This document shows positions 1 to 39,072 of a stretch of DNA of 39,072 bases, in pieces. Origin of the DNA: Tyzzerella sp. An114 (GTDB lineage: Bacteria; Bacillota; Clostridia; Lachnospirales; Anaerotignaceae); the NCBI RefSeq assembly GCF_002161055.1, contig NZ_NFLT01000015.1:1-39072 (forward strand), read 5' to 3'. The position numbers were made by a program, and so were the translations under genes. The first letter of the stretch is position 1. Each line of letters opens with the position of its first letter. A model generated the notes under the pieces. That model was not told where the DNA came from. It saw only the letters and a program-made list of their open reading frames with translations, and did no database searches.

Positions 1-97
1 AGTGTACATTTATATATTTATAACTATCCGCTATAATAACAGGTTGTGGATTTACAGGTTCTATAATTGTGTTTTTTACAGTGAAATACAAATCCAT
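1..97 (-). CDS. Partial phage protein downstream of tail fibre (N-terminus only)
   Basis: A minus-strand frame opens at an ATG (95-97) after a very good ribosome-binding site (GGAGG, 8 to 9 bases upstream) and stays open to the window edge, giving 32 residues beginning MDLYFTVKNTIIEP. It starts about 50 bp after the tail-fibre stop, so it belongs to the same late transcript. Small proteins at this place in related phages are tail-fibre accessory or XkdX-like proteins, but too little is visible to assign one. Confidence 0.6.
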   Translation of the reverse strand, partial: MDLYFTVKNTIIEPVNPQPVIIADSYKYINVH

Positions 98-147
98 ATT
101 TTTTCCCTCCTCTCAATTATATTAAAAGATAAATAAAATTTATTAAT

Positions 148-1173
148 TTATATATTATTAAATCTATTAAGAGCATCTGAAATAGATTGTTGTTTTCCTA
201 GTATGCCCCAATATATAATAACTATCGCTGGTCCACCTTGTTGGGCATACTCAGATGTTGATATTCTAGTGTTAGCACCACCGCCACCACCATATCCAGG
301 AAATCTAAATTCATTACCTGTGCCATGAAACGCATCACCTCCGTTTCCCAAACTGCCACCACCACCTCCTCCTACTCCATATGGTCTTCCACCTTGTCCA
401 GTTACTCCGTCATATCCTCGTTCACTAGAATTACCACTATGACCACCACCTGTACCATTAGATTTTGCTCCAATTAATGTTTCTGGGTCGCTTGTATCAT
501 AGCTGGTACTTCCAGAATTACCATTTTGTAGACTTATTAAATCACCTACAACTGTAGCTGCACCAAATGTTATTGGAATAGTTTGCTTTGGTGATACTAT
601 AAATGACTTCGATACAACAGCTTCACCTCCACTACCACCTGTAGCAGCTTTCATTGTTTTACTTGTATTGTAATTTCTTGCACCACCATTGCCACCTCTT
701 CCGCAAGCGGTCACATATATTTCTGTTATGTTATCAGGTACAGTAAATGTATTATTTTCTTTAAATATTTCACAACCTCCGATAAAAAAGTCATTGTTCA
801 ATATTTTCGAATTTTCATTCAACTTTCCAAAAACCGTATCTGTCCCACTGTCTCCACTCGCCCCAATCTTCCCATCAACCCCAGTAATCTTAGAAACCAC
901 CTCGCTAAACTTACTTGTAAGAGTTTCTTTAATTTCCGCCAGTCTTCCGAAAAGTGTCGGACTAGAACTTAAATCTCCAGAGCTTCCCACAGATGTTTTA
1001 ATTTCTTCTGTTGTCCCTTTTATCTCTGTAACATTGCCCTGAAGCTGTTCATTTTGAATTGCTTCTTTTAATTTCTCATCTAAAATATCCATATTACCGT
1101 TAAAATCTTCTATATTGAAAAAATCTGTTTCATAAGGTTTTTTTAAATTAAAATTAGGTGTAAATTCAGCCAT
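148..1173 (-). CDS. Tail fibre / receptor-binding protein with glycine-rich C-terminus
   Basis: This is the distal tail protein expected to contact the host surface. The first ~60 residues (MAEFTPNFNLKKP...) resemble the short baseplate-attachment region of Firmicute phage fibres. Residues ~60-125 are predicted coiled, low-complexity linker with repeated 'lfgkL.E' phrases. From ~135 a beta-rich domain begins (FTVPDNITEIYVTACG) and runs into a strongly glycine-rich tip with GGGGGG runs near residues 268-300, as in glycine-rich tail-tip adhesins. It begins ATG with GGAGG upstream and overlaps the stop of the preceding baseplate gene by 8 bp, so it is translationally coupled. Glycine-rich tips are often host-range variable. 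Fibre role is likely; receptor unknown. Confidence 0.8.
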   Translation of the reverse strand: MAEFTPNFNLKKPYETDFFNIEDFNGNMDILDEKLKEAIQNEQLQGNVTEIKGTTEEIKTSVGSSGDLSSSPTLFGRLAEIKETLTSKFSEVVSKITGVDGKIGASGDSGTDTVFGKLNENSKILNNDFFIGGCEIFKENNTFTVPDNITEIYVTACGRGGNGGARNYNTSKTMKAATGGSGGEAVVSKSFIVSPKQTIPITFGAATVVGDLISLQNGNSGSTSYDTSDPETLIGAKSNGTGGGHSGNSSERGYDGVTGQGGRPYGVGGGGGGSLGNGGDAFHGTGNEFRFPGYGGGGGANTRISTSEYAQQGGPAIVIIYWGILGKQQSISDALNRFNNI

Positions 1174-1717
1174 TTAATACCTCCTCTCTCAGTTGTCTAT
1201 TTGTATAAACTGATAACTGACCATAAGTATATTTTTTAAATTGTAAATATTGATTATATCTCAAATTGACTTCTAATATTAAATTAGCTGGTATCATTCT
1301 TTTAACTGTACTTTCAACTTCATCAAACAACTTTTTAACTGTAAGCTCAATTAAAACTTTAAGCCTGTACTCATCATTATAAAGTGTAACTTCATATTGT
1401 CCTTTACCACACAGATTATCAAGGGCATTTAAAAGGGCATTGTATGTATAAGGCAAATCCTCATTAATTCGTGATTTTATCCTAAACCTTCTGACTTCAA
1501 GTGTATCAGTACCTTTAGGCTGTATATTTAATATTTTCTCCCAGCGTTTACAGCCATTTTCAGTAAGTGTCTCTATAAACTGGTCAAGAAATACATTATT
1601 TGAATTACTCCAACAATCTGTAAGTATTGTATTTTCAATTTCTGCAATTTTTTTGAATTCCCTGTAATCTTTAATAATAAGAGGCTGATATATACTTATA
1701 TCAACATTTTTAAGCAT
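1166..1717 (-). CDS. Baseplate protein, YmfQ/DUF2313 family (XkdU-like)
   Basis: 183 residues, the usual size for the YmfQ/XkdU family, whose members sit between the baseplate J protein and the tail fibre in contractile-tailed phages (gp48 of Mu is the analogue). Visible family features are the W-rich segment around residues 35-62 (CWSNSN, RWEKIL) and the block ETLTENGCKRWEKILNIQP followed by EVRRFRIKSRINEDLPYT, which is typical. It overlaps the upstream baseplate J gene by 8 bp and the downstream fibre gene by 8 bp. Function is inferred from family and position: wedge or fibre connection of the baseplate. Confidence 0.82.
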   Translation of the reverse strand: MLKNVDISIYQPLIIKDYREFKKIAEIENTILTDCWSNSNNVFLDQFIETLTENGCKRWEKILNIQPKGTDTLEVRRFRIKSRINEDLPYTYNALLNALDNLCGKGQYEVTLYNDEYRLKVLIELTVKKLFDEVESTVKRMIPANLILEVNLRYNQYLQFKKYTYGQLSVYTNRQLREEVLNG

Positions 1718-2765
1718 TTACAGTCCCCCTTTTAACAATAGCATTTTCACCAACTACAAAATTTTCTTCAATCCCATTAAAAGCTGTATGTGCAATATCT
1801 GTAATACCTTCAATATCAAGAAGTCTGCTTTCAAACTGGCTTATTCTCACAATAATATTATTCAAATCCTGCCAATTACTGTTAAGCTCATTGAAATAGC
1901 TGTCAATTATATCATTGACAGCATCTTTTATATCCTCAAAACTCCAACCTTCTGTATAAGTTATTTGAGTAGTTATATTTAAAGTTGTTTCAGTTACTCC
2001 TTCAACAGTTACAATATGCCCTATTGGTGAAATTCCAAGCCCTTTACCTTGATTTTGAACAGGGTCAATTATTGTTTGAACATTCTGTATAAGTTCATCT
2101 GTCGGAGCTGTATATTCACTTGATATAATAACAAGTTTAACAGTTCCTCCTCCATTCCATGTAGGATAAACCTTAACACCGCCAACACCTTGAATACTGT
2201 TTGTTTTATTTTTATAATCCTGAATATTTCCTCCAAAGGCTTGAGAATTAAAGCTACTTAAATAACGCCTTCTGAAACTTTCAGTATCTTCTTCATCTTC
2301 ACCAAAAACAAGTATTTCAGTTAAAAAAGCTGATGTAAGACCTTTTATATATTCCACAGGAATAAGTTGTCCTATATATCCATTAGGTGAACTTCCTGCT
2401 GTTTCACATACCATTTTATAAGTATTTTCAGACATAAGCTCTGTCACAGTATAGTTATAAATATCGATACTAAACCTTGAACCAATAGGAACAGGTATAT
2501 TAAAAACACCTTTTCCAACAGCAAATGTTGCACTATAAGGCTTAATTCCTCTTTCATTGGCTCTCATAATAAGATACCCTCTGTCTGATGTATCTGCAAA
2601 AGTCTGTTTAAGTATAAAATCGAGGTCAATATAAAGCTGTGCAATTTCAGCGGCAGCCGGAGCTAATGCATCATATATTACAGAGCCTTCCCTTTTATCA
2701 AAACTTGAAGGGACTTTATCAAGGGCATTTTTCAATATATTTTCAAAGGTCATATTTTCAAACAT
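1710..2765 (-). CDS. Baseplate J / XkdT-like wedge protein
   Basis: 351 residues, the length of the PBSX XkdT / P2 gpJ / Mu gp47 family that builds the baseplate wedge. The N-terminus (FENILKNALDKVP, DKREGSVIYDALAPAAAE) is the family hallmark, followed by YIDLDFILKQTFADTS and the GEDEEDTESFRRRYL block at ~155-170, GGNIQDYKNKTNSIQGVGG and VKVYPTWNGGGTVKL. Start ATG directly adjoins the stop of the upstream XkdS-like gene. The order XkdS-XkdT-XkdU is kept as in PBSX. Confidence 0.93.
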   Translation of the reverse strand: MFENMTFENILKNALDKVPSSFDKREGSVIYDALAPAAAEIAQLYIDLDFILKQTFADTSDRGYLIMRANERGIKPYSATFAVGKGVFNIPVPIGSRFSIDIYNYTVTELMSENTYKMVCETAGSSPNGYIGQLIPVEYIKGLTSAFLTEILVFGEDEEDTESFRRRYLSSFNSQAFGGNIQDYKNKTNSIQGVGGVKVYPTWNGGGTVKLVIISSEYTAPTDELIQNVQTIIDPVQNQGKGLGISPIGHIVTVEGVTETTLNITTQITYTEGWSFEDIKDAVNDIIDSYFNELNSNWQDLNNIIVRISQFESRLLDIEGITDIAHTAFNGIEENFVVGENAIVKRGTVNA

Positions 2766-3164
2766 TTATACAGCCACCTCCTTTGACATTTCAATATCTC
2801 CAATTATTGAATGGACTGTAAAACTAACTGATACAATATGCTTTTTACTTGTATTAAATACAAAGTTATCAACAGAATTTATTCTGTCATCTTGAATTAA
2901 TGCTTCTTTTATACGACTTTCAATAATAGGTAAAACTGTTGTTACTGGCTGACCGAAAATATCTTTAAACTCAACACCATAGTTTCTTGAATATATAACA
3001 TTTTCATATCTTTCAGTTGAAAGTATTTTATATATAGTCTGTTTTAAAGCCTCTTTATTATCACATTTTCCAACTATAATACTTTTTTCAATATCCATTT
3101 TGTGTTGTAAATTAGGCTGTATAACTGTTTTTATTGGATTTACATTAAGTCCCTCTGGTATCAT
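2766..3164 (-). CDS. Baseplate protein, XkdS-like (DUF2634, gp25-like)
   Basis: 132 residues. The C-terminal two thirds carry the lysozyme-like gp25/XkdS fold signature: RYENVIYSRNYGVEFKDIFG near residues 52-71, then SRIKEALIQDDRI. In contractile tails this protein nucleates sheath assembly at the baseplate. ATG start; the first codons overlap the preceding gene stop by 4 bp. It lies exactly where PBSX carries xkdS. Confidence 0.88.
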   Translation of the reverse strand: MIPEGLNVNPIKTVIQPNLQHKMDIEKSIIVGKCDNKEALKQTIYKILSTERYENVIYSRNYGVEFKDIFGQPVTTVLPIIESRIKEALIQDDRINSVDNFVFNTSKKHIVSVSFTVHSIIGDIEMSKEVAV

Positions 3165-3568
3165 AATGTCACCGCCCTATCCAAAACCATATATTTTTGT
3201 CCGCCCTGCTGTCTTAAAAGTATAACTGCTTCCCCTGCTTTAAGACCGTTATATACAGTAATTTTATGTTTTATTTTCTCTTTAAAAGATATTTTTGAAG
3301 GTGAACTTTCAGAAGTTTCTTCCATATCCCAAGTAGTAAATACTTGTTTAATAGAAGAGTCATCAAAGGATATTTCTGTTTCATAATCCGTTAGACTTTC
3401 AGGTATAATCAAAAACTTCTCTGATAATATAAGTTTTTGGTCAATGAATATAGTAAGAGGTGATATACTTTGAACAGTACCATAAAATATATCAGTAGGC
3501 TTTGAGTTTTTTACAGCTTCAATAGCTGATTTTTTAATAACCTTTACAAAATCACTTGAATTAAGCAA
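3161..3568 (-). CDS. Baseplate protein, XkdR-like (DUF2577)
   Basis: 135 residues. The DUF2577/XkdR family is small, beta-rich and found between the hub protein and gp25 homologues. Visible features are the N-terminal helix (SDFVKVIKKSAIEAVKNSKP), the OB-like strand TDIFYGTVQSISPLTIFID and the C-terminal GEAVILLRQQGGQKYMVLDR. Related proteins act as the hub OB-fold plug of the tail tip. Overlaps both neighbours by a few bases. Confidence 0.85.
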   Translation of the reverse strand: MLNSSDFVKVIKKSAIEAVKNSKPTDIFYGTVQSISPLTIFIDQKLILSEKFLIIPESLTDYETEISFDDSSIKQVFTTWDMEETSESSPSKISFKEKIKHKITVYNGLKAGEAVILLRQQGGQKYMVLDRAVTL

Positions 3569-4535
3569 TATACTCCCCTCCTTTTAATTCTATATCCATA
3601 GTGTGTTCATTCTGTTTAAATGTGTGAGTGCATTTTTCAACAATAAGCCAATTATTAGATATAATATCACCTAAATTTAAAAAGACAGGAACTTGACTTC
3701 CTGCCCTTACTCTTAAATCTCCCATTATTCCATTTATAGATAGAGAACGTGTTTTATTGTTATAAAGTTTTAAAAGTGCTTCTGCCATAATTGCACCATT
3801 ATCACGATTATCAATTTTCTCAAAATACTGTAAAACTCCCCATCGTTTTATTGTATGGTCACTTTTTGCTGTAAATACTTCCATTTTTTTAGTTTCATCA
3901 TCTTCATAAAGAAGTTTTATTTTATTGTATGTTTCACTATCAATAGATGTTTCATAGTCAAAATCCTCTGCTATATTCTCATCAATTTTTATAGGAACTC
4001 TCATATCACCTATATTTTTTAGTGCCAGCTTTCCAAAATCATCATACAACACATACATTTCTTTTGTATTTAAAAGTGTTGTATCAAGGGCATTTTTAAT
4101 AATATCAAACAAAGAGGTATTGTCCTCTATACAACTTGGTATAACATATTTTGTGTCAGTTATATCACCTGTAAAAAGACTGAAATCTCCTGCTATCATT
4201 TTTAAAAGCTGTGACGCTGTCATATTTTCATAAATATAAGTATCCTTATTTTTAAAATATCTTAACTGGTCATAGGCTTTTACTGATATAAGACCATCTT
4301 TTGTCCTTGATTTTTTAAATACAAAGCCTAGAAATACAGGTGTATCATTAACATAAAGTTCAACTCTGTTTCCCTCTTGAAAATTTATAATATTATCTTT
4401 TATTACTGAAAACTCAAGACTTCCTGCCGTTCCTTCTCTGTCTGTTGTCCATTTTATACCTTCCTCAACCAATGGAGCATATACTTTCCCTGTGTCAGGA
4501 TTTTCAATTATTAATTTAATATTTAAATCATTCAA
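3561..4535 (-). CDS. Baseplate hub protein, XkdQ-like (gpD/gp27 type)
   Basis: 324 residues, matching XkdQ of PBSX. It begins with a TTG codon supported by AGGAG upstream at good spacing. Recognisable blocks are EGIKWTTDREGTAGSLEFSV, GNRVELYVNDTPVFLGFVFK near residues 50-75, VKAYDQLRYFKNKDTY and the C-terminal RAGSQVPVFLNLGDI. The family forms the trimeric hub to which the tail tube attaches. It follows the LysM protein by 6 bp and overlaps the XkdR-like gene. Confidence 0.88.
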   Translation of the reverse strand: MNDLNIKLIIENPDTGKVYAPLVEEGIKWTTDREGTAGSLEFSVIKDNIINFQEGNRVELYVNDTPVFLGFVFKKSRTKDGLISVKAYDQLRYFKNKDTYIYENMTASQLLKMIAGDFSLFTGDITDTKYVIPSCIEDNTSLFDIIKNALDTTLLNTKEMYVLYDDFGKLALKNIGDMRVPIKIDENIAEDFDYETSIDSETYNKIKLLYEDDETKKMEVFTAKSDHTIKRWGVLQYFEKIDNRDNGAIMAEALLKLYNNKTRSLSINGIMGDLRVRAGSQVPVFLNLGDIISNNWLIVEKCTHTFKQNEHTMDIELKGGEYIA

Positions 4536-4541
4536 TAATAA

Positions 4542-5210
4542 TCACTCCTTTGGTATAACCAAAACTTGACCAACATAAATGAGATTAGGGTTTGTTATTT
4601 GTGGATTTGCAGAGGCTATAAGTTTATATTTACTTCCGTCACCATAATAATATTTTGCTAATGCCCAAAGAGTATCACCTTTTTTAACTTTATAGCTTTC
4701 ATTCTGTGGTATTGGTGCTTGAGGACTTTCTACTCTTGTTTTTTCCTCTGTTGCCGTTCCGTCAGATGATATATTTATATCAATGGTTGTAACAGATATA
4801 TACTGTTTTAAGCTTATACTTACAGTCAAATCAAAACCATTGTCAGCACTTTCTTTTATCGTGTAGTCTTCAAGGCTTACATATTGAAACTCTGTATCGT
4901 ATAAGCCTACACCGTTAGGCAACTCTCTGCTTACATAAAATTTAAAAGGCTTTTTACTAACCTTTAATCTTTTAAGTTCTTCAAGATAATACTTTTGATT
5001 TTTAAAGCCATTTTCATACATAGCGAAAGGATATTTAACAGCCGGTAAAAGTATATCAAAACTTATTTCAGTAAGTCCTACACCTTTAAGAAAGTTATAT
5101 TCTGTGTCATTTATGAGTGTTACGGTTTTATTTTGGTTTTTAATTTTTATTTCAAGGCTTTGGGGAGTGACAGGAAGAAGTATATTATCTAAATAAAATC
5201 TGTATGCCAT
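4542..5210 (-). CDS. LysM-containing tail/baseplate protein, XkdP-like
   Basis: 222 residues. Residues ~1-135 form the phage tail-tip domain seen in XkdP and related proteins (PVTPQSLEIKIKNQNKTV). Residues ~171-222 are a clear LysM motif: YKVKKGDTLWALAKYYYGDG ... IASANPQITNPN ... YVGQVLVIP. LysM binds peptidoglycan; in this family it is thought to bind the wall-facing or spike region of the baseplate. The ATG is 4 bp after the tape-measure stop. Confidence 0.92.
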   Translation of the reverse strand: MAYRFYLDNILLPVTPQSLEIKIKNQNKTVTLINDTEYNFLKGVGLTEISFDILLPAVKYPFAMYENGFKNQKYYLEELKRLKVSKKPFKFYVSRELPNGVGLYDTEFQYVSLEDYTIKESADNGFDLTVSISLKQYISVTTIDINISSDGTATEEKTRVESPQAPIPQNESYKVKKGDTLWALAKYYYGDGSKYKLIASANPQITNPNLIYVGQVLVIPKE

Positions 5211-5213
5211 TTA

Positions 5214-7265
5214 TTACACCCCCTCTGCCATTCCTTCAGCAGCCTCGCTTGTTTTTCTTACAATATGGTCAATAACTCCATCAATATCCATACCGTTTTT
5301 AATATTATTACTCATTCCCGACATATCAATATTTATACTTGGTGTAACATAACGCATTACAACATCTCTTTCAGCCATTTTTCTTAAATATTCCATATTT
5401 TCATTTGTTGTTGCCACTTCATCAGCTATATCAGATGTGTTACCTGCTATTTTGTTAGTATCTTCCGCAATACTTGGTATGTTACCATATCCACTTGAGT
5501 CAAAAGGTATACCATCCAGCCCACCACCAAATGTACTTTTTATTTTATTGTCTATTCCTTCACCAAATTTATAACCTGCATCCCAAGCCTCACCATAATT
5601 TATTCTGTCAATACCACCTTTTGGTGTTAATCCTGTAAGTGTAATAGCTTTCTCGTTCTTACCCCAGGAAACAACATTTTTCTTTAAATTTTCAAGACCT
5701 CCCGTCCAATCAGTTCCAAATATTGCATCTATAATTTTTGTAACAACTTGTCCTAAAGATAAAAACCACCCTATAATTTGACCAATTAAATTAGCTACTG
5801 CATCTCCAAAGCTATCAAAACCACCATTACAAACATTTAGAATAAATTCAACAATACCCAAAAACGGATATACAAAAGCCCACACTGCTTGTAGTATAGC
5901 ATTTATAACTCCAATAGCAATATTGAGTATAACTGCTCCAGCAACAGCTATAATGCCAGCAATAAATCCTATTGCTGATGTAGTTTCATTTCTCGCTTTA
6001 TTTACAGCTGCAATAACAACAAATATAACTGTTATTAATACTATGATTGCTAATATAATCCAAGTAATAGGACAAGCCATTAAAGCTGTATTAAATGTAG
6101 ATTGTGCAACCGTTGCTTGTGCTGTTGCAACAGTCAAGGCATATTCGGCATTTACAGCAAGCCATTGAGCATTTACATTAGCAAGTATTGCCTTAGCCTT
6201 AATAAGTGCCTGTACATTTGAAATAGCTGTCATAGTATTCGATAATCCTTGTGCTGCTGAATTAGCCAATAAAGCTAATGTATAGTAGCCTACCGCAGAA
6301 GCAATACCTAAAACAATAGGCTGTATAACAGACCAATTCTTAGCTAAAAAGCTTATAAAATTTAACAGAGGTTGTGATGCATATAAAACTTTATTTACAA
6401 TTCCATTCCAAACTTGACTCCAAGTCATAGGCATATCATTAAATTGGGTATTTATCTCATCAGTGGCACTTAACATTGCATTTTTTACAATATCAGCTGT
6501 AATTTTACCATCTGAAGCTAAAGTCCTTATTTTTCCAATAGGCTCACCCAAATAATCAGCTATTTTTTGTATAACATTAGGTGCAGCTTCAAATACAGCA
6601 TTTAATTCTTCTCCTCTTAATACTCCAGAACCAAGAGCCTGCGTAAGCTGTAATGTTGCTGAATATGTTTCTGCCTGTGAAGCTCCGGCTATTACAAATA
6701 ATTTATTAAGATTTTCTGCAAACTGTATAGTTTCATCATTACTTGCAAAAGCATCATCAGCTCTCAAGGCAAGTTTTGCAACAACATCTGCTGTTTGACT
6801 ATAAAGTGCTCTTGATTCTTGAGCAGAAGCAAATATCTTGTCTTGTAATTCTTCAACAGAACCACCATCATCAACTATCATATTAAGTCTTGCAGTAGTG
6901 TTAGAAAAGTTATCTGAAGCATTAAAAAGAGATTTAACCCCTTGTATTCCTAAATATGCTCCCACCATACTTTTTATATTATTCAAAAGATTATTTGTTG
7001 AAGATACTCCGCTTCTAACTTCATTGTTATAATTCCTTTGACTTTGACCTGCTCTGTTGGTGCTATTTACAATTTCCTCTATTTCTCTTTGTGCTTGGTC
7101 TAAACTTCTTCTTGTTTCATCAAATGTATGTGTATCAAAAGCATTATCCATAGAGGTGGCTACTCTTTCAGTTACAGATATAAGGCTATTAACAGAGCTT
7201 ATTATATTTTGTATTGGTCTTGTCATTCTGTCTGTAAGACTAATTATTGCATTAATAGATGCCAT
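5214..7265 (-). CDS. Tail tape-measure protein
   Basis: 683 residues. Residues ~1-100 are coiled coil. Residues ~105-290 carry the tape-measure N-terminal domain (LAEETYSATLQLTQALG-type block, here ETYSATLQLTQALGSGVLRG; then MPMTWSQVWNGIVNK). Hydrophobic segments follow at ~395-480, including ITWIILAIIVLITVIFVVI and GFIAGIIAVAGAVILN, which could become membrane-inserted during DNA ejection. The usual rule of ~1.5 angstrom per residue suggests a tail near 100 nm (inference). Starts ATG with AGGTGG upstream, 8 bp after the end of the frameshifted chaperone product. Confidence 0.95.
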   Translation of the reverse strand: MASINAIISLTDRMTRPIQNIISSVNSLISVTERVATSMDNAFDTHTFDETRRSLDQAQREIEEIVNSTNRAGQSQRNYNNEVRSGVSSTNNLLNNIKSMVGAYLGIQGVKSLFNASDNFSNTTARLNMIVDDGGSVEELQDKIFASAQESRALYSQTADVVAKLALRADDAFASNDETIQFAENLNKLFVIAGASQAETYSATLQLTQALGSGVLRGEELNAVFEAAPNVIQKIADYLGEPIGKIRTLASDGKITADIVKNAMLSATDEINTQFNDMPMTWSQVWNGIVNKVLYASQPLLNFISFLAKNWSVIQPIVLGIASAVGYYTLALLANSAAQGLSNTMTAISNVQALIKAKAILANVNAQWLAVNAEYALTVATAQATVAQSTFNTALMACPITWIILAIIVLITVIFVVIAAVNKARNETTSAIGFIAGIIAVAGAVILNIAIGVINAILQAVWAFVYPFLGIVEFILNVCNGGFDSFGDAVANLIGQIIGWFLSLGQVVTKIIDAIFGTDWTGGLENLKKNVVSWGKNEKAITLTGLTPKGGIDRINYGEAWDAGYKFGEGIDNKIKSTFGGGLDGIPFDSSGYGNIPSIAEDTNKIAGNTSDIADEVATTNENMEYLRKMAERDVVMRYVTPSINIDMSGMSNNIKNGMDIDGVIDHIVRKTSEAAEGMAEGV

Positions 7266-7273
7266 TTAACCAC

Positions 7274-7878
7274 CTACCTCTTTTTATTTTTTAATTCCTT
7301 TTCTTTCTCTTTTTCAGCCTCTATTTTTTTATCAATACAAGCAATAATAAAGGCTTTTTCTTGTGTATCTAAATTAATAAATACAGAGGGTAGCATTCCA
7401 AACTCTAAAAAACAGTAATAGGCATAACAGGAAGTACCACCCTCATCAATTAGTTTTTTGCTTCTTCAATCTCCTCATTAATATTGCTATTTCCAATATT
7501 ATTAGTTATGAAATCAACAAAATTATTATATTCATTTGGGTCATCAATCATCTGAACGATAAGCTCTTCAGGTGTCATAACTCCATAACTATCCTGTAAT
7601 TCTTTATCATATAAATTAGGCTCTACTACTGAAGAAGCAATTAATTTTGCTATATATTTTCTATTATCAAAAGTAGTTCTAAATACATTAGGTTTTCCCT
7701 GCATCGGAATTTCTCTTGTACAACTTTCTCTTATATCTTCACTTTCTGCTGTTGTTAATGGTTTTATAGTCCATTCAAGAGGATTTCCATTTTCATCACA
7801 AAGTGACTTTGTTGCTGCATATTTGACATTTTCTCTCTGTTTTTTATTTTTCTTTAAAAATAATGATAATTTTGACAT
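7274..7878 (-). CDS. Tail assembly chaperone, -1 frameshift fusion product (about 201 aa)
   Basis: The zero-frame chaperone gene ends ...GCA AAA AAC TAA. The heptamer A AAA AAC (7453-7459) is in the exact X XXY YYZ phase for simultaneous -1 slippage. Shifted reading continues 59 codons from CTA to TAG at 7274-7276. The extension begins LIDEGGTSCYAYYCFLEFG and continues LPSVFINLDTQEKAFIIAC before a charged EKEKEKE tail, which is plainly protein-coding and has no start codon or ribosome-binding site of its own. Known families: tail-assembly gpG/gpGT of lambda and gp41/gp42-type of Mu use such shifts to make a minor long chaperone that coats the tape measure. No obvious stimulatory hairpin or pseudoknot was identified by eye. 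Confidence 0.85.
7450..7878 (-). CDS. Tail assembly chaperone, unshifted form (XkdN-like)
   Basis: 142 residues; the abundant zero-frame product. The N-terminus (MSKLSLFLKKNKKQRENVKYAATKSLCDENGNPLEWTIKPL) and the block ESEDIRESC are typical of XkdN/YqbN-family proteins lying between the tail tube and tape-measure genes. Residues ~95-140 include DSYGVMTPEELIVQMIDDPNEY. ATG with AAGGAG upstream. It follows the moron terminator, so its mRNA depends on read-through or an unseen promoter. Confidence 0.88.
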   Translation of the reverse strand: MSKLSLFLKKNKKQRENVKYAATKSLCDENGNPLEWTIKPLTTAESEDIRESCTREIPMQGKPNVFRTTFDNRKYIAKLIASSVVEPNLYDKELQDSYGVMTPEELIVQMIDDPNEYNNFVDFITNNIGNSNINEEIEEAKN

Positions 7879-7899
7879 ACAAATTCTCCTTTTCCCACC

Positions 7900-7926
7900 A
7901 AAAAAACACCCACAAAAGTGAGTGTT
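7900..7926 (-). terminator. Rho-independent terminator of the moron
   Basis: On the minus strand: AACACTCAC, loop TTTT, GTGGGTGTT, then a T run. The 9-bp stem has a single G-U pair. It lies just after the stop of the zinc-ribbon gene and before the chaperone gene. Confidence 0.85.
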
Positions 7927-7944
7927 TAAAATATTTAAAATTAA

Positions 7945-8475
7945 CTATTGTTGTTCAATACTGTTATAATGTTCTGTTTCTCCTTCTTCATCCCAATGGT
8001 CAACTATATGATTTCCATAAGGGTCATATACATCTACTTTTCCAAAATTTATAGTATTATCTTTAATATATGCTCTGAAATTATAAGTATATTTTAAGTC
8101 ACCTGTATTAAGTGTTGTAAAACTTCCTTTTCCTATATATTCTTGTAAACTTTCTTCAAAATAAATACTATGGTCTGAAATTGTAAACTTACAGTCAGTT
8201 CCAAGTGTAGTATTCATTGATTTAATAAAGGCATCATCTACTTTACCTGATTTATTGCTGTTTCCAATAGAAGAAACAGCAATAGCAACAGCAATAATAA
8301 AGCCTATTATAATCACAATTAAGCACCCTGACTTCTTTTTATTTGGTTTTTGAACTTGATTGAAAATATTATTTTCATTCATAAAAACATTATTTCCTGT
8401 TGCAGTACCACAGTTTTTACAGAATTTTTCATCAGCTTCTAACTCCTTACCACACTTACTACAAAACTTATTCAT
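7945..8475 (-). CDS. Moron: zinc-ribbon, single-pass membrane protein
   Basis: 176 residues of unknown function. An N-terminal zinc ribbon has Cys5, Cys8, Cys19 and Cys22 (FCSKCG / FCKNCG). A lysine-rich stop (KPNKKK) precedes one membrane helix (~51-68, LIVIIIGFIIAVAIAV). The remainder (~70-176) would lie outside the cytoplasm and contains a beta-rich segment (LKYTYNFRAYIKDNTINFGKVDVYDP). The topology is zinc-in, domain-out, resembling bacterial zinc-ribbon/TM proteins of uncharacterised role. It interrupts the otherwise universal tube-chaperone gene pair and has its own promoter and terminator, which marks it as a lysogenic-conversion (moron) gene. Superinfection exclusion or host envelope modification is a guess. 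Confidence 0.85.
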   Translation of the reverse strand: MNKFCSKCGKELEADEKFCKNCGTATGNNVFMNENNIFNQVQKPNKKKSGCLIVIIIGFIIAVAIAVSSIGNSNKSGKVDDAFIKSMNTTLGTDCKFTISDHSIYFEESLQEYIGKGSFTTLNTGDLKYTYNFRAYIKDNTINFGKVDVYDPYGNHIVDHWDEEGETEHYNSIEQQ

Positions 8476-8511
8476 AATATACTACCCCTTTCAATTTATA
8501 AGTTTGTTTCC

Positions 8512-8540
8512 ATTATAAACCAAAAAAGGTATAGTTTCAA
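8512..8540 (-). promoter_or_regulatory. Sigma-70-type promoter of the moron
   Basis: Minus strand TTGAAA (8535-8540), spacer of exactly 17, TATAAT (8512-8517). The -10 is perfect and the -35 is one base off consensus. It sits about 37 bp upstream of the moron ATG and just beyond the tail-tube stop. Confidence 0.8.
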
Positions 8541-8562
8541 CATTTGTGAAATTTGTTAAGTA

Positions 8563-9039
8563 TCACCTCATACCCTCAAGCATAGCGAACTCTTCTGGGA
8601 TTTCCCAATCCTCAAAAGTAAAGTCCATATCCTCATCAAGGGTTTCTCCATCAGCGTCAAACTTAGCAATTATTCCGCTATCCATATTACAATCTTTTAA
8701 AATTATAGTCTGTCTGCCTGCTGCTGATGTTTTATCCTCATTTACAATCTGAATATCAAAATAAATATCTTCTCCGGTTTCTTTATATTTATATAGGAGT
8801 TTTCTAAATATTGATGTGTTATAATGGAAAGTAGCACTTCCTGAACCTGTCCAACCTGAAGCCTTATTTCCTTTTGCTGGTCTGCCTAAAATAGGAACTT
8901 CTGTTTTATTTTTCTCCATTTTAGCCTCAAGATTAATAGCCTGCATAAAATTATATCTATTACCGTCTATTGTCACAAAGCACTCAGCCTCTTTTGCTGA
9001 TAAAGCATCTTTCGCCTTCATAGTAACATTATTACCCAC
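8563..9039 (-). CDS. Tail tube protein, XkdM-like
   Basis: 158 residues, the usual size for XkdM-type tubes of contractile tails. Visible blocks: MGNNVTMKAKDALSAKEAECFVTIDG, QAINLEAKMEKNKTEVPILGR, KGNKASGWTGSGSATFHY, FRKLLYKYKETGEDIYFDIQI, followed by the conserved LKDCNMDSGIIAKFDADGE. It follows the sheath gene by 14 bp. Late structural gene, expected at very high copy in virions. Confidence 0.93.
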   Translation of the reverse strand: MGNNVTMKAKDALSAKEAECFVTIDGNRYNFMQAINLEAKMEKNKTEVPILGRPAKGNKASGWTGSGSATFHYNTSIFRKLLYKYKETGEDIYFDIQIVNEDKTSAAGRQTIILKDCNMDSGIIAKFDADGETLDEDMDFTFEDWEIPEEFAMLEGMR

Positions 9040-9053
9040 ATAAACACCCCCTT

Positions 9054-10358
9054 TTACGCTATTTCAACTGTCATATAAAGTTGTGCCATAGCATTGACCA
9101 CAGTAACTTTATCATATACAACAACAGCTTTTTTACTATCACCTTGAACAACAGTTATATCTTCAGATGTAAAGTTTTCTATTGCTCTTATATCCTGTAA
9201 CTGCTGATGATGTTTAACTATATCATTCCAAAGGCTTATGCGTCCATTTGCATCATTAGGCACAACACCCAAATATCTAGTATTGAATATATTTGCAATA
9301 TCATTAGCAATCTGGTCACAAACTCTTATTGTCTGATTTTCCTTAAATATATCTCCCTTTGTCTCTGATGTCGTTAAAAGCGTATTTATATCAGAAAGCA
9401 CTCTTACATCATTACCTACATTATGGAAAGCAAATTTACCTGCATTAATAAATCCTTCAAGCTGTGACTGTGTATAGTCTGCTTTTACAGTAAATTCACC
9501 GTCATATTTTTTATTAAGTAATGAAGCGTTTACAGGACAACTTGATTCTGCACCTGTTACCCAATATACAAGTGATGATACAGGACTTTCTTCAACATCA
9601 TTAATAACATTTATAACTCCCTCATAGTCAGCCTCTTTATTATGAACTACAAGCTGAAATTTTGCCCCAACTTCATCTCTAAGCCTTTTTGTATAAGCAA
9701 CATAGAGGGATTTTATTTCATCTTCAGTAGAAACACAACCAAGTATATTAAAATAGTAACTTTCGGCTTTATCTAAAAATGTTTGATGAGCTCCTCCATT
9801 TACTGTGCCATTTGCACCTGTTGAAAGAGGTTCTCCTGCTGTTTCTGAAAGAGATGCACCACTTTTCCAAGTAACATAATCATTGTCAACAAGCTCTGAC
9901 ATTTGAGAAACTGTTTGTTTGTCTAAAAGTGTTGTATCATCAATATAAAGTGAAACATCAAACTTTTCTTCTTCCTCTACATTATTTGATATTACAACTT
10001 TTAAATTATTTCCCCTTGTACCACAATACTTAGCTGTTGCATATGTATTTGTTGCTTTTACACCGCCACTTGTAAGCCTATAAAGGTAAAGTGTTTTAAG
10101 ATTTAAAAATAAATCTCTAAGACCTTTTAACTGTGGTGCTGTATAGTCATAACCGAATAATTTCATACTATTTTTTTGTAAATCACCGTTTGTAACTTCA
10201 AAGATAGTATTTTCAACACCCCAATCAAGTTCAAGAGCCATGGCTGCATAACCTCTATCAGAAAGTGTTGCAGAGGCTCTACTTGCAGATATAAAATTTA
10301 TATATGCCCCCGGTAAAACCTTATTTTGTGTAAAAAAAGTTCCGCCACCTAAAGCCAT
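9054..10358 (-). CDS. Contractile tail sheath protein, XkdK-like
   Basis: 434 residues. The N-terminus GGGTFFTQNKVLPGAYINF is the sheath-family start (GGG-F-Q-KV-PGaYinf). The C-terminal NAMAQLYMTVEI is also typical. The sequence between carries the family phrases RGYAAMALELDWG and QLKGLRDLFLNLKTLYLYRL. Contractile sheath makes this a myophage. ATG start; 2-bp gap to the preceding 57-residue gene. Confidence 0.95.
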   Translation of the reverse strand: MALGGGTFFTQNKVLPGAYINFISASRASATLSDRGYAAMALELDWGVENTIFEVTNGDLQKNSMKLFGYDYTAPQLKGLRDLFLNLKTLYLYRLTSGGVKATNTYATAKYCGTRGNNLKVVISNNVEEEEKFDVSLYIDDTTLLDKQTVSQMSELVDNDYVTWKSGASLSETAGEPLSTGANGTVNGGAHQTFLDKAESYYFNILGCVSTEDEIKSLYVAYTKRLRDEVGAKFQLVVHNKEADYEGVINVINDVEESPVSSLVYWVTGAESSCPVNASLLNKKYDGEFTVKADYTQSQLEGFINAGKFAFHNVGNDVRVLSDINTLLTTSETKGDIFKENQTIRVCDQIANDIANIFNTRYLGVVPNDANGRISLWNDIVKHHQQLQDIRAIENFTSEDITVVQGDSKKAVVVYDKVTVVNAMAQLYMTVEIA

Positions 10359-10360
10359 AT

Positions 10361-10534
10361 TTATTTCACCTCTTTTTTCAAAAATTTATCAATTCTTTTC
10401 TGTAATTCTGACTTTGTGATTTTTTCATCATCAGCCATAACAACAGTAACTATATCCTTATATTTTTCAAAAGATTTTGAGTTTTTAAGCTGTTCTTTAC
10501 TAAAAACAACCTCTTTTTTAATTTCTTCAGCCAT
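10361..10534 (-). CDS. Small conserved tail protein upstream of sheath (57 aa)
   Basis: A 57-codon frame from ATG at 10532-10534 to TAA at 10361-10363. The product starts MAEEIKKEVVFSKEQLKNSK and ends KRIDKFLKKEVK. It fits tightly between the tail terminator gene and the sheath gene with no intergenic gap, and small charged proteins of this kind commonly occupy this place in PBSX-type phages. The start is preceded by GGAGG-like GGGAGG. Function unknown; possibly a virion assembly factor. Confidence 0.8.
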   Translation of the reverse strand: MAEEIKKEVVFSKEQLKNSKSFEKYKDIVTVVMADDEKITKSELQKRIDKFLKKEVK

Positions 10535-10535
10535 T

Positions 10536-10949
10536 TCAAACCTCCCTTATTTGCTTTAACTCCTCCATATTTATTTCATCAACTATATTTTTATAAACAT
10601 AAATTTTATAGCTTACATTAAAATTTAAAATACCGTCAACAACTTGAAAAGACATATTAGTACCTCTTACAATATCACCTGATACATTTATGATTTCAAG
10701 ACAATCAAAAAGTTTTTCTGCAACATTGTTACATTCTTCTCTGCCGCCTTCTGTAATATACTGAATCATACAATTACAGCTTATAAGGTATCTTTTACCT
10801 AAAACCTGTTCATACTGTGGATTTAATACAGAAATAAAAAAACAAGGCTCTTTAAGTCCCTGTTTAACTTCTTCTGTATGTATATTATAATCACTTCCAA
10901 AATCATCTCTTATAGCTTTTGCAATACCTTTTACAATATCATTTATCAT
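10536..10949 (-). CDS. Tail terminator / tail completion protein (DUF6838-like)
   Basis: 137 residues. The N-terminal IVKGIAKAIRDDFGSDYNIHTEEVKQGLKEPCFFI and later LGKRYLISCNCMIQYI are characteristic of the small tail-terminator family next to HK97-gp10-like proteins. Such proteins cap the tail tube at its head-proximal end. The start overlaps the upstream gene stop by 4 bp. Confidence 0.78.
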   Translation of the reverse strand: MINDIVKGIAKAIRDDFGSDYNIHTEEVKQGLKEPCFFISVLNPQYEQVLGKRYLISCNCMIQYITEGGREECNNVAEKLFDCLEIINVSGDIVRGTNMSFQVVDGILNFNVSYKIYVYKNIVDEINMEELKQIREV

Positions 10950-11377
10950 TGTAGATATTCACCTAATTTCTGTGATATAAATTTCTCAATAATTTGTGGT
11001 GATTTTCGCTGTATTTCCTCTGCTGATATAGTAAGCATAAATCTACCTGGAACCCAACCTTCTTTTAATTTCTTACCAAGTGCCGGAACATATCTTCCCG
11101 GAGTCTGTCTGTGTCCATATTCAACATACATAGCATATTCAGTTTGATTTATAACCATTATGGTATAATTAAATCCCTGTTTAGTAATTCCTGTAACCTG
11201 CCAATTCCTTTTTAAATTCCCTGTTATTGTTGGAGTTCTCTTTATAACCTCTCTTAAAAGCCTTGCTGTTAATTCTTTTGCACAATCAGAAATAAATACA
11301 TCAAGTTTATTTTCAAATTCAACAAGATTATCTCTGAATTTCTCAAGTTCTCTTACATCAAAACCGTTTCTTGCCAT
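10946..11377 (-). CDS. Head-tail joining protein, HK97 gp10-like
   Basis: 143 residues from the ATG at 11375-11377, preferred because GGGAG lies 8 bases upstream; an upstream GTG would add three residues. Features: an N-terminal helix (LEKFRDNLVEFENKLDVFI), then TARLLREVIKRTPTITGNLKRNW and YAMYVEYGHRQ, which are hallmarks of the HK97 gp10 / YqbI family. The start ATG overlaps the stop of the upstream gene (TAATG). Confidence 0.9.
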   Translation of the reverse strand: MARNGFDVRELEKFRDNLVEFENKLDVFISDCAKELTARLLREVIKRTPTITGNLKRNWQVTGITKQGFNYTIMVINQTEYAMYVEYGHRQTPGRYVPALGKKLKEGWVPGRFMLTISAEEIQRKSPQIIEKFISQKLGEYLQ

Positions 11378-11733
11378 TATGCCCACTCCCTTTCAAGTAT
11401 AAGTTCTATTCTTTGATGTGAAATATAACGAGCCGGCTCTCCGGAAGATTTATAAGTTTTATTATCACAAACAATACGACTTCCTGCCTTTATATTAATA
11501 TCCGGAGAACAAAACAAACTTATACTTTGACTTAGACTTGCTCCTGTATCTGTTTGAGTTGTGTTTGGTATACTTTTATAACTTATTCTGCAAGGTATAT
11601 TGCTGTATTTTTCAACCTCTTGTATACTGTCTATGCCTGTTTCACTATCTCTTACAGTTTCATATTCATATATATTACAAGTTTTGTTGTAGAGGCTTTC
11701 AGCGTGCTTTTTAATAGCATAAAATATTGACAT
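11377..11733 (-). CDS. Head closure / minor capsid protein (YqbH-like)
   Basis: 118 residues from the ATG at 11731-11733. Visible: CNIYEYETVRDSETGIDSI, then PCRISYKS and the C-terminal YISHQRIELILEREWA, which is typical of the YqbH/XkdH head-closure family. Overlaps the preceding connector gene stop. Position between connector and gp10-like protein supports the role. Confidence 0.8.
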   Translation of the reverse strand: MSIFYAIKKHAESLYNKTCNIYEYETVRDSETGIDSIQEVEKYSNIPCRISYKSIPNTTQTDTGASLSQSISLFCSPDINIKAGSRIVCDNKTYKSSGEPARYISHQRIELILEREWA

Positions 11734-12071
11734 TACCACACAACCTTTCTATATATATTAAGCTGTGATTTATAGTTTTTTAAAAACTCCATAGAGGGAT
11801 TTTCAGATATTGAAAAAGCAGAACCAAAGGAGACAGAAACGTCTCCCTCAGATATGCTTTTAACTTTACCTTCTGAATTTTCTTGTCCATAGTTTTCAGC
11901 TCTATACTTATCAATACACATACTTACAACTACATTTTCAAGACCGGAGGGTATTTCTTTGATATGGCAATAATTAAGCACCATATCCGTTACAATATCA
12001 ATAGTAAGCTGTAAAACATAGTCCTTACTGTTATCTTCAATACCAAGAAGTATTTTTAATTTCTCAAGCAT
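11733..12071 (-). CDS. Head-tail connector protein (gp6-like / YqbG-like)
   Basis: 112 residues. Starts MLEKLKILLGIEDNSKDYVLQ and contains DMVLNYCHIKEIPSGLENVV, the pattern of phage head-tail connector (adaptor) proteins. Predicted mostly helical with a C-terminal segment. The next gene starts inside its last codons. Confidence 0.85.
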   Translation of the reverse strand: MLEKLKILLGIEDNSKDYVLQLTIDIVTDMVLNYCHIKEIPSGLENVVVSMCIDKYRAENYGQENSEGKVKSISEGDVSVSFGSAFSISENPSMEFLKNYKSQLNIYRKVVW

Positions 12072-12072
12072 A

Positions 12073-12393
12073 TTACCACTTCCTACTGGTTAATATTTGT
12101 AATATATCGGCTTTTTTTGTATTTTCGCCTAAGTCTATATTATGTAACTTTGCATATTCTTTAAGTTCTGTAACTGTGAGTTTTTCAAGTTCTTCATTTT
12201 CTAATATTTTAGGCGGAATTTTTTCAATCTCTTCATTTTCTAAATTTGTAGAGGGTAATTTTTCTGTTTCTTCACAATCATTTTTGATATTTTCATCAAG
12301 CAAATAAAAACCCTCAGATATAAGTTTATCTCTTGTATATTCTTTATCTGTTACCCTCTCCACATTGTCCCTTTTAAGTCTGTAATTTGCCAT
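12073..12393 (-). CDS. Capsid-proximal small protein with C-terminal SAP/HeH-like motif
   Basis: 106 residues. The last ~40 (LTVTELKEYAKLHNIDLGEN ... KADILQIL) match the short helix-extension-helix/SAP-like motif often found in proteins beside phage major capsid genes, which could bind DNA. The middle holds an acidic repeat of the form LENEEIEKI / LENEELEKL. Role unproven; probably a virion accessory or head protein. Confidence 0.75.
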   Translation of the reverse strand: MANYRLKRDNVERVTDKEYTRDKLISEGFYLLDENIKNDCEETEKLPSTNLENEEIEKIPPKILENEELEKLTVTELKEYAKLHNIDLGENTKKADILQILTSRKW

Positions 12394-12404
12394 AAAATCA
12401 CTCC

Positions 12405-13331
12405 TTATGCTTTAGCATCTTTTATATTGACGAATATTGAACCTTTGCAATTATCTTTAACCCATATATCGTGATAACGGCGATAATCTAAAGACCAAGC
12501 ATTCGCTTTCTGATAAATTTCCGGTGAGAATATTCTCATTTTATCCTGTTTAGTAACAGCAATAGGAGTTTCTCTTGCAACAATCATAAAATTAATATCT
12601 TTAGCAGAAGAACCTTTTTCATATCCACCATCTTCCTGACCACCTGTTAAACCGTCTTTAAGTGTAATTGCAGAATACATTCTTACTTTTGGTACTAAAA
12701 TAATAGGGCAATCATCAATAAAAGGTACTTTTGTATTTATTCCACCCTGTGAGAATGTACCTGATGTAATTTTACCTAAAACAGCTTCTTCAATAGCTGT
12801 TGTTGTATCATAATTAGCAAGTATTACAATTTCACTATCAAAGCCGTTTTCTCTTATAACTTTAATACCATTTTTGATTTTATTTATAATTGTACTGTTA
12901 TCAATAGTATAAGAGTATTCAGCCTGTGCATCTTCTTCTACACCCATAGCAATTTCAGCTAATTTTGAAATACGATAAGCATCAATTTCCGGTGTAACTC
13001 TTGTTCTCTGAAACTCACCCATAACATTACTTGCAGTAGCAACAAAATTTGTTTCATCTACGTCCATAGCATCAATAAGGAAACTTCTTCCTCTATCCTG
13101 TGTCATTGTTTTTGTCTGATATTTAAGAACAACACTACCCTGTGTATATCCTTCTTCTCTGTCATATTCTCCAAGTCCTTGAAGAGCTATTGAAGGTATT
13201 TTTATTTCATTACCTCCATTATATTTAACTTGTCCAGAGTTATCGTCCATAAATCCTGTTTTTAAAGTCTGAATTGCCAATTTATCAAGATTAGTTTCAA
13301 ATATTTTTGCATATTCAAATGTATTTGCCAT
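12405..13331 (-). CDS. Major capsid protein (HK97-like fold)
   Basis: 308 residues with the sequence style of clostridial phage major capsids: ANTFEYAKIFETNLDKLA at the start, then GGNEIKIPSIALQGLGEYDR, the TMTQDRGRSFLIDAMDVDET block, NVMGEFQRTRVTPEIDAYR, and PIILVPKVRM. It directly follows the scaffold gene by 15 bp and has a strong GGAGG site. Expected to be the most abundant virion protein. Confidence 0.93.
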   Translation of the reverse strand: MANTFEYAKIFETNLDKLAIQTLKTGFMDDNSGQVKYNGGNEIKIPSIALQGLGEYDREEGYTQGSVVLKYQTKTMTQDRGRSFLIDAMDVDETNFVATASNVMGEFQRTRVTPEIDAYRISKLAEIAMGVEEDAQAEYSYTIDNSTIINKIKNGIKVIRENGFDSEIVILANYDTTTAIEEAVLGKITSGTFSQGGINTKVPFIDDCPIILVPKVRMYSAITLKDGLTGGQEDGGYEKGSSAKDINFMIVARETPIAVTKQDKMRIFSPEIYQKANAWSLDYRRYHDIWVKDNCKGSIFVNIKDAKA

Positions 13332-13346
13332 TATAATTCCTCCTTA

Positions 13347-13853
13347 TTATTTAACTCCCATAGCATTGGCTACAATACTATTTATATTGTCATTATCAGA
13401 AAATCCAGAGCCACCACTAAAACCTGTACCCTCTGTTTTTACTGTTTCAACATCAAAAAGATAACTATCACTCTTTTTAAGACCTTCAATATCAAGTCCC
13501 TCAAGTGTTCCATCATCTTTAAGAGTTACTTTTTCCATATCAATAAGAGCCTTTATAGCCTTTGTATTTTTACCCTTTGCCTGCATTATAGCCATATCAA
13601 CAGCATTATTCTTTTTGATATTTAAAATATCTGTATTATATTTTGTTTCCCAGTCTGTAACATCTTTTTTTAATTTTTCAATGTCTACACCGTCAAACTT
13701 TTTAACTGTTTCTTTTAACTGTGTTATAGTATTATTTGCCGTTGTAAGTTCATCTTTAGACACCATATTTTTGATAATTTCGGAATAAAGCTCCATTACT
13801 TTAGAGGCTTTTTCCTCATCAATACCCATTTCAATTAACATTTCTTTTTTCAT
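13347..13853 (-). CDS. Capsid scaffolding protein
   Basis: 168 residues. Residues ~25-110 are strongly coiled coil (TTANNTITQLKETVKKFDG, then DIEKLKKDVTDWETKYN). The N-terminal helix (IEMGIDEEKASKVMELYSEI) resembles the GP20/YqbD scaffold family. It lies immediately before the capsid gene. ATG with AAGGAGG. Likely promotes procapsid assembly and leaves before packaging. Confidence 0.85.
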   Translation of the reverse strand: MKKEMLIEMGIDEEKASKVMELYSEIIKNMVSKDELTTANNTITQLKETVKKFDGVDIEKLKKDVTDWETKYNTDILNIKKNNAVDMAIMQAKGKNTKAIKALIDMEKVTLKDDGTLEGLDIEGLKKSDSYLFDVETVKTEGTGFSGGSGFSDNDNINSIVANAMGVK

Positions 13854-13892
13854 TTTTTAAACCTCCTTAAAACATAATTTAAAGCAATAAAA

Positions 13893-13910
13893 AAAGACCT
13901 GTTGGTCTTT
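13893..13910 (-). terminator. Rho-independent terminator between MuF partner gene and scaffold
   Basis: Minus strand AAAGACC, loop AACA, GGTCTTT followed by TTTTATT. A perfect 7-bp stem. It would cut transcription after the gene at 13957-14172 and before scaffold/capsid. Confidence 0.75.
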
Positions 13911-13956
13911 AAATGTTAAATAACTCTTTTAAATTATTTGGTACAACAGAAACCTC

Positions 13957-14172
13957 CTACTTTTCTCTTTTTCTAAGAAAGCCAACATTGTCCACTCCAG
14001 CTTGTAAACCATTACCACGCAAACTTTTAAAATGCTCATTTATTTGCGGATAACTTTCCCATAAGTCTTTAGGTATATTCTCACTATAAACAACTTTCCA
14101 AAATTCTATTTTATTTTTTGTATTAAGTATTCTTGCAATTAAATCATCATTAATTTTATCTTTATCAATCAT
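13957..14172 (-). CDS. Small protein coupled to MuF; possible immunity protein
   Basis: 71 residues, unknown family. Starts MIDKDKINDDLIARILNTK and ends with basic residues. Its ATG overlaps the TGA stop of the MuF-protease gene (ATGA, 14169-14172), so it is translationally coupled, and a terminator follows it. In the polymorphic MuF toxin families of temperate phages a cognate immunity gene occupies this spot. No immunity motif is recognised here, so the role is inference from context alone. Confidence 0.7.
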   Translation of the reverse strand: MIDKDKINDDLIARILNTKNKIEFWKVVYSENIPKDLWESYPQINEHFKSLRGNGLQAGVDNVGFLRKREK

Positions 14173-15800
14173 TTTACCATTCCTTTAATAAAATCAAAGA
14201 GCCTTCTATCTTTTTTATAAAGATTGTCAGGGTTTGTTACATATTCTCTATACCCTTCACTGAAATACTCACCTAAACATTTTTTATTTAGCATAATTCC
14301 ATTACTATAAATGACTTGTTCTTCTCCATCAATATCAAATTCATATATAAAACCTTGATATTCAGAAATAAATTTAGGAGCATCTAACCTATAAACTGGT
14401 TCAACAAATGTTTCCATATCTTCAATAATATCAAATGGTGTTATATCTTCAAGACCATTTTCCAATATATCCAAAAACTTTTGGTTATGATATAAATCAA
14501 GATTTGTTTCTATGGCGTGACCAAACTCATGTATAAGCTCACCAGGAATAAAATCTTTTCTTAAATAAAGTATTCCTTTTTTTCTATCATATCTTGAAGA
14601 CTCATCTCCTACAAACTCAATAGATTTAACCTCTGATTTTATTATATCTTTATGATTATCTGAAATCAAGTTCATTTCATAATTCAATCTTTTAATAATA
14701 TCATCATTAATTTCATCTATATTTCTGATAGGAATAAATTTAGGCTCTTTAATATTTGGTATAACATATTTACTATGCCATTCTTTAAAAGTCATATCAG
14801 AAGGCACATAATACCCATTACCCTTTTCATCTCTCGCAAAACGTTCCTCACCCTCTGTAAACTCATCATTAAAAGCTGGTATAGTTGTTGTTCTACAATG
14901 CGGATGAAAGGGAGGAGCTGTTACTCCCGTCTCATATTCTGATAATTCAAACTCTTTGCCGTCCAAACTTCGGCATATTTCAGATGTTTTTAAATCAAGT
15001 GTTGCCAGTATACTATATTTTTCAACATTTAACTCTTTGTAGCTTTCACATCTTGCTATAGATGAAAAAGCTGCACTTTCTGTAAGTACAAGTCTTCTTG
15101 TGGCTGAATAGCTACTACCTGCCTTTTTTTGAATTTCTCTTATTATCTTTTCTGGAGCTGCACCTCTTATAATTCCTTGTGTAAAAGTAGTCTGAAGCTG
15201 GTTAATAAGAGTTTCTTTATCTTGCCATATTCTATCACTAAAAGTTTTTAAATCACTTGTCCATGGCTTTTTTAACACTTCATTTATGGTTTTTGTATCA
15301 AGAGTTGCAAAAGCATTGCCATATCCAAAACCTTTTTGAAACTCATATATACTGTGATAATAACTTTCAGAATATACTTTTGATAAATTGCTATTGAATA
15401 TATCATTCTTATTTTTAGCTAAAATTTCAAGTTGCTGGCTCATCTGTATTTTAAGCATTTCAAGCCTGTCAATTCTTGATACAGCAGAAGCGTTTTCTAA
15501 TCTTTTTATCCATTCATCACTAAGTCCCTTGTTTTGAGCAACAGATATATACTCTTCAAGTGTCATTCTGAATGATTTTAAATCTTTGGAGTTCAAATTC
15601 TTTTTTAAGTCAGAATAGCTAATTCCACTATTTTTTGAAATACGACTTATAAGATTTTCTATATCTTTTTCAATATTATTTAAAGCATATGTATAAGAAT
15701 TATATATATGCTTTTCCATTTCTTTGGCATTTCTATTTAATATATCTTCATTTACTGCCTCAAAACGCTGTTTCCAATAAGTACTATTCGGTGTTTTCAT
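14169..15800 (-). CDS. MuF minor head protein with C-terminal HExxH zinc-protease domain
   Basis: 543 residues from the ATG at 15798-15800 (GGTGG 8 to 9 bases upstream; starts KTPNSTYWKQRF, as MuF proteins do). Residues ~1-310 are the SPP1 gp7/Mu F head-morphogenesis domain, ending in the conserved APPFHPHCRTTTIPAF. A linker ends near SDMTFKEWHSKY. Residues ~355-543 form an extra domain with HEFGH at 424-428 (HExxH, zinc site and catalytic Glu) and EYFSEGYREY at 511-520, whose Glu could be the third zinc ligand. This arrangement resembles lethal-factor/PPEP-like metallopeptidases. It would be packaged in the virion and might act on the host during infection or on another cell. It overlaps the portal gene end by 17 bp. 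Confidence 0.85.
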   Translation of the reverse strand: MKTPNSTYWKQRFEAVNEDILNRNAKEMEKHIYNSYTYALNNIEKDIENLISRISKNSGISYSDLKKNLNSKDLKSFRMTLEEYISVAQNKGLSDEWIKRLENASAVSRIDRLEMLKIQMSQQLEILAKNKNDIFNSNLSKVYSESYYHSIYEFQKGFGYGNAFATLDTKTINEVLKKPWTSDLKTFSDRIWQDKETLINQLQTTFTQGIIRGAAPEKIIREIQKKAGSSYSATRRLVLTESAAFSSIARCESYKELNVEKYSILATLDLKTSEICRSLDGKEFELSEYETGVTAPPFHPHCRTTTIPAFNDEFTEGEERFARDEKGNGYYVPSDMTFKEWHSKYVIPNIKEPKFIPIRNIDEINDDIIKRLNYEMNLISDNHKDIIKSEVKSIEFVGDESSRYDRKKGILYLRKDFIPGELIHEFGHAIETNLDLYHNQKFLDILENGLEDITPFDIIEDMETFVEPVYRLDAPKFISEYQGFIYEFDIDGEEQVIYSNGIMLNKKCLGEYFSEGYREYVTNPDNLYKKDRRLFDFIKGMVK

Positions 15801-17310
15801 GGCTTTCACCACCATCACCTATACTGTAATCCAAAAAACGATTTTCTTCTTTTTGTTGTTGTGCTTCTATTTCTTCAATCTCTGCATTAACATCATCAAC
15901 AAAAGGATGTTTACTAAGAAGTGTTTTATCAGAAACAACTCCTTTAGACTCATTTATCATTTTAACCAATTCATAATCATTTGTTATTATAGTTTCATTT
16001 ATGTCTATATCTATAAGATTACTGTCAAAAGATGCATTATTGTTTCTGTTATAATCATCAGTAACAAACCATAAAAATTCCTTTATGGCACTTTTTAATT
16101 TAGGTATTATCATTCCAACTTTTAAATCCAGTTGTGCATATCTAAATTTCAAACTAACACCTGAAGGTGCAGAACCAAAGTTTTCATTATCAACATCAAC
16201 ACCCATACCAAAATGAAATATATCTCGTCTAAGCATTTTTAAAAACTCAAGTCTTCCTTCAACAGGTAAATCAACTTGCTTTGCTTCAACTTTTCCACTT
16301 GTATCATCTATATGTACTGATTTATTAACCTGTAACTTTTTTACTATGGAAGATGCAGCTTCACCACCGTATCCTTCAATAACCCAATAAAGGTCAACAA
16401 AATCAAGAAAATCATTCGTTCCTGAACTTGATATTAAATCATAAGCATCAATAAGACCTTTTATACACTTAAGGTCATTTGTACCCTTTGAATTATTTTT
16501 AAGTATTATAAAAGGAACTCTGCCCCATGAATGTTTTTCGTTTTTTACAGTAAAGCCTTCTTTTAAAGTTTGTATCCACCAATGTGGCGAAGGATTATAT
16601 CTTATAGAACTGTCTATTTCATAATTGCCTGCATCATTTTGTATATAATAGGTCACTTCGTTTTTAGTCCACCACTCAACTCTTTTTTGCAAATATGTTC
16701 TTCCGTTTCTTGTAACTTTAATATCATAGTATCTTATGACTTGTTCAAGCTCTGTTTGATGTTCAGTATCATAAATAGCAATAATCTCCTCAGCAGGAAC
16801 TATACAATATTTAAAATCTCCATTTTTGTTATAGTATACATGAAGAACTTCTATTCCTTTATTGCTGGCTCCCATAATCCAATCCTGAAGCATTTCATTA
16901 AATTTCTCATTACAAAATACCGATAGATATTTTTCATACTCCTTTAAACTTGTATCATCAGAAGCTCCTCTGACTGATATTGAAGGTTCTTTTGCCGCAA
17001 TATATGATACCTTTTGGTCTACAAGTATTTTATGGAAAGGATTTATATTATGATGATTGCTTCCATTGGGATTTCTGAAACTTTCAAGTTTTTCATTTTC
17101 ATCTTCATCAGTAGAAGATACTATTGTTTGATTAAAGTTATGCTTTAATATATCCTGCTCACCGTTGTAATACATTTCTCCTGTTTTCATTTCAAGTTTA
17201 GAAATACTTAAAATATCATCTTGTATAAGAGTTTTTATTATATCACTATCATTTAACTTGCTTTCTGAGGTAATCTTCATATTTATAAGTTCTGTTTCAG
17301 TTAAAAACAA
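15784..17310 (-). CDS. Portal protein (SPP1 gp6-like)
   Basis: 508 residues. Start codon is TTG, supported by AGGTGA about 8 bases upstream. Visible SPP1-portal blocks: ILDLNPFHKILVDQKVSYIA-type segment (here NINPFHKILVDQKVSYIAA), YNPSPHWW, WGRVPFIILKNNSKGTNDL, and DNENFGSAPSGVSLKFRYAQ, which is the portal signature. Forms the dodecameric DNA channel. Follows the terminase gene by 11 bp. Confidence 0.94.
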   Translation of the reverse strand: MFLTETELINMKITSESKLNDSDIIKTLIQDDILSISKLEMKTGEMYYNGEQDILKHNFNQTIVSSTDEDENEKLESFRNPNGSNHHNINPFHKILVDQKVSYIAAKEPSISVRGASDDTSLKEYEKYLSVFCNEKFNEMLQDWIMGASNKGIEVLHVYYNKNGDFKYCIVPAEEIIAIYDTEHQTELEQVIRYYDIKVTRNGRTYLQKRVEWWTKNEVTYYIQNDAGNYEIDSSIRYNPSPHWWIQTLKEGFTVKNEKHSWGRVPFIILKNNSKGTNDLKCIKGLIDAYDLISSSGTNDFLDFVDLYWVIEGYGGEAASSIVKKLQVNKSVHIDDTSGKVEAKQVDLPVEGRLEFLKMLRRDIFHFGMGVDVDNENFGSAPSGVSLKFRYAQLDLKVGMIIPKLKSAIKEFLWFVTDDYNRNNNASFDSNLIDIDINETIITNDYELVKMINESKGVVSDKTLLSKHPFVDDVNAEIEEIEAQQQKEENRFLDYSIGDGGESHENTE

Positions 17311-17321
17311 TATTTCTTCAC

Positions 17322-18623
17322 CTACCTTATTTTTATACTTCTCATATCACTTTCACGACTATAACGAACAGCATCTATTGTATGGTTATTTTTATCCGGA
17401 AAATCAGCTTTAAACTCACCGTATTTATCTTTTTCAAGCTCATAACCATTGAATTCACGAGTTGTATTTGGGCATCTAACAGGGTCAATAACTATTTCCT
17501 CTAAATCCTGAAGCCACTTTATGCCATATTCAACAGAGTCCGGACCTTTTTTAGCTCCTATAACTCTAAGTCCATAACTATTCATTTCAGCTATAGATTT
17601 AGGTTCTGCACTATCACATACAACAATTTTATTATTTTTATTTTCTTGCTTTATAAGTTCATAAGCTTTTTTATTGCTCAGTCCAACTTTATAAATTTCA
17701 TAAAATATATAAAGCCTTCTACGCTTTCTGTCATAATGATTAACTGTATAAGTAAATGGGTCTGAAGCATATCCCCAGTCAATACCTCTTGCTATGCGGT
17801 CAAACATTCTTATTTCTTCATCAGAAATAGTTCGTATAGTGATATTTGTAAATACTTCTCCACCTGTTCCTGTAACTTCACCAAGATATTCATGGGCATA
17901 ACTTTCATAATTAACATTTTTAAGATGTTCAGCTTCAACAATAAATTGTTCTCCAAGCCATTCTTTTGGTACTCCTAAATATGTGCTATGGTGAACAAGT
18001 TTATCTTCTCTTTCTTCTGTCATCTCTATATTAGTCCAGTTTCTTTGAGATTTTGGTGGATTAAAAGAATAAAAAACAACAAATTTATCACCACCACGCA
18101 TAAGGGATTGATTTATAGTTCTTATTTCAGACATTCCATTAAACTCATCAACTTCTTCATACCAAAGGTATTTACAATAACCTTTTCTGAACTTTGTTGA
18201 TTTTATTTTTTTAGGTTTATCTGCACCACGAAATATAATTCTTTGACCTGTTGGTATATATATAAGCTCTAAAGGACTTACTTTTCCTTGCCAAAGATTA
18301 TCAACCCCAAGTGCTGATATTGCCCATTGCAACTGTTCATAAACACTGTCTTTAAGATTTTGTCCCACTTTTCTAAGTGCAACACAATTAGCATTTTTAT
18401 CAGCCATTATTCCGTTTATTATCTGTATTGATATAAAAGAGGATTTTGTACTACCTCTACCTCCCTTAAGCCAATAGTGTGTATGTTTTTCTTTAACAAG
18501 GTCTTCAAATACTTTTTTAAAAGCAGGTGCTATGAGTTTTTCAATTTTATTTTTCTCACTTTTAAATTCATTTTCACTTTTTTTAATGTTTTTAAAATTT
18601 TTAAACTCTAATACAAAGCTCAT
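17322..18623 (-). CDS. Terminase large subunit (PBSX/Terminase_3 type)
   Basis: 433 residues. ATPase domain: Walker A GGRGSTKSS at residues ~54-62, Walker B YLWYEEVDEF at ~152-161. RNase H-like nuclease domain from ~275: ARGIDWGYASDPF with Asp282, then VVCDSAEPKSIAEM, and a late acidic/His motif NNHTIDAVRYS. Drives DNA packaging, here presumably headful from an inserted copy into flanking host DNA as in Mu. Start ATG after the small HTH gene. Confidence 0.95.
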   Translation of the reverse strand: MSFVLEFKNFKNIKKSENEFKSEKNKIEKLIAPAFKKVFEDLVKEKHTHYWLKGGRGSTKSSFISIQIINGIMADKNANCVALRKVGQNLKDSVYEQLQWAISALGVDNLWQGKVSPLELIYIPTGQRIIFRGADKPKKIKSTKFRKGYCKYLWYEEVDEFNGMSEIRTINQSLMRGGDKFVVFYSFNPPKSQRNWTNIEMTEEREDKLVHHSTYLGVPKEWLGEQFIVEAEHLKNVNYESYAHEYLGEVTGTGGEVFTNITIRTISDEEIRMFDRIARGIDWGYASDPFTYTVNHYDRKRRRLYIFYEIYKVGLSNKKAYELIKQENKNNKIVVCDSAEPKSIAEMNSYGLRVIGAKKGPDSVEYGIKWLQDLEEIVIDPVRCPNTTREFNGYELEKDKYGEFKADFPDKNNHTIDAVRYSRESDMRSIKIR

Positions 18624-18629
18624 TAAAAA

Positions 18630-18926
18630 TCACCTATACTTTTCTCTGCTAAGTATTGACACAGCCATAATATGTTCTCGTTTTATAGTGTCTTTGTCTA
18701 TAACACTATAACGATTAGCTCTATTTTCAGAATCCCAATTTCTTTTATATTCTTTTCGTTTTTTCTGATTAATTATTTTTCTGTAATTTCTTTCATCATT
18801 ATATGTTGTTAAAGAATTGAGATACTTTGAAATACTTTTTCTGCTTACACCTATTTCAACACTTATTTCTTTTATGGATTTTTTATCAATAAAAAAAAGA
18901 GCCTCTGCTTGCTCTCTCCAATTCAT
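18630..18926 (-). CDS. Small HTH protein, possible terminase partner
   Basis: 98 residues from the ATG at 18924-18926 (GGAAGTG upstream; an upstream ATG in the track would add 19 residues without a good site). Residues ~8-40 hold a helix-turn-helix (DKKSIKEISVEIGVSRKSISKYL), followed by a very basic region rich in KKRKEYKRNW. Such HTH proteins before large terminase are often small-subunit or DNA-recognition factors, but a DUF3486 small terminase lies just upstream, so the precise role is open. Confidence 0.7.
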   Translation of the reverse strand: MNWREQAEALFFIDKKSIKEISVEIGVSRKSISKYLNSLTTYNDERNYRKIINQKKRKEYKRNWDSENRANRYSVIDKDTIKREHIMAVSILSREKYR

Positions 18927-18997
18927 TATTTTCACTTCCCATTTTTGTCGGATTATTTTTGGGCATAAAAAGGCTACTGACAATATATTTAATACCT

Positions 18998-19025
18998 ATT
19001 TTAAAACCCTTTTAACTCTTTTCAA
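18998..19025 (-). promoter_or_regulatory. Candidate promoter for terminase-head genes
   Basis: Minus strand TTGAAA (19020-19025), spacer 16, TAAAAT (18998-19003). It lies in a 171-bp gap before the HTH gene. Plausible but untested; the gap contains no other feature I can identify. Confidence 0.35.
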
Positions 19026-19097
19026 TTTGTTTTAAATATTTTTATATGAAGAATTTATCAGTAAAAATTTAAAGCTGTTAGAAGGGCAAATTAAAGG

Positions 19098-19649
19098 CTA
19101 ATTTTTATTAGATTGATTTTCTATGTCATCAGCTATTTTTGATATGGCTTTTGCTATATCCGGATAATTATTTCCAATCTCATCAAAAACTTGTTCCTTA
19201 AGCATTTTCAATGCACTATGTATAGCTCCTGAAGCCTTTCTGCTATCTATTTTAAGTCTTTCATTAGCCACCTGAGCTCTTTGAAGTGTTGCTATATCCT
19301 TTGCCGCTTTAAGTTTATCCATACTGCTTATATCATCTGATATAAGAGCCTCCATTACCATTTGACTTACAAGGGCATTATTAGCTTCATGTAATTCTGT
19401 TGTTGGTCTTTCTGCATTATCTTCGGCAAGCATTTTTGCATATTCTTTTGCCATTCTTACATTTTCAAATTTTTGCAAAAAAGGCTTTCCATACCTTCCT
19501 ACAGAACGATAACTTATATTTTGACCCATACTATTTAAATACTCCGCTATCTCTTGATAAGTATGACCTTCAAGTAATCTGTCTTCAACAGCTTTACGAA
19601 GTTCTGGTGGAAGTCTGTCTATCTTCCCATGGCTTCTATTCTTAGCCAT
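19098..19649 (-). CDS. DUF3486 family protein (Mu gp27-like, small terminase)
   Basis: 183 residues. The start KNRSHGKIDRLPPELRKAV is nearly the DUF3486 signature, followed by HTH-like EGHTYQEIAEYLNSMG and ISYRSVGRYG. The helical rest (AKMLAEDNAERPTTE, KAAKDIATLQRAQ) is also typical. In Mu-like phages this family is the small terminase or packaging recognition subunit. It overlaps the preceding winged-helix gene by 8 bp. Confidence 0.88.
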   Translation of the reverse strand: MAKNRSHGKIDRLPPELRKAVEDRLLEGHTYQEIAEYLNSMGQNISYRSVGRYGKPFLQKFENVRMAKEYAKMLAEDNAERPTTELHEANNALVSQMVMEALISDDISSMDKLKAAKDIATLQRAQVANERLKIDSRKASGAIHSALKMLKEQVFDEIGNNYPDIAKAISKIADDIENQSNKN

Positions 19650-19953
19650 TTAAAATCACACCCTCTGTTTGTGTTGTACCTTCCAATAAATCTATTCCCA
19701 AAGAAGTAATCTTAGCTATGGTTCTATCTATATTAAGAATACTGTTTTTTATATTCTCAAGTTTAATAAAGCCTTTTCCCTCAAGATAATTGCAAGCATC
19801 TTCAATATCTTTTCTTTCATAATAAAAACCTTCTTTTTTTAGAGCAGATTCTACAACTTCAATTCCTGCTCCCAAAGGTTCTGAAAATTCACATATTTTT
19901 AATACATAACCTCTTAACATCTGTTTTTCGGTTATATCCAAAAGTTTATTCAT
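19642..19953 (-). CDS. Winged-helix protein, VpaChn25_0724-like (second copy)
   Basis: 103 residues from the ATG at 19951-19953. Reads MNKLLDITEKQMLRGYVLKI, then ACNYLEGKGFIKLENIKN and TSLGIDLLEG. It shares layout with the next gene (LRG..., LEe.GyI, ...GI.LLeg), so the two are tandem paralogues. Mu-like phages carry one such protein before DUF3486. DNA-binding wing fold inferred; function unknown. Confidence 0.75.
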   Translation of the reverse strand: MNKLLDITEKQMLRGYVLKICEFSEPLGAGIEVVESALKKEGFYYERKDIEDACNYLEGKGFIKLENIKNSILNIDRTIAKITSLGIDLLEGTTQTEGVILNG

Positions 19954-20251
19954 CAATATCAACTCCTACATCATCTAAATCATTTTCGGCAAGATTAATA
20001 CCTTTAGGTGTTAAATTTACAGTAATATCAAGATAATTTTCATTTTCAGTTGCTGTAATATATTCCTTTTCTTCAAGGTAATATAAAGCCTTTCTTATAT
20101 CACTTTCAGAATTTATACTTTTATACCTGAGAAGGCTTTTTAAAGTTCCAACAGAAACACCTCCGGGATAAACTGCATAAAGTCTTTCTATAATATCTCC
20201 TCGCAGTTCTTTAGCTTTGGCTATTTCTAACTCCTTTTCCAAATTTATCAC
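19946..20251 (-). CDS. Winged-helix protein, VpaChn25_0724-like (first copy)
   Basis: 101 residues. Starts MINLEKELEIAKAKELRGDI, followed by YAVYPGGVSVGTLKSLLRY, IRKALYYLEEKEYI and LTPKGINLAENDL. The final residues are acidic (DDVGVDIDE). Paralogous to the next gene downstream; overlaps it by 8 bp. Probable role in late gene control or packaging; uncertain. Confidence 0.75.
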   Translation of the reverse strand: MINLEKELEIAKAKELRGDIIERLYAVYPGGVSVGTLKSLLRYKSINSESDIRKALYYLEEKEYITATENENYLDITVNLTPKGINLAENDLDDVGVDIDE

Positions 20252-20256
20252 CTCTT

Positions 20257-20697
20257 TTACTCTTTCAGTTTCATTTCTATGATTTCAACCTTTTCCTGCA
20301 TTTTTCCTGTTATATTTTTTATATCAGCCATAGCTGAAGATATATCTTTCATAGTAGACGAAAACCCTTCTATAGTATTTATAAGTGCTGTTTCTCTTTT
20401 AGAAGCCTCCTGTTTTAAAAGCTGTTCTCTTTTTTCAGACTCAGCTTTCAATATTTCTTCTCTTCTATAACTTTCCTCAAGAAGTATTCGCTCTCGTTCT
20501 CTGTATTCTTTTTCACGTCTTTTAATATCTTCTTTATTTTGTTCTTCACGCTTTGAGGCTTCTGCAACAAACTGAGAATACATATCTTCACTTTGTTTTG
20601 CCATTTTTTTATTTTGGTCTAAAGTATATTTTGTAAATATAAGTACAAGTACAATAGATAATCCAACATCAGGAATTTGTGATACAAGTTCTGTCAA
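20257..20697 (-). CDS. BhlA/UviB-like holin-type protein with long coiled tail
   Basis: 146 residues. An N-terminal membrane helix (~10-25, DVGLSIVLVLIFTKYTL) is followed by a charged coiled coil with repeated EERE, KRE runs (EKEYRERERILLEESYRRE). The arrangement TM + charged tail is that of BhlA/UviB bacteriocin/holin-like proteins, but the tail is much longer than the usual ~70-90 residue family. Clustered with a second membrane protein, it forms a likely lysis cassette. Confidence 0.72.
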   Translation of the reverse strand: MTELVSQIPDVGLSIVLVLIFTKYTLDQNKKMAKQSEDMYSQFVAEASKREEQNKEDIKRREKEYRERERILLEESYRREEILKAESEKREQLLKQEASKRETALINTIEGFSSTMKDISSAMADIKNITGKMQEKVEIIEMKLKE

Positions 20698-20702
20698 CTA
20701 TA

Positions 20703-21134
20703 TCACCCCATAACACCTGTTTTCTTTACAATACCAACTTGTCTTTCTATTTCATTTCTTATATAACTTTCAACATCAGATACTCCGCTTTTTAAAGCCT
20801 CTATAAGTTCAGGACTTATACTGGATTTAATTTCTTCATACGCTTCATCAGCGAGAGCAAGAAGTTCCTCTTTATCTGCTAAACCTTGCTTAACTTTTTC
20901 TCTAAGTTCCTCACCGGCTACCTGCTCCAATTTACCAACTACATTTCTTGATACAATCTCAATAGTTTTTTCAGCAGTATCAAGTCCTATTGATATAATC
21001 TCTTTGTCTTCAATTTCCATAGTTTTTTTCAATTCTGATATCTTCTTTCTCATATAGAAACTACCAACTGTAATACAATATGTAGCAGCTAAAGAAAGAA
21101 GAGAACCTGCTGCAATTATAATTTCTTCCTTCAC
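20703..21134 (-). CDS. LLH-family-type phage holin-like protein
   Basis: 143 residues starting at GTG 21132-21134, chosen because AAGGGGTGA lies directly upstream; a longer frame to 21272 would run through a terminator hairpin and has no support. N-terminal TM (EEIIIAAGSLLSLAATYCITVG), then a helical amphipathic part (GLDTAEKTIEIVSRN, GLADKEELLALADEAYEEI). The shape matches LLH-type phage holins. First gene after the strong terminator, so it likely opens the late operon. Confidence 0.75.
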   Translation of the reverse strand: MKEEIIIAAGSLLSLAATYCITVGSFYMRKKISELKKTMEIEDKEIISIGLDTAEKTIEIVSRNVVGKLEQVAGEELREKVKQGLADKEELLALADEAYEEIKSSISPELIEALKSGVSDVESYIRNEIERQVGIVKKTGVMG

Positions 21135-21154
21135 AATATCACCCCTTAAATTTC

Positions 21155-21197
21155 TGTAAAATAAAAATGCTGGAAGAGGTTTCCCTCTATCCAGCAT
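21155..21197 (-). terminator. Strong rho-independent terminator after mor
   Basis: Two-tier stem: ATGCTGGA (21167-21174) with TCCAGCAT (21190-21197) and inner AGAGG (21175-21179) with CCTCT (21184-21188), then T run toward 21160 on the minus strand. Perfect pairing apart from one bulged base. It lies between the Mor stop and the holin start, ending the middle transcript. Confidence 0.9.
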
Positions 21198-21225
21198 ATT
21201 ACTATATTTTCTTTGACAAGTAAAA

Positions 21226-21238
21226 CTGACAAAGTCAG
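21226..21238. promoter_or_regulatory. Dyad CTGAC-n3-GTCAG at the end of mor
   Basis: A perfect 5-bp-arm palindrome overlapping the mor stop codon and preceding the late-leader region; TTGTCA is repeated 7 bp apart beside it. It could be an activator site for the late promoter. Only the symmetry is seen. Confidence 0.3.
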
Positions 21239-21552
21239 AGATTTCTGTCAAAAATAGAAATTTGTTCTTCAAATGGTTTTGACTTCATTTCATTTATAAG
21301 TTCTTTTACAAGACGATAAACAGTTCTTTCGGAAACCTTATATTTTCTTGCAAGATATTTTATATTATCACCATTGAATTCATTAATTATTTTAACATAA
21401 CGTTGATTTTTTAAAAGCTCATCAACTTTAGGAATGTATATATTAGTGCCGCCATAGCGTTTAGATAATAGCATCAGATTATTAACTCCTATAAGTTCTG
21501 CATACTCCCTATGTTGTTCTTTGAGCTCTTTTATATTAATTTCTTCAGCCAT
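21235..21552 (-). CDS. mor: Mor/C-family middle-late transcription activator
   Basis: 105 residues from the ATG at 21550-21552 (GGAG 8 bases upstream). Mor-family features: NNLMLLSKRYGGTNIYIPKVD, then KIINEFNGDNIKYLARKYKVSERTVYRLVKELI, a helix-turn-helix at the C-terminus. In Mu, Mor activates the middle promoter and C the late promoter; this phage has one visible member. It follows the amidase gene by 18 bp and is followed by a terminator. The symbol is by family only. Confidence 0.9.
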   Translation of the reverse strand: MAEEINIKELKEQHREYAELIGVNNLMLLSKRYGGTNIYIPKVDELLKNQRYVKIINEFNGDNIKYLARKYKVSERTVYRLVKELINEMKSKPFEEQISIFDRNL

Positions 21553-21570
21553 TATCATCACTCCAAAATT

Positions 21571-22269
21571 TTATAACATATTTCCCAAAAGTCCTAAAAC
21601 TTCTCCAACAGTAATTCCATCATTTAATTTATTCACCCAGTAATCTTTGTCGGTTATAACATTTCCTGATACAAGATTTTCAAAACCTGTTCTTTGCCAA
21701 TCCGGAATATTATCAAGAGGATTACTTTCTTTAGTATCAATACCATAATATTGACAAACACCTTTACAAATAGCTTCAGCAGCACTTTGAAGAAAACTTT
21801 GTTTTTTTAATTTAAAACTATCGCTTACACAAGATATAAAACCAAGTTCTATAAGAACAGCACTCATTTTTGTTGAGTTTAAAACTATTAAATCTGGTCT
21901 CTCTTTTACACCTCTATCTTTAAATCCTGTAGTTTTTATAAGTTCTTTTTGTATATTATCAGCAAGCTGGTCTTCTTTTCCACCTTTTTTATATATAAGA
22001 GTTTCTATTCCTGATACACTTATATCAGCCACAGAATTTGTATGTATTGATATAAATAAGTCAGAATTATCATTATTAGCTCTATCAGCTATTTCATAAG
22101 GTGAAAAATAAGTATCCGATACACGTGTATAGCTTACTTCAAAACCTTTTCTCGTCAATTCACTTCCTAAAAGAAGTGCTGTTGTAAGAGTTATGTCTTT
22201 TTCTTTTAATCCATTTCCACAAGCTCCAGGGTCTTTTCCGCCATGTCCTGCATTTATATGTATTCTCAT
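21571..22269 (-). CDS. N-acetylmuramoyl-L-alanine amidase endolysin (Amidase_3)
   Basis: 232 residues. Zinc ligands and catalytic Glu: His9 (INAGHGGKDPGACG), Glu23 (LKEKDITL), His76 (FISIHTNS), Glu141 (AVLIELGFIS). Residues ~180-232 form a small C-terminal wall-binding-like segment (WQRTGFENLVSGNVI, YWVNKLNDGITVGEVL). It cleaves the bond between peptidoglycan stem peptide and glycan for host lysis. Unusually it is upstream of mor and of the terminator, thus outside the holin transcript. Confidence 0.94.
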   Translation of the reverse strand: MRIHINAGHGGKDPGACGNGLKEKDITLTTALLLGSELTRKGFEVSYTRVSDTYFSPYEIADRANNDNSDLFISIHTNSVADISVSGIETLIYKKGGKEDQLADNIQKELIKTTGFKDRGVKERPDLIVLNSTKMSAVLIELGFISCVSDSFKLKKQSFLQSAAEAICKGVCQYYGIDTKESNPLDNIPDWQRTGFENLVSGNVITDKDYWVNKLNDGITVGEVLGLLGNML

Positions 22270-22330
22270 AATTTATTCCTCCTTAAAAGTAATTTTATTA
22301 TTTTTATTAAACATCTATATACAATAATTA

Positions 22331-22360
22331 TTATTACAATAGATAAAAAATCTGTTTCAA
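22331..22360 (-). promoter_or_regulatory. Candidate middle promoter before the amidase
   Basis: Minus strand TTGAAA (22355-22360), spacer 18, TAATAA (22331-22336). It lies in the 91-bp gap between GemA and the amidase. Weak -10; unverified. Confidence 0.35.
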
Positions 22361-22765
22361 TCATTTTTTCTTTTTATCCTTTTTTAAAAGCACTTTCATT
22401 CCTTCAATAACTTTAGATGCTATCTTTTTGTCAAGCCATTTTATACTGTCTATGTTATAATGCTTTTTTATAAAGCTATTTAATAAATTTTCATCAACTT
22501 TTTTATTTTCATCTGTCCATCCGAGTTGAAATGCAAGAGAATTTATAAATTTAAGTTGTTTATAGGAAGCCATATTTTCCGAAACGCTTTTATTTTCTTC
22601 AAGACTATCTATTATTTTTATAGCTTCTGTTATAGTAAGCTCTTTTATACTGCTTTTTGTTGTAATGCTATAAATATACGAATGAAGTGTATCGTTATCA
22701 AGAGCTCTTTCTTTTGCCAGTTTAAATATTTTTCTTATCTGAGCAGTAGTTATATTAGCTGACAT
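22361..22765 (-). CDS. gemA: GemA-like early regulatory protein (DUF1018)
   Basis: 134 residues. DUF1018/Mu gp16-like: TTAQIRKIFKLAKERALDND, followed by LHSYIYSITTKSSIKELTI and KQLKFINSLAFQLGWTDE, then WLDKKIASKVIEGMKVLL. Found in Mu-type phages next to Gam; GemA modulates host gene expression in Mu. C-terminal lysine run (LLKKDKKKK). Directly follows Gam by 5 bp. Confidence 0.88.
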   Translation of the reverse strand: MSANITTAQIRKIFKLAKERALDNDTLHSYIYSITTKSSIKELTITEAIKIIDSLEENKSVSENMASYKQLKFINSLAFQLGWTDENKKVDENLLNSFIKKHYNIDSIKWLDKKIASKVIEGMKVLLKKDKKKK

Positions 22766-22770
22766 ATAAC

Positions 22771-23253
22771 TTAACCTCGTATTTTTTCATAGTTAGGTTC
22801 ACACCAAAATTTATCTTCAACTTTTCTTGATGCTCCTATCTTTGCTATATCTTTATCAGAATATGTACTAAGTACATCTTTGTTTATAGTTTCTGTTATT
22901 TTAATACATTGTTCCATACCAAATTTTTTAAGATTACTTATTATTTTCTCAATCTTTTTATTTGGTACAGAAATTTTTGATACTTGTCTAAAACCTATTT
23001 TCCCAAATGTAAGTTCTTTTGTTTTTCCATCTATATCAAATTTATGTTCATCAACAAAATCTTCTATCTGTTTTTCTAGTTTTTTAATATTTTCTTTTAA
23101 AGGTTTAGAAAGTTTATCTGCTTCAAGCTTAATATCATTTATTTTAATATTCATTTCAGCCTCTATTGATTCAATAGTTATTTTACATTCTCCAAGTTCT
23201 TTAAGACAAAGATTTACTTCTTCCCAATCTTTAATTCCATTTTTATTACCCAT
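22771..23253 (-). CDS. gam: Host-nuclease inhibitor Gam-like protein
   Basis: 160 residues. The Gam family is recognised by the long helical N-terminus (IEAEMNIKINDIKLEADKLS, LKENIKKLEKQIEDFV), the core TFGKIGFRQVSKISVPNKK and the end IGASRKVEDKFWCEPNYEKI. It binds ends of linear phage DNA to protect them from exonuclease. Next to GemA, as in Mu relatives. Confidence 0.9.
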   Translation of the reverse strand: MGNKNGIKDWEEVNLCLKELGECKITIESIEAEMNIKINDIKLEADKLSKPLKENIKKLEKQIEDFVDEHKFDIDGKTKELTFGKIGFRQVSKISVPNKKIEKIISNLKKFGMEQCIKITETINKDVLSTYSDKDIAKIGASRKVEDKFWCEPNYEKIRG

Positions 23254-23271
23254 AAACAGTTGACCTCCTTT

Positions 23272-24414
23272 TTAATTATCTAAAAGTATTTTTATTATTT
23301 CTTCGTTTTCTTGTTTTGATAATATACTTCTTACAGACTCCTCAGGAAAAGCTATAGGAACAGCCATTTTCATAATTCTATTACTTATTCTTTTATCTAC
23401 CGGAAGCTCCTCTATGCTATAATTAGATGTAAATATAGTAACTTTTTTAGATGTCATTCTGTCATTTATTATGTTATAAAACATTTCATCAACCCACTCA
23501 CTGGCTCTTTCAGAACCAATATCATCTATTATAAGAATATCTATATTTTTAAAATCATTTATAAGAGTTGTATATGTATCAACAAAAGATGAACTATTCT
23601 CAAATGTTGACTTTATGCTATTAAGAAGATTGCTTGTAGTAATAAACCTCACGCTTTTAAGATATGTTTTTATAATTGCATTTCCTACACTGGCAGCTAA
23701 CCTTGTTTTTCCTGTACCTCTTAATCTGCTATAAAAATATAAACCTTTTCCCAAAGATTGCATTTTATCAAATTTTTTAACATACTCAATAGCTATATTC
23801 TTAACAAAAACAGCATTTTCTCTACTCTCAACTCTTGTATATATTTCGGTATCAAATTCACCTACTTTAAAATCTTTAAACTCTTCAGGAATTGATGCAA
23901 ACTTTAGTTTTTGTTCTTTTATCTCTAACTTTGCACAATCACATTTATAGTGACCGTTTTTCTCTTTATCATATATAAGACCTGTACCATCACATATACC
24001 AAAAGGACACTTTTTAGAATTCGCAATATTGTTCTTTCTTAAAGCCTCTTTCAGTAACAAGCTGTCTGAGTCTTGTTCCTTCGTCAACATCTCCTGTCTT
24101 TCCTGGCTGCCTGTTTTGCTCTGTTCATCACTTCTTGAATTTCTGTCATAAGCTATACCTCCTAATTCTTTATGTTTATTACGTATAATACCTAATACAT
24201 ATTTTTCATTTTGAGTAGAAGTCGCCTTCATAGATATGTATACTTTTAATGCTGATATAACAGCTTTTGGGTCATATTTCTTCCAGCTTTCTATTATGGT
24301 TATTTTTCTTTTGTTTGAAATTTTCTGAGTTTTGCGTGTTCTTTTTGCTAAAACATCAAAAAACTCTTGTATCACTTTTAGTTCTTCAGTAGAAAACACT
24401 TCTAAACCTTCCAT
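23272..24414 (-). CDS. DnaC/IstB-like helicase loader ATPase
   Basis: 380 residues. N-terminal helical domain ~1-90; zinc-type cysteines at ~136, 141, 158 and 160 (CPFGICDGTG, KCDC); AAA+ domain from ~225 with P-loop SRLRGTGKTR at ~229-238, Walker B DILIIDDIGSE near residue 290, and a sensor region TIFTSNYSIEELP. The first P-loop glycine is replaced, which makes nucleotide binding atypical though the GKT is intact. Likely recruits the host replicative helicase to transposition intermediates. Mu instead uses host PriA-type restart, so this is an addition. Confidence 0.87.
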   Translation of the reverse strand: MEGLEVFSTEELKVIQEFFDVLAKRTRKTQKISNKRKITIIESWKKYDPKAVISALKVYISMKATSTQNEKYVLGIIRNKHKELGGIAYDRNSRSDEQSKTGSQERQEMLTKEQDSDSLLLKEALRKNNIANSKKCPFGICDGTGLIYDKEKNGHYKCDCAKLEIKEQKLKFASIPEEFKDFKVGEFDTEIYTRVESRENAVFVKNIAIEYVKKFDKMQSLGKGLYFYSRLRGTGKTRLAASVGNAIIKTYLKSVRFITTSNLLNSIKSTFENSSSFVDTYTTLINDFKNIDILIIDDIGSERASEWVDEMFYNIINDRMTSKKVTIFTSNYSIEELPVDKRISNRIMKMAVPIAFPEESVRSILSKQENEEIIKILLDN

Positions 24415-24418
24415 TTAA

Positions 24419-24571
24419 TCACCTTTTTCTTATAATTCTTTCTTTTCCTGAATACTTATGTTTTATAACCATAATTTCAGTTGTATCTTTGCATACAAGC
24501 CAGTTATCATAATTGAGATTTTTATCTTTTATGAATTTAGCTTGTCGGCGAGTCGGCTTTTTCCCCATCAT
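24419..24571 (-). CDS. DUF6906-like small protein (50 aa)
   Basis: 50 codons from ATG at 24569-24571 to TGA at 24419-24421. Starts MMGKKPTRRQAKFI, continues NLNYDNWLVCKDT and ends SGKERIIRKR. The pattern GKKPTR.Q..f....L...NWLV.KDT..e.viv.... GK.R.I is that of small DUF6906 phage proteins. Fits between two genes with no gap. Function unknown. Confidence 0.82.
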   Translation of the reverse strand: MMGKKPTRRQAKFIKDKNLNYDNWLVCKDTTEIMVIKHKYSGKERIIRKR

Positions 24572-24573
24572 AA

Positions 24574-24825
24574 TTAACTATCCCCTTCCAAAACTTCAAT
24601 ACCAAATACCTTATGTTTAAGAAAATCTATAACTTCTTCATAGCAAGCATCGTCACCTATTTTTTCTCCGTTCCAAAAGAATTCTCTACAACTTGTAAAA
24701 CTCCAATCGTGAGCATCTCCATCACACTCAATGTTATTAAGAAGACACTCCTCACAAAGTTTATGACCATTATATACATACTGTGCATCTCTATAAAAAG
24801 AATTACAGCTCTCACAAATACTCAT
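24574..24825 (-). CDS. Small zinc-finger-like phage protein
   Basis: 83 residues from ATG at 24823-24825 (AGGAGAGAGG upstream; an upstream GTG would make the RBS coding). Cysteines pair as CESC near the start and CEEC about 20 residues later (HKLCEECLL), a treble-clef-like spacing. The rest holds SCREFFWNGEKIG. Unknown function; early operon. Confidence 0.72.
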   Translation of the reverse strand: MSICESCNSFYRDAQYVYNGHKLCEECLLNNIECDGDAHDWSFTSCREFFWNGEKIGDDACYEEVIDFLKHKVFGIEVLEGDS

Positions 24826-24883
24826 GACCTCTCTCCTCACTTTTAGCTTTGATATTAAGTGTTAAACTTCTGTTTTTAATAAT

Positions 24884-24920
24884 ATTTGGCACAAAGAAAT
24901 CAAAATCTTTTGTGCCAAAT
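24884..24920. repeat. Perfect 12-bp inverted repeat in early operon
   Basis: ATTTGGCACAAA (24884-24895) and TTTGTGCCAAAT (24909-24920), 13-bp spacer. Lies just after the gene at 24931 on the minus transcript. No T run follows, so it is not a standard terminator; may be an mRNA hairpin or binding site. Confidence 0.6.
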
Positions 24921-24930
24921 AAGGTTTCAA

Positions 24931-25164
24931 TTATATATCTTCTTGATTAGTATTTTTGATAAACTCTTCAAAAGAGCCATTAAATATAGATAACATTCCT
25001 AATAAATAATCCCTTTGTATTAATTCAATATCTTTTACAGTAGCTTCTTTTTCAATGTACTTTTTAATCTCTTGTATCAAAACCAAACTTTCAAGCACAA
25101 TTAATTTAACTCCGCCTTCTGCTGATAATTCAACTTTTCCTTCTTCTATTTTAAAATTTATCAT
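24931..25164 (-). CDS. Unknown small early phage protein
   Basis: 77 residues, MINFKIEEGKVELSAEGGVK at the start, then predicted helix (VLESLVLIQEIKKYIEKEA). No domain recognised. It follows the MuB-like gene by 35 bp and lies in the early transposition/replication operon; a long inverted repeat follows it. Confidence 0.68.
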   Translation of the reverse strand: MINFKIEEGKVELSAEGGVKLIVLESLVLIQEIKKYIEKEATVKDIELIQRDYLLGMLSIFNGSFEEFIKNTNQEDI

Positions 25165-25199
25165 TATTTTAATGCACCCTTCTTATTTATAATCTAGCT

Positions 25200-26096
25200 T
25201 TAAACTATATTCATTTCTCTTGCCATTCTGGCAATACCTCTTGCAGATACTTCTCCAAGAGCTGCTACTGTATTTACAAATACATTTACTGCACCTCTAA
25301 TTCCATAATTGGTTCGTGCTATTTTATAAAGTACTTCTACTGCATCATCTGATATACATGAGTCTTCAAAAAGTATTCTTATATCATCTCTTGTTATATT
25401 GCTGGTTAATACGTGTTTATTATCAGCTATTCTGCTATAAAGCTGTGCATATGAAGCTTGTCCTGCACCTTTCATTTTGAGATATATTTCTTCATTACCG
25501 ATAAATGCTATCCCTACTCCGCTTTCATCAGCTAAACATCTTAAATGATTTATAACCCTTACTGTAAGATGTTGTGCCTCATCTATTATAATAACCTTAT
25601 TGCTGCCTTTAAGTTTTCGTATAGATTCAGCAAATATCTTTCTTGATACCTTTTCTCTTATTTTAAGTTCTTCAGCTATAAGTTCATTAACTCCTGTCAT
25701 TGTGGCAAAACAAGGGCTTATGGTAATTACTATTGAGGTATCAGGATTTTGTTTATGATATTCTTTTATCCCCATAGTTTTCCCTATTCCGGCATCACCA
25801 TAAACTACACCTATTTTTCCTTGTACATGGCAATATGCTATAAGGTTCATAACAATATTACTTACTGTTGTAGGTTTAAATCCGGGAGCTCTTGGAGCAG
25901 TTTCCTTTTGCTCTCTAATGCTTACAAGCTGTTCAACTTTAGGTATTATTGTATGTGGTGCTTTATATGTACCGCTTAAAAATGAGCTTAACTGACCATC
26001 TGATATACCCATTTCCTTAGCTATTTGAGATTGTGTTTTTCCAGAAGTTTCTTTGTATTCTTTAAGCAATTCTCTTGCTTTTTCTTCAGTTATCAT
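25200..26096 (-). CDS. MuB-like transposition target-capture ATPase
   Basis: 298 residues. N-terminal HTH (KTQSQIAKEMGISDGQLSSFLSG, ~20-42) followed by an AAA+ domain: Walker A YGDAGIGKT at ~99-107, Walker B VIIIDEAQH at ~168-176, then RCLADESGVGIAFIGNEEIYL. MuB proteins deliver target DNA to the transposase and stimulate strand transfer. It overlaps the transposase by 4 bp, matching Mu AB organisation. Confidence 0.93.
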   Translation of the reverse strand: MITEEKARELLKEYKETSGKTQSQIAKEMGISDGQLSSFLSGTYKAPHTIIPKVEQLVSIREQKETAPRAPGFKPTTVSNIVMNLIAYCHVQGKIGVVYGDAGIGKTMGIKEYHKQNPDTSIVITISPCFATMTGVNELIAEELKIREKVSRKIFAESIRKLKGSNKVIIIDEAQHLTVRVINHLRCLADESGVGIAFIGNEEIYLKMKGAGQASYAQLYSRIADNKHVLTSNITRDDIRILFEDSCISDDAVEVLYKIARTNYGIRGAVNVFVNTVAALGEVSARGIARMAREMNIV

Positions 26097-28042
26097 AATT
26101 CTTCCTCCTTGGCTCTTCTGAGCCTTTCAACCGCTAGTGACCAATCTATAACTATATCATCATCGCCTGATACCTTTTTAAGTACTTCTTTTTCAGCAGT
26201 AACTAAAGGTGTTATTATTTTAGGATTAGGTCTGTCTATATCAAGCATATTTTCAGAAGCCTTATCAAGTATAAGTTTAAGTTCATTTTCAGCCTCAATG
26301 CCTTTATTACGTTTATATGCTTTTACTGCTCTTACTGCTTTTCTGTTTTCAGCTTGGTTCTTTCGTATTTCTTCTTTAGAAGCCTTGTAGCTTAATGTGT
26401 CTTTAAGTTCTGCTACACATATAAAAGACATTTTTTCATCATAAACTCTAACTGCTGATAAATCATCAGGACTATACCTTACATAAACTTCTCTACCAAA
26501 ATACATTTCCCAAAGTTCTGCATTCCAATATTGAAGCTCTTGACCATAAAATCTTAAAGTAACACCATTTTTACCTACTTTTAATGTTCCTTTATTTCCT
26601 TTTGCATAACGCATAAACATAAGATTTAGTTTTTCAGGTGGTATAACTCTTCTTTCTATAAGTGTATTATTAAATATTTCATCTGGAGTTTTACCATACA
26701 TTCCTTCTCCTGAATGCGACTGTTTGTTATACCACCCAAAAATATATGTATCAACCTGTTTTTTAAATTCTTCTATATTTACTAAACTATTTGGGTATTT
26801 AACTAATTCTTTTAAACTGTCAGGTCTTTCAAGTATTGTTCCTCCGGTATAGCCATCATATAATTTGCTTAAAGTATTTTTAACTGTACAGAATGCTCTT
26901 TCTATGCCTTTTGCTCTTGCATTTCTTGGAAGTGCTGTTGTAAACTCAATACCTAAGTCATCAAGTATTGACGGAAGTTTAAGCTCTTCATTTTTACGTC
27001 TTCTCCTAAAACCGTTTCCACCTAAATCATGGAATAAAAACTCTCGTCCGTTATCTGTATAAAGCATTTTTGGTACTCCGTTATATTCACAACCTTTTTT
27101 AAGTGCATATATCGTTGCGTCTGATGAAGGAGCATCTGTTATACACCAACCTGTTATTTTTCTGCTTCTTACGTCCATAAATGCTGTAAGATATACTCTT
27201 ACAGGTTGACTGTTTTTTTCTACCATAACATCAAATGTATGGTTGTCAGCTACCCATATATCATTAGCTTGCAGGTCATCATACATACGTTTTATATACG
27301 GAGCACACTCACCTATAAATGTCTTCTCATTTTCTCTAAAATATTTTAAATATGGTATCGGTATAGCTTTAACTCCTCTTTCAAAAGTACTTCTTGACGG
27401 TAAAGGTAAAACATCTTGTCTTCCTTGAAGTTCAAAGTTCATTTCTGTAAGTTTCATGCATAATGATATGGACTTTCTGCTATCATCAAGATAATAGTAT
27501 TCAAAAACGTCCCATACTTCATCAGAAAGTTTCTTTTGATGACCTGTATGTTTTCCCCTTCTGTCTACTAAAGCTATATCACCTATTTTGTTGTACTCTT
27601 TCCATTTTCTATAAAGACTTCTAAGACTTAAGTTTAAATCCGGATTTTGAACATTTATAATATCAACAAACTCAGTATCAGCTTCAGCTTTTGATTTACA
27701 GCTACTATTTCTGTATTTTTGCCAATCAAAAAGTATTTTCTTCCATCTTGCAATCTGTTCTATTTCATCACCTGTATAGTTATCTATTACAGTTTCAGTA
27801 TCTATATCAGTTTTTTCTTGTTCCTGTTGAAAAACTTTTAAATGTCGTTTAAACTTTGATTGAAGTTTCTTTTCAATACTTGATAAAGGGATACGATATT
27901 GTATACCACCTCTGCCAGTCGCAAAACCATCAACTTCTATATAAGAAATAGAACCATTATTTATTTTCTGTTGTATCCATCTTTCACTACAACCTTTAAG
28001 TTCCGCCATTTCTTTTACAGTTAAATATATTTCTTCCACCAT
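26093..28042 (-). CDS. MuA-like DDE transposase
   Basis: 649 residues, near MuA size. Residues ~1-70: excisionase-like wHTH (LTVKEMAELKGCSERWIQQK). Catalytic core: Asp266 (VADNHTFD), Asp330 (LYTDNGREF) and Glu381 (AKGIERAF); spacing is close to MuA 269-336-392. Rigid C-terminal region includes YGKTPDEIFNN and VTLRFYGQELQYW, as in MuA C-terminal beta barrel. It performs DNA-strand transfer for integration and replicative transposition, recognising phage end sites. Start ATG with GGAGG; preceded by three small genes. Confidence 0.96.
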   Translation of the reverse strand: MVEEIYLTVKEMAELKGCSERWIQQKINNGSISYIEVDGFATGRGGIQYRIPLSSIEKKLQSKFKRHLKVFQQEQEKTDIDTETVIDNYTGDEIEQIARWKKILFDWQKYRNSSCKSKAEADTEFVDIINVQNPDLNLSLRSLYRKWKEYNKIGDIALVDRRGKHTGHQKKLSDEVWDVFEYYYLDDSRKSISLCMKLTEMNFELQGRQDVLPLPSRSTFERGVKAIPIPYLKYFRENEKTFIGECAPYIKRMYDDLQANDIWVADNHTFDVMVEKNSQPVRVYLTAFMDVRSRKITGWCITDAPSSDATIYALKKGCEYNGVPKMLYTDNGREFLFHDLGGNGFRRRRKNEELKLPSILDDLGIEFTTALPRNARAKGIERAFCTVKNTLSKLYDGYTGGTILERPDSLKELVKYPNSLVNIEEFKKQVDTYIFGWYNKQSHSGEGMYGKTPDEIFNNTLIERRVIPPEKLNLMFMRYAKGNKGTLKVGKNGVTLRFYGQELQYWNAELWEMYFGREVYVRYSPDDLSAVRVYDEKMSFICVAELKDTLSYKASKEEIRKNQAENRKAVRAVKAYKRNKGIEAENELKLILDKASENMLDIDRPNPKIITPLVTAEKEVLKKVSGDDDIVIDWSLAVERLRRAKEEEL

Positions 28043-28075
28043 ACCACCTCCTTATATTTAACTTTTAGTAAATGC

Positions 28076-28462
28076 TTAAATTAACTCTATGCTTGTATTG
28101 TTACTTTCAAAATGTCTTTTTAAAGAATTAAAAGATGTCCAATACATACCGTATGTATAATATGTGTATTCTGCTTCAAGTTCATCTTTTTGCTTTTTAG
28201 TTAAACCTTTAAACAATTTTTGTTTAGCTTTTGAACTTAATAAACTTTTCTTTTTTCTTGGATAAAATCTTATTCGTTCTTCACAGTCATTAAGAAACCA
28301 TTCGCCCTTTATTTTTCCGTTTATATATACAATTATTGCATTTTTATATACACCGATTCTCTCAAGAACCAATGTCACTTTAAAGCTGTCTATTTTTAAA
28401 TTAACAGGAGTATACGTTTCTCTAAGTTTTCTCTCAACCAAGCTCCATTCTTCTTTTGTCAT
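28076..28462 (-). CDS. Unknown early phage protein (128 aa)
   Basis: 128 residues. Beta-rich N-terminal half (VNLKIDSFKVTLVLERIG, AIIVYINGKIKGEWF), basic middle (RFYPRKKKSLL) and aromatic C-terminus (AEYTYYTYGMYW). I recall similar reading frames near Mu-like transposases of clostridia, but no function is known. ATG overlaps the previous gene by 4 bp, so it is co-translated. Confidence 0.7.
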   Translation of the reverse strand: MTKEEWSLVERKLRETYTPVNLKIDSFKVTLVLERIGVYKNAIIVYINGKIKGEWFLNDCEERIRFYPRKKKSLLSSKAKQKLFKGLTKKQKDELEAEYTYYTYGMYWTSFNSLKRHFESNNTSIELI

Positions 28463-28620
28463 ATAAACTCACCCCTGTTATACACTCCTCCTACTTTACC
28501 GCTTTCACAAACAAGACCTTCTTTAAAAAATCCTTTATTGTAAAAGTAAAATATTTTTTCCAAACTAACATATGAAAGTTCTTTCACTAAATTTTTAGAC
28601 TTAAATCTATATATTTTCAT
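28459..28620 (-). CDS. Unknown small early phage protein (53 aa)
   Basis: 53 residues from ATG at 28618-28620 with AAGGTGG upstream; a longer ORF would begin 21 bp earlier without such a site. MKIYRFKSKNLVKELSYVSL then LEKIFYFYNKGFF. No domain recognised. Overlaps the 128-residue gene by 4 bp. Confidence 0.65.
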   Translation of the reverse strand: MKIYRFKSKNLVKELSYVSLEKIFYFYNKGFFKEGLVCESGKVGGVYNRGEFI

Positions 28621-28630
28621 AAAATCCACC

Positions 28631-28828
28631 TTACCATTCATAATTAATAACTTCTTCTAAAATATCTATAACAATACTTATAAACTGTAATTTTATAAGA
28701 GGACTCATACTGTCATCTGATAAAACCTTCTGTATCAATCCCAACACTTGAGTTTTAAGACTTGCATTTCCGTATTGAAGACTGATTTTTATAAAGGAAC
28801 ATTTAATTTCCTCTTTCAAACCTTTCAT
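28631..28828 (-). CDS. Unknown small early phage protein (65 aa)
   Basis: 65 residues, helical (EIKCSFIKISLQYGNASLK, SPLIKLQFISIVIDILEEV). AGAGGG upstream of the ATG. No family recognised. It is preceded by a ~90-bp gap that holds an apparent plus-strand transcription unit. Confidence 0.65.
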   Translation of the reverse strand: MKGLKEEIKCSFIKISLQYGNASLKTQVLGLIQKVLSDDSMSPLIKLQFISIVIDILEEVINYEW

Positions 28829-28838
28829 AAAATCCCTC

Positions 28839-28867
28839 TTTCAAATTTTACAGTCTCGTGATATAAT
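28839..28867 (+). promoter_or_regulatory. Candidate plus-strand promoter with extended -10
   Basis: TTTCAA (28839-28844), spacer 17, TGaTATAAT with TATAAT at 28862-28867. The TG one base upstream makes an extended -10. It points against the early operon and would initiate near 28874. Confidence 0.55.
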
Positions 28868-28873
28868 AAATCT

Positions 28874-28920
28874 GTGTGTTGCTTGCACTTGGAGCTCTGC
28901 TTCGGTGCAGGCTTTTTTTT
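28874..28920 (+). ncRNA. Possible ~47-nt plus-strand RNA ending in an intrinsic terminator
   Basis: From the promoter above, the next sequence is a hairpin GCTTGCAC (28881-28888) / GTGCAGGC (28905-28912), inner stem GGAGC / GCTTC, followed by eight Ts (28913-28920). Pairing is complete apart from G-T wobbles. No reading frame lies in it. Its terminator borders the end of the antirepressor gene on the other strand. Function unknown; could be a decoy, an insulator against opposing transcription, or merely a promoter plus terminator by chance. Confidence 0.45.
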
Positions 28921-28921
28921 A

Positions 28922-29821
28922 TTATTCACCTGAGACTTTTTTTCTTGTATCATATAATTCCAAGTAATTCTCTATTGCTTTTTTGCAAGGTTCACTTTTA
29001 ACATCTCCATAAAGAACTCTACTTATCATTGGTCTTTTATATCCTATTGCCTCACTTAATTCAGTAATAGTCATATTTTTATCCAATAACTTCTTTTTAA
29101 CCTTTTTACCAAAAGGTGTAAGGTTATATTTTTTATTTAACCTTCTTTCCATAATATCAACTCCAGTTTCTGTTTCTTCAAAATTTCTTTCAAAATACTT
29201 CTTAACTGTAGGAGATGAAACACAGTAACCATTAGCGGAACAATATCTCGCTATTAGACTAAAATTCATTTTTTGGCACTCCTGCATACTTAAAAGCATT
29301 TCATCAATGTTTTCTCTAATTTCATTCGGAAAGTATTCAATCTTATTTTTATTTAGATTAAAATGTTCGTAATCATCTTCAATAACCATATAGTTTTGGT
29401 ATGTACTCTTTGTGGCATTGATAATTTCCGGAACAATTTGTTTAACAATTTCCAAAATAGCTTGCTTCAAAAAATCTTCAGGGCTTGAGCTATAATATCC
29501 GTTTTTTCGTATTTGCGGTAATATTTCACTTGTAACCCAACGCTTAAATTCTTTAGCTTTCGGCAACTTACTTGAGAGTATTAAAGAATACAATCCACTT
29601 TCGTTGATAATGACAGCTTTGCTCTTATAGTTAGAGCCAATCCCCTGAATTAAGGTAGTGGTTTTATCCTCATTATCAATATATGTACTTATAGCATTTT
29701 CTGGTTTAGCATATCCAAGTATTCTTGCAACATCTTTACCAACAAACCAAACCTCATTATTGATAATTATTGTCCTTATTTCGCCAAGGTTTTCATTTTT
29801 AAACACTTGCAGTTTGTTCAT
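28922..29821 (-). CDS. Bro-N antirepressor with C-terminal HTH
   Basis: 299 residues. Residues ~1-110 are a Bro-N domain (FKNENLGEIRTIIINNEVWFVGKDVARILGY, GLYSLILSSKLPKAKEFKRWV, EILPQIRKNGYY). The C-terminus (~235-290) is an HTH (LLDKNMTITELSEAIGYKRPMISRVLYGD). It is the first early gene, in the place of Mu ner, and Bro-N proteins often counter repressors. It may thus combine antirepression with DNA binding. AGGAGG precedes the ATG. Confidence 0.88.
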   Translation of the reverse strand: MNKLQVFKNENLGEIRTIIINNEVWFVGKDVARILGYAKPENAISTYIDNEDKTTTLIQGIGSNYKSKAVIINESGLYSLILSSKLPKAKEFKRWVTSEILPQIRKNGYYSSSPEDFLKQAILEIVKQIVPEIINATKSTYQNYMVIEDDYEHFNLNKNKIEYFPNEIRENIDEMLLSMQECQKMNFSLIARYCSANGYCVSSPTVKKYFERNFEETETGVDIMERRLNKKYNLTPFGKKVKKKLLDKNMTITELSEAIGYKRPMISRVLYGDVKSEPCKKAIENYLELYDTRKKVSGE

Positions 29822-29949
29822 TTATATACACCTCCTTTTCCTTACTTCATTATTTTTTGCTTTTTATTTTAGTAGCATTGCAAAAGAAGTTGCAGAAGTG
29901 GCTACAATTAAAGATAGGCTATAAAAAATGTGCTTTTTCTGATATGATT

Positions 29950-29969
29950 TAAGTAACAAATTTTACTTA
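29950..29969. promoter_or_regulatory. Probable repressor operator O1
   Basis: A dyad TAAGTAA-n6-TTACTTA between the repressor and early operon. It overlaps the -35 of the repressor promoter by 4 bp. The same 20-bp site recurs at 30492 with 17 of 20 bases identical and symmetric changes, which supports protein binding. Confidence 0.65.
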
Positions 29970-29994
29970 CAGCTATATATTAACTCATTATAAT
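29966..29994 (+). promoter_or_regulatory. Probable repressor promoter
   Basis: CTTACA (29966-29971), spacer 17, TATAAT (29989-29994), 56 bp upstream of the repressor ATG. Overlap with O1 suggests autoregulation. Confidence 0.6.
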
Positions 29995-30050
29995 GTGTTA
30001 ATCAATAAAAAATTAATATAAAACTCATTAAAATAAAGGTGGTCTTAAAA

Positions 30051-30449
30051 ATGTTTTATAATCGTTTAAAAAAAATTTGCGAACTAAAGGATACTAATCC
30101 AACCCAACTACTAAAGGATATAAATGTAAGTACTGGTTCTCTTGGTAATTGGAAAAAAGGAATATTGCCTAAAGGCGATATACTAATAAAAATTTCAACT
30201 CATTTAGATGTGTCAATAGATTATTTATTATTAGGAAAAGAGGAGTGTAATTTAAAAGAACCAGAAATTTCACAGAAAAATGAAGATAGTTTAAAAACAG
30301 ATGAGAAACTTCTAATAAAAACTTACAGAGAAGTATCAGATGAAGGAAAAGATTTAATTCAAGAATCTATACGTGATATTTGGGCTGACCATAGAATTAA
30401 AAAATCTTCTAAAAAATCAAACTCTAAACATAAAGATGTAGCCATTTAA
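30051..30449 (+). CDS. Phage repressor, XRE-family (cI-like)
   Basis: 132 residues from ATG at 30051-30053 with AAAGGTGG upstream; a GTG 12 bp earlier lies within that site. Helix-turn-helix at ~15-60: NPTQLLKDINVSTGSLGNWK then SIDYLLLG. A linker and a helical C-terminus (DEKLLIKTYREVSDEGKDL) end in a basic tail (KKSSKKSNSKHK). The only rightward gene of the phage, divergent from the early operon, as for Mu c. It has no S24 peptidase domain, so derepression may depend on the Bro-N protein. Confidence 0.9.
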   Translation: MFYNRLKKICELKDTNPTQLLKDINVSTGSLGNWKKGILPKGDILIKISTHLDVSIDYLLLGKEECNLKEPEISQKNEDSLKTDEKLLIKTYREVSDEGKDLIQESIRDIWADHRIKKSSKKSNSKHKDVAI

Positions 30450-30458
30450 AATTAATAT

Positions 30459-30496
30459 ATAAAAAAGATTAGTTTTTTTATTTTTATATTTTAGGT
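30459..30496 (+). terminator. Possible repressor terminator
   Basis: AT-only hairpin: TATATAAAAAA ... TTTTTTTATTTTTATA just after the repressor stop. All A-T pairs, so weak. Confidence 0.35.
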
Positions 30497-30511
30497 AACG
30501 AATTTTACCTA
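30492..30511. promoter_or_regulatory. Probable repressor operator O2
   Basis: A dyad TAGGTAA-n6-TTACCTA, 44 bp after the repressor gene. Compared with O1, the third and eighteenth bases are changed in a compensating pair (A/T to G/C), which is the mark of a dyad protein site rather than chance. Confidence 0.6.
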
Positions 30512-30598
30512 CATATCAAAAATACATTAATAAGGAAGTTTCTCTATTTTTATTTTTTGCCATTCTTTTTGCAGATTTTTTTCTGTTTTTATTTTTAT

Positions 30599-30614
30599 AA
30601 CGCTTCAAAGCGTT
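30599..30614. repeat. Palindrome AACGCTT-n2-AAGCGTT
   Basis: Perfect 7-bp arms with a 2-bp spacer in the phage left-end region. No T run follows. May be a protein site. Confidence 0.5.
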
Positions 30615-30630
30615 GATTTTGCCTAACTTT

Positions 30631-30688
30631 TACTACTAACGAACAAATTATCAAGTTCGTTAGTAGTACTTCGTTAGTCATTTACACA
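30631..30688. other. Candidate phage left end (attL) with three transposase-site-like repeats
   Basis: Read into the phage from 30688 the sequence starts TGTGTAAATGAC. The 9-mer TTCGTTAGT occurs at 30656-30664 and 30670-30678 and inverted at 30635-30643; the last two are part of 14-bp inverted arms (30631-30644, 30655-30668). Mu ends begin TG and carry several MuA sites in mixed orientation. Alternatives for the terminal base: 30686 and 30696. Confidence 0.5.
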
Positions 30689-30721
30689 TTTTTACATTTA
30701 TTTTTTAGATTTAAAAATAAA

Positions 30722-30755
30722 AAAATCCCTTTAAACGTTGAATTTAAGGGATTTT
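30722..30755 (-). terminator. Intrinsic terminator of flanking host transcript
   Basis: AAAATCCCTT (30722-30731) pairs with AAGGGATTTT (30746-30755), followed on the minus strand by TTTTTATTTTT. It lies after the tiny frame at 30801 and before the phage end, and marks host DNA. Confidence 0.8.
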
Positions 30756-30800
30756 AAAAACTTTTAAAATATTTTTTTAACTTTTTTAAAAATTTAAAAA

Positions 30801-30923
30801 TTAAGATTTATATTCTATTTTTTCAATTTTAACTCCTTCATTAAGAATGGCAAAAAGTTTTACTTGACAAGCTAATAATGTTGATTTTGCAGGCTTTGGA
30901 CGCTATTGGTCGGGTTTTGACAT
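30801..30923 (-). pseudogene. Tiny host-side gene with an in-frame amber codon
   Basis: A 40-codon frame: MSKPDQ, TAG, then RPKPAKSTLLACQVKLFAIL and NEGVKIEKIEYKS to TAA. The second part reads like a real protein and is followed by a good terminator. There is no ATG or good RBS after the TAG. An overlapping frame from ATG at 30935-30937 (MKNDKKRKNVKTRP...) enters through an A-rich run, so a frameshift could also explain it. It may be a decayed or recoded small gene. Confidence 0.45.
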
Positions 30924-30962
30924 TTTTTCTTTTTTTGTCATTCTTCATGATAAATAACAATA

Positions 30963-30990
30963 AGGAACCTTTAAATGATTAAAGGTTCCT
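30963..30990 (-). terminator. Perfect 12-bp inverted repeat, probable terminator
   Basis: AGGAACCTTTAA (30963-30974), loop of 4, TTAAAGGTTCCT (30979-30990). Minus strand then reads TATTGTTATTTAT, a moderate T-rich tail. The nearest minus-strand gene ends ~290 bp away. Region 30991-31280 shows nothing else. Confidence 0.55.
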
Positions 30991-31280
30991 CAAAAAATAT
31001 AATTATTTAAATATAAACTATAGCCAATTTTAAGATTTAATTTTAAATTAGCCATCATTAATCTATAATCTCTAATAATATAATCAATAAATTAAGTATT
31101 GTAATTAAAATGATTATTTTTAGTATCTGTTTGAGTTATTGGTGAAGGAATACACTACTAAATCCATATACTAATTATATTACTTTATTTCTCATTTATC
31201 TAAAATTCTAATAAATAATACTAAAAAGAATATTTGAGGAAATTAACTTATAATATATAAAAATTTACATATAAACGAGA

Positions 31281-31805
31281 CTATTTAATATCATTTCCTT
31301 GTGAATCCAAAAAAGAACAGTTTGTTGCTTTTTCGTTAATAATATTATGAAATATATATGGATATTCATTTGGTAATATATCAATCTGAGATATTATATC
31401 ACCATATTGATTTCTTTCTACTATAGATTTACAATTAATATCATTAATTAAATATATACTCTCAGTATTCCATAAAACACTTACAATATCTTTTGAATAT
31501 ATTTTAGGAATATAAACTTCCTCAACAAAATATCTATCTTTTGGTAACAAATTACATTCTACAGCTCTATAATAAATTAATGATTCATCTTGAATCATAA
31601 ACCATAGCAAGGCATCATCTTCCTTTGAAAATTTCCCCAAATAAGTTATATTAGCTGAATGATTTTGTTCCAAATGAAATTCTTTTCTTACTATATTTAT
31701 TAAATCATCTTGATTTCTAGCAATTTTAGAATTATATATAAATACTATTTTTAAAACTAATAATATACTAACAATAATAAAAATAGTTATAAATTTTCGC
31801 TTCAT
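31281..31805 (-). CDS. Unknown membrane-anchored exported protein
   Basis: 174 residues. One N-terminal hydrophobic segment (~5-25, FITIFIIVSILLVLKIVFIY) acts as signal anchor. The rest is outside: a beta-rich domain with DDALLWFMIQDESLIYYRAV and SIYLINDINCKSIVERN. No family recognised. It follows the secreted protein gene by 24 bp, so they are likely co-transcribed. AGGAA upstream. Confidence 0.7.
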   Translation of the reverse strand: MKRKFITIFIIVSILLVLKIVFIYNSKIARNQDDLINIVRKEFHLEQNHSANITYLGKFSKEDDALLWFMIQDESLIYYRAVECNLLPKDRYFVEEVYIPKIYSKDIVSVLWNTESIYLINDINCKSIVERNQYGDIISQIDILPNEYPYIFHNIINEKATNCSFLDSQGNDIK

Positions 31806-31829
31806 ATATTCCTCACACTATAAATGTAT

Positions 31830-32744
31830 TTATTTTACATTCACTAAATAATCTACATCACAACAAATTGTTTCATCACTATATTTAGGACTTAAAGAAC
31901 CTAAAAAATAATATACATCATATTCCCATTCAGCAGCAGCTTTTGTAGATTTATTAATTTCTTTACTTGAATCGATAGTAGATATACTTGATTGAATAGT
32001 TAAATCATGTTCATTACTAAATAATTCTTTATCATCTATTTCTGCACCAACAGCTCTTACATTTTTATCATTTATATTTCTATTTGATTCTGATCCACCT
32101 GAATATGTAATATTTTCAAGTACACCTAAAATTTCATTCACTGTACTAAACCCAATTTTATCAATTACAAATTCAATAATACCTTTTATATTTGTACCCC
32201 ATAAACCAGATGTATTTCCAGATAGACTTACATCGTCAGTAAAAGCTGTATTGTAGCCACATCCCATTGCACCAGTTATATTTCTATATCTAATTGCATT
32301 ACTCCAACCTGAGTCCAAATTGCCATCTACATTTACTGTTTCAATAACTTCAAAAGTACTATAAATATCAGAACTACCAGCTGTTCCAACATCAACAACA
32401 GAAAAAGTTATTTTGGGATAAGATGCATAAATTACTTTTTGTCCACCTTCTGTTATTATTGTGGTAGTATATAATTTACCAGAAACATCCTCTTTATTTA
32501 TAGTATATGGTTCATGTTCATTTAATTTATCAAATATATATTTCAATTCTGGTCTTTGATTAATCTCATCTTGAGTAAATGAATTCAAAGGTCTTGCACT
32601 ATAACTTACAGTAGCAGTATTATTTTTAATTTGTTCGATAACTTCATTTTCAGTTAATTTTGAATTTGTATTAGCAAACACATTGGTACTAGTAATACTA
32701 GTAATTATTAATAGTATAGATAATAAATTTTTTATTTTCAACAT
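31830..32744 (-). CDS. Unknown secreted protein
   Basis: 304 residues. Clear signal peptide (LLSILLIITSITSTNVFA, cleavage near residue 25). Mature part has a short helical start (TENEVIEQIKNNTA) and then beta-rich, Ser/Thr/Gly-rich sequence, including a GCGYNTAFTDDVSLSGNTS segment. Cys residues are few (one GCG, a late ICC). No enzyme motif seen. AGGAGA precedes the ATG. Confidence 0.75.
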   Translation of the reverse strand: MLKIKNLLSILLIITSITSTNVFANTNSKLTENEVIEQIKNNTATVSYSARPLNSFTQDEINQRPELKYIFDKLNEHEPYTINKEDVSGKLYTTTIITEGGQKVIYASYPKITFSVVDVGTAGSSDIYSTFEVIETVNVDGNLDSGWSNAIRYRNITGAMGCGYNTAFTDDVSLSGNTSGLWGTNIKGIIEFVIDKIGFSTVNEILGVLENITYSGGSESNRNINDKNVRAVGAEIDDKELFSNEHDLTIQSSISTIDSSKEINKSTKAAAEWEYDVYYFLGSLSPKYSDETICCDVDYLVNVK

Positions 32745-32903
32745 ATTAAATTTCTCCTAACAATTTATTTTGTAAATACTTTATCTTCTTATAATACATC
32801 TATTTTTATAGTATCAAACATCAAGTATATTCATCATTTCCAAACAATTTAAATAATATCTTAATAAATTTGATTTAAAAATAAAATTGTAATATTTAAA
32901 TTA

Positions 32904-33848
32904 TTATTTTTTATACAAATTATCTATATCTAAATTTTTCATAAAATTAAAAATAATATTAGCATCTTCTTTTATAAATTCTGTTTCAACATATTTATTC
33001 TCAGTTTCATCAACAAGAATTTTACTATCAAAATTTTTATCAAAAGGGTCAACTGTTGTAAATCTAAGGCTCATTATATATTTTTTTAAAAATGATATAT
33101 GGTCACTTGAGCCAAACTTTATCATCTCAAAATTAGGATTAAGCCTTAAAAACTCAGTACTAAAAAGACTTTCTTCACAGTCTATAAACATTCTTCTCCA
33201 CTCTTTAGTTGATGTCATATCTATATTAAAACAAGCAATTATATTATTAAGCTCTTTTTCATCTAAGCTTAATAAATATGATTTTGAGCCTGACAAATAA
33301 TATTCCTCAGAACCAAAAAATATTATTCTGACATTATAATCAAGATTTTCAATATATGGCTCTATCAGCTTTGCCGTTTCCAAGAGAACAGCTGTGCCAG
33401 AGCCGTTATCAGTTGCACCTATTGAATTTCTTGATGCGTCGTAATGGGCAGAAAACACTATTGTTTTTTTGTTCGTGTCAAAGTCCTTTTCTGCGATAAC
33501 ATTGTGTGATTTGGCAATAGGCTCTTCATTAAAAGGATTTATGTTAAAAAAATCATTAAAATAATAATCAATATCGCTTCTATACACATCAAAAGGCACT
33601 ATTTCAGATTTATAACCCATCAGTGTAAGCTGTTCATCTAGGTATTGGGCAGTGCTGTACTCGCCGTCGCTTCCCCTTTTTCTCGATGTACTTATTATTT
33701 TTTCAAATGCAACCTCCACATCGTCAGGTTTGATGATAGTTTCAGTTTTTTCATTGTTCAATGTACCACTATCATCATAGGGTACATTTGACGACTTACA
33801 GGAGGTTAATAATAAAACTGAAAAAAATAAAATAATTAAATTTTTCAT
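32904..33848 (-). CDS. M28-family metallopeptidase lipoprotein
   Basis: 314 residues. Lipoprotein signal with lipobox LLTSC (Cys17). M28 aminopeptidase motifs: His135 (FSAHYDAS), Asp147 (GATDNGSG), Glu181/Glu182 (FFGSEEYY), Asp210 (FNIDMTS), His250 (SSDHISFL): all five zinc/catalytic positions are present. Expected to act at the outer face of the membrane on peptides. Begins 3 bp after the stop of the SH3-domain gene, so the two are an operon. Confidence 0.93.
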   Translation of the reverse strand: MKNLIILFFSVLLLTSCKSSNVPYDDSGTLNNEKTETIIKPDDVEVAFEKIISTSRKRGSDGEYSTAQYLDEQLTLMGYKSEIVPFDVYRSDIDYYFNDFFNINPFNEEPIAKSHNVIAEKDFDTNKKTIVFSAHYDASRNSIGATDNGSGTAVLLETAKLIEPYIENLDYNVRIIFFGSEEYYLSGSKSYLLSLDEKELNNIIACFNIDMTSTKEWRRMFIDCEESLFSTEFLRLNPNFEMIKFGSSDHISFLKKYIMSLRFTTVDPFDKNFDSKILVDETENKYVETEFIKEDANIIFNFMKNLDIDNLYKK

Positions 33849-33851
33849 ATG

Positions 33852-34211
33852 TCAATATTCAATAAGGTAATCCTTAGACACCCAACCATTTAATTCATAT
33901 TTATAACTAAAACAATGTACCCAAGTATACCCATCTGCTTCAACTTCCCAACCTTCATATGATCCGGCATTAACTAAATCACCTTTATTCAAGTAACCTA
34001 TTACGTTTCCTGATAAAGATGGTGTTTCTCTAAATCTAACATTATTACCTATAACTTCATATGTAGTTGTTCTAATACTGGACTTGTCTGAATTTTCAGT
34101 ACTATAAGTATTTATTACATCATCTTTATATACATCAGCTAAAACTGGGACTGATGCAGATAAAATTATAATTGATGAAACTATAGGAAATAATATTTTT
34201 TTACCTATCAC
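33852..34211 (-). CDS. Secreted bacterial SH3-domain protein
   Basis: 119 residues with GTG start (GGAGG upstream). Signal peptide (ILFPIVSSIIILSASVPVLA, cleavage near 25). Residues ~52-115 are a bacterial SH3 domain: NVRFRETPSLSGNVIGYLNKGDLV, WEVEADGYTWVHC, GWVSKDYL. Such domains bind cell-wall peptides. First gene of a pair with the M28 lipoprotein. Confidence 0.88.
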   Translation of the reverse strand: MIGKKILFPIVSSIIILSASVPVLADVYKDDVINTYSTENSDKSSIRTTTYEVIGNNVRFRETPSLSGNVIGYLNKGDLVNAGSYEGWEVEADGYTWVHCFSYKYELNGWVSKDYLIEY

Positions 34212-34577
34212 AATAAAACCTCCATTACTATAATTAATTTTTTAACTTAATCTTAAATCGCAACAAAACTGGCATAATAATCTACACTTAGAAAAATGTC
34301 TTATAAAAAATATAGAACTTTATCACATCCCCATGTAGTATAAAAATCTATAATGTAAAGCATTTTGGGTTTGTTATCCACCTCTTCACATATCATCTTC
34401 CCCATTTCCATAAATTTTATACAAAAATTAGTTTCTCATATGATAATACAATTTAATGCATAAATTTCATTTGTTTATATTGATTAATAAACATACTATA
34501 TATCATAGGCAGCATACTATTTACTTCACGCATTTTTCATTTTGCTACCTCTTTCATAAATTATTTATACATTGTTA
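34212..34577. other. 366-bp gap with at most a short fragment
   Basis: AT-rich spacer between the SH3-domain gene and the downstream end of the lipoprotein/amidase pair. Apart from the frame at 34301-34411 I see no promoter or RNA structure I would assign. Confidence 0.4.
34301..34411 (-). CDS. Possible short ORF or gene fragment (36 aa)
   Basis: ATG at 34409-34411 opens MEMGKMICEEVDNKPKMLYI and ends with WGCDKVLYFL. It has few low-complexity features and reads like protein, but no ribosome-binding site is visible. Possibly the C-terminal fragment of a former gene. Confidence 0.25.
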   Translation of the reverse strand: MEMGKMICEEVDNKPKMLYIIDFYTTWGCDKVLYFL

Positions 34578-35222
34578 TTAGGGTTCATAAATTTGAAACT
34601 GAATATGTGCCAAATCATTCGTTGGAATGTAGTAAATTAAAATACCATCTTTGGATTCCAAGGCCACCGTCTCTGCTGGATTATCAAACTTTGATAAGTC
34701 AAGCACATCAGAAGGCACCTGATCTAGATGCTTTAATTCTGTATAAACCATGTCATCTTTATTTTTAAGTCTACCCAATTCATCTGATTTAATAGAATAA
34801 ATATATCCTTCCGTATCAGTATCATTCATTGTTGTAATCGTAATGAATTCATCATTACCACGCACTAACATAGCATTACTTCCCTGAGTATCACCAAATC
34901 CCATTTTCTGAATATCAATGCAGTTCTGAAGTTGACCAGTTTGAATATCAAAAATAGCCAAACCATTATAGTTGAGAATACATACAACTTCTTCGTTAAA
35001 AAAAGGGATTTTAGGTGGATCAGCCCCTAACGGTTCCGAAATCATACGTTGATATACTTCTTTATCAAGATAATCTCTTAAAGATATATCCTCAACAAAA
35101 ATTTCGGAATTCTGTGTAGGCGAGCTAGAAATATCATTGCTTGTAGAAGAGCATCCCATCAATAAAAACAATATTATTATTGATATAATAATGTACCACA
35201 AAGATTTATTTAAAATTTTCAT
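34578..35222 (-). CDS. Unknown lipoprotein
   Basis: 214 residues from ATG at 35220-35222 (AGGTGA about 11 bases upstream; a start at 35249 is less likely and would overlap the amidase coding end). Lipobox LLMGC follows a membrane segment (WYIIISIIILFLL). The rest has strand-rich phrases (VVCILNYNGLAIFDIQTGQL, EFITITTMNDTD). It is directly after the amidase gene and probably co-transcribed. G+C is higher than neighbours. No family known. Confidence 0.8.
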   Translation of the reverse strand: MKILNKSLWYIIISIIILFLLMGCSSTSNDISSSPTQNSEIFVEDISLRDYLDKEVYQRMISEPLGADPPKIPFFNEEVVCILNYNGLAIFDIQTGQLQNCIDIQKMGFGDTQGSNAMLVRGNDEFITITTMNDTDTEGYIYSIKSDELGRLKNKDDMVYTELKHLDQVPSDVLDLSKFDNPAETVALESKDGILIYYIPTNDLAHIQFQIYEP

Positions 35223-35232
35223 ATCACTTTTT

Positions 35233-36450
35233 TCACCTATAATATCCATCTATATGGATTCTTGAATAATCAATACCACCATATCGTGTAGAATAGAGAC
35301 CACTATAAGAACTAGTATGTGCTGTTACCAAAGGGTCTCCACCTTGAGTGTGCACTACTATAGTATGGTAGAAATCAGAACCATTATAAAGCTGAACTAT
35401 ATCGCCAGATTGCAATTCACCAAATGTTGTCACTCGATTTCCTTTAGGTCCTTTCGTGGTTGAACTTCGTAATAGATAACTTCTTAATTCATTGACTCCA
35501 GTCCAAGATGTACTTCTTGCATTGGCAGATCTGTAATACCAGTATGTATATCCCTGAATACCAGATGCAGATGAAGAATATTGAGGAGCACTACTGCTAT
35601 TAAGCACCTGAGAAGCATAATTTGTACAATCTCCGCCTTCTCCTGTAAAATTTGCAAAACTAGGATTAAACCCATTCCACCAATCATCTTGATAAGATCT
35701 CATGGCATCTCTATCAGATTCTGTAAAACTCACCCATGTAGTGTATGGAGAAGTCGGAAGATTTAAATCCAACTGTTCTGGAGTATCTACAAGTTCCTGA
35801 TTCTGATGATCTTGAGCTTCTGCAACTTCGTGCTCGACTGATTCCCAGTAAGCAGTAAGTTTACTCACCTTTTCCTCCAAGTCGTAAGGTTCACCTTCAG
35901 TAGACATATTGTTTCTATTTGAAAGAACCGATAGTTGATAATCCAAATCAAGATCTTCTGCGGTCTGTCCAATAGTTGTGTTAATTAAGGTACCACCGGA
36001 TAAATCATTTGTAATAGCCGCTAGAATGGTGTTTGTATTCTTATCAACAATTACCTTATAGGCCGCTACCAATGCAGAAGATTCAGTACCATCTTTATAA
36101 TTAAATGAGATATCAAAATATACTTCATATGCAAAATCTTTATCAGTAACACAGATATTTTCAACATCATAGGCAACGAGATCTAATTTTCTACCAAACA
36201 AATTCTCTTTTATTTCTTTTACTTCGCGCTTATCATCAAGATATTGCATCAAAGATCTTGCATTTGAATTAATTAAATCATCTCTATATTCGCTCTGTGT
36301 AGTGAAATCAGACATTGATGTTGTTGCAAATACAATCGCAGTATTTTGAGCTTGTTGTGCAGTTACAGTAGAATCGTTTTGTGCAAATGCAGTTGGAATG
36401 ATTGTAGTCAGCATAGTTAACGTTAGCAACAATGCACATATTTTTTTCAT
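35233..36450 (-). CDS. Secreted amidase_6-domain hydrolase
   Basis: 405 residues. Signal peptide ~1-24 (ALLLTLTMLTTIIPTAFA). An uncharacterised N-terminal region (~25-230), then an amidase_6-type domain (~237-405): NGFNPSFANFTGEGGDCTNY with Cys275 as likely nucleophile, WTGVNELRSYLL, then DFYHTIVVHTQG with His362. This matches NlpC/P60-like putative amidases of Clostridia. It presumably acts on cell-wall peptides. Next gene is a lipoprotein starting 11 bp after the stop. Locally higher G+C. Confidence 0.9.
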   Translation of the reverse strand: MKKICALLLTLTMLTTIIPTAFAQNDSTVTAQQAQNTAIVFATTSMSDFTTQSEYRDDLINSNARSLMQYLDDKREVKEIKENLFGRKLDLVAYDVENICVTDKDFAYEVYFDISFNYKDGTESSALVAAYKVIVDKNTNTILAAITNDLSGGTLINTTIGQTAEDLDLDYQLSVLSNRNNMSTEGEPYDLEEKVSKLTAYWESVEHEVAEAQDHQNQELVDTPEQLDLNLPTSPYTTWVSFTESDRDAMRSYQDDWWNGFNPSFANFTGEGGDCTNYASQVLNSSSAPQYSSSASGIQGYTYWYYRSANARSTSWTGVNELRSYLLRSSTTKGPKGNRVTTFGELQSGDIVQLYNGSDFYHTIVVHTQGGDPLVTAHTSSYSGLYSTRYGGIDYSRIHIDGYYR

Positions 36451-37019
36451 TTAAATCCCTCATTTCCATAATTACATAATACTTATCCTTACTTTTTTTA
36501 AACTATCAAAAAAACGATTACATAGTACCCCCCCTTCTCTTTCTTAGTTTCTGTTATTTTAATATGATATAGATAACAGCCCCTTATTAAAGGTATAATA
36601 CATTATATAAAAAAGTTATTTTCTCTAAGAAATGAGATGTTATCATGTATAATTAATAAAAATTGCTTTTTAAAACAATTCTATAACCTGTCCTCGTTTT
36701 TTCTAATTCCATTTATTGTTATTAAAAAGATTCTAAGGGTAATTAAAATACCTTTGTAATTATTATAAACGTAAATTTGTTTTATCCAAAAATTTTAAAC
36801 ATAATAACAATTATCATAAATGTCATATTTATAGTAAAAGCACTTTTATTTGGTATAAACACAATACTTATATTTATTACAAATGTTTTTCTAAAAAATC
36901 TGGTCATTCTATTAAAATACATATTTTAATTCTGTTGCTAAGAAAAGTTAATTCTTAAATTTATGTTTCCTTCTTTGTAAAATATTTCATTTTTCTCAAA
37001 ATATAATTCTTACTGCCTT

Positions 37020-37440
37020 AGCTCTTTATTTTTAAACCTCGACTCTTCTTAGATAGATTAAAATATTTTTAGAAAAACATTTAATATATCTGTTTCTCAT
37101 ATTTCTATTTATCGTTGGATTAGACATTTTGCTTTTTTCTTTAAATCCGTTTCTAAGTCTCTTATTCAAAAATCTAATCTCCCATAAGATGAATGAGCTT
37201 TAAATAATACCTATGCAGAACTTATTACTATTGTTACAGACCATTTATCCGCTTATAATATGCCTATTTATATAACATATACTAATTTAAACATCAGATT
37301 TAATTTCTAATTTTATTTTTTATTGTAACTTTATATTCACAAAGATTCTTTTTTATCAAACTTAACACCTACTAATAAGGAAGATATTAATTTATAAACT
37401 ATTATAAAGTCAAAGTATTTTTAATTTAAAGATAAGGTTC
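37020..37440 (+). pseudogene. Decayed DDE transposase (IS6/IS240-like) remnant
   Basis: One plus-strand frame, broken by stops, reads IFRKTFNISVSHISIYRWI, then after two stops LNNTYAELITIVTDHLSAYN and NKEDINL. The first is an HTH/linker as in IS6-family transposases (NI.VSH..IYRW); the second fits the end of the DDE core (D.LSAYN). Stops and lost segments show long decay. No inverted ends identified. Confidence 0.55.
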
Positions 37441-37648
37441 TAGAAAAATTTATAAAAAAAAGAAATAATTTTGTGTAAAATAGAAGCAAAGCAGTATATG
37501 CTTTGATTCTGTCCTTTAATTGAAAATCAGAATAACTAAATTAATTTAGGAAAAGAAATAAGAATTAATATTGTAAAATATGAGAAAGTTTTAGATAGTG
37601 ATACTGTGAAGTATTAAAAATTTCCGGAAAATAGTTGTTTTTAGTTTT

Positions 37649-37677
37649 TTGACAATTCATTTTATTATACATATAAT
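37649..37677 (+). promoter_or_regulatory. Perfect-consensus sigma-70 promoter with no gene downstream
   Basis: TTGACA (37649-37654), spacer 17, TATAAT (37672-37677). All twelve bases fit. Transcription would run rightward into the antisense of the gene at 37752-38195. No plus-strand ORF or terminator is visible nearby. Confidence 0.6.
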
Positions 37678-37751
37678 ATATAAACTCACCTTTTGTAATA
37701 AAATTATACTATTGGAACTAAAAATCTTTATCTATTAATAAAAAACTTATA

Positions 37752-38195
37752 TTAAACACTATACTCTATATATTTATGTGATAATGTTATGTCTTTAGAA
37801 ACATATATTGTTCCATTTACACTTTCACCTACTTCAACTATCTCAAATCCTCCACTAGCAGAAAACTCTGCTTCTAATGAAGCACTAATTTCTCCTTTCA
37901 AAGAACCGCTTACATTAATAGTAGCAGTTCTGTTATTAGGAATTCTAACTATAGGCTCGTAATCATTAACAAACTCCAAACCTGAAATGCCATCAGCCTT
38001 ACAAAAAGCAGTTCCATCTACATAACCTGATATATCAATTTTTCCATTACTATGAGCATAAAATTCAAGAGCCATTCCTGAAATAAGATCACAACTAGCT
38101 GTTTGTTTATCTGTAAATGATACACGCTCAACATATATAAAATCTTCAACATAAGGTTGTATACCCATTAATAATATATGGATATTTATTTTCAA
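37752..38195 (-). CDS. Probable 5'-truncated exported-protein gene
   Basis: Frame of up to 147 residues; start unclear (TTG at 38193-38195 or ATG at 38166-38168, no RBS for either). Ser/Gly/Val-rich beta-like sequence (KQTASCDLISGMALEFYAHS, VNDYEPIVRIPNNRTATINV), similar in style to secreted clostridial proteins which normally begin with a signal peptide. The missing signal suggests truncation. Confidence 0.5.
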   Translation of the reverse strand: MKINIHILLMGIQPYVEDFIYVERVSFTDKQTASCDLISGMALEFYAHSNGKIDISGYVDGTAFCKADGISGLEFVNDYEPIVRIPNNRTATINVSGSLKGEISASLEAEFSASGGFEIVEVGESVNGTIYVSKDITLSHKYIEYSV

Positions 38196-38201
38196 TATAT
38201 T

Positions 38202-38370
38202 TTATAGCTTTAGTATTTTTTCTTTAAACATTAAATTATAAAACTCATCAATTATATATCTTTCAATTTTTAGATTGTTCATATCATATAGTTCATCTAT
38301 ACATATAGTCTTCATCATATCAGTTGACTTAATATATTCTTGTCCAAATGTTTGAGTAATAAATATAGAC
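38202..38370 (-). pseudogene. Gene fragment (C-terminal 54 or so codons)
   Basis: Minus frame ending at TAA 38202-38204 reads IKSTDMMKTICIDELYDMNN, KIERYIIDEFYNLMFKEKIL. It is protein-like but no start with RBS is found; a TAA lies just upstream. Identity unknown. The remaining gap 38371-38474 shows nothing else. Confidence 0.35.
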
Positions 38371-38474
38371 AATTAATCTAAAAATATTAATATTTTTTAT
38401 TCATATTGAAATTTCTCTCTACATCAAAAAATAGAATCTAATTATAATATTTATTGTAAATAATAAAATTGAAT

Positions 38475-38939
38475 TTATTCTAATCTAACAAGATTTTCTT
38501 TTATAAATTCAAGATTTAATTGTGTTCTATCACTTTCAACCTTGTCTAATCCACGATACACATCTTTAATAGCATTACATACATCAACTCCTAATAAAGT
38601 ATATTCTTTTATATTATAATTACTATACCCTTTTGAAAGATAACAACCATAATAATAAGTTTTCTCCATTGTTTCATTATTGTCAAAATAATTAGGATAA
38701 TTTTTATTTAAAAAATTTATAGCTTCATCTCTTTTGTCATCGAAAACACCATTAATCTCAATATCTTCTTGAACTTGATTTTGGATATAAATTAGCATCT
38801 CATCAGTATTAGAACTTGGAATTTCGTTTTTCGACATTTCTGTATTATTATTTTTTTCATATTCACTATTTTTTGCTAAACTACAAGAAGTAAGTAATAA
38901 AAACAAAGAAAAATATATAATTGCCAAACTCTTCTTCAT
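38475..38939 (-). CDS. Unknown lipoprotein
   Basis: 154 residues from the ATG at 38937-38939; a GTG 15 bp earlier is too near the RBS. Lipobox LLTSC after the signal (SLAIIYFSLFLLLTSC). Mature part Asn/Glu-rich (KNSEYEKNNNTEMS), then helical (DKRDEAINFLNKNYPNYF, IKDVYRGLDKVESD). No family recognised. Follows a membrane protein gene end by about 40 bp. Confidence 0.78.
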   Translation of the reverse strand: MKKSLAIIYFSLFLLLTSCSLAKNSEYEKNNNTEMSKNEIPSSNTDEMLIYIQNQVQEDIEINGVFDDKRDEAINFLNKNYPNYFDNNETMEKTYYYGCYLSKGYSNYNIKEYTLLGVDVCNAIKDVYRGLDKVESDRTQLNLEFIKENLVRLE

Positions 38940-38979
38940 AATATACCACAACACCTTCTCCTATATATACCAATAAAAT

Positions 38980-39072
38980 TTAATTATAAAGTTTAATTGC
39001 ACCTATAATTACTACTAATGACAAAATAAACATTGCTACTTGTATAGAACTTAAAATCAATTGATTATTTAT
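38980..39072 (-). CDS. Partial membrane protein (C-terminus only)
   Basis: Frame open from the window edge to TAA at 38980-38982, 30 residues: NNQLILSSIQVAMFILSLV then VIIGAIKLYN. A transmembrane helix ends the protein. Presumably upstream in the same operon as the lipoprotein. Confidence 0.5.
   Translation of the reverse strand: MNNQLILSSIQVAMFILSLVVIIGAIKLYN

Follow-up and report, generated by a model that had tools for sequence, protein, structure and literature searches.

A very probable programmed -1 ribosomal frameshift at the stop codon of an XkdN-like tail assembly chaperone gene

The tail assembly chaperone (TAC) of the contractile-tailed phage P2 is subject to a -1 frameshift (E/E+E'). 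Long-tailed phages are said to conserve frameshifting in their TAC genes widely, and in phage lambda (G/GT) the -1 frameshift lies near the end of the TAC gene and gives a minor extended product that acts with the tape measure protein (PMC5009743, available excerpts). For a Gram-positive phage, the Bacillus siphophage SPP1, a putative -1 frameshift has been described in the TAC (gp17.5/gp17.5*), at a UUUUUUC heptamer within the gene (PMC6316719, available excerpts). A_AAA_AAC is among the consensus heptamers of the GeneTack clusters (Antonov et al. 2013), where 7% frameshifting is given for an HK97-like phage TAC cluster of 41 genes (PMC3711429, available excerpts).

The gene examined here belongs to another family. 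XkdN of PBSX and YqbN of B. subtilis (3KLU) share its protein family and fold; PMC9603447 and PMC9406221 discuss the structure of YqbN as that of a TAC and name XkdN as the PBSX chaperone, and the available excerpts of these two papers make no mention of a frameshift in either. Likewise, no description of a frameshift in XkdN or PF08890 was found in the literature, among the matches listed and as far as their text was accessible; an earlier description is possible, and we do not claim that frameshifting in the XkdN-like family is new to science. We describe here a very probable frameshift of the lambda G/GT type, found in a contractile-tail family. Unlike lambda G/GT, the gene is a PF08890 member whose A AAA AAC lies at the very stop codon and is followed by a strong 3' hairpin, and the tail is contractile; unlike the window, SPP1 is a siphovirus with its heptamer inside the gene. 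The comparison with lambda is based on its published description.

The window is a stretch of 39,072 nucleotides from Tyzzerella sp. An114. Its minus strand carries a contractile-tail module made up of sheath, tube, zinc-ribbon, chaperone and tape measure genes (Table 1), with the chaperone gene placed between the tube (major tail protein) and tape measure genes and one extra gene (7945-8475) intervening. The chaperone matched PF08890 (Phage_TAC_5) over profile positions 1-135 of 135 (2e-42, 144.8 bits vs a cut-off of 27). Its sequence also matched the YqbN crystal structure 3KLU (2.1e-14), as did its predicted fold (Foldseek, 1.6e-07, TM 0.72/0.85; model pLDDT 76, pTM 0.64). The zinc-ribbon protein encoded by the extra gene matched phrog_16989, a family of the moron category (5.1e-07).

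Table 1. Features of the tail module and of the proposed frameshift site (positions in the window)
Feature	Positions	Strand	Evidence or detail
Tail sheath protein	9054-10358	-	PF04984 + PF17482; phrog_279 2.1e-131
Tail tube protein	8563-9039	-	PF09393, 2e-53
176-aa zinc-ribbon protein gene, between tube and chaperone	7945-8475	-	
Zero-frame tail assembly chaperone (TAC), XkdN-like, 142 aa	7450-7878	-	PF08890; phrog_389 4.9e-39
Shine-Dalgarno-like GAGGAG, 11 nt 5' of heptamer	7471-7476	-	best duplex -7.2 kcal/mol
Slippery heptamer A AAA AAC, in phase	7453-7459	-	context GCA AAA AAC TAA
Zero-frame stop TAA, directly abutting heptamer	7450-7452	-	
Spacer from heptamer to stem, 8 nt	7445-7452	-	
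Predicted hairpin, 5' arm (14 pairs, one bulged base)	7430-7444	-	
Predicted hairpin, 3' arm, into Leu-Pro-Ser codons (type B register)	7386-7399	-	
Putative -1 frame extension, 59 codons + stop TAG	7274-7453	-	aligned with 65 others; PHROG matches
Tape measure protein, next gene downstream of chaperone	5214-7265	-	PF20155 3e-49; phrog_1068 4e-170

A preliminary description of this DNA had proposed that a -1 frameshift joins the chaperone to a 59-residue extension, and its observations were confirmed; the hairpin, the GAGGAG sequence (Table 1) and the spread of the arrangement through the family are additions to it. The heptamer, said to lie in the right phase two codons before the stop, indeed supplies the last two sense codons of the gene (AAA AAC), and a reading frame check showed that the phase at 7453-7459 is correct for tandem -1 slippage (X XXY YYZ). 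The -1 frame, described as open for 59 codons, runs from 7465 to a TAG at 7274-7276 (minus strand), which makes 63 codons, 59 of them after the slip, and 8 bases separate this TAG from the tape measure ATG. The fusion of chaperone and extension would comprise 201 aa, with a mass computed from the sequence of 23,193 Da (23.2 kDa), in agreement with the predicted product of about 23 kDa. The extension was said to have no start signal and to be missed by ORF callers; ATG, GTG and TTG are absent before its residue 20, and it does not appear in the list of ORFs of at least 50 aa. The window has 151 ORFs (56 on the minus and 95 on the plus strand) that span 60 codons or more from stop to stop. They contain 11 in-phase X XXY YYZ heptamers within 30 nt of the stop, of which only the one at 7453-7459 is followed by 40 or more open codons in the -1 frame. 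Given the composition of the minus strand, chance would leave 59 codons open with a probability of about 0.003 and put the heptamer at a given position with one of about 4e-4.

In the mechanism that we propose, most ribosomes would stop at the TAA and release the 142-residue TAC. In a minority, with Lys and Asn tRNAs on AAA AAC, the ribosome would be stalled by the hairpin 8 nt downstream and would slip back one base onto AAA AAA, after which translation would add the 59 residues to the TAC and yield a 201-residue form. A point against this mechanism is that, in E. coli, A AAA AAG is more slippery than A AAA AAC. We infer the ratio of the two products, the need for the extended form and the binding partner of the extension, which by analogy with lambda may be the tail tube protein.

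We looked into how the site is conserved using TAC homologues drawn from genomes of the host's relatives (60) and of its phylum (149), from IMG/VR, from GTDB contigs and from annotated phages, for the last of which 20 regions were fetched out of a larger set of matches. The search of the host's relatives gave 44 places, of which 30 were made into loci, 8 were examined separately and 6 were fetched last. A profile search and de-duplication gave 74 non-redundant TAC ORFs, after removal of L016 (the gene runs off its contig), L065 (no profile match) and five duplicates; the six late-fetched places and the second TACs of seven two-TAC clusters are counted outside the 74. The heptamer was A AAA AAC in 65 of the 74 homologues and A AAA AAT in one, in phase and within 10 nt of the stop, and the extension frames aligned, which bears out the homologue alignment that had been suggested as a check (66/74 with either heptamer). 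Each of the six late-fetched places likewise has an extension behind an in-phase site, which is A AAA AAC in five and A AAA AAA in one. It had been stated beforehand that the proposal would suffer if close relatives had lost the heptamer or the -1 frame; this was not seen, as all fetched full-length relatives at about 50% identity or more kept both. The one partial relative in this identity range, L037, has an early stop and is uninformative for the frame. Almost all PF08890 genes sampled thus share the two-frame arrangement, and one clade lacks it.

The choice of codons at the site is uniform. Elsewhere in the same TAC genes, AAA and AAG were used 462 and 351 times, and AAC and AAT 198 and 297 times, whereas the codons at the 66 sites are fixed as AAA AAC apart from the single AAT, a count that is conditional on the heptamer by which these sites were chosen. 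A Lys-Asn end written in other codons was kept by none of the eight genes without the heptamer. Fixed AAA AAC against mixed codon use elsewhere argues for a constraint on the nucleotides and not on the protein alone, and the plain reading of these counts is a nucleotide-level constraint at the slippery codons. A rival reading is that RNA polymerase slips on the A run and produces a mixed mRNA population. RNA polymerase slippage on A runs is known in bacteria, and a hairpin does come after the run here; transcriptional slippage generally needs longer runs, however, and the run was exactly six in all 66 sites (seven in the late-fetched L093) and always stood in the X XXY YYZ phase relative to the reading frame. 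We consider slippage of the polymerase very improbable, and programmed slippage of the ribosome the better account of the site.

All 66 extensions could be aligned, and they start with Leu-Ile in 62 of 66 when read from the slip (60 of 66 when read from the stop). In 9 of 11 pairs the dN/dS of the extension was 0.03-0.37, the remaining two being saturated at synonymous sites; the pairs were hand-picked, and in those tested these ratios indicate that the extension is under purifying selection. It is predicted to form three helices, of which the second is short and the third long (pLDDT 83, pTM 0.59). Six PHROG families of unknown function matched the extensions, each in 2-8 of the 8 members tested, with phrog_10943 and phrog_20560 matching all 8; no Pfam match was obtained, and comparison with solved structures, Pfam and folds gave nothing useful (best BFVD match, E 0.024). 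The preliminary description's phrase "typical chaperone-extension sequence" is fair as a characterization, but it finds no Pfam match behind it, and the PHROG matches are all of unknown function.

The extension could instead be a separate small gene, translated from a start of its own or by re-initiation after the chaperone stop. In the window an in-frame ATG does occur at extension residue 20, but the conserved Leu-Ile and Ala-Tyr-Tyr parts precede it; an ATG, GTG or TTG lies near the beginning in 13 of 66 extensions, whereas 53 of 66 lack a start codon over their first 8 residues, and ATG is wholly absent from 8 of 66. Some phage annotations also speak for a separate gene: the 3' end of the extension, with the same frame and stop, is annotated as a hypothetical gene of its own in 5 of the 20 fetched regions (Abouo, phiCDKH02, Jimmer1, PBP180 and Osiris, the extension of Osiris being the same as that of Jimmer1). 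A separate gene would not, however, explain why the upstream frame keeps AAA AAC fixed, and we regard it as highly unlikely compared with an extension reached by frameshifting. A joined chaperone-extension gene was annotated in none of the 20 fetched phage regions (17 annotated, three without annotation), and one region omits the TAC. Mass spectrometry of phiCD508 virions missed the XkdN-like protein (PMC11948020, available excerpts), which fits a chaperone that is absent from the virion.

Eight of the 74 homologues had no heptamer: L037, with its early stop, EJ-1 (L069), and six that fall in one clade (L020, L021, L022, L027, L028 and L030; tree support 94) and are second, TAC-like genes. In Streptococcus phage EJ-1 (L069 1486-2082), chaperone and extension form one ORF of 198 residues, and its near twin MismyG (L070) has the heptamer and two frames; the single frame of EJ-1 may be either a natural form or a sequencing error. 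The EJ-1 record shows that a database entry with both parts in one frame exists, a point for reading the two frames as one gene split by an assembly error, or as a chance heptamer beside a decayed frame. The two-frame arrangement recurs, however, in assemblies from several collections, and the pairs tested show the extension to be under purifying selection. Both go against an origin of this kind, which we take to be extremely improbable.

Two TAC-like genes each were also observed in seven clusters of related genomes (L082-L087 and L089). One TAC of each cluster has no slippery site, and in L085 it lies between the tube and LysM-type genes; the second has A AAA AAC in L085, L086, L087 and L089 and A AAA AAG in L082, L083 and L084. 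The host itself has a second contractile-tail cluster (L088, G000:C56:40000-50000), in the order sheath, tube, LysM protein, YqbQ-like protein, TAC, 210-aa protein, DUF2577, sheath initiator, baseplate J and secG. No tape measure protein was recognised at the expected place in L088, where the 210-aa protein had no Pfam or PHROG match; the TAC of this cluster still has A AAA AAC and an extension.

Stem-loops that stimulate -1 frameshifting in bacteria typically lie a few nucleotides (about 5-9) past the heptamer. The hairpin predicted in the window had a minimum free energy of -20.8 kcal/mol (z -3.05), with none of 200 shuffles as good. Across the 66 sites the mean z was -3.2, with 45 sites below -2 and none above +1. 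Base-pair probabilities indicated that a shared 5' arm region, in Glu-Gly codons, pairs mainly with one of two stretches. In type A (31 sites) its partner lies near Ala-Leu codons and the loop is about 25 nt long; in type B (31 sites, including that of the window) the partner lies near Leu-Pro-Ser codons and the loop is about 45 nt long. Neither type was found in the remaining 4 of 66, the Lactobacillus phages KC5a, phiAQ113, Lj771 and S16 (L068, L073, L075 and L079), which keep the heptamer and the extension and have no predicted stem from the 5' arm region. A search of positions 7200-7600 of the window against Rfam 15 gave no match above the gathering score and one sub-threshold snoRNA match (21.7 vs 50 bits).

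We then evaluated the pairing with one fixed register per type, which some of the sites do not fit. Six core pairs were formed in 86% of cells in type A and 74% in type B, vs 51-56% in the other type; the types were assigned by folding, which makes the fraction paired circular, and permutation of the arms and slid controls serve as guards. Values as high were reached by 0 of 2000 arm permutations for type B and 2 of 2000 for type A. For covariation we used 18 of the 31 type B sequences (window included) and 18 of the 31 type A sequences, hand-picked as alignable, so that the following counts lean towards structure. In type B, a 7-pair core was paired in 85.6% of cells vs 40-67% when slid, and 14 cells were changed on both sides vs a shuffled mean of 5.6 (0 of 500 shuffles); three pairs showed change on both sides, a number reached by 208 of 500 shuffles. 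In type A, an 8-pair core was paired in 88.9% of cells vs 51-62% when slid, and five pairs showed change on both sides (0 of 500 shuffles); the cells changed on both sides numbered 6, and slides of +1 and +2 gave 6 and 7. RNAalifold returned no consensus structure and no pairs on the type B alignment. Judged from these alignments, the stem covaries, and it does so in two registers.

Placed on the TAC tree, the A/B label required 15 changes, and the starred branches force at least six for either label vs the rest; the tree rests on few columns relative to its number of rows, and the labels come from folding, with L037 left out and EJ-1 cut to its first 132 residues and given no state. A tentative reading, somewhat less than even in our estimation, is that the heptamer has stayed nearly frozen as the stimulating hairpin was repeatedly rebuilt, its register switching many times inside a constrained coding sequence.

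In dnaX-like bacterial -1 frameshifting, a Shine-Dalgarno-like sequence lies about 10 nt upstream of the slippery site. The GAGGAG at 7471-7476 is a possible further stimulator of this kind. The best duplex value was below -4 at 44% of the 66 sites vs 23% of background places, a weak enrichment that is confounded by Glu codons, and a similar Shine-Dalgarno-like peak occurs 29-36 nt upstream across the homologues.

Altogether, the sequence comparisons support the frameshift interpretation, and we are highly confident that the TAC gene of this contractile-tailed phage or prophage would undergo programmed -1 ribosomal frameshifting. The element is an ordinary one in a less described family; its added interest lies in a near-frozen site with seemingly rebuilt hairpins and in a gap in annotation. 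XkdN-like genes that end in the motif GCA AAA AAC TRA offer a simple lead for closing this gap, and the six PHROG families of unknown function gain a likely role because they match the extension. The family also provides Gram-positive contractile-tail systems, such as PBSX of laboratory B. subtilis, that would allow the ratio between the two chaperones to be studied. Moreover, if the hairpin has been rebuilt as we tentatively suggest, these genes would form a natural series for how the position of the stem sets the frameshift ratio and, thereby, tail assembly.
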